Shown here: positions 1 to 64,000 of the stretch, piece by piece
How the letters are laid out: each line of letters opens with the position of its first letter
How positions within the stretch are numbered: position 1 is the first letter of the stretch
Origin: Cytophagales bacterium
GTDB lineage: Bacteria > Bacteroidota > Bacteroidia > Cytophagales > Spirosomataceae
Reading direction: 5' to 3'
Assembly: GCA_013298025.1 (NCBI GenBank)
Contig: JAAFJE010000001.1
Location: 62,001 to 126,000 of the forward strand
Length of the DNA stretch: 64,000 nt
Made by a program: the position numbers and the translations under genes
The notes under the pieces: model-generated
Told to the model about the DNA's origin: nothing
What the model saw: only the letters and a program-made list of their open reading frames with translations
The model's database searches: none

Positions 1-1
1 G

Positions 2-151
2 AGCCTGAAAAGTGTTGCTTCAGAGGCTGAGTATGAAAAAATTATGGAAGTATTACGGCAAGTAAATTTTAATAAAACCAAGGCAGCAAAACTGCTAGGC
101 ATCGACCGAAAAACACTTTATAACAAAATGAACAATTATCATATTTCATAA
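2..151 (+). CDS. C-terminal end of an NtrC/Fis-type sigma-54 response regulator (partial)
   Basis: Only the last 49 residues are inside the window, in frame 2, ending with TAA at 149-151. The visible tail contains NFNKTKAAKLLGIDRKTLYN, the Fis-type helix-turn-helix that closes NtrC-family sigma-54 activators. In that family this helix pair binds an upstream activating site while an AAA+ domain, outside the window, remodels RNA polymerase with sigma-54. The next gene on the same strand, 115 bases on, is a PAS histidine kinase and could be its partner, but that is inference. The upstream domains cannot be seen, so the receiver or other sensor input is unknown. Confidence 0.75.
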   Translation, partial: SLKSVASEAEYEKIMEVLRQVNFNKTKAAKLLGIDRKTLYNKMNNYHIS

Positions 152-266
152 AATTACAAATGCTTGCTTTCGGGTTTTGAGCAACAATGCCTAGAAGCTT
201 ATAACCAAAATTAAATAGATTAAACTTGATTTTTCTTTCCCACATTAATGTATTCTTATAAAACGT

Positions 267-1817
267 ATGCCACTGTATCAACGAGATAATATCCCTTTAG
301 AACGGTTTGTTCAGTTGATTCCCGACCTTGTGTATATCCAAGAATTTCCTTCCCAAAGAATCATTTTCATCAATAGGAAATTTACCCATATTCTTGGCTA
401 CGACAAGCAGGATTTGATTGAAAACGACTTTCGGCTTGATTTTGCCATTTTGAAATCCGATATGGTTTTTTCGGAAGAAAAAATGCAAGAACTTTTGCGT
501 ATGGCCGAAACGGAGCAAACCCTAGCATTTAACGTACAAGTAAAACACCAAAAAGGACATACGGTGTTGCTTCGACACAGAAGTTTGGTGTTGAAAAGCA
601 GCAACCCCGAAGCCCTCTTTGAAATGCTTTGCATTGCCGAAGACATTACCACTTTACAGCAAACAAACGAGCTTATCCATCAGCAACGCAACCAACTGTA
701 TGAAGCCGAAAAGATTTTTAAATTTGGCAGTTGGGAATGGGTCATGGGCGACGACCTCGTTACGTGGTCGGATGGGCTTTTGGCTGTATTTGGGTATGAC
801 AAAGGCGCTTTACCCACCAATCGCCTGAGTTATGGGTTTTATCAGCAACACATTCCAGCATACGACCTTAATAAAGCCATTCACTACTCGCTAGAAGCCG
901 TTACACAAAAGAAAAGCTATTATACGTTCGAACACGCCATTGTGGATGCCAAAGGTGTAAAGAAGCAATTGGCCGTAAGAGGCAAATGCTTTTTAGACGA
1001 CGCAGGCAATGTGGTAAAAGTAATTGGTACATCGGCAGATATTACGCAACTAAAGCAATACGAAATAGAACTCGAACAAAAAATAGAAGAGCTCTCGAAA
1101 TCCAATAAAAACCTCGAACAATTTGCCTACATTGCCTCGCACGATTTACAAGAGCCCTTGCGTAAAATAACTGCTTTTGGCGAACGCCTAGCCGAACAAT
1201 TGAAGCAAGAAACGGGAGATGAAAGTGCATTTTATATTGAGCGAATACTGGATGCTTCGCAACGGATGCGTAAACTGATAGATACCATTTTGGCGTACTC
1301 TCGTGTTACACGCTCGATAGAAACGTTTGAGCCAGTAAATTTGCAGCCTTTGCTAGGCGATGTATTAGAAGATTTAGAAATCAAAATCCAGCAAAGCCAA
1401 GCCTCTATTCACCTTGATGCGTTGCCAACCATTGCAGGAATGCCCGTGCAATTGCACCAACTTTTTCAAAATTTATTATCGAATGCCTTAAAATTCAGGA
1501 AAGAAGGTATTCAGCCTTGTATTCGTATTACAGCTACGCCAGTAGCCATTGAAGAGTTGTTAAACCTAAAATTACCTTTAGACAAACCTTTTTGGAAAAT
1601 CACCATTGAAGACAACGGCATTGGATTTGAGGCCGAATACCAAGAAAAAATCTTCGTGATGTTTCAGCGTTTGCATGGGCAATCGGTTTTTGAAGGCAGT
1701 GGTTTGGGGTTAGCCATTTGTCAGAAAATTGCAGAAAATCATCAAGGCATTATTGTAGCCAAAGGACAGCCCAACGAAGGAGCTAGTTTTATGGTATATT
1801 TGCCCGCCGTGCAATAA
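267..1817 (+). CDS. Cytosolic PAS-domain sensor histidine kinase
   Basis: A 516-residue kinase without signal peptide or membrane segments, so it should act in the cytoplasm. Two PAS/PAC units occupy about residues 8-130 and 145-262, a short coiled coil follows (about 262-285), then the dimerisation and phosphoacceptor box with ASHDLQEPLRK (His292). The ATP-binding domain shows the N box NLLSNALKFRK, the G1 box EDNGIGF and the G2 box GSGLGLAICQKI. This layout is that of the phytochrome-like/PAS HWE-free kinases common in Bacteroidota. The ligand of the PAS domains cannot be read from sequence. No receiver domain is fused; the regulator ending at base 151 is a possible partner. Confidence 0.9.
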   Translation: MPLYQRDNIPLERFVQLIPDLVYIQEFPSQRIIFINRKFTHILGYDKQDLIENDFRLDFAILKSDMVFSEEKMQELLRMAETEQTLAFNVQVKHQKGHTVLLRHRSLVLKSSNPEALFEMLCIAEDITTLQQTNELIHQQRNQLYEAEKIFKFGSWEWVMGDDLVTWSDGLLAVFGYDKGALPTNRLSYGFYQQHIPAYDLNKAIHYSLEAVTQKKSYYTFEHAIVDAKGVKKQLAVRGKCFLDDAGNVVKVIGTSADITQLKQYEIELEQKIEELSKSNKNLEQFAYIASHDLQEPLRKITAFGERLAEQLKQETGDESAFYIERILDASQRMRKLIDTILAYSRVTRSIETFEPVNLQPLLGDVLEDLEIKIQQSQASIHLDALPTIAGMPVQLHQLFQNLLSNALKFRKEGIQPCIRITATPVAIEELLNLKLPLDKPFWKITIEDNGIGFEAEYQEKIFVMFQRLHGQSVFEGSGLGLAICQKIAENHQGIIVAKGQPNEGASFMVYLPAVQ

Positions 1818-1823
1818 ACAAAA

Positions 1824-1864
1824 AGCAGTACTTTCAACCCAAAAACCTCGTTAAAAGTACTGCT
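1824..1864 (-). terminator. Intrinsic terminator for the leftward beta-CASP gene
   Basis: A perfect 11-bp stem, AGCAGTACTTT at 1824-1834 and its complement at 1854-1864, lies between two convergent genes. Read on the minus strand it is followed by TTTTTGTTT, so it best fits termination of the gene ending at 1878; it may act on both strands. Confidence 0.7.
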
Positions 1865-1877
1865 AAACAATTGGTTA

Positions 1878-3308
1878 TCAAAGAATAAAGCTTTGTCCTC
1901 GTTCGGGAATTTCTACTTGATTATAGCCTTTTTCAGCCAATAAATCTTTGAAAGTATTCATACTTTCCTCCTCTCCGTGAATCAAGAATATTTTTTTAAC
2001 TTGTTGCGGATTTTGTTTTTTGACAAAATTTACCAAATCGTGTTGGTCGCCATGCCCACTGAATACATCTATTTTTTGCACATTTGCCAGCACAGGAAAT
2101 TCGGTGTCTCTGATACGCAACGTTTTTTGTCCGTTCATCAACTTCCAGCCAAGTGTACCTTCCGAGGCGTAGCCCACCATCAGGATAGTACAATAGGCAT
2201 TATTGATATTGGCGGCAATATGCTGTTCGACACGCCCACCCGAAACCATGCCCGAAGCCGAAATAATGATACAAGGTTCTCTATAATTAGAAATGGCTTT
2301 ACTCGCTTTTTCGGTTTGGATATACTGTAAATTCTCGAAGTCGAAAAGGGCTTCGTTATCTTCATAAAAATCTTTCGCCTCTTGGTTGAGTTGCTTGATA
2401 TTTTTCTGATACACCTTGGTAGAAGCATAAGCCAAGGGGCTATCGCTAAACACCTTGATAGGCTTGAAACCTCTTTCAGAGTACAATTTATTGAGCGTAT
2501 AAAGCAAAGCCTGCGTGCGTCCTACCGAAAAAGCTGGGATAATCAAGCGGCCAGGCATATCAATACACGTAGCTTTGATAACCTTGGCGAGAGCATCTTC
2601 AGGACTTTCGTGGTCTTCGTGCAAACGAGAACCATAGGTAGTTTCGCAAAGCAGGTAATCGACTGGTGGAATTTCGCTGGCAGGGTCGATATGCAAAGGA
2701 TATTTGTTACGACCAATATCGCCCGAAAAGCAGATACGTTTGCGTTGGCCTTGTTCTTCTACCTCTAGCACGATATGAGCCGCTCCTAATAAATGTCCTG
2801 CTGGAATAAATGTAACCCAAACGCCATCTTTCACTTTAAACTTGCGATTAAACTGAATGGTTACAAAATTCCCCATCGAATCTTCTACATCTTTTTGCAA
2901 ATACAAATCGCCTTTGATAAGCAAGCGATCCATTTTTTTCTTCTTTTTCTTGCTATCTCCTTCGGCTTGTTTGAGCTTTTTTTGGTTTAGACTAGCGGCA
3001 TCATAAAGCAAAATTTCAGTGAGTTCGGCGGTAGGTTGCGTACATAAAACTTGCCCCTCGTATCCTTCTCGATACAGCATAGGAATATTTCCTGAGTGGT
3101 CTATGTGTGCGTGCGTAAGCAAAACGAGGTTAATCTGCGAAGGTTCAAACGGGAAAAATGCCTGATAGCCTGTTACGGGTTGCGAAAAATCTAATTCTCG
3201 CTCCATATCAGTACCACAATCTATAAGTATTTTAAAGTCATCTTCCAGTTCGAGCAGATACATACTTCCTGTCACTTGCCTTGCTGCGCCCCAAAACGTT
3301 AATTTCAT
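1878..3308 (-). CDS. MBL-fold / beta-CASP metallo-hydrolase (RNA-processing exonuclease family)
   Basis: A 476-residue protein of the CPSF73/YSH1-like metallo-beta-lactamase family, whose characterised members are zinc-dependent RNA endo/exonucleases. The zinc motif HAHIDH is at residues 66-71; SGDIGR follows near 195, then the beta-CASP insertion with ASGMVSGGRVEQH near 350, VFSGHGDQHDL near 420 and the final LIHGEEES. All motifs expected of an active enzyme are present. A Lys-rich stretch (residues about 115-130) is a local insertion. It starts with ATG at 3308; the gene stands alone. The exact substrate is inferred from the family, not seen here. Confidence 0.88.
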   Translation of the reverse strand: MKLTFWGAARQVTGSMYLLELEDDFKILIDCGTDMERELDFSQPVTGYQAFFPFEPSQINLVLLTHAHIDHSGNIPMLYREGYEGQVLCTQPTAELTEILLYDAASLNQKKLKQAEGDSKKKKKKMDRLLIKGDLYLQKDVEDSMGNFVTIQFNRKFKVKDGVWVTFIPAGHLLGAAHIVLEVEEQGQRKRICFSGDIGRNKYPLHIDPASEIPPVDYLLCETTYGSRLHEDHESPEDALAKVIKATCIDMPGRLIIPAFSVGRTQALLYTLNKLYSERGFKPIKVFSDSPLAYASTKVYQKNIKQLNQEAKDFYEDNEALFDFENLQYIQTEKASKAISNYREPCIIISASGMVSGGRVEQHIAANINNAYCTILMVGYASEGTLGWKLMNGQKTLRIRDTEFPVLANVQKIDVFSGHGDQHDLVNFVKKQNPQQVKKIFLIHGEEESMNTFKDLLAEKGYNQVEIPERGQSFIL

Positions 3309-3648
3309 TGTATAATATTTCTACGTATTAAAATTTATCAAAGTAAATGTGTTGATTTTTAACAGAATAGCCAAAAACATTCTTGGAAAAGTCAAAAAAT
3401 CTTGTCTAAAAAATCAACAATTAAGTTATTTCACATTGGTGCTATTTGACAAAGATACCTAAAAAGCCCCCATTATTAGTGGGTTTTTATAAATTTTCTA
3501 TGGGTTTTGTTGTCTATACATAACCCCATAGCGGGCTTTCTGGTTTCATTGATTGACGAAAGATATTCACGTGTACAACTTTGCTATACTCCTAAAAGCA
3601 CGCATTTGATGATTTTGATAAGCCTACCCCATAGAAAAAAATCGTTGA
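3309..3648. other. Gene-free stretch with palindromes upstream of the IS630 remnant
   Basis: No credible gene is present. Two palindromic segments are visible: a terminator-like stem at 3461-3488 and CTATGGG/CCCATAG at 3498-3531. A third copy of CCCCATAG lies at 3627-3634, next to the start of the transposase remnant. The octamer CCATAGAA (3629-3636) recurs inverted at 4655-4662 beyond the end of the transposase and could be the tip of the element; this is only an 8-bp match. Confidence 0.5.
3461..3488. terminator. Terminator-like hairpin
   Basis: AAAAAGCCC at 3461-3469 faces GGGTTTTT at 3481-3488, giving an imperfect stem with a bulged G, with an A tract on one side and a T tract on the other, as in bidirectional rho-independent terminators. 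No gene of this window clearly reads into it from the left on the plus strand. Confidence 0.4.
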
Positions 3649-4642
3649 TAGATTTCAGAGCGTAACCATTGGCTCGTGCATCGCAAGCACTTATTTTTCA
3701 ATGGAAAATGCGTATTTGGGTCCAACAAGGGAGTAAAAGTAAAAGAGTTAACTCTTTACTTTTACGTTGTTCTCAAAACCATTTTTGAATGGTTTAACTT
3801 GTGGGAAGAAAATGGCTGTATTGGTATTTTGCACAAACCAGATATAGGTCGAAAAGCAAAATTAAAGGATATATCATCTGAAATAATCGAAGATATAGTT
3901 AAAAAATATCCTCGCAATCTGAAGGGTGTGATTGCTGAACGTTGTGCTATCCACCATGTGGAAATATCAGTAAAAACCTTACAACGGCATCTAAAAAAAC
4001 TAAACTTCACATGGCGTATAGTTCGTAAGTCGTTGAAAAGCAAAAGGAATCAGTTAGGATTTTCCACTAAAAAGGCTCAAATTGAGCAATTAGAGGTATT
4101 GGCTAATGCTAATTATCTCGACCTGTTTTATTATGATGAAAGTCACTGCATCGGCAGTCCGATTTGAACTTACGCCTTGTGTGCCTTATGCTTGGCAATG
4201 TAAAGGACAAACCATCGAGACTCCAACAGCAAAAGGAAAGCGGTTCGCCGCCCGATATATCAATGTTGCAGGATTCTTTTCTAAAAAAAACGCTTTTTTA
4301 TACTATCTATCAGAATCAACTATAAACACCGAAAAATTAGTTGAAATATTTAATGATTTTGCTAAAAAAATCACTAAAAACCATTGTTGTCTTGGATAAT
4401 GCCCCATTCATAAAAGTAAATTATTTGTCCAAAACATAGAAAAGTGGCGTAAGGAAAATGACTTGTTATTGTTCTTTTTACCAACTTATTCTCCGGAACT
4501 AAATCTTATTGAAATTTTATGGAGAAAAATAAAGTATGACTGGCTTGACTTTTCAGCCTTTTTATCATTTGATAACCTCAAAAATAACCTCAATCAAGTA
4601 CTCAATAATATAGGTGGAAAATTCAACATTCAATTTGTCTGA
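3649..4642 (+). pseudogene. Degenerate IS630-family transposase
   Basis: Pieces of one transposase lie in different frames. The first (GTG at 3676 to 4167) holds the helix-turn-helix region with TIFEWFNLWEENG and GRKAKL, then runs to the first DDE aspartate as LFYYDESH. The reading then shifts (open from about 4106 to 4399), continuing with VPYAWQCKGQ; the second aspartate lies in VVLDNAP near 4390-4410, and another shift leads into LPTYSPELNLIEILWRKIKY, the IS630-type catalytic glutamate block, ending with TGA at 4640-4642. IS630 enzymes normally need at most one programmed frameshift; this one has at least two breaks plus an in-frame stop just upstream (3649-3651), so it is probably inactive. 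Confidence 0.85.
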
Positions 4643-4696
4643 TTACTTACAAGATTCTATGGAAATCAAAGTGAATTACTTGTTAAAATTGGTGGA

Positions 4697-5737
4697 ATGG
4701 GTTTATTTTGGGGAAACTATCTTTTGACACTTATGAGAAATTTGTTTAAACCAATCTTATTATTAACCATTCCTTCAATATTAATCCTTGTAGTAACTTT
4801 TCCATCTGTATTAGAATATTTTATGTCTTCAGTACATATTGCTGATAAAAGCCAATTTACCAACGAAGATAGAGGCACATTTGGAGATATGTATGGAGTT
4901 CTTAACTCCTTTCTTTCAGGGCTTTCAATAATTGGCATTGTTCTCACACTTTATTGGGACAAAAAGCAGGAAGTGGATAAAGAGGAAAAGGCTAATATTG
5001 ATAGAATGAGTTATTTATACTCTGTGTGCCAAAAAGCGAATGCCATGCTTCAAGAATATCAAGATGCACTTACAAAATTCAATGAGGAACTGGACAAAGA
5101 CCCACTGTATATTCCTTATATTGTGATAGAGACAAGTACAGAAATATTAAGTGTTATTAATGAAAAAATAGACCAAGAAGCTTATTTTCACAGTTATAAG
5201 TCATTTTATAGTGATGAACAAATATTAGATTTATTCAATCATTATGCTTTCATTGCAGCTAAGATAAACCATTCACTAAATGGCATCAAGGAAAAAACAA
5301 AAGATAATATAAAAAGAAATGATAAGATAATTGGATTAATTGAAAAATTTAGAGATGCGAATAATGATGACTTCAACTCCTTGAGTGATATAAGTGATAA
5401 ATTGAATATAGCGTTAGCGGATTTGTCAGATGAAGAAAGAGCAAATTCATGGATAATCTATAAGTTACTTGATCCCGTAATAGTTGGATTTGGTAGTGAT
5501 AATCCTTGGATTTCTGATTTAAAAACGTGGCAAATTATTACTACTAAAATTAATGAAATAAAAAAAAATAGAGATAGTCTTCAAGGTGACTTAAATTCGT
5601 ACCATAAATCTATTCAAGGTTTATTAGATGATCGTAAGATGAAGCCTGTTCTTGAGAAAATAAAGAATAGCAATCACACTAGTTTTAAGTTGAATAGTTT
5701 CTGGTACTTCTTTCATGGAAAACCAAAAACTAATTAA
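4697..5737 (+). CDS. Two-TM protein resembling putative phage abortive-infection (Abi-like) proteins
   Basis: A 346-residue protein, more AT-rich than its neighbours. It has an N-terminal membrane helix (about 18-42), a short outer loop with RGTFGDMYGVLNSF, a second helix (about 68-86, FLSGLSIIGIVLTLYW) and a long charged, mainly helical cytosolic part. The RGTFGDM(F/Y)G...N..FSGL..AGI signature followed by a helix and a Lys/Glu-rich coiled region is familiar from proteins annotated as putative phage abortive infection proteins (putAbiC-type). No catalytic motif is seen. It follows the broken IS630 gene by 55 bases, a context typical of acquired genes. Start could also be the ATG at 4733. A defence role is inference from family resemblance only. 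Confidence 0.6.
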   Translation: MGLFWGNYLLTLMRNLFKPILLLTIPSILILVVTFPSVLEYFMSSVHIADKSQFTNEDRGTFGDMYGVLNSFLSGLSIIGIVLTLYWDKKQEVDKEEKANIDRMSYLYSVCQKANAMLQEYQDALTKFNEELDKDPLYIPYIVIETSTEILSVINEKIDQEAYFHSYKSFYSDEQILDLFNHYAFIAAKINHSLNGIKEKTKDNIKRNDKIIGLIEKFRDANNDDFNSLSDISDKLNIALADLSDEERANSWIIYKLLDPVIVGFGSDNPWISDLKTWQIITTKINEIKKNRDSLQGDLNSYHKSIQGLLDDRKMKPVLEKIKNSNHTSFKLNSFWYFFHGKPKTN

Positions 5738-5750
5738 AATATCCCAAACA

Positions 5751-5778
5751 AAAAAGGAAGCCCGAAAGCTTCCTTTTT
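5751..5778. terminator. Bidirectional terminator
   Basis: Perfect 11-bp stem AAAAAGGAAGC / GCTTCCTTTTT with a 6-base loop, placed between convergent genes, with A and T tracts built into the stem so it can serve both strands. Confidence 0.85.
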
Positions 5779-5791
5779 CAATATATTATCT

Positions 5792-8700
5792 CTACTTATT
5801 CTTCTCCTCAATCCAAAGTCTCGCATTAACAAATGCTTCTAACCAAGGACTTACTTCGTCGTTTTTGCGGTTGGATGGGTAGTTGGCCCAGTTCCAAGGG
5901 AAGGTCGAACGTTCGATGTGCGGCATGGTTACTAAATGGCGACCTGTGGCATCGCACATCATGGCGGTGTTGAAATCCGAACCGTTTGGATTGGCTGGAT
6001 AGGCTTCATAACCGTATTTGCCTACGATGCTGTATTTTTCTTCTTCGTAAGGTAACACAAATTTTCCTTCTCCATGCGATACCCAAACGCCTAATGTAGT
6101 GCCTGCTAAAGTAGAAAGCATCACGGAATTATTTTGCTGGATAGTCACCGAAGTAAAGATACTTTCGTGTTTATGCGATTCGTTATGATGCATTTTGCCA
6201 TGTACTTCGTGGTCTGGATTAATCAATTCCAATTCCATAAACAACTGACAACCATTACAAATACCTACCGAAAGCGTATCTTCACGAGCAAAGAATTTCT
6301 TGATGGCGGCATTGGCTTTTTCGTTGTACAAGAATGCTCCTGCCCAACCTTTCGCCGAACCTAATACGTCTGAGTTTGAGAAACCACCGACTGCACCAAT
6401 AAACTGAATGTCTTCCAAGGTTTCACGACCAGCGATAAGGTCGGTCATGTGTACGTCTTTTACATCAAAACCTGCCAAATACATCGCATTCGCCATTTCA
6501 CGCTCTGAGTTTGAGCCTTTTTCACGAATAATCGCCGCTTTCGGACGTACCGCAAGCGTGCTGTTATCCGTTAATTTTCCAGTAAAATGTGAAGGGAAAG
6601 TATAGCTTAAAGGCTGATTTTTGTAATTGCTGTAACGTGCTAAAGCCGTTCCGTTTTTCGATTGTTTTGAATCTAACAAGAAAGAAGTTTTGAACCAAAC
6701 ATCTCTTAATTCCGCCACAGCAAAATCGAACGAAGTAGCCTTGTTTTTTACGGAAAGCGTATTGCCTTCTACTACTTCACCAATTTTAACGATAGTAATA
6801 TTGTTTTCAGCAAAAACTGTTTCAACTGAAGCGTCTGCTTGAAATACCAAGGCAATGTTTTCGTTGAATAATGCTTTTACGGTATCGTTTTCGCCTAAAC
6901 CAGAAAGGTCAATATTTGCTCCAAGATTTACATCAGCAAAACACATTTCTAATAAAGTCGTAATCAAACCACCGCTACCAATGTCGTGACCTGCTTCGAT
7001 TTTGCCTGCTTTGATTAAATCTTGGAAAGTATCAAATGCCGTTTTGAAATACGCTGCATCTTGAATCGTTGGTACTTCGTTACCTACTTTGTTCAAGATT
7101 TGAGCAAAAGAGCTACCACCCAATTTGAAACTATCTTTCGATAAATTCAAATAGTAAATTGCTCCGCCATTGCGTTGTAGCACTGGCTCAACTACTTTAT
7201 TGATGTCCGAACAATGAGCCCCTGCCGAGATAATTACAGTTCCCGGAGCAATTACTTCATCGTTTGGATATTTTTGCTTCATCGAAAGCGAGTCTTTTCC
7301 TGTAGGAATATTGATGCCCAATTCGATAGCAAAATCTGAACAAGCCTGTACGGCTTCGTACAAACGTGCGTCTTCGCCTGCATTCTTACAAGCCCACATC
7401 CAGTTGGCAGAAAGCGAAACCGATTTTAAACCGTCTTTCAAAGGAGCAAAAACGATGTTTGAAAGTGCCTCCGCAATGGCAGTACGTGAACCAGCCGCAG
7501 GGTCAACGATGGCGGCTACTGGCGAGTGACCGATTGAAGTAGCGATGCCGTCTTTCCCTTTGAAGTCTAAAGCCATTACACCTACGTTGTTCAAAGGCAA
7601 TTGCAGTGGGCCAGCACATTGTTGTTTGGCTACTCGTCCGCCTACGCAACGGTCCACTTTGTTGGTCAACCAGTCTTTACAGGCTACGGCTTCTAATTGC
7701 AATACTTGTGCTAAATACGTGGGAATTTCTGTTTCAGTATAGGACAAACCTGCATAATTGCGTACCACAGTTTTATCTTCCATAATCATTTTCGGAGAAC
7801 TACCGAACATTTCCGAAATGGCAAAATCCATTGGTTTTGCACCTGTAGATTTTGATTGGAATGTAAAACGATTATTTCCCGTAATATCTCCAACCGTATA
7901 TATAGGTGAGCGTTCACGCTCTGCCACACGTTGAAGGGTTGCTAAATCTTGTTCACCAATCACCAAGCCCATGCGTTCTTGCGATTCGTTACCGATGATT
8001 TCTTTAGCCGAAAGCGTTGGGTCGCCTACGGGTAATTTATCTAAATCAATCAAACCGCCTGTTTCTTCTACCAATTCAGACAAACAGTTGAGGTGTCCGC
8101 CTGCACCGTGGTCGTGGATAGAAACGATTGGATTATGGTCAGATTCAACCAAACCTCTAATCGCATTGGCGGCACGTTTTTGCATTTCTGGGTTTGAACG
8201 TTGAATCGCATTCAACTCGATACCTGAGCCAAAAGCACCCGTATCTGCCGAAGAAACCGCTGCTCCACCCATACCAATGCGGTAGTTTTCACCACCCAAC
8301 ACTACTACTTTATCGCCTACCGTTGGCTTTTGTTTTTTGGCTTGACTTTCTTTGCCATAGCCAATACCACCAGCCAACATGATTACTTTATCAAACCCTA
8401 ATTTGCGGGCTTCTTCTTCGTGTTCAAAAGTAAGTACCGAACCCGTAATTAAGGGCTGACCAAATTTATTCCCAAAATCAGAAGCACCATTGGAAGCCTT
8501 AATCAAAATATCCATTGGCGTTTGGTACAACCAATCACGCTCATTAACCGCTTTTTCCCAAGGACGATTTTCTTCTAAACGAGAATACGAAGTCATATAA
8601 ACCGCCGTTCCAGCCAAAGGCAAAGAACCTTGTCCGCCAGCCAAACGGTCACGAATTTCACCACCTGAACCTGTGGCAGCACCGTTGAAAGGCTCTACAG

Positions 8701-9481
8701 TTGTGGGGAAATTATGCGTTTCAGCTTTTACCGAAATCACAGAATCAAATTCTTTTTCTGCATAAAAATCTGGTTTGTCGGCAGATTTTGGAGCGAATTG
8801 CGTAATTCTTGGACCTTTAATAAAAGCAACGTTATCTTTATAAGCAGAAACGATGTCGTTTGGATTCGTTTCAGAAGTTTTCTTGATAAGTTTGAAAAGT
8901 GAAGTAGGTTTGGCTACCCCGTCGATGACGAAAGTACCATTGAAGATTTTATGGCGACAGTGTTCTGAGTTTACTTGAGAGAAACCAAATACTTCTGAAT
9001 CAGTGAGTTTTCTACCTAATGTTTCAGCCAAGCCATTCAAATAGCCAACTTCTTCTTCGCTCAAGGCAAGCCCTTGTTCTTTGTTGTAAGCTGCTACATC
9101 CTCAATTTCAAGAATCGGTTCAGGTTGAATTTTGATGGTAAAAATACCTTGATGCAATTGGGCATATTTCTGCGAAAGCATCGGGTCGAAATCCGTAAAA
9201 TCCTCCGCAACCGCCTTAAATTCCTCGATACGAATAATTCCATGAACTCCCATGTTTTGGGTAATTTCAACAGCATTGGTACTCCAGGGCGTAATCATGG
9301 CAGCACGAGGGCCCACAAAAACAGCTTCCAAAGTAGCATTTTCTTGATTTACGACAGTAAAAGTATGGCCAATATTGCTATTGAAAAGCCAAAAGAGTTT
9401 TTGAATATCTTCATCTGAAAGAATGCCAAGCGTTTGCACGGCATAAACTGTGCTGGAGTTACTCCCGAAGAAATGAATCAT
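5792..9481 (-). CDS. purL: Phosphoribosylformylglycinamidine synthase, large single-chain form
   Basis: A 1229-residue enzyme of de novo purine synthesis, converting FGAR, glutamine and ATP to FGAM. The size and order match the fused gamma-proteobacterial/eukaryotic type: N-terminal PurS-like region (about 1-140), linker, two AIRS-like synthetase halves (for example SVKAETHNFPTTVEPFNGAA and SIHDHGAGGHLNCLSELVEE, then TGKDSLSMKQK and GSGGLITTLLEMCFA) and a C-terminal class I glutamine amidotransferase with GICNGCQLF (nucleophile Cys near 1074) and the closing catalytic-type PHIER region. No frameshift or lost motif was seen. It starts with ATG at 9481 (MIHFFGSN) and stands alone, convergent with the Abi-like gene. 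Confidence 0.96.
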   Translation of the reverse strand: MIHFFGSNSSTVYAVQTLGILSDEDIQKLFWLFNSNIGHTFTVVNQENATLEAVFVGPRAAMITPWSTNAVEITQNMGVHGIIRIEEFKAVAEDFTDFDPMLSQKYAQLHQGIFTIKIQPEPILEIEDVAAYNKEQGLALSEEEVGYLNGLAETLGRKLTDSEVFGFSQVNSEHCRHKIFNGTFVIDGVAKPTSLFKLIKKTSETNPNDIVSAYKDNVAFIKGPRITQFAPKSADKPDFYAEKEFDSVISVKAETHNFPTTVEPFNGAATGSGGEIRDRLAGGQGSLPLAGTAVYMTSYSRLEENRPWEKAVNERDWLYQTPMDILIKASNGASDFGNKFGQPLITGSVLTFEHEEEARKLGFDKVIMLAGGIGYGKESQAKKQKPTVGDKVVVLGGENYRIGMGGAAVSSADTGAFGSGIELNAIQRSNPEMQKRAANAIRGLVESDHNPIVSIHDHGAGGHLNCLSELVEETGGLIDLDKLPVGDPTLSAKEIIGNESQERMGLVIGEQDLATLQRVAERERSPIYTVGDITGNNRFTFQSKSTGAKPMDFAISEMFGSSPKMIMEDKTVVRNYAGLSYTETEIPTYLAQVLQLEAVACKDWLTNKVDRCVGGRVAKQQCAGPLQLPLNNVGVMALDFKGKDGIATSIGHSPVAAIVDPAAGSRTAIAEALSNIVFAPLKDGLKSVSLSANWMWACKNAGEDARLYEAVQACSDFAIELGINIPTGKDSLSMKQKYPNDEVIAPGTVIISAGAHCSDINKVVEPVLQRNGGAIYYLNLSKDSFKLGGSSFAQILNKVGNEVPTIQDAAYFKTAFDTFQDLIKAGKIEAGHDIGSGGLITTLLEMCFADVNLGANIDLSGLGENDTVKALFNENIALVFQADASVETVFAENNITIVKIGEVVEGNTLSVKNKATSFDFAVAELRDVWFKTSFLLDSKQSKNGTALARYSNYKNQPLSYTFPSHFTGKLTDNSTLAVRPKAAIIREKGSNSEREMANAMYLAGFDVKDVHMTDLIAGRETLEDIQFIGAVGGFSNSDVLGSAKGWAGAFLYNEKANAAIKKFFAREDTLSVGICNGCQLFMELELINPDHEVHGKMHHNESHKHESIFTSVTIQQNNSVMLSTLAGTTLGVWVSHGEGKFVLPYEEEKYSIVGKYGYEAYPANPNGSDFNTAMMCDATGRHLVTMPHIERSTFPWNWANYPSNRKNDEVSPWLEAFVNARLWIEEKNK

Positions 9482-9835
9482 GATGAAACAGATTGATGGT
9501 TGTTTGTCGGCTATTTTAATAAAAACAAAGACAAGCGTACAGCCGAATTGCTAAAGAATTGCAAATTTAGCGGTTTTGAAAAAGAATACCTATAAAAATT
9601 TAAGGGATTGGACGCTTCGGCTCTTATTGGCATTTTTCACGACATTGCCAAGACTTACCAAATTTTTGTCAACTCGACCAAATTCGATGAAATGTTTGTT
9701 TGACTAACGCAAATGTCCTATTTTTAACCTTGATATACCATGACTTTGTGGGTGTTTTTTATGGGTATTTATCAATAAAAGCAGCACCCTGCATTTTACA
9801 GCACATACACTATTTTATTTGTACAGTTATACCTA
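9482..9835. other. Divergent intergenic region between purL and the propeller sensor gene
   Basis: 354 bases without a convincing gene. It holds the putative purL promoter near 9562 and must also hold the promoter of the rightward sensor kinase gene, for which no exact TAnnTTTG element was found (nearest is TGACTTTG at 9741-9748, one mismatch). Confidence 0.5.
9562..9569 (-). promoter_or_regulatory. Putative -7 promoter element for purL
   Basis: CAAATTTA on the plus strand reads TAAATTTG on the minus strand, an exact TAnnTTTG Bacteroidota -7 element, about 80 bases before the purL start. I see no TTG at the -33 spacing, so this rests on the -7 element alone. Confidence 0.45.
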
Positions 9836-11215
9836 ATGATGATGAAAAAAATATTTGTTTTAACCTACTTCTATGTTGCCTCTTTCTTTGCTTCTTTGGC
9901 ACAGGAATATCCTGTGAAAGTATTTACTACCAACGACGGGCTTTCTCAAATGCAAGTAAATTGCGTGTTTAAAGACAGCCGTGGGTACATCTGGGCTGGT
10001 ACAAAATACGGCTTTTGTAAATACAATGGGGAAAAGTTTACCCGATATAAGCCCATCATCGGTGTTTTAGGGACTGAGATTTACAAAATTGCAGAAGATA
10101 ATAAGGGAGTATTATACATTGCTTCCAATGAAGGCGCGTGTCGGTTTGACGGTAATTCCTTTGAACCCATCAAAGGAATAAAAGATGTTGGCGGTCAATT
10201 TTGTATTGACAATAAAAATCAAGTGTATGTCCTAAAGTATAATGTTCTTTATAAAATCAATAGCAATGATAGCCTTGAAGTAGCCAAACACCTGCCATTC
10301 AAGCATCAGTATGGCAGTATCATTTTTGATAAGTTTCATAACACTTTAATAGCCCATGTAGATAGCATCGGGGTTGTGTCTTTTACTGAATATTCATACA
10401 AAATTTTATTTGCAGAGCCTAAAAAGGGAGGAAATATAACTACGCAGTTAGGAAAAAATGGAGAAATTATTATCTATCATAACTATCAAAATGAGCAAAC
10501 CTACTACATCCTTGATAACAAGGGAAAAGTAGAAGCATTTTTAGAGATTAAAGACACTCTTATTCAAGTAAGAAAAACTATACCATTTAATTTTCCTTTT
10601 TCAGTAAAAAATGTTGCCTATTTGCTTGAAACCAATTCATTTATTTGTAAAAAGTTACAGAATATACCCTCTTTTATCAATGCAATACAACCTTGCTATA
10701 CCGAAAACGGTGTATGGATTGGAACAGAACAAGGTTTGATTTTTATTGCTACCAATGGTTTTGAATATTTCAACAAAAAAATTGCACCTTACTGTTGGGG
10801 CTTAGTAGAGGATAAATATCAACGCCACTGGCTATTCAATTGGCTTCATCCGATTAAGATTTGGGATGGAAAAAAAATAGATAGTACAACAGCGTATTAT
10901 CCAATAATGAACAAGAAAATACACTTACGTAAGGAAGATAAAATAGATGATAAAAATAAAAACACATGGTATTTTGGTCCTATCAAAGATAAATGGGGAA
11001 ACCTTTGGATACCCAATGGACATGGGCTATTGAGGTATGATTATCGACAATATCAACTATTTACACCTACTAAAAAAGATATTGCCACAATCAGTTTATC
11101 AGTGTTAGAAGACCCCGAACGCAACCTTATTCTAAGTGGTGGTCAGCTTTCCTTAAACATTTTTGAAAATAAATATCCCTTTAAATGCACTACGGGTGTA
11201 GGACAAGTTTGTTAA
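9836..11215 (+). CDS. Propeller-type LytS sensor histidine kinase, 5' fragment (interrupted by a MITE-like element)
   Basis: The first 459 codons of what was a single sensor gene. There is a signal peptide (KKIFVLTYFYVASFFASLAQ), then Reg_prop-type beta-propeller blades, for example DGLSQMQVNCVFKDSRGYIW and GTKYGFCKYNG, the periplasmic ligand-binding part of Bacteroidota sensors. The true coding sequence stops after base 11193; the last 7 residues (GVGQVC and the residue before) are coded by the inserted element, which supplies the TAA. Removing the 191-bp element plus one 9-bp target copy joins this frame exactly to the downstream fragment, giving a 1022-residue protein. The fragment alone would be an exported propeller without any output domain. 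Confidence 0.85.
   Translation: MMMKKIFVLTYFYVASFFASLAQEYPVKVFTTNDGLSQMQVNCVFKDSRGYIWAGTKYGFCKYNGEKFTRYKPIIGVLGTEIYKIAEDNKGVLYIASNEGACRFDGNSFEPIKGIKDVGGQFCIDNKNQVYVLKYNVLYKINSNDSLEVAKHLPFKHQYGSIIFDKFHNTLIAHVDSIGVVSFTEYSYKILFAEPKKGGNITTQLGKNGEIIIYHNYQNEQTYYILDNKGKVEAFLEIKDTLIQVRKTIPFNFPFSVKNVAYLLETNSFICKKLQNIPSFINAIQPCYTENGVWIGTEQGLIFIATNGFEYFNKKIAPYCWGLVEDKYQRHWLFNWLHPIKIWDGKKIDSTTAYYPIMNKKIHLRKEDKIDDKNKNTWYFGPIKDKWGNLWIPNGHGLLRYDYRQYQLFTPTKKDIATISLSVLEDPERNLILSGGQLSLNIFENKYPFKCTTGVGQVC
11185..11193. repeat. Left 9-bp target-site duplication
   Basis: ATGCACTAC here is repeated exactly at 11385-11393 on the other side of the inserted element. Confidence 0.9.
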
Positions 11216-11384
11216 AAAGTAAAGTTTATTCATATATTCTTTGGCAAAGCAGAAAGAATCTGTTTTGCCAAAGGCTAATTTTATGAAATATTTCAAAAAT
11301 TAAGGCTTTTTCTCATACTTAAATTTAGCTATGCCAAATAAAATTTGGAGCTTTTTTTTAAACAAACAAACTTGTCCTACACCC
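11194..11384. mobile_element. 191-bp MITE-like element with 20-bp terminal inverted repeats
   Basis: The ends are GGGTGTAGGACAAGTTTGTT (11194-11213) and its exact reverse complement (11365-11384). The element is flanked by a 9-bp duplication of the target and carries no gene. Inside is a strong hairpin, CTTTGGCAAAGCAGA (11239-11253) against TCTGTTTTGCCAAAG (11259-11273), 14 of 15 pairs, which may act as a transcription stop. Size, ends and target duplication make it a non-autonomous transposon; a 9-bp duplication fits IS4- or IS5-like parents but the family was not identified. No parent transposase with these ends is in the window. Confidence 0.9.
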
Positions 11385-11393
11385 ATGCACTAC
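11385..11393. repeat. Right 9-bp target-site duplication
   Basis: Second copy of ATGCACTAC; see the copy at 11185-11193. Confidence 0.9.
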
Positions 11394-11412
11394 ACTGACG
11401 AAGAAAGAAGGG

Positions 11413-13104
11413 ATGAAGATTAGTAATTATATTCTAAGTATAGCTTTAGAAAGACCTGGAGTTTATTGGTTAGGTGGAGGAAATATGCTGATGAGGTACG
11501 ATAGCGACCATAAGACTTGGAAAGAGTTTTCGATTGCAAATGGGAAAACGAAATCTAAAGGTTTTGGAGATATGTGTTTTGATAACCGCCATACACTTTG
11601 GGTTACAAGTCTTTTAAATGGGCTACATTACTACGATGCCCGATTAGATTCCTTAGTCCAAGTGCCTTCTGAAGAGCTAAATGAACCCGCCTCAAGTGTT
11701 CTACAAATCAGTCAAAATCAATTACTGATAGGTTCTTTGAGGCAGCTATACATACTAGATTTACAAGCTTGGTATAAAAATAAAAAAATCGTATTAAAAG
11801 CTTTTAACAACAGAAATGGCTATCAAGGCATAGAACCCGGACAAAAAGGTTTATACAAAGATTCTAAAGGATATATTTGGGTTACATCTGGTACAGAACT
11901 TTCAAGATTTAAGCTTGATAGATTAGTCCTCAAAAATGATACACTCAAAACCTTTATTACACAATTCAATGGGAAACCGATTCCATTCAATGGAATATTA
12001 CAAGATAATATTTCTACAACTGGTAATGTCAGAATTGAATTTGAGTCGGTCGGAGAAAACAAATCATTGGATTCGGAATATAGTTACTTTATCGAAGGAA
12101 TTACCCCAACTTGGACGAATTGGCAAGAAGAACCCGTAGTTACGCTTTCTAAGTTAGCATCAGGTGATTATCGACTCTTAGTAAAATCAAGAACCGGGAA
12201 TGGAGACGACCGATATTCTAAAATAACTTCGTTTGATTTTGTTGTAGAAGTATTCTTTTGGCAGTCACCATATTTTCCACTCTATGCCTTTTTGATACTT
12301 TTAGCGATTTTAGCTTTAGGGTATTTCATTTATTGGAAAATTCAACAAAAAGAAATAGCCATCAAAGAGGCACTTATCCAAAAAGAAAAAGAGGCACAGC
12401 AAGAACTGATTAACAAAGAAGTAACCCTCAAAAAACAGACGACGCAAATCAAGTCTTTACAAGTACAAACCGCTCAGGCTCAAATGAATCCACATTTTAC
12501 CTTCAACGTGTTGGGTACATTACAAGCACTGATTTACAAACAAGACACCAAAAGTGCCAATGATAATTTATTAAAATTGAGCAAACTCATGCGGAGTTAT
12601 TTAGATGCCTCCATTTCTTCCGAAATCGACCCCCACTCGCAGGAATCTGGCATGATTACTTTGGAAGAAGAAATAGAATTACTACAAATGTATATTGATT
12701 TTGAGCAACTGACCTATCGAGATAGATTTGAAGCATTGATTAACATAAGTCCAGACATCAGTAAAGATTTCTACAAGATTCCCCCCTTGTTGATTCAGCC
12801 TTTTGTAGAAAATGCCATCAAGCACGGCGTATTACCCAACCGTAAAGTATTTGGTAAAGTTGACATTGCGTTTAGCCTAGACGAACAAGAAAATTTAGTT
12901 TGTATCATCAGTGACAACGGCATTGGCAGAGAAGCCTCACAGCTTTTACAACAAACCTCCATGAAAACCTACAAATCGCTCGGTACAGCCTTAGTGAAAA
13001 AACGGGTAAATATACTAAGCGAATTAGGATTTAAAATTGACATCCATTACCAAGACAACCCAACAGGGGGCACAACCGTAACCATCAAATTTATTTATAC
13101 CTAA
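11413..13104 (+). CDS. Propeller-type LytS sensor histidine kinase, 3' fragment
   Basis: A 563-codon open frame from an internal ATG; the native frame enters from base 11394. It holds the remaining propeller blades (KGFGDMCFDNRHTLWVTSLL, GLYKDSKGYIWVTSG), a Y_Y_Y beta-sandwich domain (SEYSYFIEG...ASGDYRLLVKS), one membrane helix (FPLYAFLILLAILALGYFIYW), a coiled coil, and the LytS-type kinase with phosphoacceptor AQMNPHFTFN, PPLLIQPFVENAIKHG and SDNGIG. LytS kinases phosphorylate LytTR regulators, and one follows 4 bases later. If translated alone this piece lacks a signal peptide and half its sensor; whether it still works is unknown. The kinase motifs are intact, so the insertion may be recent. 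Confidence 0.85.
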   Translation: MKISNYILSIALERPGVYWLGGGNMLMRYDSDHKTWKEFSIANGKTKSKGFGDMCFDNRHTLWVTSLLNGLHYYDARLDSLVQVPSEELNEPASSVLQISQNQLLIGSLRQLYILDLQAWYKNKKIVLKAFNNRNGYQGIEPGQKGLYKDSKGYIWVTSGTELSRFKLDRLVLKNDTLKTFITQFNGKPIPFNGILQDNISTTGNVRIEFESVGENKSLDSEYSYFIEGITPTWTNWQEEPVVTLSKLASGDYRLLVKSRTGNGDDRYSKITSFDFVVEVFFWQSPYFPLYAFLILLAILALGYFIYWKIQQKEIAIKEALIQKEKEAQQELINKEVTLKKQTTQIKSLQVQTAQAQMNPHFTFNVLGTLQALIYKQDTKSANDNLLKLSKLMRSYLDASISSEIDPHSQESGMITLEEEIELLQMYIDFEQLTYRDRFEALINISPDISKDFYKIPPLLIQPFVENAIKHGVLPNRKVFGKVDIAFSLDEQENLVCIISDNGIGREASQLLQQTSMKTYKSLGTALVKKRVNILSELGFKIDIHYQDNPTGGTTVTIKFIYT

Positions 13105-13108
13105 TCTT

Positions 13109-13903
13109 ATGACAAACACACTTAGAACAATAATCATCGACGATGTTCCAGATTTTTTAGAGTTAATGGCAGATTTACTCACAGAACATTGTCCAGAAAC
13201 AACCATCGTAGGCACAGCTACCGACATCGACACTGCCTATCATTTAATCAAGCAAGAAAAGCCCGATTTGTTGATTTTAGACATCGAATTGGGAGGCGTT
13301 ACTTGTTTCAATCTTTTGGGGCAACTACGCAGTGAAAATCTCATAGATTTTCAACTCATTTTCTTTACCAGTTACACAACAAACGAACATTATACCAATG
13401 CTTTTCGGTACTCAGCCCTGCAATATTTGCATAAACCCATCGACCATGAGCTATTAAAAGAATCGGTGGCAAGAGCCTATAAAAATGTAACCTGTAGTAA
13501 AAAAGAAGTAAGCGAGCAACTACAGCCACAACTTGAAGTGCTTTACAAAATGATACAAGAAAAAAAAGGCTCAAAAGAAGGGCAAATTTTCTTGCAATTA
13601 CCCCGAAAAATATGGGAAAAAGTAGAAGTACAGGACATCCTCTATTTAAAATCTGATGAAAACATTACCGAGTTTCATCTCATTGGCAACCGTCCTGTAA
13701 AAACCATGCAACATATAGGTTATTATGTTTTTTTGACCAAAGACTATGAATTTTTTAGAATAGAACAAGGCTGTATCGTCAACTTAAAACACGTAGTAAG
13801 ATACGAAAGCCAAGACAGAGTTATACGGTTGTCAAACGGCAAACACCTTTATGCCTCAAGGCAAAAAGACCGAGAGTTACGAAGAATCTTTATGCAGCAG
13901 TAA
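13109..13903 (+). CDS. LytTR-family response regulator
   Basis: 264 residues: a receiver domain (about 5-125) with the acidic pair DD at 11-12, phosphoacceptor Asp58 in LLILDIELGG, switch Thr/Ser region FFTSY and the Lys of YLHKPID, then a LytTR DNA-binding domain (about 155-262) with KVEVQDILYLKSDENIT, RIEQGCIVNLKHVVRYE and a final RQKDRELRRIF. LytTR domains bind direct repeats upstream of target promoters. The start lies 4 bases after the kinase stop, so the two are co-transcribed and form a cognate pair; the kinase partner is split by a mobile element, which could leave this regulator without its signal. Confidence 0.93.
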   Translation: MTNTLRTIIIDDVPDFLELMADLLTEHCPETTIVGTATDIDTAYHLIKQEKPDLLILDIELGGVTCFNLLGQLRSENLIDFQLIFFTSYTTNEHYTNAFRYSALQYLHKPIDHELLKESVARAYKNVTCSKKEVSEQLQPQLEVLYKMIQEKKGSKEGQIFLQLPRKIWEKVEVQDILYLKSDENITEFHLIGNRPVKTMQHIGYYVFLTKDYEFFRIEQGCIVNLKHVVRYESQDRVIRLSNGKHLYASRQKDRELRRIFMQQ

Positions 13904-13904
13904 G

Positions 13905-13950
13905 AAAAACCCCTTTGAAATCATACGTTCAAAGGGGTTTTTCTTTTTTA
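13905..13950 (+). terminator. Intrinsic terminator of the sensor/regulator operon
   Basis: Perfect 15-bp stem, AAAAACCCCTTTGAA at 13905-13919 and its complement at 13928-13942, followed by CTTTTTT. Confidence 0.92.
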
Positions 13951-14064
13951 GAACCAAATCCTATGTTATTTGACCGAATTTTAGGAAGGCAAGCTTTTAT
14001 GACAGGTAGTTTAGTAGTTTTAGTTTTAAAAAATACAGAATCAAATTATTAAAAACATGCAGCT

Positions 14065-15492
14065 ATGAAAACACTATTACCATTCTTTAACTGTACAAAA
14101 AGTACACTATCGCTACTTTTATACTTAATTAGTTATATTTCAATTGGACAGTCAAAAAACTATACAGTTCCATTTAAAGCACAAGTTCTTCCAGGTGATT
14201 GGGAAAATACTAAAAATTGTGGTCCTACTTGTGTATTAATGATTGACGGATACTATAAAAAATATGTCCCAACTGAAAAAAACATTAAGTCTATTAACGA
14301 TTGGATGGGAACACCAACTTATAATGGTGTAGTCACTAATACAACAAAATTAGAGGAGTTAGCTACAAAATACTGTAAACTATCAAATGTTTCTCATGAT
14401 AACGCATCCTCCTCAAATGCAAAAAATACGATAGTAGATGAGCTTAATCAAGGATACCCGCTCATTTGTGCTGTTAGATTAAAAATGACTAATTTGGTTG
14501 ATAAATCAAATGGTCACTTTATGGTAATCAGAGGATATAATTCTGAAGGAGTTTATGTAAATGATCCAGGACGAAGCCTTGAATCAGGACAAGGTGAAAA
14601 TAAATACTATCTGTGGGAAACATTTTTAAAATCTTGGGAAACACAAAACTATGCTTTTGTAAAAATTCATCACATAACTACACCAGCACCCTCAATCCCA
14701 ACACTCTCGACACCAGCCCAAAATGCCAATAATGTTTCTATCAAAAATGGGATTTCCTTTAAATGGTCGTCTACAAATGCTGATAAATATCGTATTCAAA
14801 TTATTGAAGCAAGTAAATTTGTGTCGTTCTCAACTTCAACTGGTTTTATTAATGCTACTTGCACAAATTGTCCTTACTCTGACACCACAAGTGCGTCTTC
14901 ATTTTTATGGACAAAAGCAGAATCTGGAAAAACTTATTATTGGACAGTTAGAGCAAGTGGCATTGGTGGCGTGAGTAACTTCTCCAATTACAGTAAATTT
15001 ACAACCGAAACTCTTACCGCAAGCCCTCCAACCCTCACAGGAACAGCTACTATTTGTAAAGGAGCAAGCACAACCTTGACTGCCACAGGCTGTAACGGAA
15101 TAGTGAATTGGAGTGATAATCAAACTGGAACAACTGTTAGTGTCAAACCATCTGCAACAACTACTTATACGGCAACCTGTACTGTTAATGGAGTAAAATC
15201 AGCTAATTCAAATGCTGTAACTGTAACTGTTAATCCTGTACCAACTGCTCCTACCTTGACAGCATCGCTCAGTACGATAAGTGCTGGAAAATCAACAATA
15301 CTAACAGCATCAAATTGCAATGGTATAGTTACTTGGGATAGCCCTTTGGGAACGGGGACATCTAAAACTGTTACCCCTAATGTAACAACAACTTATAAAG
15401 CCACTTGTTCTACAAACAACTGTATGAGTATAGCATCCACTATAACAATTACTGTTAATAACCCTCCAACAATTACAGGAACAGCTATCTAA
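14065..15492 (+). CDS. Secreted C39-like peptidase with Ig-like repeats, 5' part of a frameshifted gene
   Basis: 475 codons. A signal peptide (about 1-29) precedes a papain-like C39 domain: VPFKAQ, NCGPTCVLMIDGYY with Cys52 as likely nucleophile, NGHFMVIRGY with the His, and VNDPG with the Asp. A fibronectin-III-like segment follows (about 212-315), then the first 146-residue unit of paired Ig-like modules (ATICKGASTTLTATGCNG..., LTASLSTISAGKS...). The frame is lost at about 15487, inside a truncated repeat copy, and stops at 15492. The 3' part (15551-16744) carries the rest of the repeats and the T9SS sorting signal. The whole gene would be a cell-surface or secreted peptidase/adhesin; its target is unknown. 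Confidence 0.85.
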   Translation: MKTLLPFFNCTKSTLSLLLYLISYISIGQSKNYTVPFKAQVLPGDWENTKNCGPTCVLMIDGYYKKYVPTEKNIKSINDWMGTPTYNGVVTNTTKLEELATKYCKLSNVSHDNASSSNAKNTIVDELNQGYPLICAVRLKMTNLVDKSNGHFMVIRGYNSEGVYVNDPGRSLESGQGENKYYLWETFLKSWETQNYAFVKIHHITTPAPSIPTLSTPAQNANNVSIKNGISFKWSSTNADKYRIQIIEASKFVSFSTSTGFINATCTNCPYSDTTSASSFLWTKAESGKTYYWTVRASGIGGVSNFSNYSKFTTETLTASPPTLTGTATICKGASTTLTATGCNGIVNWSDNQTGTTVSVKPSATTTYTATCTVNGVKSANSNAVTVTVNPVPTAPTLTASLSTISAGKSTILTASNCNGIVTWDSPLGTGTSKTVTPNVTTTYKATCSTNNCMSIASTITITVNNPPTITGTAI

Positions 15493-16465
15493 AACTGTTA
15501 CCCCTAATGTAACAACAACTTATAAAGCCACTTGTTCTACAAACAACTGTATGAGTATAGCATCCACTATAACAATTACTGTTAATAACCCTCCAACAAT
15601 TACAGGAACAGCTACTATTTGTAAAGGAGCAAGCACAACCTTGACTGCCACAGGCTGTAACGGAATAGTGAATTGGATTGATAATCAAACAGGAACAACT
15701 GTTAGTGTCAAACCATCTGCAACAACTACTTATACGGCAACCTGTACTGTTAATGGAGTAAAATCAGCTAATTCAAATGCTGTAACTGTAACTGTTAACC
15801 CTGTACCAACTGCTCCTACCTTGACAGCATCGCTCAGTACGATAAGTGCTGGAAAATCAACAATACTAACAGCATCAAATTGCAATGGTATAGTTACTTG
15901 GGATAGCCCTTTGGGAACTGGGTCTTCTAAAACTGTTACCCCTAATGTAACAACAACTTATAAAGCCACTTGTTCTACAAACAACTGTATGAGTATAGCA
16001 TCCACTATAACAATTACTGTTAATAACCCTCCAACAATTACAGGAACAGCTACTATTTGTAAAGGAGCAAGCACAACCTTGACTGCCACAGGCTGTAACG
16101 GAATAGTGAATTGGATTGATAATCAAACAGGAACAACTGTTAGTGTCAAACCATCTGCAACAACTACTTATACGGCAACCTGTACTGTTAATGGAGTAAA
16201 ATCAGCTAATTCAAATGCTGTAACTGTAACTGTTAACCCTGTACCAACTGCTCCTACCTTGACAGCATCGCTCAGTACGATAAGTGCTGGAAAATCAACA
16301 ATACTAACAGCATCAAATTGCAATGGTATAGTTACTTGGGATAGCCCTTTGGGAACTGGGTCTTCTAAAACTGTTACCCCTAATGTAACAACAACTTATA
16401 AAGCCACTTGTTCTACAAACAACTGTATGAGTATAGCATCCACTATAACAATTACTGTTAATAAC
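15040..16465 (+). repeat. 438-bp tandem coding repeats with one truncated copy
   Basis: Counting from the motif GGAACAGCT, full units begin at 15040, 15605 and 16043 and a broken unit of only 127 bp lies at 15478-15604; the last unit ends near 16465. A full unit is 438 bp (146 codons, two Ig-like modules). The broken copy lacks 311 bp, which is not a multiple of three, and so shifts the frame. The 15605 and 16043 copies look identical to each other, while the 15040 copy differs at a few sites (for example GATAATCAAACTGG against GATAATCAAACAGG), pointing to recent duplication or gene conversion, or to an assembly error in near-identical repeats. Confidence 0.92.
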
Positions 16466-16744
16466 ACAAAGTCTCGAATTTCGATTGACACATTGATTAC
16501 TGATAGTGCAGACTCTACTTTACTCGAACCAAGCGTTCAGCGAATATTCCCTAATCCCGTTTTCACTGGAGATGAAGTGAATTTTGATAAACCGATTAGC
16601 TTTACCCTTTTAGACCAATATAACAATATAATAGCGATTCAGCAAGAAAAGGTTTCTAAATGGAATATTAAAAATCTGCGTAATGGTTTCTATATTATTC
16701 GTACAGATGATGGAAGTAGTTATAAACTATTTATAAATAGATAA
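15551..16744 (+). CDS. Ig-like repeats plus T9SS C-terminal sorting domain, 3' part of the C39 gene
   Basis: 397 codons from an internal ATG; the native frame is open from about 15488. It codes two and a third copies of the 146-residue Ig-like unit and ends in a type A type IX secretion sorting domain of about 75 residues: SVQRIFPNPV, then the short beta strands FTLLDQYNNIIAIQ, LRNGFYIIRTDDG and the final SYKLFINR. Such domains direct export through the outer membrane and surface attachment in Bacteroidota. As it lacks a signal peptide, the fragment by itself cannot be exported, so it is meaningful only as the end of the gene starting at 14065. Confidence 0.85.
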   Translation: MSIASTITITVNNPPTITGTATICKGASTTLTATGCNGIVNWIDNQTGTTVSVKPSATTTYTATCTVNGVKSANSNAVTVTVNPVPTAPTLTASLSTISAGKSTILTASNCNGIVTWDSPLGTGSSKTVTPNVTTTYKATCSTNNCMSIASTITITVNNPPTITGTATICKGASTTLTATGCNGIVNWIDNQTGTTVSVKPSATTTYTATCTVNGVKSANSNAVTVTVNPVPTAPTLTASLSTISAGKSTILTASNCNGIVTWDSPLGTGSSKTVTPNVTTTYKATCSTNNCMSIASTITITVNNTKSRISIDTLITDSADSTLLEPSVQRIFPNPVFTGDEVNFDKPISFTLLDQYNNIIAIQQEKVSKWNIKNLRNGFYIIRTDDGSSYKLFINR

Positions 16745-16807
16745 ATCAAGATGTAGAAATCGTTCTATGTAAAAATTATTTTCATCCATAACTGACGGTA
16801 TTCACTG

Positions 16808-16843
16808 GGTTGCCAAGACCAATGACTCATTGGTTTGGCAACC
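16808..16843. terminator. Hairpin between convergent genes
   Basis: GGTTGCCAA at 16808-16816 pairs with TTGGCAACC at 16835-16843, and the inner CCAATGA/TCATTGG extends the stem. No strong T tract follows, so it is a likely but weak terminator. Confidence 0.55.
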
Positions 16844-16865
16844 TATACCTCTCTCCCCCTAAACC

Positions 16866-18425
16866 CTACAAACGATACCGCACCAAACTAACCGAAGCGG
16901 CAGGTAATACCAAGCTGTCGAGTGCTTTGCTGGTTTTTTGCTGGTAGGTTACGACTTCTTTTTGTGGCTGCTTGATGTCGTTGAAAGCGGTATAACTGCT
17001 GGCGGTGAGTTCGTGTATTGTTACTAAACTTTTGGGCTTGCCACCTTCCCAATTGATTTTTGTGGCTACCGAAAGACTGGGATGCCGATTGACCAAGGCA
17101 AGTGTAACCATGCCCGTTTGTTCATCATAACTGCAAGCGGTGTCTAAAATGGGCTGGGTTTCGCCTCCTTTTTGGGCTAATGAAGGGCTTTCTACGCTGG
17201 TTTTCAGGCTTGTGCCTGTGCAGTATTTTCGGTATAATTCCATCGGATAAAAAATGGTTTGACAAATCACTGCCTTGTCGCTGGTGAGGATGGGGGCTAA
17301 TACATTGACCGTCTGTGCCCACGTTGCCATGCCAATAATATCGGCTTGTCGCTGGAATATATTCAGAAAAGTGGCTACGCCCAAGGCATGAAACCACTGA
17401 TAACTTACTTCTAAATTGTACGCTCCTTTGCCTTCATTTTCCCAGATTCCCCATTCGTCTAAGGCAATTTTTAAGGGTTCTTGGCGAGGAGGAAAACGGT
17501 ACCAACGATTAAAATTTTCTACTTTATCGGGTACAAGTGTCTTGATTTGTCGCTTGGTTTCTTCTACTTCTTGCTCAAATTTGGCAATGTGTGCAAACAA
17601 AGAAGCGGGTTCTCCGGGTTTGGAATTGGCATAATAATGTAAGGAAATATAATCGGCTACGGGATGTAATTCTTTGAGCAACACTTCATTCCAAGCTTTG
17701 TCGCCACCTGCCAACACCAAAGCGATGCTGGGGTCTTGTAGTTTCATCAGTTTGGCAAATTGCCAAGCCATGTCGGCATACTTTTGTGGGTCTTGCAATT
17801 TTCCTGTGTCAGGTACGGCATTTTCTTCATTGCCCAAACCCCAATATTTTACCTGATGGGCTTGCGGATAACCATGCTTTTTCCGTAACACAGCCCAAGA
17901 AGTATTGCCTTTGCCGTTGCAATATTCTACCCAATTGGCGGCTTCTTCGGGTGTGCCTGTGTTCATATTGACGACCAAAAAGGGCTGGGTTTTCAATTGG
18001 CGACAATAAGCGATAAACTCATTTGTGCCAAATTGATTGTTTTCTTCTCCGCCCCAAATCAGGTTTGGACGAACAGGACGGGCATTTTTAGGCCCAATGC
18101 CATCTTGCCAATGATAAATTTTGGTGACAGTGCCACCCGGAAAACGGAGCAATGGCGTTTGCAGTCGCTGTACTTTTGCCAGCACATCTTTGCGTACTTG
18201 GTTGGTTTTGGCATCGACAATTCCACCTGTGATAGCCCTGCCTAAGTATTCGATAAACTGTCCATAAATATTTGGATTAATCTTGCCAATGCTTTGTTGG
18301 AGCTGTACTGTTACACTGGCTTGCACCGTATTATCGGTATTTTTATAGAAAGAAGAAGGCAACAAAGTGAGCATAGCAGCCTTGCTACTTTGTCGCAAAA
18401 AGGTACGACGAGTTTCTTGAAACAT
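16866..18425 (-). CDS. GH51-type alpha-L-arabinofuranosidase, exported
   Basis: 519 residues from the ATG at 18425. The N terminus FQETRRTFLRQSSKAAMLTL has a twin-arginine pair ahead of a hydrophobic stretch, suggesting Tat or Sec export. The (beta/alpha)8 domain shows RFPGGTVTKIYHW, the acid/base glutamate in WGLGNEENA (near 195) and the nucleophile in ALDEWGIWE (near 323), followed by the beta-sandwich typical of GH51. The family removes terminal arabinofuranose from arabinan or arabinoxylan. An upstream frame extends to 18488, but an exact TAnnTTTG element (18476-18483) lies inside that extension, so I prefer 18425. No other sugar-utilisation genes flank it. Confidence 0.88.
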   Translation of the reverse strand: MFQETRRTFLRQSSKAAMLTLLPSSFYKNTDNTVQASVTVQLQQSIGKINPNIYGQFIEYLGRAITGGIVDAKTNQVRKDVLAKVQRLQTPLLRFPGGTVTKIYHWQDGIGPKNARPVRPNLIWGGEENNQFGTNEFIAYCRQLKTQPFLVVNMNTGTPEEAANWVEYCNGKGNTSWAVLRKKHGYPQAHQVKYWGLGNEENAVPDTGKLQDPQKYADMAWQFAKLMKLQDPSIALVLAGGDKAWNEVLLKELHPVADYISLHYYANSKPGEPASLFAHIAKFEQEVEETKRQIKTLVPDKVENFNRWYRFPPRQEPLKIALDEWGIWENEGKGAYNLEVSYQWFHALGVATFLNIFQRQADIIGMATWAQTVNVLAPILTSDKAVICQTIFYPMELYRKYCTGTSLKTSVESPSLAQKGGETQPILDTACSYDEQTGMVTLALVNRHPSLSVATKINWEGGKPKSLVTIHELTASSYTAFNDIKQPQKEVVTYQQKTSKALDSLVLPAASVSLVRYRL

Positions 18426-18475
18426 AGTTTTATAGTATAATTGGGATGATGAAAATGCTAGTGCCATAGACTTGA

Positions 18476-18483
18476 CAAACTTA
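18476..18483 (-). promoter_or_regulatory. Putative -7 promoter element for the GH51 gene
   Basis: CAAACTTA on the plus strand reads TAAGTTTG on the minus strand, 51 bases before the chosen start at 18425. It argues against a start at 18488. No matching -33 element is seen. Confidence 0.5.
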
Positions 18484-18664
18484 GCCACGTTTCCTTAAAA
18501 ATGTATCCTAGCCTAGCGTTTATCTGGTTTGATGAGGAAGATGATTTCGGATGTGCTGAAGCAATACATTTATATCAATAAAATTTCTAGCACAAAGATA
18601 GCTTTGCTTGTCTTTTACCTAGCTTCTTCCATAAAAAAGAGAGGTGTTGAGAGGAACAGAAAAA

Positions 18665-18697
18665 ACAAAACGGCAACTTTTGTGGTCGCCGTTTTGT
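18665..18697 (-). terminator. Terminator of the outer-membrane receptor gene
   Basis: Stem ACAAAACGGC (18665-18674) / GCCGTTTTGT (18688-18697). On the minus strand it is followed by a run of T (complement of AGAAAAA), fitting the gene that ends at 18735. Confidence 0.75.
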
Positions 18698-18734
18698 GTG
18701 TAAAAGTTTGTGAAACCTGTATTTTCAAGGCTTC

Positions 18735-21530
18735 TTATGAGGTCTTAAAATTGCGGATATTATAAGTAAATACCAACATAAAATATTGTGTCAATACATT
18801 TGCACGGGTGTCTTCTATGTAAGTATCGGTTACGTTTCTGGCAATGCTGTTGTTTTGTTTGAGTACGTCGAAAATCGTCAATTTGATTTCTCCTTGCTGT
18901 TTGCTAAATACTTTTTTTCCAGCAGAAATATTCCACAAAGCATATTGTTGGTTGAACGAATCTGACAAACCTGCATAACGATAATAGCCAAAATCAGACT
19001 GAAACACGAAGCTTTTACCAATAATCAAATTGACACGCCCAGTACCACTATGCACAAAATATTTGGTGTTGAGTTGTGGTTGCAAAGAGTTTTCTACTTG
19101 GTTGTAGTTGAGCGTATAATTCAGGCTAAAATCAATTTTGGTACTGATATTGCTACCCAACGTAATACCTTGGTTGAAATTATATTGGTTACTATAATTC
19201 ATTTGGTCGTTGATGCGGCCGGGTGTACGGTTATAATTAAAGCCTGTATTGATATTCATATTGGTTTTGATAAACGACAAAGGCATTCCATAAATCGCCA
19301 AGGCACGTACACTCAAGGTGTTGTCAAGGTTGACGGGTCTTGTCCATTGTGCTCCTTTTTTCAATACAATGCCGTTGTCGAGGGTCATATCCGTTTGGGC
19401 AATAGTTACGGCATTAGCAATGTTATCGAGGGTATAACCTACGTTACCAAATGCCATAAACGAAATGGCATCCAAAGGTTTGGTTAGGGTATAACGTACA
19501 TTCAGGTTATGGCTGTATTCTTGTTTTAGGTTCGGATTACCGCTCGTCAAAAACAAAGGATTGCTATTATCGAATACATTTTGCAACTGCGTAATAGAAG
19601 GTGCATTGGTACTGGTGCGATAATTGACAATCATACGGCTTTCGTTTGAAAAGCGATAATTCCATTGCAAATAGGGTAAAATATTGCTAAACGTAGTTTT
19701 AACTAAATTGTTTCTTGGAAACAACTGTTCGCCATCTAACACGGCGGCTTGGTAATTTGCCCCCAAATTGAGGTTTCCTTTTTTGCTACGAAGATTGTAA
19801 CCAACGCCTGCCCGATGGGTAAGATAATCGTTATCAAATTTGTTCGACAGCAAACTATCTAATGTCACATATTCGTTCGAGGCTATGTCCATTTTTCGAG
19901 TTTCTTTATTGCTGGTGTTGTGGTTGTAGGTGGCATTATAGCTCAACTGCAACAAACCATTGCCGAGGGGTTCGGTATAAACCAAGTTGCTCGACAAGCT
20001 GTAACTTTTGGTATCGGTATTGGTTTTTTGTTTGACTGTTGAACTGGTATTACTCGAAAAATATTGGTTATTAGAGTTCAAATAGCTCAAGCCCGTTCTA
20101 TCACTGAAATCGGTACCGATGTTTAGCGAGATACTTCTGCCTCTTTTCTCGAAAGCATGGCGATACAAAACATTGTTATTGAAAGTAAATCCCGACCGCT
20201 CTGCCGACGAAACATTGTTCGATTGGTTGAGTTTTTGGTTATTGGCCAAAGTCGTTAGCCCCTCGGTTGTTGTACCGCTATTATTGGTTTGCATACTCAG
20301 GCGAGGGGTAAAAATGATGGTATTTTTAGGGTCGATGGTATATTCTATTCTAAAATTGAAGCGATGGTTATAGTTTTGGCTATTACTATTCGACTGTTGT
20401 GTATAGTATTGGTTGGCTGTTTGGTTGACAAAATACGTTCGGTAAGTCGATTGAACATTTTGATTATTAGAATTATTAAAGAAATAACTTCCTCTAAATG
20501 CCACTTTTTTCGACCAATTATCAGAAAAATTGATACCAAACGAATTGGTTTTATTCAAACCTGTTTGTTGACCTACCAAAAAGTTATCCTGCGAGCCTCC
20601 GAAACCGCCACCGCCGCCACCACGGTTGCCACCACCGCCACCACGATTGCCACCTCCACCACTGCTACTACTGCTCACGCCAAGTAAATCTTGGCTCGAA
20701 AAGTTTTGCTGATTGATATTGTTGGTCATGCCCAAAATAGACATACGGTTTTCGCCTTTAAAAATATTAAGCGTTCCTCCTGCCGTGTAGGTATCGTTTG
20801 TACCTGCACCGCCATACACACGCCCAAACGTACCATTGCGACGATTAGGGTTGGTCACGATATTGATTGTCTTGCTTGTTTGACCATCGTTAAAGCCCGT
20901 CAATTGTGACTGGTCGCTCAACCTGTCCATGATTTCTATTTTGTCAATTAACTCAACAGGCAAGTTTTTCAAAGCAATATTTGGGTCATCGCCAAAAAAA
21001 GGTTTTCCATCCACAAGTACTTGCGTCACATTTTCGCCTTGGGCTTTCAATTGTCCATTTTCTACCGTAACGCCGGGCAACTTTTTTACCAGTTCGTCGG
21101 CATTGGCATCGGGGTTTGTTTTAAAAGCATTGGCATTGTATTGCAGCGTATCGCCTTTTTGGAGCATCGTAGCCACTTTTGCCTTTACCACTACTTCCGA
21201 GAGTTCATTGGTGTTCTCGCTCATCGTAATTTGTCCTAAGTTGTGCAAAGGCTTGTTTATTTCGAGCGTTTGATTCAATTCTTTAAAGCCAATCATCGTA
21301 ATTTTGATGGCATAAGTAGCCGGCGGAATTTGTGCAATCATAAAGCGACCATTCACGTCGGTTGGTCCGGCAAATTTACTTTTAGCGTCTTTGGTATTGG
21401 TCAATATTACATTGGCCCCAATCAAGGGCTCTCCTTTGGCATCGACGGTTTTTCCAGTAAGGCGGCTGTTTTGGGCAAAACCACTCAGGCTTATGCACAA
21501 CATCATCATTAAATAGAAGAGTTTTTTCAT
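18735..21530 (-). CDS. TonB-dependent-receptor-like outer membrane protein (OMP_b-brl_3 type)
   Basis: 931 residues. A signal peptide ends in SGFAQ; residues about 23-110 form a carboxypeptidase-regulatory beta-sandwich (GKTVDAKGEPLIGANVILTN), residues about 125-235 a plug (LVKKLPGVTVENGQLKAQGE, VLVDGKPFFGDDP), and the rest a large beta-barrel rich in Asn, Ser and Tyr, ending in YNIRNFKTS. A Gly-rich low-complexity stretch (residues about 283-311, GGGGNRG repeats) interrupts the early barrel. No SusD partner or anti-sigma factor is next to it, so it is not a standard polysaccharide locus, although a GH51 gene lies just downstream on the same strand. The transported substrate is unknown; some members of this group may serve only as outer-membrane scaffolds. 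Confidence 0.88.
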   Translation of the reverse strand: MKKLFYLMMMLCISLSGFAQNSRLTGKTVDAKGEPLIGANVILTNTKDAKSKFAGPTDVNGRFMIAQIPPATYAIKITMIGFKELNQTLEINKPLHNLGQITMSENTNELSEVVVKAKVATMLQKGDTLQYNANAFKTNPDANADELVKKLPGVTVENGQLKAQGENVTQVLVDGKPFFGDDPNIALKNLPVELIDKIEIMDRLSDQSQLTGFNDGQTSKTINIVTNPNRRNGTFGRVYGGAGTNDTYTAGGTLNIFKGENRMSILGMTNNINQQNFSSQDLLGVSSSSSGGGGNRGGGGGNRGGGGGGFGGSQDNFLVGQQTGLNKTNSFGINFSDNWSKKVAFRGSYFFNNSNNQNVQSTYRTYFVNQTANQYYTQQSNSNSQNYNHRFNFRIEYTIDPKNTIIFTPRLSMQTNNSGTTTEGLTTLANNQKLNQSNNVSSAERSGFTFNNNVLYRHAFEKRGRSISLNIGTDFSDRTGLSYLNSNNQYFSSNTSSTVKQKTNTDTKSYSLSSNLVYTEPLGNGLLQLSYNATYNHNTSNKETRKMDIASNEYVTLDSLLSNKFDNDYLTHRAGVGYNLRSKKGNLNLGANYQAAVLDGEQLFPRNNLVKTTFSNILPYLQWNYRFSNESRMIVNYRTSTNAPSITQLQNVFDNSNPLFLTSGNPNLKQEYSHNLNVRYTLTKPLDAISFMAFGNVGYTLDNIANAVTIAQTDMTLDNGIVLKKGAQWTRPVNLDNTLSVRALAIYGMPLSFIKTNMNINTGFNYNRTPGRINDQMNYSNQYNFNQGITLGSNISTKIDFSLNYTLNYNQVENSLQPQLNTKYFVHSGTGRVNLIIGKSFVFQSDFGYYRYAGLSDSFNQQYALWNISAGKKVFSKQQGEIKLTIFDVLKQNNSIARNVTDTYIEDTRANVLTQYFMLVFTYNIRNFKTS

Positions 21531-21818
21531 CTTTTAGTTTTTGAATAGTATGTATGGTAATTTTACCCTTAGATAGGTTTAGGGTAGTAAATGTTTAGTA
21601 ATCAAACGATACACAAGAGCCTGTTAGACATAAAAAACGGCATAAGCTAATTTTGTATAGACAAAACTTGTATTTTAGTCGATTAAAAAAATAGACAATA
21701 AAGCTTTTGTAGGTGATTTCTATACGAAAGTGTAAAAAAATAGGCAAGCCTGTGCCCTGTTTTAGAAGAAACTTGAGGTAGCTATGAATAATGTACATAA
21801 CCTATCGTTTATAATTGT

Positions 21819-22421
21819 ATGAAATTAATTGATATTATTGCTTACACAGGCACGTTTGTCTTTGCCATGACAGGAGCATTAAAGGCTCGTTCGCATCGGA
21901 TGGATGTTTTTGGAGCGGTGGTGATTGCCTTTGTCACGGCGTATGGCGGCGGTACAATGAGAGATGTACTCATTGGCATTCGACCTGTCAATTGGGTGAA
22001 TGACAATGTAGCTTTATGCTTGGTGTTAGGGGCTGTTTCAATTGTTTCCTTGGTCAAAAAAAGTTTTGTACCATTTCGTAAAGCCATTTTTATTACTGAT
22101 GCCATTGGTTTAGGCCTGTTTACGATTGCAGGAATTGAAAAGTGCATTCACCACGACATCAACATGATTTATGCCGTGGTAATGGGCGTAATTTCGGCTA
22201 CATTTGGAGGCTTATTGGCTGATATTTTATGCAATAACGTACCCGATTTATTGAAGCGTGGCGAATTGTACGCCACCGCTAGTCTGATAGGAGGCATTAT
22301 TTATGTGCTTTTATGGCGTACAGGTTTGAGCCACGAAATCAACCAATTGATGAGTATCTGTATTGTTGTTTCGGTACGAATTATTTCAAAAATCAAACGA
22401 CTCACTCTTCCCGATATTTAG
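21819..22421 (+). CDS. TRIC/UPF0126-type small cation channel or glycine transporter
   Basis: 200 residues with about seven membrane helices and the two internal repeats of the UPF0126/YicG family: AYTGTFVFAMTGALKA...AYGGGTMRDVLIG in the first half and FTIAGIEK...GVISATFGGLLADIL in the second. The family includes bacterial trimeric intracellular cation (TRIC) channels and glycine-related transporters, located in the inner membrane. The gene is single, with a 288-base gap on its left. It is convergent with the sensor kinase gene at 22496-24208. The transported ion or solute cannot be read from the sequence. Confidence 0.88.
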   Translation: MKLIDIIAYTGTFVFAMTGALKARSHRMDVFGAVVIAFVTAYGGGTMRDVLIGIRPVNWVNDNVALCLVLGAVSIVSLVKKSFVPFRKAIFITDAIGLGLFTIAGIEKCIHHDINMIYAVVMGVISATFGGLLADILCNNVPDLLKRGELYATASLIGGIIYVLLWRTGLSHEINQLMSICIVVSVRIISKIKRLTLPDI

Positions 22422-22495
22422 GTTTTGTTTGTATTCATGTTCAAATGTTGGCAACCAGCCCTCACGTAATAATGGTTAGCATGCACTTGCATACG

Positions 22496-24208
22496 CTACA
22501 CATAAGGAATTTCTATCAATACCGATGTGCCAGCTTCGGTATGCAATGTAAGTGAGCCTTGAAGATAATGTACCCTTGAACGAATATTGCGCCAGCCATT
22601 GCGTTCTGTCCCGACGCTATCTGGCTGAAAACCAACGCCATCATCTTCTACCGTAAGGCTTAGGCCTGTATCAAGGTAATTGATTTGAATAAGTATTTCT
22701 TGGGCTTGGGCGTATTTGAGGGCATTGGTGAGCAATTCCTGCACAATGCGGTAGAGCATCAAATTTTTTTCGTAAGACAATTGCTGCACTGTTCCAAAGT
22801 ATTGAAAAATAATCAAAGGCAAATCGGAGTGCTGTTTGAGTACCAAATCTTCAATCGACCGAATAAGCCCGAATGTTTCGAGGGCATTGGGCTGTAAATT
22901 TCCCGAAATGGTACGTATCTCTTCGCAGGCATCATCGAGCATTTGTTGCACCGCATCGAAAGCAAGTTTTTTGCTATCGACCAATATTTTAATTCTCGAC
23001 AACAGCGTTCCAACGCCGTCGTGTAGCTCTCTTGCAATACGCAGGCGTTCAAGCTCTTGTCCATTGATAAGGGCATGAAGCGTTTCAATTTGTAAGTTCT
23101 TGCGTACTTTCTCAGCTTGCAGGCTATTCCAACGTTGCCTTGCTATAAAAGTATAGGCCAAAGCCGCCAGCAATAAACACGCCAATAAAATAGACAACAA
23201 GTATATTTTTTGGCGGGCACGCAACGACTCAACTTCGGCATCGGCAAGCTTTTTTTCCAAGGCAATTTTATGCAATTCGGCTTTGTGGGTTTCTAGCAAT
23301 TGATACTCACGGTACGACCGCACATCGCTGCCTACTTTTGAATAATAACTTTGTTGGGCGGTTTGGGTGGCTTGGGTCATATAGCGATACGCCTGTTCAT
23401 AGTCTTTTTTTTCTACATATATTTGGCTCAATTCCCAATAAGTTGCTTCTAAAAGACCAAATAAGTAAAAAACATTGGTCGAAAGTTGTTTACATCGCTC
23501 CAAGCTTTTGAGTGCCTGCGGAATTTGCTGTAGGCTATGCTGGCTACACCCAATATAATACCAAGAAACCGCTTCGAGCCAAGTAACGTGGGCTTGTTGG
23601 GCTACAAGCAAACTTTTACGGGCATACACAATAGCGGTATCGTATTGTTTATCGTGACGGTACAAGTCTGATAAGGCGGCATCAATGCGGCCTTGCATAA
23701 GGGTATTTTTCACTTGTTGGTTGAGTCTATTGGCTCTTGCCAGTAGGTGTCGGGCGGTATCGAGGCTAAAACGATGAATATGGTCGTTGGAAAGATTGAC
23801 TAAATGCCCCAACTCATATACTGGTTGCTTTGTTTTACTAAAAAAATGAACGGCACTTTGGAGGTAGTCACGGGCATATTTTTGTAAGACGGGTTTATCC
23901 ATAAAATAGATTCCTAAAGCCCCCTTTACTTCATATAAATTCACAGAATCATGCAACATTTGAAAATAATCCATACTTTTGCGATAGCTTTCAACGGGCG
24001 ATTCTTCGGGATTCCCCCATTTCTCTTGGCTTTTGGCATAAGCCAAATATGTATGAGCCAAACCCCGAATGTCTTGCTTTTGTTGGTATTTTTGCAAAAA
24101 AGACATGATTTGGTCTTTGCGATACAGCGTATCTGGATGAGGGTATTTCTGGGCAAACAAAGGTGTGCTTGTCAGGTACAATAGAAGAAAAATCCAATGT
24201 GTTTTCAT
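22496..24208 (-). CDS. TPR-containing sensor histidine kinase (NarL/DesK type)
   Basis: 570 residues. A signal peptide (LLLYLTSTPLFAQ) leads into a periplasmic region of helical TPR-like repeats (about 35-320), then one membrane helix (about 334-357, YLLSILLACLLLAALAYTFI), a short coiled coil, the HisKA_3 box RIARELHDGVGTLLS with phosphoacceptor His near 396, and an ATPase domain with ELLTNALKYAQA and EDDGVGF. TPR-type kinases of this layout in Bacteroidota pair with LuxR-type regulators, and one starts divergently 103 bases away at 24311. The signal sensed by the TPR part is unknown. Confidence 0.92.
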   Translation of the reverse strand: MKTHWIFLLLYLTSTPLFAQKYPHPDTLYRKDQIMSFLQKYQQKQDIRGLAHTYLAYAKSQEKWGNPEESPVESYRKSMDYFQMLHDSVNLYEVKGALGIYFMDKPVLQKYARDYLQSAVHFFSKTKQPVYELGHLVNLSNDHIHRFSLDTARHLLARANRLNQQVKNTLMQGRIDAALSDLYRHDKQYDTAIVYARKSLLVAQQAHVTWLEAVSWYYIGCSQHSLQQIPQALKSLERCKQLSTNVFYLFGLLEATYWELSQIYVEKKDYEQAYRYMTQATQTAQQSYYSKVGSDVRSYREYQLLETHKAELHKIALEKKLADAEVESLRARQKIYLLSILLACLLLAALAYTFIARQRWNSLQAEKVRKNLQIETLHALINGQELERLRIARELHDGVGTLLSRIKILVDSKKLAFDAVQQMLDDACEEIRTISGNLQPNALETFGLIRSIEDLVLKQHSDLPLIIFQYFGTVQQLSYEKNLMLYRIVQELLTNALKYAQAQEILIQINYLDTGLSLTVEDDGVGFQPDSVGTERNGWRNIRSRVHYLQGSLTLHTEAGTSVLIEIPYV

Positions 24209-24310
24209 AGATTAGTGATAGTCTCAATGCGTATTTTTTGCAGTTTCAGTATCGTATATTGTTCGTTATGCTGCACTCAGGTATAAATCTTAACAATTTT
24301 TCCCATTCAG

Positions 24311-24952
24311 ATGATTCAGGTATTATTGGTTGATGACCATAAAATTTTTACAGAAGGCTTGTCTTTTATTCTTGCCAACGAAGCCGATATTGCCGTGGTA
24401 GGGGAATGCCAGAACGCCTTACAGGTAAAACAACTCTTGGCTTCGCAAGCAATAGATGTGGTACTGCTCGACATCAACCTTGGGCAGGATAGCGGTTTAG
24501 ACCTTTGTCGGTACATTCATGAGCATTATGCGTCAACCAAAATTTTGGCTATTTCGATGTACCAAGAAGAGAGTTTTATCTCTAAAATGCTCAAAAATGG
24601 GGCATCGGGCTACTTGCTAAAAAACACCGGCAGAGAAGAATTATTAAAAGCCATTCGCTCGGTGTATCAAGGGGGCAATTACCAAAGTGCTGTTGTTACC
24701 GAAATCATCATGAAAGGACTGAGTCGGCAGAAACAACAAGAACATAACATTTATCAACTTCGTTTTACCCGTAGAGAAAAAGAAGTATTAGAACTCATCG
24801 CCAAAGGACTTACCACCCGAGAAATGGCAAATGTTTTATTTATCAGTGAAAAAACGGTAGAAACACATAGAAGTAATTTATTGGCTAAATTTGATGTAAA
24901 AAACGTCGTTAGCCTTTTAAAGGTAGCAATAGAATACGGTTACGTAAAATAG
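24311..24952 (+). CDS. NarL/LuxR-family response regulator
   Basis: 213 residues: receiver domain (about 1-125) with DD at 8-9, phosphoacceptor Asp54 in VVLLDINLGQDSG and the Lys in YLLKNTGREE, then a LuxR-type helix-turn-helix (about 148-210) with LRFTRREKEVLELIAKGLTT and FISEKTVETHRSNLLAKF. It is divergent from, and presumably phosphorylated by, the TPR kinase at 22496-24208. The shared 103-base gap should hold both promoters; no exact TAnnTTTG element was found there. Confidence 0.95.
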   Translation: MIQVLLVDDHKIFTEGLSFILANEADIAVVGECQNALQVKQLLASQAIDVVLLDINLGQDSGLDLCRYIHEHYASTKILAISMYQEESFISKMLKNGASGYLLKNTGREELLKAIRSVYQGGNYQSAVVTEIIMKGLSRQKQQEHNIYQLRFTRREKEVLELIAKGLTTREMANVLFISEKTVETHRSNLLAKFDVKNVVSLLKVAIEYGYVK

Positions 24953-24973
24953 TTGTATAGAAAAAATAAAAAA

Positions 24974-24991
24974 ATCAGGGTTTACCCTGAT
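24974..24991 (-). terminator. Hairpin with T tract on the minus strand
   Basis: ATCAGGGT (24974-24981) and ACCCTGAT (24984-24991) form a tight stem. The T tract is on the minus strand side (complement of AAAAAATAAAAAAA), so the signal points leftward although no annotated leftward gene reads through it. It sits between the LuxR regulator and the XdhC gene, both rightward. Confidence 0.4.
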
Positions 24992-24998
24992 AAGATTT

Positions 24999-26102
24999 AT
25001 GAAGGAAATTCGTAGTATTTTACAAGCATATCAACAAATTAATCAAACCAACGAACAAGTAGCCTTAGCCACAGTAGTACATGTAGAAGGGTCTTCATAC
25101 CGACGCATTGGTGCCAGAATGCTCATTTCGAGCAATGGTTCATGGGTTGGAGGCATCAGTGGAGGTTGTTTAGAAGGTGATGCCCTCAAAAAAGCCAGAT
25201 TGGCCATTGCCAAAAAACAGACAACCATGGTGCGGTACGACACTACCGACGACGACCCTTTCCAAATTGGCGTTGGCTTGGGCTGTAATGGCATCATTGA
25301 TGTATTGCTTACGCCCATAGATACCAACGAACCCAATAATGCCATTACAATATTAAGCGATATTGCGGTGCGTCGTACTACTTCGGTGTTGATTACGGTG
25401 CTAAACTGTACTCAAGCACTGCCTTTTTCGACAGGACAAGTATTTGAATTAGAACCATTTCTGGCACAAAGCAAAGCCCTGTTGCATCCATCAAGCACAG
25501 AAGCCTTAGTTCAGGCCATAACAGAGGCTTTTACCCAGCAAAAGTCACAGGTATATCGTACCTCACAAGGCGAATGTACCTTGCTCCTAGAAGTGCTACT
25601 GCCGCCCGTGCATTTGGTTATTTACGGAGGCAATTACGATATTTATCCTTTGGTACGTTTGGCAAAAGAATTGGGTTGGCTCGTCACAGTGGTATGCAAT
25701 CCTTTGAAAATGCAAGCACAGCTTTCAACTTGGGCCGATGCCATTGTCCCGAAAGAAGAGGCCGATACGATTGCTATTGACGAAAGAACGGCGGCTATCT
25801 TGATGGCCCACGACTACGAAACCGACTTTACCAATTTGCAACGCTTGTTGCCAACGGCCATTCCGTTTATAGGCTTATTGGGTCCTAAGAAACGAACACA
25901 AAAAATGTTTGATGCCATGCAACAACAAGGAAAGGTATTAAACGACAGCGAATTAGAGCGTATTTCTAGCCCCGTAGGATTAGATATTGGTGCAACAACA
26001 CCCGAAGAAATAGGCTTATCCATCTTGGCAGAAGTACGAACCCATTTTGCTCAACGGGCAGGAGGTCGCCTCAAATGGCGTAATGCCCCGATTTATGATT
26101 AA
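24999..26102 (+). CDS. XdhC/CoxI-family molybdenum-hydroxylase maturation protein
   Basis: 367 residues. The N-terminal XdhC_CoxI region has ALATVVHVEGSSYRRIGARM and GGISGGCLEGDA; the C-terminal Rossmann domain begins with HLVIYGGNYDIYPLVRLAKE and ends in GLDIGATTPEEIGLSILAEV. Characterised XdhC proteins bind and sulfurate the molybdenum cofactor for xanthine dehydrogenase-like enzymes. No molybdenum hydroxylase gene is in this window; instead it begins an operon with a sugar-phosphate isomerase/epimerase (25 bases downstream) and an SDR enzyme, so its client is unclear. The usual nucleotide-loop pattern appears as GGNYD. Confidence 0.85.
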   Translation: MKEIRSILQAYQQINQTNEQVALATVVHVEGSSYRRIGARMLISSNGSWVGGISGGCLEGDALKKARLAIAKKQTTMVRYDTTDDDPFQIGVGLGCNGIIDVLLTPIDTNEPNNAITILSDIAVRRTTSVLITVLNCTQALPFSTGQVFELEPFLAQSKALLHPSSTEALVQAITEAFTQQKSQVYRTSQGECTLLLEVLLPPVHLVIYGGNYDIYPLVRLAKELGWLVTVVCNPLKMQAQLSTWADAIVPKEEADTIAIDERTAAILMAHDYETDFTNLQRLLPTAIPFIGLLGPKKRTQKMFDAMQQQGKVLNDSELERISSPVGLDIGATTPEEIGLSILAEVRTHFAQRAGGRLKWRNAPIYD

Positions 26103-26127
26103 CGCAACAAATATCTTCTATAAAAAC

Positions 26128-27048
26128 ATGTTACAATTAGGATTAGTAAGTGCTATTTTGGCAGAAAAAAGCTTTGAAGAAGCCATTGATTTTGTGGCAG
26201 CACAGGGTTTTGCTTGTATCGAAATCATGTGTTGGCCCAAAGGCAATGCCGATGCCAGACGCTACGCTGGGGTAACGCACATCGACGTTGAGCAACTCGA
26301 CGAAGCCAGCATTGCCCATATCAAAAACTACGCTGCTAGTAAAGGTGTATTCATCTCTGGCTTAGGTTATTACCCTAATCCCCTCGACCCCAACGCCCAA
26401 CAAGCAGCTTTTTATGTAGCACATATCAAAAAAATTATTGTTGCCGCAGCACACTTAGGAATCCCTGTAGTAAATACGTTTATCGGGCGTGACCCGAGCA
26501 AAAATATTGCCTACAACCTAGATAAATTCAAGGAAGTTTGGCCCGAAATTGTACAATTAGCCGAACAAGTAGGGGTAAAAATTGGGATAGAGAATTGTCC
26601 GATGTTTTTCACTGATGACGAATGGCCAGGCGGTAAAAATTTGGCTACAACCCCGGCAATATGGGACCAAATGTTTACCATTATTCCATCTGCAACTTTG
26701 GGACTTAACTATGACCCCTCGCATTTGCTTTGGCAACAAATGGACTACACCCTTCCGATTTATGCGTACAAAGAGCGTTTGCATCATATTCATTTAAAAG
26801 ATGCCAAAGTGTATAAAGACAAACTCGACCGAGTAGGCATTATGGCCAATCCTTTGGCATACCATTCGCCTAAATTGCCCGGTTTGGGCGATATTCAGTG
26901 GGGCAAATTCTTCTCGGCACTGCACGATGTTCGGTACAAAGGCCCAGTGGTCATAGAAGTAGAAGATAAAGCATTTGAAGGCTCTGCCGAAGATATAGAA
27001 AAAGCCATTCTTACGGCACGCAATTACCTTCGACAATTCTTAGCTTAG
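26128..27048 (+). CDS. Sugar phosphate isomerase/epimerase (AP-endonuclease-2-like TIM barrel)
   Basis: 306 residues from the ATG at 26128 (MLQLGLVSAILAEKSFEEA). The TIM barrel of the xylose-isomerase-like superfamily shows the usual metal-site residues: EIMCWP, GLGYYPNPLDP, NTFIGRD, IGIENCPM, NYDPSHLLWQ, HIHLKDAK and the closing VIEVEDKAFEG. Members isomerise or epimerise sugars such as inosose, tagatose or hydroxypyruvate; the substrate here is not determined. The frame is open upstream to 26047, overlapping the XdhC gene, but homology begins only at 26128. It is the middle gene of the XdhC-isomerase-SDR operon. Confidence 0.88.
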   Translation: MLQLGLVSAILAEKSFEEAIDFVAAQGFACIEIMCWPKGNADARRYAGVTHIDVEQLDEASIAHIKNYAASKGVFISGLGYYPNPLDPNAQQAAFYVAHIKKIIVAAAHLGIPVVNTFIGRDPSKNIAYNLDKFKEVWPEIVQLAEQVGVKIGIENCPMFFTDDEWPGGKNLATTPAIWDQMFTIIPSATLGLNYDPSHLLWQQMDYTLPIYAYKERLHHIHLKDAKVYKDKLDRVGIMANPLAYHSPKLPGLGDIQWGKFFSALHDVRYKGPVVIEVEDKAFEGSAEDIEKAILTARNYLRQFLA

Positions 27049-27095
27049 GCTGTAAGGTTTTTTAACTGCATATTTTTATCAAACAAAAATAACTT

Positions 27096-27812
27096 ATGAA
27101 TTTATCTGGTAGCGTTGTGCTTATTACAGGAGCAAGCAAAGGCATAGGCAAAGCCCTAGCCATCACATTGAGTAAAGCAGGTGCCCATTTGGCACTGGTA
27201 GCACGCAGTGAACAAGAATTAAAAGCGCTTCAAGAAGAAATCCAAGCCTTGGGCGGTAAAGCCGAAATTTATGTAGGCAGCGTTGCCGACGAAGTGTTTG
27301 TGAAAGCTAGTGTACAAGCCACAGTGCAAGTATATGGCAAGCTCGATGCTGTAGTCAATAATGCAGGCTTTGGCGTTTTCAAACAAGCCTCCGACATTAG
27401 CGTACAAGAATGGGACGAGATTTATGAAACCAATGTAAAAGGAACATTTTTGTTTTGTAGAGAAGCCCTTCCGCACATGAAGCAAGCGAGCAAAGGACAC
27501 CTCGTAAATATTGCTTCTGATGTTGCCAAACGAGTATTTGATGGCGGTTCGTTGTATTGCTCGTCTAAATACGCCCAAGATGCCTTTTCGATGGCCTTAC
27601 GCAAGGAAGTTCGCAAAGATGGCATCAAAGTATCGGTGGTATATTCGGGCTTGGTTGATACCTATTTTCATCAACGTACACAAGGCGACCCTCATCAAGC
27701 CAAGTATCTTTCGGCACAAGACATGGCCGATACCATCGCCTATATTTTGGCTGCCCCCGACCACGTAGTAATCGACGAGCTAATGATTCATCCTATGGCT
27801 CAAGAATACTAA
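27096..27812 (+). CDS. Short-chain dehydrogenase/reductase
   Basis: 238 residues of the classical SDR family: cofactor motif TGASKGIG (11-18), NNAG at 88-91, catalytic Ser141, Tyr154 and Lys158 (YCSSK). Arg37 in the loop after the second strand (VARSE) favours NADPH. Members oxidise or reduce hydroxyl/keto groups on many small molecules, so the substrate is open; its place at the end of the XdhC-isomerase operon suggests sugar-derived or related metabolites. A 19-bp terminator follows directly. Confidence 0.9.
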   Translation: MNLSGSVVLITGASKGIGKALAITLSKAGAHLALVARSEQELKALQEEIQALGGKAEIYVGSVADEVFVKASVQATVQVYGKLDAVVNNAGFGVFKQASDISVQEWDEIYETNVKGTFLFCREALPHMKQASKGHLVNIASDVAKRVFDGGSLYCSSKYAQDAFSMALRKEVRKDGIKVSVVYSGLVDTYFHQRTQGDPHQAKYLSAQDMADTIAYILAAPDHVVIDELMIHPMAQEY

Positions 27813-27815
27813 GAG

Positions 27816-27857
27816 ATAACAGTAAAGGCTATCTGTTCAGATAGCCTTTACTGTTAT
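27816..27857. terminator. Strong bidirectional terminator
   Basis: Perfect 19-bp stem, ATAACAGTAAAGGCTATCT at 27816-27834 and its complement at 27839-27857, between convergent genes. The loop is only 4 bases. The T tract is weak, yet the stem is the longest in the window. Confidence 0.8.
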
Positions 27858-27875
27858 GAAGAAAGACGATACAGT

Positions 27876-28163
27876 CTATGCTTGTTCTGCTGTTTCTTTC
27901 TTACCTCTGTTTACAAAAGTGCTAAAATAGCTACTTCCACAATTCAAACAAGAATAGTATTTGATATTGGGAATAAAGAACAAGAATACTTTTACGTGAA
28001 GAGGTCTTTTTACTCTTGTACCATAAGGATTGCCACAAACGGGGCATTTTTTTGATTTGCTGCGACGCAAAAAATAAAACACAATCATTGAAATTTGTAT
28101 CAGTAGATATGCTAATACAAATAAGTAAGATGGCTTTTCAATCAATTCTGTTAATTCAAACAT
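27876..28163 (-). CDS. Small membrane protein with a zinc-ribbon
   Basis: 95 residues: one N-terminal membrane helix (about 13-33, LFVLAYLLIQISMIVFYFL), then a zinc-ribbon made of CPVCG and CLNCG separated by a basic/hydrophobic segment (KRPLHVKVFLFFIPNIKYYS). No family name can be given. The cysteine pairs suggest structural zinc. It is followed downstream by a shared terminator, and upstream by a 586-base gene-free stretch. Confidence 0.7.
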   Translation of the reverse strand: MFELTELIEKPSYLFVLAYLLIQISMIVFYFLRRSKSKKCPVCGNPYGTRVKRPLHVKVFLFFIPNIKYYSCLNCGSSYFSTFVNRGKKETAEQA

Positions 28164-28749
28164 AATATTGCGAGTTAGATAGTACTATAAGATAGGTTTT
28201 TTTGAGAAAATTCTTAGAAAAATTAAATTATAAGTCAGCGACAGGATTATTTAATATTAGTATAATTATTATAGTAATATTATGAAATAAATAGTAGCAA
28301 ATACAAGCAATATGGAGTGATAATTCTCTTAAACAGCACAAAAATACAAATTTTTCTACTAAAAAAAACCTTGATACAAAAATAAATATTGTTTTATGAT
28401 AAAATTTGTCTAAACTCTTAAAAGTTTAATTTTGTTGGAGAATACTTTACAATAATAAATTCGAGCGTACAGTCCAATATCAATAAAATACAATTTTAAC
28501 AAATGTCAATAAAAAAGTGCTGAGGAATCAATATAATCGTGTAAGTATGATTGATTAGTCAATCCATAAGATTTTAAAAGTACGCTCAATAGTCGATAGC
28601 TTTGCAGTGATACGGTAATAGCAAACAGTCTTTTGAGCTTTACCATAAAAGTATAGTATTATCGAAGGTTAGTCTGTATCCGTCACACTGTTGCAAAACT
28701 ATTTGTTATCCTTTGTACGCTTTTTAAAGGCAAAAGAGTAATCGCCATT
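28164..28749. other. 586-base AT-rich gene-free region
   Basis: No open frame with coding character in either strand. The sequence is very AT-rich from 28164 to about 28500. An 8-bp inverted repeat, GAGCGTAC (28463-28470) and GTACGCTC (28580-28587), frames a 109-base interval. I could not recognise a riboswitch, RNA gene or attachment site. Confidence 0.5.
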
Positions 28750-29640
28750 TCAACGACTAAAATAATCATAACAAGCTTTGGCAACGGAAGCAATGATTTG
28801 CTCGTTGGTTTCGTCGCTTTCTTGCGTATTGCTCACAAAAATGCTGATAGCCAACGCTTTGCCGTTTGGTAACAGCACGATGCCTATATCGTTTACAGCC
28901 GAAGCCATGCCTTGGGCGTTGCGGTCGGAGGTGCCTGTTTTATGGGCTACTTTTGTGCCTTTGGGCAATAATCCCTTGATTCTTTTTGCTCCAGTAGGAG
29001 ATTCTAGCATGACTTTCCATAAAAAATCTTGACTTTGAGCCGACAATAATTGTTTTTCATAGAAAAGTTTCAAGGTTTGAATAGCAGCTTCTGGCGTTGT
29101 CCAGTTTTTAAATTGTACGTCCCAAGCCTCGTGCATTTGGGCTTCTGAGGCAACAATCGCAAGGTCTTTGACTCCTTTTTTATGTAAAAAATCAGTTACC
29201 TTACTTGGACTTCCCAACAATTCTAGCAAAATATCACAGGCATTGTTATCGCTTTGCCCAGCACTGTATGTAATGATTTGGGCTAAGGTGAGCCTAATCG
29301 TATCGCCTTTAGGGTAATCGTTTCGCATAGGACTCCAAGTGTTGGGCAACAATTGTCTGCGACTAATCGCAATGGGCTCGTGCAGTTGCCAAGTGCCTTT
29401 ATCTACTTCGTGCAGCACAGCTAGAGCAATATGAAATTTAAACACACTTTGCATCGGAAAATGCTGTTTGCCAAGATGACTGAACGAGCGTTGACTGCCC
29501 AATACCTGTGCAGCAATGCCTACCGTGGCTTTTTTGCCTTTCAATATGGCCTGAATTTCTTCTTGCAAACTAGGTTTTTGTGCTAATAGCATAGTGCAAG
29601 AACAGAGTGTCAAAAAAAGTAAAATCCCTATTTTTTTCAT
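28750..29640 (-). CDS. bla: Class A beta-lactamase, subclass A2 (PER-like)
   Basis: 296 residues with a signal peptide ending in LLAQ. All class A motifs are present: Ser65-X-X-Lys68 (SVFK, Ambler 70-73), SDN at 130-132, the omega-loop EAQMH at 166-170 and KTG at 234-236. A glutamate-X-X-Met-His omega loop rather than E-X-X-X-N, together with DVQFKNWTTPEAA, is characteristic of the A2 subclass (PER, VEB, CfxA, CepA), periplasmic serine hydrolases of cephalosporins. The surrounding genes are ordinary chromosomal genes and no transposon ends are seen, so it is probably an intrinsic enzyme. Its spectrum cannot be predicted safely. Confidence 0.93.
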   Translation of the reverse strand: MKKIGILLFLTLCSCTMLLAQKPSLQEEIQAILKGKKATVGIAAQVLGSQRSFSHLGKQHFPMQSVFKFHIALAVLHEVDKGTWQLHEPIAISRRQLLPNTWSPMRNDYPKGDTIRLTLAQIITYSAGQSDNNACDILLELLGSPSKVTDFLHKKGVKDLAIVASEAQMHEAWDVQFKNWTTPEAAIQTLKLFYEKQLLSAQSQDFLWKVMLESPTGAKRIKGLLPKGTKVAHKTGTSDRNAQGMASAVNDIGIVLLPNGKALAISIFVSNTQESDETNEQIIASVAKACYDYFSR

Positions 29641-29685
29641 GGTTTGAGCGATAAGTCTGTATTTGATTTACGTAGTGCATATTAC

Positions 29686-29693
29686 CAAAATTA
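29686..29693 (-). promoter_or_regulatory. Putative -7 promoter element for the beta-lactamase gene
   Basis: CAAAATTA reads TAATTTTG on the minus strand, 46 bases before the start codon; exact TAnnTTTG, no clear -33. Confidence 0.55.
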
Positions 29694-29777
29694 TGACAGA
29701 ATCAAGGGAAAATATTTATAAATAATACTTATGTATTTTATTGAAAACATAAATAAAAATAAATAAAATATCCTCTG

Positions 29778-29785
29778 TAATTTTG
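29778..29785 (+). promoter_or_regulatory. Putative -7 promoter element for icd
   Basis: TAATTTTG, an exact match to TAnnTTTG, 29 bases before the icd start. No TTG at the usual -33 spacing was found. Confidence 0.55.
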
Positions 29786-29814
29786 AGGCGTAAATATCAA
29801 ACATACACATACGC

Positions 29815-31239
29815 ATGACAAGAATAACAGTTGCAAAAGGAGACGGCATCGGGCCAGAGATTATGGATGCTACGCTAGACATCATCCAAGCCGCAGGTGC
29901 TAAGATTGAAATTGATTTTATCGAAGTAGGCGAACAAGTATATCTTTCGGGAAATACTTCGGGGATTGCTAAAGAGTCTTGGGATATTATACGAAAAAAT
30001 AAAGTTTTTTTGAAAGCTCCCATCACAACGCCCCAAGGAGGAGGCTATAAAAGCCTTAACGTAACCACCCGTAAGTTTTTGGGTTTGTATGCCAATGTGC
30101 GTCCTTGCTTGAGTTTACACCCTTATGTTGATACCAAACATCCTGTAATGGACATCGTGATTATTCGAGAAAATGAAGAGGATTTGTATGCTGGTATCGA
30201 ACACCAACAAACCGACGAGGTGGTACAATGCTTGAAGCTGATTAGTCGCCCGGGTTGTGAGAAAATTGTAAGATATGCTTTTGAATATGCCAAACAAAAT
30301 GGTCGTAAAAAGGTCACTTGCTTTACCAAAGATAACATCATGAAGCAAACCGATGGCCTTTTCCATAAAGTATTCGACGAAATAGCTGCCAAATATCCTG
30401 AAATAGAAAACGAGCATTGGATTATTGATATTGGTGCGGCTAAAATGTCGGATACGCCAGAGCTTTTCGACGTGATTGTGATGCCTAACTTGTACGGTGA
30501 TGTGCTTTCAGACATAGCGGCACAAATTGCTGGCTCGGTTGGCTTGGCTGGCTCGTCGAATATTGGCGAATCTTGTGCGATGTTCGAGGCCATTCACGGC
30601 TCTGCTCCACGTCGGGCTGGGCAAAACGTAGCGAACCCATCGGGCTTGTTGCAAGGTGCTATTTTAATGCTCCAACACATTGGGCAGTCTGACGTGGCCG
30701 AACGTGTGCAAAACGCTTGGCTCAAAACCATCGAAGACGGGATTCATACCTACGATATTTACCAAGAAGGAACCAGTACGCAAAAAGTTGGCACAAAAGA
30801 GTTTGCTCAGGCGGTGATTGCCAACCTCGGACAATCGCCCACCAAACTCAAGCCTGTGCAATATGCCGATAAGCCACAAATGCAATTGCCTACTTATCAA
30901 CGCAAGCCGTCGGCGGTAAAAACATTGATTGGAGTCGATTTGTTTGTGCATTGGGCAGGTAGCAATCCAGACGAACTTGCCGAGCAGGTAAAAGCACTCA
31001 ACACCGACACCGCAACGCTGTCGATGATTACCAATAGAGGTATTAAAGTATGGCCAGAGGGTTTTCCAGAAACCTTCTGCACCGACCACTGGAGATGCCG
31101 TTTCAAAGGGGTTGATGCCGCTTTGACCATCCCGCAGCTCTTAGCAAAAGCCTACGAACAGGGTATTGATGTCATTAAAACTGAAAATTTGTATGAATTT
31201 GACGGAAAACCTGCGTTTTCGCTAGGACAAGGACAGTAA
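29815..31239 (+). CDS. icd: NADP-dependent isocitrate dehydrogenase with C-terminal extension
   Basis: 474 residues. The catalytic body (about 1-335) has GDGIGPEIM, the substrate loop SLNVTTRKFLGLYANVRP, ENEEDLYAGIEH, the metal aspartates in NLYGDVLSDIAAQ, and the cofactor loop AIHGSAPRRAGQNVANPSG. The basic pair RR after AP suggests NADP rather than NAD use. About 130 further residues form the C-terminal domain known from the Thermus-type enzyme, making the chain longer than the E. coli protein (416). It oxidises isocitrate to 2-oxoglutarate in the TCA cycle. It stands alone between a divergent beta-lactamase gene and a terminator. Confidence 0.9.
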   Translation: MTRITVAKGDGIGPEIMDATLDIIQAAGAKIEIDFIEVGEQVYLSGNTSGIAKESWDIIRKNKVFLKAPITTPQGGGYKSLNVTTRKFLGLYANVRPCLSLHPYVDTKHPVMDIVIIRENEEDLYAGIEHQQTDEVVQCLKLISRPGCEKIVRYAFEYAKQNGRKKVTCFTKDNIMKQTDGLFHKVFDEIAAKYPEIENEHWIIDIGAAKMSDTPELFDVIVMPNLYGDVLSDIAAQIAGSVGLAGSSNIGESCAMFEAIHGSAPRRAGQNVANPSGLLQGAILMLQHIGQSDVAERVQNAWLKTIEDGIHTYDIYQEGTSTQKVGTKEFAQAVIANLGQSPTKLKPVQYADKPQMQLPTYQRKPSAVKTLIGVDLFVHWAGSNPDELAEQVKALNTDTATLSMITNRGIKVWPEGFPETFCTDHWRCRFKGVDAALTIPQLLAKAYEQGIDVIKTENLYEFDGKPAFSLGQGQ

Positions 31240-31268
31240 ATTTTTCCTTTTTTGTAAAAGTAAGTCGG

Positions 31269-31303
31269 ATAGCTATCTTCAAGTTGGAGATAGCTATTTT
31301 CTG
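31269..31303 (+). terminator. Intrinsic terminator of icd
   Basis: Stem ATAGCTATCT (31269-31278) / AGATAGCTAT (31288-31297) with 9-base loop, then TTTTCTGTT. Confidence 0.8.
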
Positions 31304-31382
31304 TTACATAAGGAAAAGAACATTTGAATAGTCATGGGAAAAACTAAGGCATTGATTTTTAATTTATTGTAATATTCTATAA

Positions 31383-32237
31383 ATGTGCAGCATGAAAGAT
31401 ATTTTTTGTAATAGAACCTTATTGATTGCTACAAAACATGGCAAAGAAAGGGTGTTAGCTCCTTTGTTGGAGCGTGCATTAGGCGTAAAGTGTGTTACCA
31501 ATACCCAATTTGATACAGATTCTCTCGGAACATTTACCAGAGAAATAGAACGACCAGACGACCCTTTGGCAACGGTCAGACAAAAGTGCTTGCAAGCAAT
31601 GGCATTGCACCAATGCGATTTGGCGATTGCCAGTGAAGGGTCGTTTGGAACGCATCCAGTGTATTGGTACGCACCTGCCAATGAAGAAATTTTGTTGCTA
31701 ATAGACCTACAACATGGACTTGAAATAGCTGCCCAAAGCCTGAGTTTAGAAACTAATTTTGCAGGAAAATGGCTCAGTTCGGAGGCAGAACTTTGGGCTT
31801 TTGCCAAAACGGTCAAGTTTCCTTCGCATGGACTGGTACTAAGAGAACATCCCGACAAGGCAACAATCGTTTATAAAGGCATTGATAGCCCCAAGCAACT
31901 CCTCAGACGATTTTGGCAAATCAAAAAAAGCCAAGAAGCGGTGTATGTAGAAACCGATATGCGGGCCCATTATAATCCTAGCCGTATGCACGTGATTTAT
32001 CAAACAGGTAAACAGTTATTGAAAAAAATCGCTTCTGCTTGTCCTGTCTGCAAAATGCCTGGGTTCGATAAGGTCGAAACCAAAGCAGGGCTTCCCTGTG
32101 AATGGTGTGGCTTGCCTACCTCAGACGTACAAGCATTTGTGTATCGATGCACCCACTGCCAGCATACAGAAGAAAGGGCTTTTCCTTTCGATAGGCAATG
32201 GGCCAATCCAGCGTATTGTTATGCTTGTAATCCTTAG
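31383..32237 (+). CDS. DUF6671-like protein with C-terminal double zinc-ribbon
   Basis: 284 residues (or 281 from the ATG at 31392). The N-terminal part (LLIATKHGKERVLAPLLERA, FDTDSLGTFTREIERPDDPL, LAIASEGSFGTHP) matches my memory of DUF6671 proteins, found in Bacteroidota and cyanobacteria, with no known reaction. The C-terminal end has four zinc-ligand pairs, CPVC, CEWCG, CTHC and CYAC, forming a ribbon typical of nucleic-acid or protein binding. No membrane or signal segment, so cytosolic. It converges on the DUF1801 gene with 3 bases between them. Confidence 0.7.
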   Translation: MCSMKDIFCNRTLLIATKHGKERVLAPLLERALGVKCVTNTQFDTDSLGTFTREIERPDDPLATVRQKCLQAMALHQCDLAIASEGSFGTHPVYWYAPANEEILLLIDLQHGLEIAAQSLSLETNFAGKWLSSEAELWAFAKTVKFPSHGLVLREHPDKATIVYKGIDSPKQLLRRFWQIKKSQEAVYVETDMRAHYNPSRMHVIYQTGKQLLKKIASACPVCKMPGFDKVETKAGLPCEWCGLPTSDVQAFVYRCTHCQHTEERAFPFDRQWANPAYCYACNP

Positions 32238-32240
32238 TGG

Positions 32241-32597
32241 CTAATTTTCCAAGATATTTTTAGCCCTAAATTGTACCATCTCGGCAATCAATGCCAAGGG
32301 CATGGGTTCGCTCAGGGGCAGTTGTACCGAGCCTTTGCCTTGTTTGTAGCCAGCCAACGCTTGGGCAAAAGCCTCGTGACTGCTCGGGGTAGCATATAAC
32401 CCAATATGCTTTTTGAAGGCAGCAAAATACATCAAGGGCTTGCCCTTGAGTTTGTAAGCAGGCATTCCATAACTGATGCCTTCTTGGGCTTGGGGGCATT
32501 GGCTGGTAATGACCCGCCGAATCGCTGTTAAATGCGTTTGAACAGCCAATGGAAAACTGTCGATGTAGGCATCTACACTCGAAAAGGATGTTTGCAT
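32241..32597 (-). CDS. DUF1801 (YdhG/YjbR-like) protein
   Basis: 118 residues: SSVDAYIDSFP at the start, EGISYGMPAYKLKGKPLMYFAAFKKHIGLY in the middle and a helical end. This is the DUF1801 fold, related to frataxin-like/iron-chaperone YdhG proteins; function is not established. The start lies only 2 bases after the PBP4 stop (32600), so it is the last gene of the leftward operon that begins at 37087. Confidence 0.85.
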   Translation of the reverse strand: MQTSFSSVDAYIDSFPLAVQTHLTAIRRVITSQCPQAQEGISYGMPAYKLKGKPLMYFAAFKKHIGLYATPSSHEAFAQALAGYKQGKGSVQLPLSEPMPLALIAEMVQFRAKNILEN

Positions 32598-32599
32598 GG

Positions 32600-34090
32600 T
32601 TATAAATCGGCAAGGAGGATGAGTATTTTTTCTAGTTCTTTGGTGGCATTGCCAGCACTGGTATTATACCGATTGAGCATGATTGAAAAACAATACAACT
32701 CGCCTGTACTATCGGTAAAATAGCCTGCGTATGCACGCACATTGTCGATAGACCCACTTTTGGCACGCATATTGCCCACGGCTTTCGACTTTTTGCCCAA
32801 ATGAGCCACCGTTCCCGAAACGCCAACCACGGGAATGGATTCATAAAATGCCTTAAAACTTTTTTCTTGGTACATTACTGCCAGTAGGTCGGTCATGGTT
32901 TCGGCAGTAATGGCGTTGCTGGGCGATAAGCCACTGCCATCTTTTATTTTTAGTCCACTGATATTTACGCCTTTGCTTTGCCACAATTGACCAAAGGCTT
33001 GAAGGGCTTGCGGTAACGTATTGCCAAAACCAGCCTTGACGCTCGCCGTTTTCAAGAATGCTTCGGCATAAAGATTGATGCTATGAAAATTACATTCTTT
33101 TGCCAAGTCTTTCAACAAAGGCGAATATTGCGTATGCAGCAATAGGGGGGCTTGGGTTGTTGGCGGATAGCTTTTAAACTGCTTCTCTAAGGCAAGCGAA
33201 GAGGTTGCTCCGCCCGTTATGGATATATTTTTTTCGGTTAAATATTTGTATAAACTATAGGCGATAAAATAGGAAGGGTCTGGAATAGAGCCTTTTACCG
33301 TAAAATGCTTTCCCTGTGGTACATATCCTTCGAGTAAAAGAATGTCTTGATAGGGTGTCGAAAAAATATTTACTTGGTCGCCCGTGCCAGCTTTGTCGGT
33401 GAGAACTTTGTTGATTTTGGTATAATAAGGCAAATCGGGGTTGGTACGTAAGATGCCAGCCTGTTCCATGTAGTCTTTGGGAACAAAAGTCACAGAAAAG
33501 AGGTTTTCGTGGATATTTAGCCCATAGCATCCTGCTCCGTAATAATTTCCCATGTCGCTCCACGTCCAAGAATGAGGCAATACATTATGGTCGAAATAGG
33601 TAGCATCGCCGATGATTTGCCCTTCTATGCGTTTGATGCCTGCCTCCTTGATTTTTTGCCCCCAAATTTCGGTCAGTTGTTTGTAATCGGGCTTGCCAGC
33701 AAAACGCCAACTTCCCAGCGAGGGGTCGCCATTGCCTTTGATATAAATGTTGCCCGTAAGCACACTATCAACGATTTGTCCACTATAACTCAAGGTCGTT
33801 TGATAGGCATAATCTTCGCCCAACACCACAAATGCCGTTGCCGAAGAGGCAAGCTTGAGCGTAGAAGCAGGAGCAAGGCTTTTGTTGGCTTGGTAGCCGA
33901 ATACGCTTCTTTTGTCTTTTGCCGATTTTACACTGATGCCAACGAAACCATTGTCTAAAAACGGAGAAGCCGCCAAACTGTCGATTTGTCTTTGACAGCG
34001 CATTTGCCATTTGAGTTGTGCCAGACTTAGGCTGTCTTGCTTGTTGCTCAGGCAGTTAAGAAATAAAATGATAGATAGGAATACATTCAT
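32600..34090 (-). CDS. dacB: D-alanyl-D-alanine carboxypeptidase/endopeptidase PBP4 (peptidase S13), lipoprotein
   Basis: 496 residues from the ATG at 34090. That start gives a clean lipoprotein signal, NVFLSIILFLNC, with the lipobox cysteine; an upstream in-frame ATG (34108) would add six residues. The S13 motifs are all visible: STLK with the nucleophile Ser near 76, NFHSINLYAE as the SXN motif, and RAKSGSIDNV as the KTG-equivalent. PBP4 trims or cleaves peptide cross-links in periplasmic peptidoglycan. It lies 32 bases after the sterol-desaturase-like gene and 2 bases before the DUF1801 gene, so the three are likely co-transcribed. Confidence 0.9.
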   Translation of the reverse strand: MNVFLSIILFLNCLSNKQDSLSLAQLKWQMRCQRQIDSLAASPFLDNGFVGISVKSAKDKRSVFGYQANKSLAPASTLKLASSATAFVVLGEDYAYQTTLSYSGQIVDSVLTGNIYIKGNGDPSLGSWRFAGKPDYKQLTEIWGQKIKEAGIKRIEGQIIGDATYFDHNVLPHSWTWSDMGNYYGAGCYGLNIHENLFSVTFVPKDYMEQAGILRTNPDLPYYTKINKVLTDKAGTGDQVNIFSTPYQDILLLEGYVPQGKHFTVKGSIPDPSYFIAYSLYKYLTEKNISITGGATSSLALEKQFKSYPPTTQAPLLLHTQYSPLLKDLAKECNFHSINLYAEAFLKTASVKAGFGNTLPQALQAFGQLWQSKGVNISGLKIKDGSGLSPSNAITAETMTDLLAVMYQEKSFKAFYESIPVVGVSGTVAHLGKKSKAVGNMRAKSGSIDNVRAYAGYFTDSTGELYCFSIMLNRYNTSAGNATKELEKILILLADL

Positions 34091-34122
34091 GCGTATAGTG
34101 GATGGCAAAAGTTGATAACTAC

Positions 34123-35109
34123 TTATTTTAAACTTTCGAGATAGGTTTTTTTGACGAGGCTTGCAGTTTTATGATTGCCCGAATGGTGCCAGCCTGGAGG
34201 CATAAAAATATACAAAATTTTGCTTTTCAAGGTAGGAGCATGATACACATCTTTGACTAGCAAGGCGATTTCTCCAAAATAAGCATCCCAAAAATCGCCT
34301 GATTTCATAGGTCTTGTGATGCCGTACTCAATGGCTATGTCATGTTTTTCGGATTGTAATGTGCCAAAAAATCTATCCCAAATATTGAGCAAATTACAAA
34401 AATTGGTATCCATGTACAACGGGTTGCGGGCATGGTGTACCCTATGATGCGAGGGCGTAAGAATGAGATGGTTCAAAAAGCCCAAACGAGCATTTTCAAT
34501 GAGATTTTCGCCTACATGAATAAACGCTCCCCAAGTGCCGTCGATAAACATAATGAGGAATAAAAGAGGAGGATTGACTCCCAAAAAAATACAAATACTG
34601 GTACGAATGACATCGGCATAAGGGGCTTCTAAGAAAAAATGGGTATATGTTACCGATAAATTCATGTATTCGGGGGCGTGATGCGTAGCGTGCAAGCACC
34701 AAAAGAGGCGTACTTTATGCCCTAAATAATGATAAATAAAGTGGGCAAATTCCCACACAATATAACCATACACAAACCAATACCAAGTAAAAGTTGTCTG
34801 AAAAAGGCGGTAAGGTTCAACTAAGGCAATGCACACCCCAACCATACCAATAGCAATGAAACGGGAGATAAAACGATTAAAAACGTAGGTGAAAAAAGAA
34901 ATTTTGTATTGTACAAAGCTAAGACGGCGATAAAAAAACGCCCTGATGATTTCTATAACCAGCAAAAGGGGTATCAGTGGGCCAAGGGCTTTGCCTATGC
35001 CATCTTGCGTTAAAAGGGCATCATATTGCTTACTTTCGATGATTTCGATGAGTCCGCCGAAGCTGAAAAAACCGAGTATTTCTTGGTAAAGTATTTTTAA
35101 AAATTCCAT
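34123..35109 (-). CDS. Sterol desaturase / fatty acid hydroxylase superfamily membrane protein
   Basis: 328 residues with about five membrane helices and the histidine clusters of the di-iron hydroxylase family: HFIYHYLGH, HATHH and HRVHHARN. Proteins of this superfamily hydroxylate or desaturate lipid chains in the membrane using oxygen. Substrate is unknown; in Bacteroidota, related proteins act on carotenoids, sphingolipids or ornithine lipids. It lies in the leftward operon between the CocE-like hydrolase (82 bases upstream) and PBP4. Confidence 0.87.
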   Translation of the reverse strand: MEFLKILYQEILGFFSFGGLIEIIESKQYDALLTQDGIGKALGPLIPLLLVIEIIRAFFYRRLSFVQYKISFFTYVFNRFISRFIAIGMVGVCIALVEPYRLFQTTFTWYWFVYGYIVWEFAHFIYHYLGHKVRLFWCLHATHHAPEYMNLSVTYTHFFLEAPYADVIRTSICIFLGVNPPLLFLIMFIDGTWGAFIHVGENLIENARLGFLNHLILTPSHHRVHHARNPLYMDTNFCNLLNIWDRFFGTLQSEKHDIAIEYGITRPMKSGDFWDAYFGEIALLVKDVYHAPTLKSKILYIFMPPGWHHSGNHKTASLVKKTYLESLK

Positions 35110-35191
35110 AGTTGTGGTCGAGATAGTGTTGTGAATGAGTCATATTAAGTACCAAGGCAGCATTGTAAACTTACAGGTCTGCCTTGGCATT

Positions 35192-37087
35192 TTACTTGCC
35201 TAAAACTTCTACTTCAATTACGCTATCGGTATAAACCTTGTGCGTTGCTTTTTGGAAATCGCTTTCTTGGGCTTTGTAGATATTTTCGACAAACTTTTGA
35301 GGATTTATATCGAACAAAGGAAACGCCGTTGATTGCACCTGAATCATGATTTTATGTCCTTTTTTGAAGGTATGCAATACGTCTTGCAACCTGAAATCAA
35401 TGGCGGTTTCACGGTTGGGTACAAGGGCTTCGGGCTTGCTAAAACTTTTCCTGAACCGACTACGCATAATTTCACTTCTCACCATCTGCTGATACCCTGC
35501 CAAAGTAATGTGCTTGGGTGTATAAGATGTATTGGGTTCGTTGCCCGGATACACGTCGATAAGCTTGACAAACCAGTCGGCATCGGTGCCAGTGGTGGCG
35601 ATGTTGAGTTTGGCCCAAATCTCTCCGCCCAAGGTTAGGTCTTCGGTCAGAATGTCGGTTTCAAAGGTCAATACGTCGGTTCTTCTGCCAGCAAAGCGTT
35701 GGTCTTCACTCATATAAGCCCTTGGTGTAAAGCCAAATAGCTGTTTGTTGTCTTCGGTATAAGGCACGGGTTTGTTGGGGTCTGATATAAACGAAGAAAA
35801 GCCTTTGGCTGGTTTGGTCTGCGATAATTTGCCATTATTTTGTAGGTAAAATTGTAATTTTTTGGCTGTTTTCACGGGCCATTTTTCAAAGGTTTTCCAT
35901 TGTTTTAGTCCTGTATCAAACAAATATGCTTCGGGTAATCCAGATGTGGCATTGCCTTCGCCTTTAAGGAAATGCTTGAAAAAAGGTAGCTCAATATTTT
36001 TTTGGAAAAATGTAGCAATGCTATCGCCAAAATATACATTAGAATGCAGGTGATGTCCTCGCTCTCTGGCCCAGTCGCCATGTCCAAAAGGGCCCATGAC
36101 CAAGGTATTATAAATGCCTTGGTTATATTTTTCTACATTTTTATAAATCGTCAAAGGCCCATACAAATCTTCGGCATCAAACCAACCGCCTACCACCATG
36201 ATAGCAGGAGCATTTTTGATGTTTTTGAGGTGCGGAATAATGCTTCTTTTTTGCCAAAAATCGTCGTAATTAGGGTGTGCTACGTGTTCTTGCCAGAAGA
36301 AATTGTCCGTATAATTTGCCCCTAAATTTTTCAAAGGCGTTTGGGTTTTGTACCAATCGAATCCGTCTTGGGTGTTTCTTTTCGGAAATTTATCGTCGTA
36401 CCACGAGGTTGAGGTTGGCTTGGGGTGTTGCATCCCAAACACAGGAAACGTTAGCCCGTAGCCTATCGTAAAAGCACCGTTGTGATGAAAGTCATCGAAG
36501 AAGAAATCCGAAACGGGTGCTTGTGGCGAGGAGGCTTTCAAGGCTGGATGCCCACACAAAGCCCCAGCAATGGTATAAAAGCCCGGATACGAAATGCCAT
36601 ATTGTCCTACTTTGCCGTTGTTGTGGGGGATGTTTTTGAGTAGCCATTCGATTGTATCGTAAGTGTCTGAGGCTTCGTCAACGTCTTTGTTGCTTTGCTT
36701 GTTGGCAATATGCGGTGTCATGTTTGTCCAAGTGCCTTCCGACATCCAACGGCCTCTTACGTCTTGTTCGACAAAAATAAATTTTTCTCGCATCATGTAG
36801 CGAGAATAGTAAAGCATTTCGGGATAATCGTTTTTGCCGTAGGGAGCAACATCGTAGCAGGTACGTTGCATCACAAATGGGTACAGCTTTTGGGCGGAGG
36901 CATCGTTGGGTACATATACTTGGGTAAAGAGCTTAGTACCATCACGCATAGGAATTTGGTATTGGTATTTTACATAGTTTTCTCGGACAAACGCCGAGTC
37001 TTGTTGTGCCTGTGTAGGCATGGTTTGTTGGGCTTGTACATGGCACGCAAGCACCCAAAAGAAGAGCCAAAGAAAGCTTTTTTTCAT
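35192..37087 (-). CDS. CocE/NonD-family hydrolase (alpha-amino acid ester hydrolase-like), secreted
   Basis: 631 residues with a signal peptide (LWLFFWVLACHVQAQ). The alpha/beta-hydrolase domain has the nucleophile motif GQYGISYPG (Ser near 165), an acid in GGWFDAEDLYGP and the His in MGPFGHGDWA; the C-terminal X-Pro dipeptidyl-peptidase-type jelly roll follows (LTEDLTLGGEIWAKLNIATTGTDADW). Length and motifs match alpha-amino acid ester hydrolases and glutaryl-7-ACA acylase-like enzymes. Some homologues act on beta-lactam side chains, and a beta-lactamase gene lies 6 kb away, but this is no evidence of a link. It is the first gene of the leftward operon. Confidence 0.87.
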   Translation of the reverse strand: MKKSFLWLFFWVLACHVQAQQTMPTQAQQDSAFVRENYVKYQYQIPMRDGTKLFTQVYVPNDASAQKLYPFVMQRTCYDVAPYGKNDYPEMLYYSRYMMREKFIFVEQDVRGRWMSEGTWTNMTPHIANKQSNKDVDEASDTYDTIEWLLKNIPHNNGKVGQYGISYPGFYTIAGALCGHPALKASSPQAPVSDFFFDDFHHNGAFTIGYGLTFPVFGMQHPKPTSTSWYDDKFPKRNTQDGFDWYKTQTPLKNLGANYTDNFFWQEHVAHPNYDDFWQKRSIIPHLKNIKNAPAIMVVGGWFDAEDLYGPLTIYKNVEKYNQGIYNTLVMGPFGHGDWARERGHHLHSNVYFGDSIATFFQKNIELPFFKHFLKGEGNATSGLPEAYLFDTGLKQWKTFEKWPVKTAKKLQFYLQNNGKLSQTKPAKGFSSFISDPNKPVPYTEDNKQLFGFTPRAYMSEDQRFAGRRTDVLTFETDILTEDLTLGGEIWAKLNIATTGTDADWFVKLIDVYPGNEPNTSYTPKHITLAGYQQMVRSEIMRSRFRKSFSKPEALVPNRETAIDFRLQDVLHTFKKGHKIMIQVQSTAFPLFDINPQKFVENIYKAQESDFQKATHKVYTDSVIEVEVLGK

Positions 37088-37217
37088 GTTGATGAGGGAG
37101 TAAAAGCCTGATTTGCTCGGGCAATAGAGCTTTGATTCAGGTTTTTGTTAGGAAAAAATATTCAGAAAATTTTCTTACAATTTACAGAAAACAATACAAA
37201 ACCTAAACATGATTGAG

Positions 37218-37225
37218 TAATTTTG
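37218..37225 (+). promoter_or_regulatory. Putative -7 promoter element for hisG
   Basis: TAATTTTG, exact TAnnTTTG, 74 bases before the hisG start; no clear -33 element. Confidence 0.5.
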
Positions 37226-37299
37226 CACCCATCGTTGTTCAAGGTAAGTAAATTATCGTGCAGAAACAATCTAAATCGAGCAACGAGTCACGCTAAAAG

Positions 37300-38160
37300 A
37301 TGAATGAAGTATTAAGAATTGCGGTCCAAAAATCGGGGCGCCTTAGTGAAGATTCACTAAATTTATTTAAAGAATGTGGTATCAAATTCGATAATGGTGC
37401 AGGCAAACTCAAAGCTACTTCATCGAATTTTCCTGCTGAGTTTTTGTTTTTAAGAGACGACGATATTCCTGGATATGTGGAAGATGGTGTGGCTGATATT
37501 GGGATTGTCGGGCAGAATGTGCATGTAGAAACAAACAAACAAGTTGCAGAGGTAAAATTATTGGGTTTTTCTAAGTGCCGTTTGTCGATTGCCATTCCTC
37601 GCAGCGAAACCTATGGTGGTGTGCAAGAATTGGAAGGCAAAAGTATTGCTACGTCGTATCCAGTTATTTTAGGTAATTTTTTACAAGAAAATGGCGTAAA
37701 AGCCCATATCCACGAAATCAGTGGTTCGGTAGAAATTGCTCCTAGCATTGGCTTGGCTCATGCCGTATGCGATATTGTGAGTTCGGGTGGTACGCTTTTG
37801 AGTAATGGCCTCAAGGAAGTTGAAGTGATTTTCCGTTCGGAGGCTATTATGATTGGGTATGCGGCGTTGTCACCAGCCAAACAAGAGATTCTCAACCAAA
37901 TTTTGTTTAGAATCGACTCGGTTCAACGGGCCAAAAACAGCAAATATGTGGTGTTGAATACCAAAAACGAAAATATTGAAGCTATTCGCCAATTGCTTCC
38001 TGGGATGAAAGCCCCTTCTATTTTGCCTTTGGCAGATGAGGGCTGGTCGTCGATGCACTCGGTGATTACAGAGCAGGATTTTTGGCAAAATATCGAAAAA
38101 CTCAGAGATGCGGGTGCAGAAGGCATTTTGGTAATGCCTATCGAAAAAATGATTTATTAA
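37300..38160 (+). CDS. hisG: ATP phosphoribosyltransferase, long form
   Basis: 286 residues; first step of histidine synthesis, joining ATP and PRPP. RIAVQKSGRLSEDSL and GVADIGIVGQNVHVE form the first lobe, SGSVEIAPSIGLAHAVCDIVSSGGTLLSNGL is the PRPP-binding region, and the last about 70 residues (after RAKNSKYVVLNTKNENIEAI) are the ACT-like regulatory domain of the long, hexameric form that is feedback-inhibited by histidine. The operon continues with hisD and hisC but both gaps are unusually long (331 and 174 bases) and are filled by inverted repeat arrays. Confidence 0.96.
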   Translation: MNEVLRIAVQKSGRLSEDSLNLFKECGIKFDNGAGKLKATSSNFPAEFLFLRDDDIPGYVEDGVADIGIVGQNVHVETNKQVAEVKLLGFSKCRLSIAIPRSETYGGVQELEGKSIATSYPVILGNFLQENGVKAHIHEISGSVEIAPSIGLAHAVCDIVSSGGTLLSNGLKEVEVIFRSEAIMIGYAALSPAKQEILNQILFRIDSVQRAKNSKYVVLNTKNENIEAIRQLLPGMKAPSILPLADEGWSSMHSVITEQDFWQNIEKLRDAGAEGILVMPIEKMIY

Positions 38161-38163
38161 TTG

Positions 38164-38421
38164 AATGAGTGAATTAGTGAATTAGTGATTGAGTGAATTA
38201 GTGAATGAGTGAGTTAGTGCTGTACGAAGGATTTTATCTTGTTCAAAAGCGTTCTTATTATTCGCATTTTTGGGGTAGCGGCAACCCTTGCGGTTGCCAT
38301 GTTGAGTGTGGCAACTGCAAGAGTTGCCTCTATCTCAATTCTGGTTGAAAGATAAAACCAAGCTTTCGTACAGCACTAATCACTCAATCACTAACTCACT
38401 CATTCACAATTAACTAACTCA
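38164..38421. repeat. Inverted arrays of GTGAATT-like heptamers flanking a palindromic element
   Basis: The left arm (38164-38218) is built from units such as GTGAATTA, GTGATTGA and GTGAGTTA; the right arm (38376-38421) reads the same units on the other strand (CACTCAATCACTAACTCACTC). The arms can pair to close a stem around the central element. A second array of the same type lies at 39757-39897 in the hisD-hisC gap. Confidence 0.85.
38214..38379. repeat. REP-like palindromic element with two inverted hairpins
   Basis: The outer 15-bp inverted repeat TTAGTGCTGTACGAA encloses GGCAACC-CTTGC-GGTTGCC (38280-38298) and GGCAACT-GCAAG-AGTTGCC (38310-38328). Each hairpin has a 7-bp stem and a 5-base loop, the loops are complementary, and one hairpin is nearly the reverse complement of the other (17 of 19 positions). 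This is the arrangement of paired REP sequences. The right half from about 38262 to 38375 has a clear relative at 41588-41667. Some GTAG sequence precedes the first hairpin, as in classical REPs, which may be chance. Confidence 0.8.
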
Positions 38422-38491
38422 CAACCGCACGTAAAACTTGCTGTTTCTCTACAGCTTTCCCTGCCATTTTTTTCCTTTCTTATTGTGTCGT

Positions 38492-39751
38492 ATGAAAATC
38501 GTTAAGTTTCCTCAACAATCGGACTATGCTTCCATCCTTACTCGTCCAGTACAAGATATGTCGGTGATAGAGCAACGGGTGATGCCGATTCTCGAAAAAG
38601 TGAAGCAAGAAGGTGATAAAGCCTTGATAGACTTTGCCTTACAGTTTGACAAAGTGGAGCTTACGCAATTGGCAATGGATGCCTCCGTTGTAGCAAATGC
38701 CACCCATTTGTTGTCTGCCGAACTGAAAGCTGCCATTCATCAAGCGTATCATAATATCAAAAAATTTCATGATGCTCAACGACATACCCCCAAAAAAATC
38801 GAAACTTCACCCGGCGTGGTATGCTGGCGTAAGTCGGTGGGTATCGAGAAAGTAGGTGTATATATTCCGGGTGGCACAGCCCCTTTGTTTTCTACAGTAT
38901 TGATGCTGGGCGTTCCTGCACAAATTGCGGGTTGTAAAGAAGTGGTGCTGTGTACGCCCTCCGACCACCCTGCTATTTTGTATGCAGCCCAGCTTTGCGG
39001 AATTACCAAAATTTTCCGTGTGGGTGGGGCTCAGGCAATTGCCGCTATGGCCTATGGTACAGCGTCGATTCCGCAAGTGTATAAAATATTTGGGCCGGGC
39101 AATCAGTACGTTACGGCAGCTAAAATGTTGGTCAACAAAGAAGGGGTTGCTATTGATATGCCTGCGGGGCCATCGGAAGTGGCAGTTTGGGCCGACGATA
39201 CCGCCGTGCCTGCTTTTGTAGCCGCCGATTTGCTTTCTCAAGCCGAGCATGGCGTTGACTCACAAGTATTATTGGTTTCTACGTCGGAAAAATTGATTGA
39301 AGACGTAAACCTTGCCCTAGCCGAACAATTAGAAGCCTTGCCAAGGGCCGAATTTGCCGCCAAAGCTTTGGAAAATAGTCAAGCGGTATTGGTTGAAAAT
39401 GAGGAAATTGCCCTAGATATGCTCAACCAGTACGCTGCCGAACATTTGATTCTTTCTATCGACAATGCCGAAGCGTGGTCGGAACGGGTATATAATGCAG
39501 GTTCTATTTTCCTCGGAAATTACACGCCCGAATCGGCAGGTGATTATGCTTCGGGTACAAACCACACCTTGCCTACCAATGGCTTTGCAAGAGCGTATTC
39601 GGGTGTAAGTTTGGATAGTTTTGTGAAAAAAATCACGGTACAACATATTTCACAAGAGGGTATTCGCCACCTTGGTCCAACCATTGTAGCGATGGCAGAG
39701 GCCGAATCGCTCGAAGCCCACGCCAATGCTGTGAGGTTGAGAGTTAAGTAA
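38492..39751 (+). CDS. hisD: Histidinol dehydrogenase
   Basis: 419 residues from the ATG at 38492 (MKIVKFPQQSDY); the frame is open further upstream, but only from a TTG and with unrelated hydrophobic sequence. HisD oxidises histidinol to histidine in two NAD-dependent steps. Family signatures are intact: GVYIPGGTAPLFSTVLML, IFGPGNQYVTAAK, IDMPAGPSEV, DLLSQAEHGVDSQ with zinc ligands, and SGTNHTLPTNGFARAYSG. It is the second gene of hisG-hisD-hisC. Confidence 0.96.
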   Translation: MKIVKFPQQSDYASILTRPVQDMSVIEQRVMPILEKVKQEGDKALIDFALQFDKVELTQLAMDASVVANATHLLSAELKAAIHQAYHNIKKFHDAQRHTPKKIETSPGVVCWRKSVGIEKVGVYIPGGTAPLFSTVLMLGVPAQIAGCKEVVLCTPSDHPAILYAAQLCGITKIFRVGGAQAIAAMAYGTASIPQVYKIFGPGNQYVTAAKMLVNKEGVAIDMPAGPSEVAVWADDTAVPAFVAADLLSQAEHGVDSQVLLVSTSEKLIEDVNLALAEQLEALPRAEFAAKALENSQAVLVENEEIALDMLNQYAAEHLILSIDNAEAWSERVYNAGSIFLGNYTPESAGDYASGTNHTLPTNGFARAYSGVSLDSFVKKITVQHISQEGIRHLGPTIVAMAEAESLEAHANAVRLRVK

Positions 39752-39756
39752 ATTAT

Positions 39757-39897
39757 TGAGTGATTTAGTGAATTGTGAATTAGTGAATTGTGAGTTAAGT
39801 TTTTAATTTTTAATGATGACTCAATTGATTTTGATTAAAAAGTAAGTTTTTGAAAAAACACTCATTCACAATTCACTAACTCACAATTCACAATTGA
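39757..39897. repeat. Second inverted heptamer array, hisD-hisC gap
   Basis: The left arm (39757-39800) contains GAGTGATTTAGTGAATTGTG-type units; the right arm (39859-39897) contains their complements, CACTCATTCACAATTCACTA and AACTCACAATTCACAATTG. The 58-base centre is AT-rich and lacks the REP-like hairpins seen at 38214-38379. Confidence 0.8.
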
Positions 39898-39925
39898 CAA
39901 CAATCGTAGTACAAACAAGAGAACC

Positions 39926-40978
39926 ATGCAATTTAATATAAAAAATGTAGTGCGTCCGCATATCCTCAACCTTGCCCCGTATTCGTCGGCAAGAGATGAG
40001 TATTCTGGTAAAGAAGGTATTTTTTTAGATGCCAACGAAAACCCCATTGGCTCGGTTACACCCGAAAATTGGAATCGTTACCCCGACCCTTATCAATGGG
40101 CTATCAAAGAAAAAATTGCTCCCCTCAAGGGTTGTCGCCCAGCACAAATATTTCTTGGGAATGGGTCTGATGAACCCATTGATTTGATTATCCGCCTCAC
40201 TTGCGAGCCTAAGCAAGACAACATCATTATTCTGCCACCAACCTACGGGATGTACGAAGTGAGTGCGGCTGTTAATAACGTAGCGATTCAAAAAATAGAC
40301 TTAACACCTGATTTTCAACTAGATGTAGATGCTATTTTAGAAGCAATCAATTCCAGAACCAAGCTTATTTTCATTTGTTCGCCCAATAATCCTACGGGGA
40401 ATTTGATTCAACGAGAAAGCATTTTACAAATCATCGAAAACTTTCAGCAAGGCATTGTGGTCATTGACGAAGCTTACAACGATTTTTCGGATGAACCTTC
40501 GTTTATTCCGAGCCTCGACGAATACCCCAATGTGATGGTACTCCAAACCTTCTCGAAAGCGTGGGGATTGGCAGCTTTGCGTTTGGGCATGGCATTCGGA
40601 CAAGAAAGTTTGATTCAGTTATTAAACAAAATCAAGTATCCCTACAACATCAATGGGCTTACCCAACGTTTGTTGTTGGAAAATATCGACAAGACTTCCT
40701 TCGTTATAGATTCAGTTGCAACGCTCAACCAGAATCGCCAAGTGTTGATAGAAGCCTTGTCGCAATTGCCCATAGTCGAACACATTTATCCTTCCGATGC
40801 CAACTTTTTGTTGGTGCGTTTTACGGCAGCGAAAGCCATTTTCGATTATTTAATTGAAAACAAAACCATTGTCCGTGACCGCTCTAAAGTGGTTTTATGC
40901 GATAATTGTTTGCGGATTTCTGTTGGTACAACCGAGGAAAATGAAGTTTTGATAAAGTATTTGCAGCAATACCAATAA
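39926..40978 (+). CDS. hisC: Histidinol-phosphate aminotransferase
   Basis: 350 residues, fold-type I PLP enzyme, transferring the amino group to imidazole-acetol phosphate. Seen are DANENPIG near the start, FLGNGSDEPID, ICSPNNPTGN, IDEAYNDFS and the PLP lysine in QTFSKAWGLAALRLG; the final FLLVRF and LRISVGTTEEN are also typical. It ends the hisG-hisD-hisC group; the remaining his genes are not in the window. Confidence 0.95.
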   Translation: MQFNIKNVVRPHILNLAPYSSARDEYSGKEGIFLDANENPIGSVTPENWNRYPDPYQWAIKEKIAPLKGCRPAQIFLGNGSDEPIDLIIRLTCEPKQDNIIILPPTYGMYEVSAAVNNVAIQKIDLTPDFQLDVDAILEAINSRTKLIFICSPNNPTGNLIQRESILQIIENFQQGIVVIDEAYNDFSDEPSFIPSLDEYPNVMVLQTFSKAWGLAALRLGMAFGQESLIQLLNKIKYPYNINGLTQRLLLENIDKTSFVIDSVATLNQNRQVLIEALSQLPIVEHIYPSDANFLLVRFTAAKAIFDYLIENKTIVRDRSKVVLCDNCLRISVGTTEENEVLIKYLQQYQ

Positions 40979-41039
40979 TCGTAGCACTAAGGCAGGTTTG
41001 AGCTAAGTTTCATTTATTTACACAAAACATCCTTATGTT

Positions 41040-41570
41040 ATGAAGAAAATCATCTATGTATGTTGCTTGCTGTTGTGTTCTTTTTTGGCACAAGCCCAAC
41101 AACAAAAATGGGCCATTGGCTTTAAAATCGGAGAACCCACAGGTTTGAATGTTCGGCATTATTCAAGAGATGACAGCAGGGCTTTAGAAGCCAATTTCGG
41201 TATTTATGGTGGAATATGGGGCGTAAGAGATAGCTACAAAAATGGAGCTTTTGATGGCTCTGGTGTTGTTTTTAACGTTAAATACCTCATTCATCACCAA
41301 TTGATTTCAAGCCAATTACGCTATTATTATGGAATTGGCGGGCAGCTTACCTCTCGTCGTTATTATGTTGATGACGTAATGAATGGCAAGACCTATAAAA
41401 AAGATATTCCTGCTACAGGTTTGGGTGCTTTAGGCACTTGTGGCATTGAATATTTCTCTCCGAGGTCGCCTTTGTCGGTATTTGCCGAAGCCGAATTGTA
41501 CGTAGAATTGATTCCTGCTTTCTTCTATATTCATCCGCAAGGAGGCATTGGTGCAAGATTCAATTTTTAA
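41040..41570 (+). CDS. Small outer-membrane beta-barrel-like protein
   Basis: 176 residues with a signal peptide (YVCCLLLCSFLAQAQ). The mature part alternates hydrophobic and polar residues (WAIGFKIGEPTGLNVRHYS, ALEANFGIYGG, LRYYYGIGGQL, SVFAEAELYVELIP) and ends in aromatic phenylalanine (GGIGARFNF), as in outer-membrane barrels of 8 strands. No specific family or function could be given. It is preceded by hisC with 61 bases between and followed by the REP-like element near 41.6 kb. Confidence 0.75.
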   Translation: MKKIIYVCCLLLCSFLAQAQQQKWAIGFKIGEPTGLNVRHYSRDDSRALEANFGIYGGIWGVRDSYKNGAFDGSGVVFNVKYLIHHQLISSQLRYYYGIGGQLTSRRYYVDDVMNGKTYKKDIPATGLGALGTCGIEYFSPRSPLSVFAEAELYVELIPAFFYIHPQGGIGARFNF

Positions 41571-41587
41571 GAGTAGCCTATCGTTAG

Positions 41588-41673
41588 CATTTTTGGTGTA
41601 TGGGCAACTGCAAGTGTTGCTCCTACACCAATTTTATTTGAAAGATAAAACTAGACTTTCGTACAGCCTTACA
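41588..41673. repeat. REP-like element, second copy (short form)
   Basis: GCATTTTTGG, then GGCAACTGCAAGTGTTGC, then TTTGAAAGATAAAACTAGAC and TTTCGTACAGC recur from the element at 38214-38379, but with only one of the two hairpins. Here the hairpin is enlarged by TTGGTGTA (41593-41600) and TACACCAA (41624-41631), giving a long imperfect stem. It sits just downstream of a gene stop, the usual place for REP elements. Confidence 0.8.
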
Positions 41674-41716
41674 AATCATATAGTTATAAATAGTGCCTTA
41701 TTTTTTTGTATTTTTT

Positions 41717-41748
41717 TTTGGTTAAAGTAGTGAAAAATACTAGATTTG
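41717..41748 (+). promoter_or_regulatory. Promoter of the tRNA-Ala gene
   Basis: TTTG at 41717-41720 and TAGATTTG at 41741-41748, separated by 20 bases, match the Bacteroidota consensus (TTTG, 17-23 bases, TAnnTTTG). The tRNA begins 12 bases further on. This is the best complete promoter in the window. Confidence 0.8.
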
Positions 41749-41759
41749 CACCACAAAAC

Positions 41760-41836
41760 GGGGATGTAGCTCAGTTGGCTAGAGCGCTACGCTGGCAGCG
41801 TAGAGGTCGTGGGTTCGAGCCCCATCTTCTCCACCA
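41760..41836 (+). tRNA. tRNA-Ala (anticodon GGC)
   Basis: 77 bases with encoded CCA. The D arm is TAGCTCAGTTGGCTAGAGC, the anticodon stem-loop CTACG-CTGGCAG-CGTAG reads GGC for alanine GCC codons, and the T arm is GTGGG-TTCGAGC-CCCAT. The acceptor stem GGGGATG pairs with CTTCTCC apart from a U-U mismatch at 6:67 and a G-U pair at 3:70. G3-U70 is the universal alanine identity element, which fits the assignment. Confidence 0.97.
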
Positions 41837-41866
41837 AAGCCTTCGCATACAGCGAAGGCTTTTTTA
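41837..41866 (+). terminator. Terminator of the tRNA gene
   Basis: Stem AAGCCTTCGC (41837-41846) / GCGAAGGCTT (41852-41861) followed directly by TTTTT. Confidence 0.9.
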
Positions 41867-41867
41867 T

Positions 41868-42317
41868 TTAGCAACAACCACCGCCAGGTGTGCAACTGGC
41901 TTGTGCAGGACTTGCCACAGCTTCCAGAACGCCACAGGCTTCTCTGGCCAAGCAAGCCGTTTGCTTACTCAACAACAAAAAGTTTGTGCCATCAAAGCCC
42001 AATTCGTATTTGCCAATGGTATCGCCTTGGTATTCCACTTCTATCGCCCAATCGCCCAAGCCCAATTTTCTCTCAGCTAAAGCAATGATGTTCAATAATT
42101 TTTTAGGTTTCAACCGATGCTCATAATCGTTGGCATCCCAAAGCTGAAAACTCACTACTTTGTCGAGGCGTTCTTTGCCACCACAGTCGATAAAATGCTT
42201 GGTAATAACCCCCACTTCGGTTACATGAAAATGCTCTGGAACGAATGCCCCAGAAGGTAATTGAAAGTTTACGCCTTCTACGTTGGCAAGGTATTGCTTG
42301 ATTTCTGAAAGTAACAT
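41868..42317 (-). CDS. DUF6428-like protein
   Basis: 149 residues, cytosolic. The motifs VPEHFHVTEVGVITKHFIDCGG, VSFQLWDANDYEHRL and KLLNIIALAERKLGL match my memory of DUF6428, a family often found near arsenic or metal genes. The C-terminal end is Cys-rich (ASCTPGGGCC), possibly metal-binding. No metal-resistance genes are next to it here, so the role is open. It converges on the tRNA gene. Confidence 0.7.
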   Translation of the reverse strand: MLLSEIKQYLANVEGVNFQLPSGAFVPEHFHVTEVGVITKHFIDCGGKERLDKVVSFQLWDANDYEHRLKPKKLLNIIALAERKLGLGDWAIEVEYQGDTIGKYELGFDGTNFLLLSKQTACLAREACGVLEAVASPAQASCTPGGGCC

Positions 42318-42603
42318 AGCTGTTGAATTGTTTTCTTATTTATTTATCGCAATATTACGATGATAAAAATTCATATTCAACAAAAACTTCAAAAATTTTA
42401 GATAACATAGCAAAAATCATATTACGGTTGCGTAATTTTTTTTACTTTTAGGGCGATTAACTCGTTGAGTGAAGGAGTGATAGGGGGAGTATGTAGCCTA
42501 CAACATAAATTTTTCGTAAAAATTTGAACTAAAAAAGAAATAATCTTGTAAGTTTATAGAGTTATTAGAGTATTTTGTTTCATCATTCAAAACCATTTTA
42601 ACC

Positions 42604-43239
42604 ATGTCATTACGATTAGGAGATATTGCCCCAGACTTTACGGCGGCTACTACACAGGGTACAATCAATTTTCATGAGTGGATTGGCGATTCTTGGGCTT
42701 TGCTCTTTAGCCATCCAGCCGATTTTACGCCTGTATGTACTACAGAATTGGGCAAAACAGCTTTGTTGAAAGGAGAATTTGAGAAAAAAGGCGTAAAAGT
42801 AATAGCGGTGTCGGTCGATGACCTCGATTCTCATACCAAATGGATTCCAGATATTGAAGAGGTAAACGGCGTGTCTGTAAACTTCCCCATCATTGCCGAT
42901 GAAGGCCGCAACGTAGCCACTCTTTACGATATGATTCACCCGAATGCTTCTGAAAAAGCAACAGTACGCTCGGTGTTTATTATTGGCCCAGATAAAAAAA
43001 TCAAATTGACGCTTACGTATCCAGCTTCAACGGGTCGTAATTTCCAAGAGTTGTTGCGTGTGATTGATTCTTTACAATTGACGGCCAATTACCAAGTGGC
43101 GACACCAGCCGACTGGAAAGATGGCGAAGATGTGATTATCACGCCAGCCGTTAAAACAGAAGACGCTGCCGCCAAATTCCCGAAAGGATTTACGGTTATC
43201 AAACCTTATTTGCGTACTACGCCACAGCCTAACAAATAG
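42604..43239 (+). CDS. 1-Cys peroxiredoxin (Prx6 type)
   Basis: 211 residues. The peroxidatic motif DFTPVCTTE places the catalytic Cys45, and no other cysteine occurs in the chain, so it is a true 1-Cys enzyme that needs an outside thiol to be reduced. The C-terminal Prx6 extension (QVATPADWKDGEDVIITPAV) is present. It removes hydrogen peroxide and organic peroxides in the cytoplasm. A near-match TAATCTTG lies about 60 bases upstream. It ends with a strong terminator and stands alone. Confidence 0.95.
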   Translation: MSLRLGDIAPDFTAATTQGTINFHEWIGDSWALLFSHPADFTPVCTTELGKTALLKGEFEKKGVKVIAVSVDDLDSHTKWIPDIEEVNGVSVNFPIIADEGRNVATLYDMIHPNASEKATVRSVFIIGPDKKIKLTLTYPASTGRNFQELLRVIDSLQLTANYQVATPADWKDGEDVIITPAVKTEDAAAKFPKGFTVIKPYLRTTPQPNK

Positions 43240-43260
43240 TTGGGAGTGCTGTTGTACTTG

Positions 43261-43306
43261 ACGCATTGTTGCAGATGACGCATCCGCAACAATGCGTTTC
43301 TTTTTT
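43261..43306 (+). terminator. Terminator of the peroxiredoxin gene
   Basis: 12-bp stem ACGCATTGTTGC (43261-43272) / GCAACAATGCGT (43286-43297), then TTCTTTTTT. Confidence 0.9.
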
Positions 43307-43356
43307 ATCCTTGTTCAAAAAGAAACCATAAAGTTTTCAGGTTTATACCTTTTTTT

Positions 43357-43364
43357 TATTTTTG
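43357..43364 (+). promoter_or_regulatory. Putative -7 promoter element for the GH25 gene
   Basis: TATTTTTG, an exact TAnnTTTG, only 5 bases before the ATG at 43370. It would give a very short or nearly absent leader, and it makes a start at 43292 unlikely. Confidence 0.4.
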
Positions 43365-43369
43365 TAGTC

Positions 43370-44173
43370 ATGAAAGAAAAACTCCTGTCATACTACATTA
43401 AGCTTCCTCGAAACCTGAAAATTGCTCTTTTGATTTCGAGCTTCTTATTACTCATCTACTTGGTTTTTCGTATCCTTTTAGGCATCATTCATTTCTTTAC
43501 CGATACCAATCCTAATCAATGGAAAAAAATCTCGGAGGTGGGTATTTCACTCCCCTTACGCTATGCGGTGCATGGCATTGATGTGTCGCATCATAATGGC
43601 GAAATCAATTGGAAACAAGTAACCAAAATGCGTTTTGCCGATACCTACAAAATAGAATTTGCTTTTCTGAAAGCAACCGAAGGCATTACCCACGCCGACC
43701 GCCAATTTGACCGCAATTGGGAACACGCCCACAAAATGGGGCTCAAGCGTGGGGCGTACCATTTCTATATTGCTTGGCGTGACCCCGTCGGACAAGCCCA
43801 AAACTTTATCAATTCGGTAAAACTCGAAAAAGGCGATTTAGCTCCTGTGCTAGACGTAGAGCAAAATGCCTTGAAACCCGACGACCAAATTATCGAAGAA
43901 ATTGGCGTATGGTTGCAATTGGTAGAAAAGCATTTTGGCAAAAAGCCCATTATTTATACCAATCCTAATTTTTACAAAAAATTTATCAAAGGTCATTACG
44001 ACGACTATCCGCTTTGGATTGCCGATTATTCCAACGAAGAATTGAAAAAATACAACGATAACCTTTTGTTTTGGCAACACAACAAAAAGGGTAGGGTTGA
44101 AGGCATTGAAAGCACCGTAGATTTTAATGTATTTTTAGGTACGCTCGCCGAATTGCAAGCCTTGTGCTTGTGA
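43370..44173 (+). CDS. Membrane-anchored GH25 muramidase (lysozyme)
   Basis: 267 residues from the ATG at 43370 (MKEKLLSYYIKLPRN). One N-terminal membrane helix (about 17-40) anchors a GH25 domain with YAVHGIDVSHHNGEINW, FAFLKATEGITHAD, GAYHFYIAWRDPV, the catalytic acids in PVLDVEQN and the closing FWQHNKK...TVDFNVF. GH25 enzymes cleave the beta-1,4 bond of N-acetylmuramic acid in peptidoglycan. The frame extends upstream to 43292, but a promoter element overlaps it and the peroxiredoxin terminator lies at 43261-43306. Likely a cell-wall remodelling enzyme. Confidence 0.9.
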   Translation: MKEKLLSYYIKLPRNLKIALLISSFLLLIYLVFRILLGIIHFFTDTNPNQWKKISEVGISLPLRYAVHGIDVSHHNGEINWKQVTKMRFADTYKIEFAFLKATEGITHADRQFDRNWEHAHKMGLKRGAYHFYIAWRDPVGQAQNFINSVKLEKGDLAPVLDVEQNALKPDDQIIEEIGVWLQLVEKHFGKKPIIYTNPNFYKKFIKGHYDDYPLWIADYSNEELKKYNDNLLFWQHNKKGRVEGIESTVDFNVFLGTLAELQALCL

Positions 44174-44200
44174 GTCTTTACTGTCGTTTTTGTACTTTTG
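44168..44200 (+). promoter_or_regulatory. Putative promoter of pgi
   Basis: TTG at 44168-44170 and TACTTTTG at 44193-44200 with 22 bases between, close to the Bacteroidota consensus, 57 bases before the pgi start. The upstream part overlaps the end of the GH25 gene. Confidence 0.6.
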
Positions 44201-44244
44201 TATCACAATCCCTTTTTATACCAATGTAGCCCTTGGCTACTTAA

Positions 44245-45903
<1,659 letters not shown>

Positions 45904-45963
45904 GAAGGCTTTTGGCAATAGATTTTTGAAATAAAACTTCGGAATAAAATCGACCTTATTAGA

Positions 45964-46011
45964 AAAAGAGGCTGACTCTCAACAACGTTTTGAGACAGCC
46001 TCTTTTGTTTA
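45964..46011 (+). terminator. Terminator of pgi
   Basis: Stem AAAAGAGGCTG (45964-45974) / CAGCCTCTTTT (45996-46006), reinforced by an inner CTCAA/TTGAG, followed by GTTT. Confidence 0.88.
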
Positions 46012-46081
46012 TTTAAGAATGATTACTTGTCTTTGTATGGAATATGCTATGCTTTTAGTTTAAATTTTGCCATCGTTTTAT

Positions 46082-46151
46082 GGGGTCGCCTAGACGGGGT
46101 CGCCTAGACGGGGTCGCCTAGACGGGGTCGCCTAGACGGGGTCGCCCAGAC
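46082..46151. repeat. 14-bp minisatellite, five copies
   Basis: GGGGTCGCCTAGAC is repeated exactly four times (46082-46137), then once with one change, CCCAGAC (46138-46151), followed by a shortened GGGGAGAC (46152-46159). The array is much richer in G and C than its surroundings. It has no open-frame or CRISPR character: there are no unique spacers. Confidence 0.95.
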
Positions 46152-46336
46152 GGGGAGACGGGGTAATGATAAAGTTTTGATAATTGGTGCGTCATTTCGC
46201 ACGTGTTGTTGGTGCTTTTCAGCAACAACGGCGGGGCGTGTTACATTCAGGTTGACCATTCTGCAAAGAAAATTTACCATTCTCAAAAAAAAATAGCCAT
46301 TCTTCCTAAGTATCGTTAATTTGTGTAAAAGTGAAA

Positions 46337-46344
46337 TATCTTTG
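46337..46344 (+). promoter_or_regulatory. Putative -7 promoter element for the ygiB/ygiC-like pair
   Basis: TATCTTTG, exact TAnnTTTG, 41 bases before the start. A TTTG at 46320-46323 is only 13 bases upstream, too close for a standard -33. Confidence 0.45.
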
Positions 46345-46385
46345 AGTAATTAACCAAAACCAATATTCCCAATCTTTAGATTACG

Positions 46386-47045
46386 ATGACACCCTTCCGA
46401 CAACATTCGTTTATTCGTCAAATAAAAGACATAACTGTTAGTAGCACTCTAGCTTTTTTGGTCTTAGGAAATACTGTTTTACTGCAAAGCTGCGATAGCG
46501 CTGAGCAAGATAATGGAGATTACGAAGAAGTAGAAGTATATAACAAAGGTGTACGCACATACATTTCGGAGGTCTCACGAGGTGATTTCAAAATAACGAA
46601 AGAAGAAAGTGTTCCTGCCAATAGTTCTGTAGCAATTGTTACGTATTTAGATGGCACAAAAGATACGCTTTCACCAAGGGCAGTGAAGGCACTCATCGAC
46701 AACGAAATCACAACGCACAGTAGTTCAATTGGGCAAAGCAATAACCTCTCTAATGCCTTACTTTTTGGCGGTATGGGCTATCTGCTCGCCAAAACACTAA
46801 GTCCTAGTTACTCAAGTTTTCGTCCAGATATGATGAATAATTTTAATCATAACCAAGATACCAACGACAGAAACAGGCATCGCAACAGTAGCACATTCAG
46901 CCGTTATTTTGTATCGAAAAAAACCTTTGAACAATCAAGAGGAATCCATGAGCATATCAATAGCTCCAGAACCGTAAGCTCTCGCCCAACAGGAGGAAAA
47001 AGCGGCTTTTTCCGTAGCTCAAGCCACGGTGGGTTTCATGGGTAA
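46386..47045 (+). CDS. YgiB-like lipoprotein
   Basis: 219 residues. The N terminus has a basic segment, a hydrophobic stretch (SSTLAFLVLGNTVLL) and a lipobox cysteine (LLQSC), so it should be lipidated. A short Gly-rich hydrophobic part (NALLFGGMGYLLAKTL) and a Ser/Arg/Gly-rich tail follow. The same layout, lipobox then a central Gly/Met-rich stretch then a Ser/Thr/Gly tail, occurs in E. coli YgiB, which is also the neighbour of YgiC. Sequence similarity is slight, so the name rests mainly on layout and on the 44-base gap to a YgiC homologue. Function unknown. Confidence 0.6.
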   Translation: MTPFRQHSFIRQIKDITVSSTLAFLVLGNTVLLQSCDSAEQDNGDYEEVEVYNKGVRTYISEVSRGDFKITKEESVPANSSVAIVTYLDGTKDTLSPRAVKALIDNEITTHSSSIGQSNNLSNALLFGGMGYLLAKTLSPSYSSFRPDMMNNFNHNQDTNDRNRHRNSSTFSRYFVSKKTFEQSRGIHEHINSSRTVSSRPTGGKSGFFRSSSHGGFHG

Positions 47046-47089
47046 TATCTTTTACTTTAAACTTTTATTTAGCAGTATAAACGATTGAA

Positions 47090-48262
47090 ATGAAATTTAG
47101 CAAACTACATATTTCGCCTACACAAACCTTACAAAGGGCTGGTTGGGACTGGATGCTTGGCGAAAGTACCCTTCCTTATGTAACAGATGAAATGATATTG
47201 GTGTCCACAACAGAAGCAGATGCCTATTTTCAAGTGGTAAATCAACTGTATGAAATGTATGTTGAGGCCGCTCAATATGTATTAGACCATCAGCTTTGGA
47301 ATGAAATGGGGATTCCTTCTAATCTTATTCCTTTGATTGAGTATTCTTGGCAAAACGAAAATCATTGGCATATTTATGGACGATTTGATTTGAGCGGAGG
47401 ACTTGATGGGCAACCCATCAAATTGATTGAGTTTAATGCCGACACCGCTACGTGCATTCCAGAAACAGCCATTGTGCAATGGGCTTCGTTGAAAGCAAAC
47501 GGATTCGATGAAGCCGCCCAGTTTAATACCTTATACGAATCTTTAGTGAATCAATTTCGAGAACTCAAACGCCAAAACCGTCATCTTACACCAACCTTGC
47601 TTATTTCGACAATGGAAGGTTTTCCAGAAGACGATACCAACGTACAAGTACTAGGAGAAGCCGCCTCGGAAGCTGGTTTTGAAGTGGCGTTTGAGTATAT
47701 TGAAAAGGTAGAGTTTTCGGCAACGGAAGGGATTTTTAAGCAAAATGAAACTGATGGGCGTTTTACGAGGTATGATTTTTGGTTTAAATTAGTGCCTTGG
47801 GAATACATTGCCTGGGACGAGCCAGCCTTAGCCGACATCCTAACACCATTGGTTTGTGCCAACAAAGTAGTGGTGATAAATCCAGCTTATACACTTTTGT
47901 TTCAATCGAAAGGAATGTTGAAAATACTATGGGACTTGTACCCCAATCATCCTTTACTGTTGGCTGCGAGCAAGGAAGCGTTGAAAGATGGACTCAGCGT
48001 ACAAAAGGTTTTATTTGGGCGAGAAGGGGCAAATGTAAGTATTGTATCAGCGAATGGAGAAACCCTTGCACAGAAAACGGGCGAGTATTTCGAGCAATCC
48101 TCTATTTATCAGGCATATACCGAATTTGTAAAAGATACGGCAGGCTTTTCTTATCAAGCTGGAGTTTTTATCGCAGGAGAAGCTTGTGGCTTAGGTTTTA
48201 GGAAAGGAGGAAAAATTATTGATAATACCGCTCAATTTTGTGGACACATGATTGAAGACTAA
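47090..48262 (+). CDS. Glutathionylspermidine synthase-like ATP-grasp protein (YgiC/YjfC family)
   Basis: 390 residues matching the synthetase half of glutathionylspermidine synthase: AGWDWMLGESTLPYV at the start, HIYGRFDLSGG, IKLIEFNADTATCIPE, WFKLVPWEYIAWDEPALADIL, NPAYTLLFQSKGMLKILWDLYPNHPLLL and the metal-binding AGVFIAGEACGLGFRKGGKIIDN. The family ligates peptides to amines with ATP; YgiC-type proteins lack the amidase domain and do not make glutathionylspermidine as far as known. It lies directly downstream of the YgiB-like lipoprotein, repeating the E. coli gene order. Confidence 0.87.
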   Translation: MKFSKLHISPTQTLQRAGWDWMLGESTLPYVTDEMILVSTTEADAYFQVVNQLYEMYVEAAQYVLDHQLWNEMGIPSNLIPLIEYSWQNENHWHIYGRFDLSGGLDGQPIKLIEFNADTATCIPETAIVQWASLKANGFDEAAQFNTLYESLVNQFRELKRQNRHLTPTLLISTMEGFPEDDTNVQVLGEAASEAGFEVAFEYIEKVEFSATEGIFKQNETDGRFTRYDFWFKLVPWEYIAWDEPALADILTPLVCANKVVVINPAYTLLFQSKGMLKILWDLYPNHPLLLAASKEALKDGLSVQKVLFGREGANVSIVSANGETLAQKTGEYFEQSSIYQAYTEFVKDTAGFSYQAGVFIAGEACGLGFRKGGKIIDNTAQFCGHMIED

Positions 48263-48289
48263 AAGCCATATTGACTGGGTGTAAATAGC

Positions 48290-48327
48290 AGGCAAACGCA
48301 TGAATAGCTGCTCTCATACGTTTGCCT
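48290..48327. terminator. Hairpin between convergent genes
   Basis: AGGCAAACG (48290-48298) pairs with CGTTTGCCT (48319-48327). There is no clear T tract, so the terminator role is likely but not certain. Confidence 0.55.
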
Positions 48328-48348
48328 ACTAAAATACACTTATGAAAG

Positions 48349-51300
48349 TTACTCCTCAAAACGCTTAAAAATCTTTTTGGCTGCCAGTGATGCCATCGCC
48401 ATAATTGTCAGTTGCGGGTTTACGCCAAGGCTTGTCGGAAACACCGACGCATCGGCTACAAACACGTTATCAAATCCTTCTAAAGCAAAGTTTGTATCGA
48501 CAACCTTGCCATATTCGTAATTGTTGCTTGCCATTCTGTTGCCTCCTTGTGGGTGTGCAGTTCCCATAAATAAATCGCTTGTTTGCAAAGGGTAAGCTTC
48601 TAAGGCTTGCAAGAAATCGTTTACACGAGCTTGGTTTTGTAAATCAAGTAAAACACCTGGCTTGGTCGGGACAATCACTTCTAATGCCCCTGCTTCTTTA
48701 CCCAAAGCAATGAGGGTTTTAATAGCAAACTTGATTCTTTCTATATCTCTTTCACCTAGCGTATAGCTAAAGGCTTGTCCGTTGAGCAAATCGGCTTGTG
48801 CCTGAATTGTACCTTGGTTTTCAGAACCAATCAATGCTCCAAAATTCAACAATTTGGCATATTCTTGCATAAAAGCATCTCGTTTGTCGAAGACAAAAGG
48901 CATACAAGCCAAGGCAAATGCTGCTGGCGGATTGAAGTAGGTTTCAAAATACACACTTTTTTGGGCTTCTTGCTTGGGTTCAAGCACGTGGCTGTAAAGC
49001 GTAATTTGCTCGCCATCGTATGCCTTGAGAGTATCGGCAAAACGAAAAGCCAGAGGCATCCCAAAATTACAAGAAACCTCTTGTCCGACCAATGGATTAT
49101 TTACTTGGCTACGCATCAAAAAGTGGCTACTGGCAATGACCCCTCCCGATACAATCAGGGCTTTGTTGATGTGTACTAGCTGGGTTTGTCCGTTGTCGGC
49201 ACGCAAAAGTACAGATTCGGCTTTACGGTTGTCGGCACCTGGAATAAATCTGGCGGCCGTCCAATTGGCTACTACTTTTACGCCCCAAGCTTCTGCCCAA
49301 GGAATATAGGTTTCGAGCATCGAGCGTTTGCGGAGTTTTTTATTACCCAAATTCCAATTGCCATCGCCGATGTTGTGCAGGTGGTTTACTTTTACAACGG
49401 CAGGCGTTTGGAGCGGTGCTTGAGTGTTGGTAGCATTATAGCCTTGTACGCCTTTTTTGAATAAATTTTCTACGGTTTGATTAATGCCCACGTCGTCTAA
49501 TGGGCGAATTTGTAGCTCTTCCTCAATGTTATCATACTCGGCAACAATGGCTTGGGTGTCTATGCCGTATGCTTGTTGCCATAGTTCCTCAATTTCTTTG
49601 GGCATCCGAAAACACACGGCATTGTTGCTCACCGTTGTACCGCCCACACATTCGCCTTGCAGGACAGTCATGGTAAATTGCTTGGTTTGCTGCAAACCGC
49701 CTTCTTTGTAGATTTTTTTCATCATTTCCAATTCATTATCTTGGAAATCTTGATACGCCTGCAAACGGCTACCTCTTTCTACAATAACAATTTTACTGGC
49801 CGCTTTTCTAACGGCTTCTTCATCTATGATACCTTGGGCATTGGTGTATTTTTGTTTGAGGCAAGTGACTAAACGATACGCCGCCGAAGCACCTCCAGCA
49901 CCAGAGCCAATAATGAGATAATCTACTTCTGAAGGCATCGTGGCTTCTTCTACGGTAGTGCTGATGCGTGGGGCTACTAGCCAAGGATTGTTCGATACAG
50001 GTGCATAATTGTTTTTGTCTAAATGGTCTTTAGGCAAATCGGCAATATGCTGAAAAGGAGGGCGTTGGCTTGGTTGGTCTGTTTGAAGGCGGTCACGGGC
50101 ATCAACGGGTACATAGCCTATTTGCTGACGAATGGTTGTGTTAGAAAAAAAAGCAAAGCCTGTAAGGGCATTCAACGATAAGCCAATTTGGTACGACAGT
50201 TCGGCTAATAATGGCATACGAGAACGCTGGCGTTGTGCTTGATTTCTGAAAATATATTTTTGTAAAAAATAGCGTTGTTCTTCTCTCGCCATCGACGAAA
50301 AAGGTGGGTGCATTCCCCAAAGTGTATTAAAGATGTGTTCGAGCAGACCGAAAGGCACATTCAGTAATCCTCGCTTTCGTCCTCTAATACCGCCTACGTA
50401 TTGGTCGATTGCCGTCACAAAACGGGCGTAATTGTCGATATGTTGGGTTAAACCTTGGTCTTTTGCACCCAAAGTATCGAGCAAGGCGGTTATATTGGTG
50501 ATGGCTGACGCACTGAGGGTATTGAAACTACAATCAATGCGGTAATAGAGTTGTCTGGCATAATAAACCCATCCGGCTACGGCTAGACTAAAAAAGGCGT
50601 ATAAGCCCAAATACCAGTCGATATGCTTAAATACACCATATTGATTGCTAATACTCACGTCGCTGCATACAATCCAGCCGCAGGCAATGATTGCCCCCAA
50701 TACCAAGGGAAAAATGAGGAGGTTGTTGAGGTGTTGGCGAAGGTCTTCCCGTTTGATAAGCAAGAACGTAATTGTACCCAAGGTGATAAATAGCGTAATG
50801 GTATTGCCCACCATAGGGTCGGGTTCTGCAAAAATAATCCCAAATCCTTCGGTCGGATTTGCCCACAAACGAGTGCCTAAAATGCCTAATCCGATTCCAA
50901 AAAAAATGACCGTCAAAGCGATGTAGGTCCAACGAAGCAAGGTAAGTGGAATAGAGTAATTGATAGGAAAATCTTTTTGCCCAGTCCACAACAGTCGGTC
51001 TTTTTTATATTTGAATAAAACAAATACAAAAATCAATAGCAATGAGCCTTCCACAAAGGTAGAAGTAAGCAAATAGTCACGGTAAGAGATGCTTGGGTTC
51101 TCACTTAGGTAAAAAAGCAAGGTAAAACCTGTAGAAAAAAAATGACCTGCTACCAAAATCAAACACACGTAATAACGCAACTGACGGTTGTAAGCACCCA
51201 AAAATGCCAGCATAATCATGAGCCATTCTTTGATAAAGGTATTAACAGCCAATGCGTTGTTGGCATTGCTCATCGTAATCATGTATTGCAGTTGTTCGGG

Positions 51301-51948
51301 CCAAGCACTTACACCCAACTGTCCTAGGGCCATCACCGCCCAAAAGCCCAGATAGCCAAAGCCTGCCAAGCGTAACAGCAAAAAACCTATATCTCTTCGG
51401 GGTTTTTCGAGGCTTTCATGGGCCCAATCTTGCTCGAAAAGTGCTTGATATGCTGCCGACGAAGGATTGGTGTCGGTGCTTGGAAACAATAGACTTGCTA
51501 ATAGTCGAGCAACAAACAAGGCCACAACTACACTTACTATACTCAAGCATACAAGCGAACCAAGTATCTGAAGCATTGGCAGCGACAGGTAGGGCAACTG
51601 CCATGTCCAAAGAACAGGATTGCCTATTTTGCCTTGGTGGTAAAGCGAAAGTTCAAGTAAAAAAAGAGGAATGCTGTACAGCACCATTAAAAAAATACTA
51701 CTCGATTTGCGTAAGACAAACAGCACCGCCGAAGTGGTGAGTTGATACAGAAGAATGCCCAAGAAGAGGAGCGTCGAGTTGTTGGCTTGCCAGTGTATCC
51801 ATTGTAGGCTGGTAGTAAGCCATAAAAATGTGCCAAGAAAACCAATACTAACCAACGATAAAAGTCCCCAGCCCTTCGTAAACGTGGGGGCATCTAAGGG
51901 GTCGTGGGGGGTATAGCCTTGTAGGTTTAACAAAACAGGTAGTTTCAT
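48349..51948 (-). CDS. Membrane-domain/GMC oxidoreductase fusion protein
   Basis: 1199 residues. The first about 465 residues contain roughly ten to twelve membrane helices in a pattern I cannot assign to a known family. A helical soluble segment follows (about 475-640), then a complete GMC flavoenzyme: VDYLIIGSGAGGASAAYRL (FAD-binding, near 671), IVIVERGSR, LQGECVGGTTVSNNAVCFRMP, ALIVSGGVIASSHFLMRS, and the C-terminal GTAHPQGGNRM and VADASVFPTSLGVNPQLTIMAMA. GMC enzymes oxidise alcohols, often using a His/His or His/Asn pair. GMC enzymes usually stand alone or pair with a separate small subunit or cytochrome; a fusion to a large membrane domain is unusual. It may pass electrons into the membrane, but this is speculation. 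Confidence 0.85.
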   Translation of the reverse strand: MKLPVLLNLQGYTPHDPLDAPTFTKGWGLLSLVSIGFLGTFLWLTTSLQWIHWQANNSTLLFLGILLYQLTTSAVLFVLRKSSSIFLMVLYSIPLFLLELSLYHQGKIGNPVLWTWQLPYLSLPMLQILGSLVCLSIVSVVVALFVARLLASLLFPSTDTNPSSAAYQALFEQDWAHESLEKPRRDIGFLLLRLAGFGYLGFWAVMALGQLGVSAWPEQLQYMITMSNANNALAVNTFIKEWLMIMLAFLGAYNRQLRYYVCLILVAGHFFSTGFTLLFYLSENPSISYRDYLLTSTFVEGSLLLIFVFVLFKYKKDRLLWTGQKDFPINYSIPLTLLRWTYIALTVIFFGIGLGILGTRLWANPTEGFGIIFAEPDPMVGNTITLFITLGTITFLLIKREDLRQHLNNLLIFPLVLGAIIACGWIVCSDVSISNQYGVFKHIDWYLGLYAFFSLAVAGWVYYARQLYYRIDCSFNTLSASAITNITALLDTLGAKDQGLTQHIDNYARFVTAIDQYVGGIRGRKRGLLNVPFGLLEHIFNTLWGMHPPFSSMAREEQRYFLQKYIFRNQAQRQRSRMPLLAELSYQIGLSLNALTGFAFFSNTTIRQQIGYVPVDARDRLQTDQPSQRPPFQHIADLPKDHLDKNNYAPVSNNPWLVAPRISTTVEEATMPSEVDYLIIGSGAGGASAAYRLVTCLKQKYTNAQGIIDEEAVRKAASKIVIVERGSRLQAYQDFQDNELEMMKKIYKEGGLQQTKQFTMTVLQGECVGGTTVSNNAVCFRMPKEIEELWQQAYGIDTQAIVAEYDNIEEELQIRPLDDVGINQTVENLFKKGVQGYNATNTQAPLQTPAVVKVNHLHNIGDGNWNLGNKKLRKRSMLETYIPWAEAWGVKVVANWTAARFIPGADNRKAESVLLRADNGQTQLVHINKALIVSGGVIASSHFLMRSQVNNPLVGQEVSCNFGMPLAFRFADTLKAYDGEQITLYSHVLEPKQEAQKSVYFETYFNPPAAFALACMPFVFDKRDAFMQEYAKLLNFGALIGSENQGTIQAQADLLNGQAFSYTLGERDIERIKFAIKTLIALGKEAGALEVIVPTKPGVLLDLQNQARVNDFLQALEAYPLQTSDLFMGTAHPQGGNRMASNNYEYGKVVDTNFALEGFDNVFVADASVFPTSLGVNPQLTIMAMASLAAKKIFKRFEE

Positions 51949-52169
51949 AGGAATTGTATTTAGGTAAACTATACGTGAATTTAAGGATGTTGTCCAGAAA
52001 TACTATTTTTTCTAACTTTATTTAGTAAACGGTCAAGCCGAAGACCTTGACGAATGATAAGAAGTAGGGAAAAATGAGAAAAAACTTCGTTTTAGTGAGA
52101 TAAATGTTTAATTTAGCAAAGAGTAGTCAATAGTTTCATGCTTACCGTGCTTAATAGAAAATACAAACA

Positions 52170-52904
52170 ATGATGAAAAGATTCTTTGCCTATTGTGCCT
52201 ACGTGCTATGGTGCTTGGGCTCGCCTCAGTTGGCAGAGGCACAACAAAAAGAGGTCGCCAAACCAACCAAAGTAACATTCAGGGGTTTGTATAAATTTCC
52301 AGAATTGGATTTTTACACCATTGTTGCTGGAAAGAAAACACCTATCAAGGAAAGCTCTTCTTGGCAAATCGACCCTTGGAAAAGTTTGGTTGTACGAGCA
52401 GAATATACCCGTAACGCAACCATCGTAGCAAGATGCAAGGTGATGTATGCCAATATTCCAACCGAGATTTATTTGAGCAGTATCACCCACGATACCATTT
52501 TGTATGTTCGTAAGGCAGAAAAATGGGTCAATGCCGATAAAGTACTAGCAAATGCACCCACTACGCCCAAAGATACTCCTGTGCCTGTGGTTGTTGCCAA
52601 AGCAAGTGCCCCCAAACTAAAGCCTAAAGCTACAATAATCAAAGAAACTGTTAAGCCTAGCACCGTGCCTGCTACACCAAAAAAGGCAGTGGTTACGCCT
52701 GAAAAATCGTCGGTTATTCCTACCAAACTGGTGACGACAAGCGTTCCTGAAAAAGAAGAACCTATTTTGGCAGGTACACTCATCCCTCGGCGTGCCGAAC
52801 AACCGATTGTAAAAGCTAATAAGCCTAAATTTAAGCCCATTGTTGCCAAATCTGCCACAAAACGAGGACAAAGCATTACGCTGATGCCTGTGGCTGTGCA
52901 GTAA
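52170..52904 (+). CDS. Secreted protein with Pro/Lys/Thr-rich tail
   Basis: 244 residues with a signal peptide (FFAYCAYVLWCLGSPQLAEAQQ). The first about 100 mature residues look folded (VTFRGLYKFPELDFYTIVAG, LVVRAEYTRNATIVARCKVMYANIP). The rest, from about residue 120, is low-complexity, rich in Pro, Lys, Thr and Val (VPVVVAKASAPKLKPKATII). No family recognised. The tail resembles cell-wall-spanning or periplasmic linkers, which is a guess. Confidence 0.65.
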   Translation: MMKRFFAYCAYVLWCLGSPQLAEAQQKEVAKPTKVTFRGLYKFPELDFYTIVAGKKTPIKESSSWQIDPWKSLVVRAEYTRNATIVARCKVMYANIPTEIYLSSITHDTILYVRKAEKWVNADKVLANAPTTPKDTPVPVVVAKASAPKLKPKATIIKETVKPSTVPATPKKAVVTPEKSSVIPTKLVTTSVPEKEEPILAGTLIPRRAEQPIVKANKPKFKPIVAKSATKRGQSITLMPVAVQ

Positions 52905-53355
52905 GTTTTGTGTTGTTTTTAACTATTAAATACTTTATTTTCAAGGCACTAGCAGATTTAAAGTGCTAAGATTAAGAAATACATATTTCAATAAAATTAT
53001 ATTGCTTCTGCTATTGCCATATTGTTTCTGCTATTAATTGAAGCTAAGTATTAGAACGTAAAAATGTCTAAAACCTATAATAATCGCTGCTACATCACCT
53101 GTTGGCACAGACCATTGTGCAGACAAATCTACTAGGCTACTTACTCGAAATTGTAAAAAACTATTCTATGTTTTTCTTCCATCAATATGCCGTCGTGATG
53201 CGTACAACGGCTTGGCTTTTTCTTTCCCATAAACAGTATCAAAGTTATTTTTTTTTGAGTAATTTTTAGAAATGTACTACTTTTATGAAAAACCCTTGAG
53301 CAAGGTTTGACACGATAAAACCTTTTAGTACAAAATTCGCTCTATCTGTAATAGT
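52905..53355. other. 451-base gene-free region with a 20-bp direct duplication
   Basis: No coding frame. ATATTGCTTCTGCTATT (52999-53015) is repeated with one change at 53019-53035. A weak hairpin GCACT/AGTGC (52946-52950 and 52962-52966) follows the upstream gene. No promoter of the TAnnTTTG type was found. Confidence 0.55.
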
Positions 53356-53361
53356 ATGGTT

Positions 53362-54426
53362 ATGAAAAAAATCTATTTAATGGCAGGGCTGCTGCTTGCT
53401 GGTACAATGGTGCCAAGCACAGATACATTGGCCCAAAACAAGATGGACAAAATCCAATTAGTTGTAAAGAAAAACGAACAAAAAGTAGATGTGTTGGTTG
53501 ATGGACAACCCTTTACGGCGTACTTTTTTCCGAGCGATTCTATCCTCAAAAAACCTGTTTTATTCCCCATACGCACTTCCCGTGGTACAGTGATTACACG
53601 AGGGTATCCTTTTATGAAAAAAGCAGGCGAAAGAGTTGACCATCCGCATCACGTAGGTATGTGGCTCAATTATGAGTCGGTCAATGGCTTCGATTTTTGG
53701 AATAATTCTACTGCCATTCAAGACCGTAGCAAATACGGCACTATTCGACATACTGGCATTGAAAAAGTTGCCGGAGGACATGGCAAAGCCGAATTGCAAG
53801 TAACCGCCGATTGGATTGATACCGACGGCAAAGGCAAAACGCTTCTACAAGAAGAAACAACCTATCTGTTTTATGCAAAAGGCGACCAACGCATGATTGA
53901 TAGAATTACAAAATTGACCGCCCTCGATACCGAAGTAACTTTTGCCGATGTAAAAGACGGCTTGTTTGCTATTCGAGTAGCCAGAGAATTAGAGCATCCT
54001 TCTGATAAGCCCGATGTGTTTGTTGATGCCAACGGCATCGAAACCAAGGTTGATAAACTTGATAATACAGGTATTACGGGCCAATACCACGGCAGTAACG
54101 GCATTGATGGCGAAGCCGTATGGAGTACCCGTGGTACTTGGGTGAATCTATCGGGTAAAATCAAAGATGAGGCTATTTCTATTTGTATCATCGACCACCC
54201 ACAAAATGTGAGCTATCCTACCTATTGGCACGCACGAGGCTACGGTTTGTTTGCGGCCAATCCGCTTGGAGCAAAAGTGTTTAGCAAAGGAAAAGAAACA
54301 CTCAATTATAAGTTAGCTTCAGGCCAGTCGCTTACGCTTCGCTACCGTACTGTGATTACGTCGGGAAGAAAGGTGAGTGACGAAGAATATAACCAATTGG
54401 CCAAAGAGTTTGCTAATCTGAATTAA
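53362..54426 (+). CDS. DUF6807 (PmoA family) secreted protein
   Basis: 354 residues from the ATG at 53362 (MKKIYLMAGLLLAGTMV); an in-frame ATG at 53356 would add two residues. A signal peptide ends near LAQN. Typical DUF6807/PmoA motifs are GQPFTAYFF, KPVLFPIRTSRGTVITRGYP, DHPHHVGMWLNYESVNGFDFW and GLFAIRVAREL. Members often lie next to oxidoreductases or in carbohydrate clusters in Bacteroidota, but the activity is unknown despite the PmoA name; no methane monooxygenase genes are present here. Confidence 0.85.
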   Translation: MKKIYLMAGLLLAGTMVPSTDTLAQNKMDKIQLVVKKNEQKVDVLVDGQPFTAYFFPSDSILKKPVLFPIRTSRGTVITRGYPFMKKAGERVDHPHHVGMWLNYESVNGFDFWNNSTAIQDRSKYGTIRHTGIEKVAGGHGKAELQVTADWIDTDGKGKTLLQEETTYLFYAKGDQRMIDRITKLTALDTEVTFADVKDGLFAIRVARELEHPSDKPDVFVDANGIETKVDKLDNTGITGQYHGSNGIDGEAVWSTRGTWVNLSGKIKDEAISICIIDHPQNVSYPTYWHARGYGLFAANPLGAKVFSKGKETLNYKLASGQSLTLRYRTVITSGRKVSDEEYNQLAKEFANLN

Positions 54427-54653
54427 AAATCGGAGTCAGTTTGATGAAATGCTCGTAGTATGGATAATTCAATTTTAAGATAAATAGGCTTTAGACGAAA
54501 TATGGTTTTTTGTCGATAAAATTTTATTTTTTATTGATTAAACCTTTGTATGTATAGACCTATCTAAGTGATTGTATGTTGAGGTAAAAGAAAGCGATAA
54601 GTACTTTTATCTAGTTTCAACATATTTTATCCATTAAACTTTCCATATCAACC

Positions 54654-55004
54654 ATGAAAAAAGCCATGCTCACGGCGGCTGTATTTGCAGGACTAGCACT
54701 TACTGCCCAAGCCCAAACCACTGACACACCTACTACAGAGAAAAAAGAACACCATGGACACGGAGAAAAGAAAAAAGAAAAGTTGGAAGCTAAATTAGCC
54801 AACATGACTCCGGAAGAAAAAGCGAAATTTGAAGCCAAACTTGCTGAGAAAAAAGCGCAATGGGCAAATCTTAGCCCTGAAGAAAAAGCTGCTGCCAAGG
54901 AGAAAAGAAAAGAATTGAAGGATGAATGGAAAAGCATGACTCCTGACGAGAAAAAGGCAGCAAAAGCTGAATGGAAGGCGAGCCATGGTAAAAAAGGCGG
55001 CTAA
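54654..55004 (+). CDS. Small secreted Lys/Glu-rich helical protein
   Basis: 116 residues with a signal peptide (KKAMLTAAVFAGLALTAQAQ). The mature part is Lys/Glu/Ala-rich and highly charged, with three related units of about 26 residues beginning MTPEEKAKFEAKLAEKK, LSPEEKAAAKEKRKELK and MTPDEKKAAKAEWKASH. Such (M/L)(T/S)P(E/D)EK units form helices and occur in periplasmic chaperone- or metal-responsive-like small proteins. It follows no operon partner and has a strong terminator. Function unknown. Confidence 0.75.
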   Translation: MKKAMLTAAVFAGLALTAQAQTTDTPTTEKKEHHGHGEKKKEKLEAKLANMTPEEKAKFEAKLAEKKAQWANLSPEEKAAAKEKRKELKDEWKSMTPDEKKAAKAEWKASHGKKGG

Positions 55005-55015
55005 TACATCAAACT

Positions 55016-55086
55016 AAACGATTGCCTAAATGTACTGTTCAAGGCTTTTGCCAATGAATAGTATTTTTAGGCAATCGTTTTCTTTT
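55016..55086 (+). terminator. Terminator after the Lys/Glu-rich protein gene
   Basis: 15-bp stem, AAACGATTGCCTAAA (55016-55030) / TTTAGGCAATCGTTT (55066-55080), followed by TCTTTT. Confidence 0.9.
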
Positions 55087-55096
55087 CCCTCACGTT

Positions 55097-56038
55097 ATGA
55101 AACCACTATTCTCCGCTTTGCTTACTATACTGGCTTGGAGTAGCTTGAGCCTCATTGGATTGGCTCAACAAACCAATCGCCAAACAATGACTGACGATGA
55201 AATGAATCAACTCATCGACAGCCTAGTGGTCAATCAGGCAAGTTCTGAATTGATTATCAATCTCAATTACCAAAATCGTACTTTTTTTGCAGGAAGAGAT
55301 TTGGGGGTTAATCAGTGGAATAGTACTTGTAGTTTTTCTTATTACCATAAAACAGGCTTGTATGCCGATTTGAGTAGTTTTTTGTACGGCAAAAGTTCGC
55401 CTGTATGGCAAATGTCTGCGGTATCGCTAGGGTATATGAAAGACCTAAATAATTGGTCTGTTTCGCTAGATGCTGGTAGAATGATAGAAACAAACCCCGA
55501 CCCCAACTATCCCAACCAAGTTCCCAATTGGGTTTCGGCATCGTTGAGTTATACGTTTGATAAACTAGTGCCGATGGTTGATTATACCTTACTTTTCGGT
55601 AATGAAACAGCCAAACGCCTTCGTACAGGTTTTTCTTACTATCAGTCTTTTGTAAAAGTCGGTTTTTTCGATAGAGTAAGCCTTGTCCCCAAAGTAACTG
55701 CTGTTTTCGGCAACCAAGACATCACATACGCTCAATATTGGACAGGGGCTAATTTATACAGTACCGATACAGGTACTTCGACGACTACAAAGAAAAATCC
55801 TTTCAACCAAGTAGTGACTAAACTTGGCAAAAAACAACAAGCCCAAACAGGAACACTATCGTACTTTGGCATCATGGCTACAGATGTAGCGTTGAGCGTA
55901 AGTGCTACGAAACACAATATCAGGCTCAATTTTACCCCACATCTGGTAAAACCTATCAAACTTTACACAGGAGAAGACATCAGTACAGCCTGGAAATTCT
56001 TTTTTTCCACCAGTTTAAGTTATACTTTACGTAACTAA
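55097..56038 (+). CDS. Outer-membrane beta-barrel-like protein
   Basis: 313 residues with a signal peptide ending in GLAQ. The mature chain is mostly amphipathic beta strands (SELIINLNYQNRTFF, SVSLDAGRMIETN, NWVSASLSYTFDK, LRTGFSYYQSFVKVGFFDRV, FFFSTSLSYTLRN) and ends on a polar beta strand, suggesting an outer-membrane barrel. No family recognised. Its start lies 11 bases after the T tract of the preceding terminator, so it needs its own promoter or reads through. Confidence 0.75.
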   Translation: MKPLFSALLTILAWSSLSLIGLAQQTNRQTMTDDEMNQLIDSLVVNQASSELIINLNYQNRTFFAGRDLGVNQWNSTCSFSYYHKTGLYADLSSFLYGKSSPVWQMSAVSLGYMKDLNNWSVSLDAGRMIETNPDPNYPNQVPNWVSASLSYTFDKLVPMVDYTLLFGNETAKRLRTGFSYYQSFVKVGFFDRVSLVPKVTAVFGNQDITYAQYWTGANLYSTDTGTSTTTKKNPFNQVVTKLGKKQQAQTGTLSYFGIMATDVALSVSATKHNIRLNFTPHLVKPIKLYTGEDISTAWKFFFSTSLSYTLRN

Positions 56039-56065
56039 AGCCATAAATTTGAGGAGAAAAGCTTG

Positions 56066-56095
56066 ACCCTATTCATATAAAAGAATAGGGTTTTG
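56066..56095 (+). terminator. Terminator of the barrel protein gene
   Basis: 9-bp stem ACCCTATTC (56066-56074) / GAATAGGGT (56083-56091), followed by TTTG. Confidence 0.8.
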
Positions 56096-56132
56096 CGTTA
56101 TAAGGTAGCAATTATCACTGTAATCCAAACAA

Positions 56133-56798
56133 ATGGCTATGTTTTCTTTCATTGCAGCCTTTTTTATGTCGCTACCCATTTTCGATTCTACCTTGTATCA
56201 AATGTCTGAGGAGGCATTTTGGCGTTTACCGAGTGTACAACAGCCCATTGATGTATATCATCCCAACTATGAGTTGTTGGATGCCGCACTTTTCCATCAA
56301 ACCAACCACCATCGCAGACAGTATGGTTTAGCTCCCTTGCAGTATCGTTTGGGCGTACACCAAGCCGCTCGCTTTCATAGCGAAGCCATGATTTACCAAA
56401 ATTTTTATTCACATGGCTCGCCTATGCATGGTATGGAAAGTTTTGATAGAAGAATAAAACACTTTGATGGACAGTTTCGTACCATTGCCGAAAACATTGC
56501 CGAAATGGGTATTTTGCAAACAGGTAGAGATAACAGCTATTGTTTTGATACTCATGCCGATGGTAGTTATTTTTATATAGACTGCAAAACGCAGCGGCCA
56601 ATGCCCATGTTGAGCTACCAAACCCTTGCCCAAAAAGCCCTTGATTTATGGATGCACTCGAAAGGACATCGGCAAAATATCCTTAGCTCTGCCATGTTGT
56701 ATATGGGTTGTGCTGGGCAAATCAGTCTTTATCCATATACTACGCCACAAGGGCCGTATATTCGGCTTACGCAAGATTTTGCAGGACAAGCTTTGTGA
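56133..56798 (+). CDS. CAP-domain (SCP/PR-1-like) protein
   Basis: 221 residues, probably exported (hydrophobic start AMFSFIAAFFMSLPIF). The CAP domain spans about 50-215: NHHRRQYGLAPLQYRLGVHQAARFHSEAM, FYSHGSPMHGMESF, IAENIAEMG, ALDLWMHSKGHRQNIL and IRLTQDFAGQ. The His and Glu residues of the CAP cavity (HSEAM, AENIAE, SKGHRQN) are present. Bacterial CAP proteins are secreted and mostly uncharacterised. A 12-bp stem terminator follows. Confidence 0.9.
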   Translation: MAMFSFIAAFFMSLPIFDSTLYQMSEEAFWRLPSVQQPIDVYHPNYELLDAALFHQTNHHRRQYGLAPLQYRLGVHQAARFHSEAMIYQNFYSHGSPMHGMESFDRRIKHFDGQFRTIAENIAEMGILQTGRDNSYCFDTHADGSYFYIDCKTQRPMPMLSYQTLAQKALDLWMHSKGHRQNILSSAMLYMGCAGQISLYPYTTPQGPYIRLTQDFAGQAL

Positions 56799-56842
56799 CG
56801 TTGTTGTATCAGATTTTGGCTGTGTACTGTTACCTTAAAAAT

Positions 56843-56888
56843 AGAAAAAATACGAAACAGAGCTTGTAGCAGGTGGCGTATTTTTTCT
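56843..56888 (+). terminator. Terminator of the CAP protein gene
   Basis: Stem AGAAAAAATACG (56843-56854) / CGTATTTTTTCT (56877-56888), with the T tract inside the right arm. Confidence 0.75.
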
Positions 56889-57067
56889 GTCAAATTCAGT
56901 TAACTACCCAATCGTCTAAAATCAGCCAATTGATATACTTTTTAGAAACAAATACCATTCTTTATTTCCCATAGCATCTATAAAATCGGCTAAATCCAAC
57001 ATTTCAGGTACATTTCAAAGAGTAAATATTCCTTTTACCTTGCTACAATCTTTGAACCACTCTACCA

Positions 57068-57478
57068 TCAAGCCTCTTGCTTCCGATAGGATGTTGGCTC
57101 TAATAAATCCCAAAGATTGCCGTACAAATCTTCAAATACCGCTACTGTGCCATAGGGTTCTTCTTGCGGTAATCGTACAAAATGAACGCCTTTGGCACAC
57201 ATATTTTGGTAATCTCTCCAAAAATCATCGGTATATAAAAACAAAAATACCCGGCCGCCTGCTTGGTTGCCGATAGCCTTTTGTTGGATTTCGTTACTGG
57301 CTTTTGCCAACAGCAAACACGTTTCGGTGGCATGAGGCGGACTAAGCAAAACCCAACGTTTTTCGCTCGACAATGGCGTATCTTCTAGCAATTGAAAGCC
57401 TAATTTTTCTACATAAAAAGCAATGGCTTCGTCATAATCTTCAACGAGCAAGGCTATATGAGCGATGTATTGTTTCAT
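57068..57478 (-). CDS. VOC-family protein (glyoxalase-like)
   Basis: 136 residues with the two beta-alpha-beta-beta-beta modules of the vicinal oxygen chelate fold: HIALLVEDYDEAIAFYVEKLG at the start and GTVAVFEDLYGNLWDLLEP at the end, carrying potential metal ligands (His7, Glu near 117 and Glu near 127). Members include glyoxalase I, dioxygenases and antibiotic-binding proteins; which type this is cannot be told. It begins 15 bases after the TolC-type gene, so it is the last gene of the efflux operon. Confidence 0.85.
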   Translation of the reverse strand: MKQYIAHIALLVEDYDEAIAFYVEKLGFQLLEDTPLSSEKRWVLLSPPHATETCLLLAKASNEIQQKAIGNQAGGRVFLFLYTDDFWRDYQNMCAKGVHFVRLPQEEPYGTVAVFEDLYGNLWDLLEPTSYRKQEA

Positions 57479-57492
57479 GATACAAGCACTTT

Positions 57493-58791
57493 TTACATCA
57501 ACAAATACGCCAATTGCTTGATATTGACCTCGGCTAGTTTGGCGGCGTAGCTCAGGTTGTTAAGGCGATAGCCTGCATTTTCGTAGGTTTGTTGAGCCAA
57601 TTTCACATCTACAATTGTGGCTTGTCCTAGTTGAAAACGAGTCATCGTAAGGGTCAATAATTTATCAGAAAGCTCAAAGTTTTTCTGTTCTATATCCAAT
57701 TGTTTCAAAGCATTCTGATACGACTGCCACGCTTTTGTGGCATTTGCCTGATAGTTTTGGATAATGGTTTCACGCTGCAACGAAGCCGTTTGGGTATTGA
57801 TTTTAGCAATTTGTTCTTGGCGTTTGTTTACACTTCCTGTATAAAGAGGCATCGTCACACTCACCCCAATGAGCGGCCCATACACTTGGTTGAGCAAGGT
57901 AAAACCTGCCCCGCTTTGGTTACGGCTATAATTGACCCCAGCATTCAGCGAAACGGTTGGCAACTGGCGAGCAATGGTTTCTTTTTCAAGCAGTTGACTA
58001 ATCACAATTTGCTGTTCAGCCGCCTGAATATCAGGGTTTTTCAAAATATTAGGTTTAATACTCTCCCATTGTAAAGCTTTATCAACAACAATGCTGTCGC
58101 TCACGCTAATAACGTCATCGGGCTTTTGTGTAAGGGTGCGTAACAAATCGGTTTTGGCTTGGTCAATTACCAATTTTTGGTTTTGAATCGCTTGTGTTTG
58201 GGCGTTTACATCGAGTTGGGCTTGCAAATAATCGGCATCATTCGACATTCCTACGCTTCTACGAGTTTCGATAACCGTGAGTTTTTGTTTAGAAACTTCC
58301 AAAGATTTTTCTAAGGTAGCCACAAATTTTTGTTGCTGTACCACAGCATAATACCTCAACATGACGTTGGCAATGACACCTTGCACAACCGAATTTAATT
58401 GCGTTTGACTCAGTTTTTGTAATTCCTCTAAACGCTTTTTGGTGGTGACAATGCGTTGCCCATTGTACAATACCATACTCCCCGAAACGTTGGCGGTAGT
58501 GTTGTTGGCATACACGCCATTTCGGTTGATAGACGTACCATTGCTCAAATCTTGGTTGAGGTTGGTCAGCTGCTGGGTATTGTTTAGTGCAGCGTTGACG
58601 GTTGGCAAGCCTCCTGCTATACCATAATGGTTATTGATGGTATTGACCGACTGCGTATTTTTTGCAATTTGAATTTCTAAACTATTTTTCAAAGCTATAC
58701 CAATGGCATCGTTGAGGCTGAGGCTTTGTTGAGCAAACATTCCCAGAGGCAACAACATGAAAGCTGTGGTATATAGAACAAAATTTTTCAT
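57493..58791 (-). CDS. TolC-family outer-membrane efflux channel
   Basis: 432 residues from the ATG at 58791; the longer frame begins with TTG at 58797. A signal peptide (LYTTAFMLLPLGMFAQQ) precedes the two repeated alpha-barrel/beta-strand halves typical of TolC proteins, with SLNDAIGIALKNSLEIQIAKN, a Gln/Asn/Thr-rich helical body and VDVKLAQQTYENAGYRL at the end. It forms the outer-membrane exit for the RND pump coded just upstream; the gap to the permease gene is 39 bases. Confidence 0.92.
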   Translation of the reverse strand: MKNFVLYTTAFMLLPLGMFAQQSLSLNDAIGIALKNSLEIQIAKNTQSVNTINNHYGIAGGLPTVNAALNNTQQLTNLNQDLSNGTSINRNGVYANNTTANVSGSMVLYNGQRIVTTKKRLEELQKLSQTQLNSVVQGVIANVMLRYYAVVQQQKFVATLEKSLEVSKQKLTVIETRRSVGMSNDADYLQAQLDVNAQTQAIQNQKLVIDQAKTDLLRTLTQKPDDVISVSDSIVVDKALQWESIKPNILKNPDIQAAEQQIVISQLLEKETIARQLPTVSLNAGVNYSRNQSGAGFTLLNQVYGPLIGVSVTMPLYTGSVNKRQEQIAKINTQTASLQRETIIQNYQANATKAWQSYQNALKQLDIEQKNFELSDKLLTLTMTRFQLGQATIVDVKLAQQTYENAGYRLNNLSYAAKLAEVNIKQLAYLLM

Positions 58792-58830
58792 TGACAAATT
58801 TTTGTAAGTTGTGAGTAATGAGTTCCAGCT

Positions 58831-61800
58831 TTAAGCCACTTCGTCGAGTATTTCAGCCTCGGATGTAACGCCTACTTTTTTCCCCGAAACAAAAGTATAA
58901 ACCGCCGGAATCACAAAGAGCGTTAGAATCAACGAGAATATGATACCGCCAACGACCACAATACCCAAAGGAATACGACTGGTAGCCGCAGCCCCAAGAC
59001 TCAGGGCAATAGGCAATGCACCCAACGACGTAGCCAAACTGGTCATCAAAATCGGACGTAAACGCTGCACGGAGGCTTCGATAACGGCTTCTCTCAAAGA
59101 CAATCCTTCGGCACGCTTATGGTTGGCAAATTCTACAATCAAAATACCATTTTTCGTTACCAGACCAATCAGCATAATCATGCCAATTTGGGAGAAAATA
59201 TTGAGCGTTTGGTTGAATAGCCACAAACTCAGTAAAGCTCCTGCCAATGCCAATGGCACAGTAATCATGATGGTGAGTGGGTCTTTGAAGCTTTCAAACT
59301 GAGCCGCCAATAGCAAATAAATCAGCGCCAAGGCAAGTATAAAGGCAAAGCTTGTATTCGACGAACTTTCGGCATAATCTCTCGACGGGCCGTTGAGGGC
59401 TGTTTGAAAAGAGCTATCAAGCACCTGTTTACCAATGCTTTGCATAGCTTTTACTCCATCGCCAATCGTTTTACCCTCTGCCAAAGAAGCCGATATAATG
59501 GCCGATTTCAGACGGTTGAAATGGTAAATTGTAGGCGGATTACTGCTTTCTTCGATATGTACTACGGCACTCAACGGAATACGCTCATTGCGACTATTGG
59601 TTACGTACAAATGCTCAATGTCTAAAGGTTGCTTGCGGTCTTTGCGTTCTACTTGGGCAATTACTTGGTACTGGCGACCATTTCTGGTAAAGTACGCCAA
59701 GCGTCTGCCCGAAAACGCTCCTTGCACCGCACTTACCACATCTTGTGTACTAAGCCCCAAATCACGAATTTTAATGCGGTCGAAAGTAAGTAGTAATTCG
59801 GGTTTATTGAATTTTAGGTTTACGTCCACGTTTTGGAATGTCTTGTCGTTGCGGGCTTGTTCCATAAACTTCGGTATCACCTGTTTGATTTTATCCAAAT
59901 CTACATTTTGAATCACATACTGCACAGGTAACGCCCCTCTCGACCCCAAGCCTACCGAAATGGTTTGCTCTTGTACAGCAAAAATTCGGGCGTTATTAAA
60001 CTCAACCAGCTTCTTGTTCATGTCTTTGGCTAAAACTGCTTGGCTGCGTTTGCGTTGCTGTGGCGGTACTAGCCCAACCCTTGCTATAGACGAGTTGGTA
60101 CCACCAAAGCCCCCAAAACCCGGTACGGCATTAAAGACAAAATCTTTTTCAGGGATAGAGTCGTTCAAATAAGCCGTTAGCTCATCTGATACCCGTTGTG
60201 TATATTGAAAACTCGAACCTTCGGGAGCAGTGATGGTAAAACGCACACTACTTTTATCTTCCATCGGAGCAATTTCGCTTTGGAGGTTTTTTCCTGTAAA
60301 CCAAATGATACCTCCGCAAACCAATACAATTACCCAAGCCACCCAACGGTTACGCATGAAGCCACTTAGCATTCGTTTGTAGCCCGATTCCATGCCTGTA
60401 AAGAAAGGCTCGGTTTTGGTATAAAACCAGCCGTGCCCTCCGTTTTTACGGCTCATATATACATTCAGTACAGGCGTAATGGTAAGCGATACAAAGGCAG
60501 AAATCAATACCGCACCAGCCACCACAATACCAAACTCACGGAACAAACGACCCACGAAACCTTGCAAGAAAATAACGGGCAAAAACACCACCGCCAAGGT
60601 AAGCGAGGTAGAAATTACGGCAAAGAAAATTTCTTTACTTCCTTCCAAAGCCGCTTTTCTGATAGGCATTCCTTCTTCTAATTTTCTAAAAATATTTTCG
60701 GTGACAACAATCCCATCATCCACCACCAAGCCTGTTGCCAACACGATGCCAAGCAAGGTAAGTACATTGATAGAAAAGCCTGCCCAATACATTACAAAGA
60801 AAGTGGCAATCAACGAAATAGGAATATCTATCAAGGGACGAATGGCAATCAGCCAATCTCTGAAAAACAAAAAGATAACAATAATTACCAAACCTACCGA
60901 AATCAAAAGCGTTTCTTCTACTTCTTTGAGTGAATTACGTACATTTCGAGTATTATCAATGAGTAATTTAAACTGAATATCCGACTTATTTTCTTTCTGA
61001 ATATCGTCTAAACGCTTATAAAATTCGTCGGCAATTTGGATGTAATTCGCTCCAGGCTGAGGTACAATAGCCAAGCCTACGGCTGGCACACCATTGTATT
61101 TCCAAGCGGTTTCGAGGCTTTCAGGGCCCAATTCAACAGAAGCTACATCACCAAGGCGTACTATGCCGTTGGCATCTTGTACAAGGATGAGGTCACGAAA
61201 TTGCTGTTCGTTGGTAAAACGCCCCATCGCTCTGATGGTCATTTCGGTATTGTCGCCATAGATTTTTCCAGCAGGAATCTCTACGTTTTCTTTTGCCAAA
61301 GCGGTTTGAATTTGCGTAAACGAAATATTGTGGGCGTTCATCAAATCGGGTTTGAGCCACAAACGCATGGCATACCGTTTTTGTCCCAAGATATTTACCC
61401 CACTTACATCGTTGATGGTCTGAAAACGTTGTTGTAAAATGTTTTCAGCATAATCACTCAATTCCAACAAGCTTTTGCTTTTACTTTGAATCGCCAACAA
61501 CAAAATGAAGTCGCTATTGGCATCAGCTTTAGAAACCACTGGTGGAGCATCAATATCTTGAGGCAAATTGCGGGTAGCTTGTGCCACTTTGTCACGCACA
61601 TCGCTGGCGGCGGCTTCAAGCTCTACGCCCAAATTGAACTCTACCGAAATATTGCTACTTCCCAAGGTGCTAGAAGAAGTAATAGACCGAATCCCTGGAA
61701 TACCGTTGATTTGTTTTTCTAAAGGCTCGGTAATTTGGTTTTCGATGATGTCGGGATTGGCACCCGTATAAGCCGTTTGCACCGTTACAATCGGAGGGTC

Positions 61801-61920
61801 GATGGCGGGATAATCCCGTACCGACAAAAACGAAAAACCCACCGCTCCGAAAAGCACAATCAGGATATTCATCACTGTTGCAAAAATGGGTCTTTTTAAA
61901 GATAATTCTGAAATATTCAT
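58831..61920 (-). CDS. RND-family multidrug efflux permease (AcrB type)
   Basis: 1029 residues, the normal length for AcrB/MexB-type pumps: twelve membrane helices with two large periplasmic loops. Seen are MNISELSLKRPIFATVMNIL at the start, DYPAIDPPIVTVQTAYTGANP, the proton-relay aspartates in GLVVDDGIVVTENI (near 402-403), SFVSLTITPVL-like signatures and GLVTKNGILIVEFAN in helix 10-11. It drives export of drugs, bile-like compounds or lipids by proton flow. It sits in the middle of the adaptor-permease-channel operon. Confidence 0.96.
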   Translation of the reverse strand: MNISELSLKRPIFATVMNILIVLFGAVGFSFLSVRDYPAIDPPIVTVQTAYTGANPDIIENQITEPLEKQINGIPGIRSITSSSTLGSSNISVEFNLGVELEAAASDVRDKVAQATRNLPQDIDAPPVVSKADANSDFILLLAIQSKSKSLLELSDYAENILQQRFQTINDVSGVNILGQKRYAMRLWLKPDLMNAHNISFTQIQTALAKENVEIPAGKIYGDNTEMTIRAMGRFTNEQQFRDLILVQDANGIVRLGDVASVELGPESLETAWKYNGVPAVGLAIVPQPGANYIQIADEFYKRLDDIQKENKSDIQFKLLIDNTRNVRNSLKEVEETLLISVGLVIIVIFLFFRDWLIAIRPLIDIPISLIATFFVMYWAGFSINVLTLLGIVLATGLVVDDGIVVTENIFRKLEEGMPIRKAALEGSKEIFFAVISTSLTLAVVFLPVIFLQGFVGRLFREFGIVVAGAVLISAFVSLTITPVLNVYMSRKNGGHGWFYTKTEPFFTGMESGYKRMLSGFMRNRWVAWVIVLVCGGIIWFTGKNLQSEIAPMEDKSSVRFTITAPEGSSFQYTQRVSDELTAYLNDSIPEKDFVFNAVPGFGGFGGTNSSIARVGLVPPQQRKRSQAVLAKDMNKKLVEFNNARIFAVQEQTISVGLGSRGALPVQYVIQNVDLDKIKQVIPKFMEQARNDKTFQNVDVNLKFNKPELLLTFDRIKIRDLGLSTQDVVSAVQGAFSGRRLAYFTRNGRQYQVIAQVERKDRKQPLDIEHLYVTNSRNERIPLSAVVHIEESSNPPTIYHFNRLKSAIISASLAEGKTIGDGVKAMQSIGKQVLDSSFQTALNGPSRDYAESSSNTSFAFILALALIYLLLAAQFESFKDPLTIMITVPLALAGALLSLWLFNQTLNIFSQIGMIMLIGLVTKNGILIVEFANHKRAEGLSLREAVIEASVQRLRPILMTSLATSLGALPIALSLGAAATSRIPLGIVVVGGIIFSLILTLFVIPAVYTFVSGKKVGVTSEAEILDEVA

Positions 61921-61982
61921 AATCGAGAATAATTTGCTAATTCAAGAATTGGCACTTGAGAAAAGGGTGAGTTGTGCTTGGG

Positions 61983-63041
61983 CTACTTATCTGAACGCTC
62001 TACCTTTCTAATTTTCACAGGTTTACCCGGACGAGCAAACAACACCCCTCCTACTACAATGGTATCGCCTTGCACCACGCCCGACTTAATTTCTACATAT
62101 TCTTCGGTACGAAGCCCTGTTTCTACATTGGCATAGGTAGGCATTCCATCTTTTACAAGAATCAACTTTTTATTTTTATCGTCAGGAACAATGGCATTGG
62201 TTGGTACCATGATGCTCTTTGTGCCAACACCATTCGGAATATATACTTTTACGAAAGAACCCGGATTGGCTTCGCATTTCGACAAAATCGCCCTTACTTG
62301 GAGGTTGCGGGTACTCAGGTTGATTTGTGGCTCGATGGCAATGACGGTTGCCTTACAACGACTTTTGAAAGGAACATCTACTTCTACTTCGAGTACCGCT
62401 CCTTTACGCACGGCGGCGGTGTATTCTTCTGGCACGGTAAAATCGACCTTCAATACGCTCGTTTGCTGCAAAGTAGCCAACAAAGTAGCAGGCGTTACAT
62501 ACGCTCCTTGGCTTACTTTACGCAAGCCAACCACGCCTGTAAAAGGAGCTTTTAGTACCGTTTTTTCGATAAGTGTTTGGGTATATGCCATGTCGGCTTT
62601 GAGGCTATTGACTTGGTTCAATGCCACATCATAATCACTTTGATTTACGCCATTAATGGCTATCAATTTGGCTAAACGTTGCTCAGTTTTTTGGGCAAGT
62701 TCTAGCTGTACTTTTAGTTTGTTGAGCTGGGCTTGTAAGTCGCCATCAAAAACCTTGGCAATGACCGTACCTTGTGCCACAGCTTTGCCTTCGGGGACAT
62801 TCAGGTAGGTAAGTCGGCCACTCACTTCGGGGTGTAATTCTACATACTCGTTGGCCACAATAGAGCCGTTGGCTTCTACGGTGTCGCTAATTGCCTCCGG
62901 ATAAGCCACCAATACGTCCACTATGGCTGGTTGGTCTTCTTTGGGTTTTGAATCCTCTTTTTTCTTACTCTGACAGCCCGTTACCAATAGGCACATTGCT
63001 AAGGCTATGGTAGGTGTCAACAAAAAAGTTTCTTTTTTCAT
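61983..63041 (-). CDS. RND efflux periplasmic adaptor lipoprotein (MFP)
   Basis: 352 residues. The N terminus carries a lipoprotein signal (LTPTIALAMCLLVTGC) with the lipobox cysteine. The membrane-fusion-protein core follows: biotinyl-lipoyl halves (EAISDTVEANGSIVANEYVEL, LKAPFTGVVGLRKVSQGAYV), a coiled-coil hairpin (LNKLKVQLELAQKTEQRLAKL) and a beta-barrel domain (VLKVDFTVPEEYTAAV). It links the RND permease (62 bases downstream) to the TolC-type channel. The usual TetR or AraC repressor is not directly adjacent. Confidence 0.93.
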   Translation of the reverse strand: MKKETFLLTPTIALAMCLLVTGCQSKKKEDSKPKEDQPAIVDVLVAYPEAISDTVEANGSIVANEYVELHPEVSGRLTYLNVPEGKAVAQGTVIAKVFDGDLQAQLNKLKVQLELAQKTEQRLAKLIAINGVNQSDYDVALNQVNSLKADMAYTQTLIEKTVLKAPFTGVVGLRKVSQGAYVTPATLLATLQQTSVLKVDFTVPEEYTAAVRKGAVLEVEVDVPFKSRCKATVIAIEPQINLSTRNLQVRAILSKCEANPGSFVKVYIPNGVGTKSIMVPTNAIVPDDKNKKLILVKDGMPTYANVETGLRTEEYVEIKSGVVQGDTIVVGGVLFARPGKPVKIRKVERSDK

Positions 63042-63178
63042 ATTACAATTTAGCTTTAAATTCGTCTATTTGTGGGGGCTTTATGTTGTATAAGATGGCA
63101 CAACTTAATACATTTCACCTAATTTTCTCACCGCTTTTGTCTGATTCGCTCGGTAATTTCGCCCAACACCTGCTTTTG

Positions 63179-63808
63179 TTAGACGTGATGCCATACTTGC
63201 GATTTGACAAATCCCTGCAAAAAACTTTTTTCTTGGCTCAATTGGTAGCCTTGTTGTGCAAACGCCTTGGCATAATCGGGTAGTTGCTGGGCTTGTACGT
63301 TACTTATCCGCCTGAAAAACTGATACATGAGCCATAGTAAGGTACGACTCCAATACTGCTTGGTAGGAAAGAAATCGGTATGTACCCACAAGCCTTGGGG
63401 CGAGTGATGCCGAGAAAGCCGCCAAAGCATAGAGCCAAGGGCTTGGTTAGGGAACAAATCTAGGACAAATGGTGTAAGTATTATATCGCATTGTAAGCTG
63501 GGAGGTATAGCCTCTTCTGTGCCATGAATGTAATGCACAATAGCCTCGAAAGGGCTGTTGGCCAGACGCTGCCGACAGCGTTGCAGCATTGGTTCGGAGG
63601 GTTCTACATACCAAATAGCCGAAGGATGGCAATACTGCCCCACGGCTATGGCTATTTGTCCAGTGCCTCCACCAATAATCAATACGGTTTGCTGCTTGGG
63701 CAAGGTTTGCAGCCAATGGATTTGTGCGTTGTAGAGATTATGCCCAAAAACACGCCGACAAAGCCAATCGTAGTAAGGAGCGATGCTATCGAAATTAGAA
63801 GAAAACAT
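63179..63808 (-). CDS. Class I SAM-dependent methyltransferase
   Basis: 209 residues from the ATG at 63808 (the frame begins one codon earlier with TTG). Motif I is VLIIGGGTGQIAIAVG, the post-I acid is in WYVEPSEPML and LTPFVLDLFPN is motif IV-like. The overall pattern matches small-molecule methyltransferases of the ubiquinone/menaquinone type (UbiE-like). Substrate unknown. It is divergent from the gene starting at 63816, with only seven bases between start codons, so both promoters must overlap coding or each other. Confidence 0.85.
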   Translation of the reverse strand: MFSSNFDSIAPYYDWLCRRVFGHNLYNAQIHWLQTLPKQQTVLIIGGGTGQIAIAVGQYCHPSAIWYVEPSEPMLQRCRQRLANSPFEAIVHYIHGTEEAIPPSLQCDIILTPFVLDLFPNQALGSMLWRLSRHHSPQGLWVHTDFFPTKQYWSRTLLWLMYQFFRRISNVQAQQLPDYAKAFAQQGYQLSQEKSFLQGFVKSQVWHHV

Positions 63809-63815
63809 CAAGAAA

Positions 63816-64000
63816 ATGGAGATTATGATTAAAAATATGGTATGTGACCGTTGTAAATGGGTGGTGGCACAACACCTTACGCAACTCGGTTTGTCGTATC
63901 AAGATATTGAGTTGGGCAAAGTTTATTTCGAGCAAATGCCCAACGCCAGTCAACTCGAAGCCCTTGCCCAAGTATTAGAAACCTCGGGCTTTGTGCTTTT
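63816..64000 (+). CDS. 5' end of an AraC-type regulator with HMA-like N-terminal segment (partial)
   Basis: The first 61 codons (start at 63816, alternative 63825) read MEIMIKNMVCDRCKWVVAQH, with a CDRC motif and then a beta-alpha-beta pattern (LSYQDIELGKVYFEQ, LEALAQVLETSGFVLL) like a heavy-metal-associated domain. Bacteroidota have AraC-family regulators beginning this way, with the DNA-binding domain at the C-terminal end, which is outside the window. Copper or other soft-metal sensing would fit the Cys-x-x-Cys motif, but the target is not visible. Confidence 0.6.
   Translation, partial: MEIMIKNMVCDRCKWVVAQHLTQLGLSYQDIELGKVYFEQMPNASQLEALAQVLETSGFVL

Follow-up and report, generated by a model that had tools for sequence, protein, structure and literature searches.

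At positions 9836 to 13104 of the window, by which we mean the whole stretch of 64,000 nucleotides that was analyzed (C1:62001-126000 of the source genome, an assembly of 5.44 Mb in 53 contigs that is 99.97% complete), a sensor kinase gene is read as two frames with a short element at their boundary. The locus raises the question of how the gene came to be divided and what has become of the sensor and of the regulator encoded behind it.

Interruption of the sensor gene

The element covers 191 bp of the forward strand (11194-11384) and was classified as a MITE because it is short and noncoding, has inverted ends and target duplications, occurs in identical copies and folds strongly. The terminal inverted repeats of 20 bp, at 11194-11213 on the forward strand and 11365-11384 on the reverse strand, were defined by the pairing of their arms, which are complementary at 20 of 20 positions. 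The 9-bp sequence ATGCACTAC can be read on both sides, as the left (11185-11193) and the right (11385-11393) copy of a target duplication. These features agree with the sequence-only reading of this DNA, which had described an element of this length with perfect inverted ends and a 9-bp duplication. A frame scan of the element found no long open frame. The insertion of the MITE inside one sensor gene is thus genuine and clearly documented, and it is of an ordinary, well-known type.

The 5' part of the gene (9836-11215, forward strand) is a frame of 459 aa that was assigned from its Reg_prop propeller blades (Pfam, E 4.2e-9) and from the frames of homologues. Its start appeared signal-peptide-like when judged by eye; its stop lies inside the MITE and its final residues are encoded by the element. 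The 3' part (11413-13104, forward strand) is a frame of 563 aa that comprises the rest of the propeller, a Y_Y_Y domain, a membrane segment recognized by eye, and the kinase domains (Pfam His_kinase, E 2e-18; HATPase_c, E 4.3e-7; Y_Y_Y, E 4.6e-7; Reg_prop, E 2.9e-5), and no signal peptide was visible at its start. Propeller, Y_Y_Y, His_kinase and HATPase_c are all present, but across two frames and not in one. The proposal that removal of the element together with one target copy restores a single gene was borne out by the coordinates. The ancestral 5' coding stretch (9836-11193) is open and consists of 452 codons plus two bases, the ancestral 3' stretch is open from 11386 to 13101, and by coordinate arithmetic the gene with one target copy has 1023 codons including the stop, which corresponds to 1022 residues. 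The solved Reg_prop/Y_Y_Y sensor regions 4a2l and 3v9f, both matched here, have propeller blades and a Y_Y_Y domain in common with this protein. They are named hybrid sensor/response regulators, whereas the present kinase is of the LytS type (PF06580), has a separate LytTR regulator and is broken by a MITE.

The cognate LytTR response regulator (13109-13903, forward strand) had been called intact, and its frame indeed matched both Response_reg (Pfam, E 4.4e-18) and LytTR (E 3.4e-12). It starts 4 bases 3' of the kinase frame and the two genes probably form one operon, so that the insertion could lower the expression of the regulator. Within the source genome, the best other match to the kinase part among the 35 of 43 candidates that were scored was a 389-aa frame with an E-value of only 8.6e-18, and thus no paralogue close enough to replace the sensor was seen.

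Homologues of the sensor and its regulator

The kinase was searched for in 222 genomes of the family, the source genome included, with at most six candidates scored per genome and a threshold of E 1e-75. This threshold was reached in 22 genomes; apart from the source genome these are 21, with 23 homologous places at 34-52% identity. At 20 of these places a single open frame, at least 1002 residues long, matched both halves of the sensor (in G046, which is among the 20, the 5' match was limited to residues 3-110). Two places are cut by contig ends. At the first, G159, a frame of 694 residues remains open through the insertion site, with matches on either side of the junction; at the second, G089, the frame starts at the contig edge, with no 5' match. 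The last place, in G006, is read as two frames of 480 and 548 aa because the frame shifts by one base within seven consecutive G, at about 3108-3135 of L016 (G006:C2) and only a few codons from the MITE position. Either an error in sequencing or a separate mutation may account for this shift.

The uninterrupted gene that had been expected in relatives was therefore seen at the 20 complete places and, across the site, in G159. The same split, as two conserved proteins, was looked for in the relatives and was not seen; the nearest case is G006, which carries a different lesion. At the level of sequence comparison, the ancestral single frame is confirmed by these independent homologues, none of which comes from a sister strain. 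Across the junction, the alignment with the G014 homologue has no gap (KCTTLTKKEGM / RSRSLTPKEGM), and by eye the homologues of G132 and G116 also align without one, while more distant homologues have small gaps nearby.

A match to the regulator adjoins all 23 homologues, two of them being aligned in part only. When gene order was compared, the kinase and the regulator alone matched window positions 1-34000 in G014, G004 and G132, and G006 had one further weak match, to the C39/Ig_7 frame of the window (96 residues, E 7e-9). The case for orthology thus depends on sequence and on the pairing of kinase and regulator.

Copies of the element in the source genome

The 20-bp MITE end, with up to two mismatches allowed, occurred nine times in the source genome and a reversed-pattern control did not occur at all. 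Six of the occurrences are the ends of three full MITEs and three lie near contig ends, so other copies of the ends do exist, as the earlier reading had led us to look for. The three 191-bp copies are 100% identical. The copy at C51:139644-139834 has the same orientation as the one in the sensor gene on C1, and the copy at C18:60626-60816 (L084:8627-8817) has the opposite one. Each has its own target duplication: ATGCACTAC on C1 (9 bp), CATGAAAAC on C51 (9 bp) and GTTTGCAT on C18 (8 bp). Compared with its own reverse complement the MITE is 67% identical, so that as a whole it forms an imperfect palindrome, and it folds far more stably than shuffled sequences (z -9.5 as DNA and z -9.1 as RNA). 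No Rfam family was matched at gathering scores in window positions 9000-14500.

Two of the three copies lie inside genes. The C18 copy breaks a frame of 283 residues near codon 18, and the frame becomes continuous when the flanks are joined. A search for homologues of the interrupted protein in 29 genomes gave a match in three, the source genome included, and the homologues in G001 and G003, which are of the same genus, cross the junction without a gap. The protein has a weak LuxR-type (GerE) match (E 0.056, below the Pfam cut-off), and we tentatively regard the gene as a regulator. The C51 copy lies between frames, with no frame of at least 60 residues across its empty site.

The insertion had also been suggested to be recent. 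The three identical copies of this short element are suggestive of recent movement, but identity gives no date. The element is mobile and probably recently active.

In the main text of a review of prokaryotic MITEs (PMC10969869), elements are described that this one resembles in its length of 191 bp, the lack of a long frame, perfect inverted ends, a target duplication, identical dispersed copies and a strong fold. It is unlike the MITEs reviewed there in its ISKra4-like ends, in having three copies and in being seen in one genome. ISKra4 is not mentioned in that main text, which does refer to gene disruption by a different MITE, Chunjie-1. A search of one open library returned no paper that joined MITE, sensor histidine kinase, insertion and Bacteroidetes, nor one that joined Runella and MITE.

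A probable parent insertion sequence

The three remaining occurrences of the MITE end belong to IS ends near contig ends (C18:61137, C29:34629 and C9:151999), where larger elements break the assembly and are visible only as parts. These IS ends are of two kinds, and have the outer 19 (C18 and C29) or 17 (C9) bases of the terminal repeat in common with the MITE. The C29 end is 99% identical to the C18 end. Further inward, the MITE and the C18 and C9 ends matched over no more than 10 bases. On the reverse strand, the C18 and C29 ends lead into a frame of which the final 51 codons are present. In NCBIfam, this 51-aa fragment matched the C-terminal end of the ISKra4 transposase (E 1.4e-11; a score of 44 bits, the curated cut-off being 205), and more weakly ISLre2 (E 6.8e-4) and ISH6 (E 3.1e-3). 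The 34-aa fragment at the C9 end matched no NCBIfam family, and neither fragment had an accepted Pfam match. In all 53 contigs of the source assembly no complete IS or full transposase gene was found, only the fragments at contig ends. The search for a parent transposase that had been suggested for this element thus returned a candidate parent in fragments. Since the C9 and C29 ends are flanked by the same 9-bp target TAGTCCATA in opposite orientation, they probably represent both borders of a single IS insertion; C18 would belong to another, giving two insertions in all. At the end of contig C18 (C18:60626-61312) only 320 bases separate a MITE copy from an IS end.

Because the outer 17-19 bases are common to both and the 51-aa fragment matches an ISKra4 transposase, an ISKra4-family IS is the probable driver of the MITE. 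The p-MULT group, which includes ISKra4 (p-MULT 4), is characterized in PMC3942029 by ends of 18-39 bp that have C as the terminal base and by target duplications of 8 or 9 bp. The MITE fits this wider group in end length, in its terminal C and in the size of its duplications. In the same account, several ISKra4-group elements are reported to insert upstream of promoters, which may count against the assignment, two of the three MITE copies being inside genes. Unlike an ISKra4 IS, the MITE has no transposase, whereas the IS of the source genome carries the C-terminal transposase fragment, and the interior of the MITE is unrelated to the visible IS parts.

The element outside the source genome

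Among 200 family genomes, with at most four candidates scored per genome, full copies of the MITE were found in the source genome only. Partial matches of ~24-42 bases, mostly to interior stretches, were present in 14 other family genomes (again with at most four candidates scored in each), and two of these matches, both in G089, are ends of elements close to contig edges. The exact 20-base end, with C or T as the last base, matched five contigs in a genome-contig collection from which the source genome was possibly left out. Four of these contigs are from Runella sp. C8_MAG_00014, where the adjoining sequence resembles the transposase end (translated for L033), and one is from Rudanella sp. 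CAN_BIN22, where the match is too near the contig edge to be interpreted. The four Runella loci (L032, L033, L034 and L036) show a related IS at contig edges, whose ends and transposase C-terminus are nearly the same. Viral contigs gave no match to the MITE, and a partial match in a plasmid (E 0.01) was taken as chance.

Consequences for the sensor and the regulator

The insertion itself, its copies, their duplications, the common ends and the ancestral frame are each directly documented. On this basis we regard it as very probable that a MITE with ISKra4-type ends was moved in trans by the IS transposase into the propeller region of the LytS-type sensor gene, duplicating 9 bp of target and ending the frame. 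The MITE would be a non-autonomous element that has the ends of an ISKra4-family IS and depends on the transposase of that IS. With the element in place the frame ends after 459 codons, and the product of the first half, judging from its signal-peptide-like start, would be an exported but incomplete propeller. Translation of the second half, if it begins at the ATG at 11413, would give a kinase with neither a signal peptide nor a complete sensor. The LytTR regulator would lose its input, and might be transcribed less by polarity. The sensor gene is most likely a recent pseudogene, with a regulator that would be uncoupled from its signal, as the sequence-only reading had suggested, or subject to polarity. 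The locus illustrates cleanly how a MITE with ISKra4-like ends has broken the sensor gene of a two-component system, and an identical second copy interrupts another gene of the genome; identical copies suggest recent movement and the common ends point to a parent IS. The case opens no new question.

The MITE could also start or stop transcription and thereby make expression of the kinase fragment and the regulator either constitutive or almost nil. This effect is compatible with the disruption described above, and we consider it unlikely. Two weak sigma-70-like sites (9/12) begin inside the element, at 11209 and 11265, but promoter-like sites in window positions 9700-14100 number 13 against 16.3 in shuffles. 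The Bacteroidota -7 promoter motif is TAnnTTTG, and it is absent from both strands of 11151-11420. An internal hairpin of 16 pairs with a 5-base loop (11238-11274, forward strand) was found by folding and is strong when read in the transcribed direction. It would fit a lower expression of the regulator, but its terminator-like label is weak, as the region 9700-14100 has three such sites against 2.5 in shuffles.

We give little credence to a functional two-piece sensor, in which the exported propeller half and the membrane kinase half reassemble and the split falls in a permissive loop. The kinase part does retain its domains, and among homologues the residues around the insertion are, by eye, more variable than those on either side. 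The halves of the G006 homologue, moreover, meet close to the same point, but its shift in a G run has the possible explanations given above, and 20 of the 23 homologous places have one frame. The missing signal peptide at the start of the 3' frame also argues against reassembly, as do the three identical MITE copies, which would leave little time for a new function to arise. G006 nevertheless leaves a small chance that the loop tolerates breaks. A broader proposal, slightly less probable again, is that this sensor family tolerates a break in the loop where the MITE inserted, the gene being broken within a few codons of it in two genera and the halves still working as a sensor of two polypeptides; if true, the insertion would alter the architecture of the sensor instead of destroying it. 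It is scarcely credible that the MITE results from faulty assembly or is a repeat by chance, since three places have clean and different target duplications and the reversed control pattern gave no match, even though the assembly breaks at related IS.

Other features of the window

The neighboring gene (14065-16744), which encodes a C39 peptidase with Ig_7 repeats, is also read as two frames, of 475 and 397 aa. A perfect tandem duplication of 127 bp (15360-15614), not a multiple of three, shifts its frame and adjoins perfect repeats of 438 bp. This frame split is either a real change or an error in the assembly of repeats. At 46082-46155 the window contains a tandem array of the 14-bp unit GGGGTCGCCTAGAC, with 5.3 copies and 98% matches.
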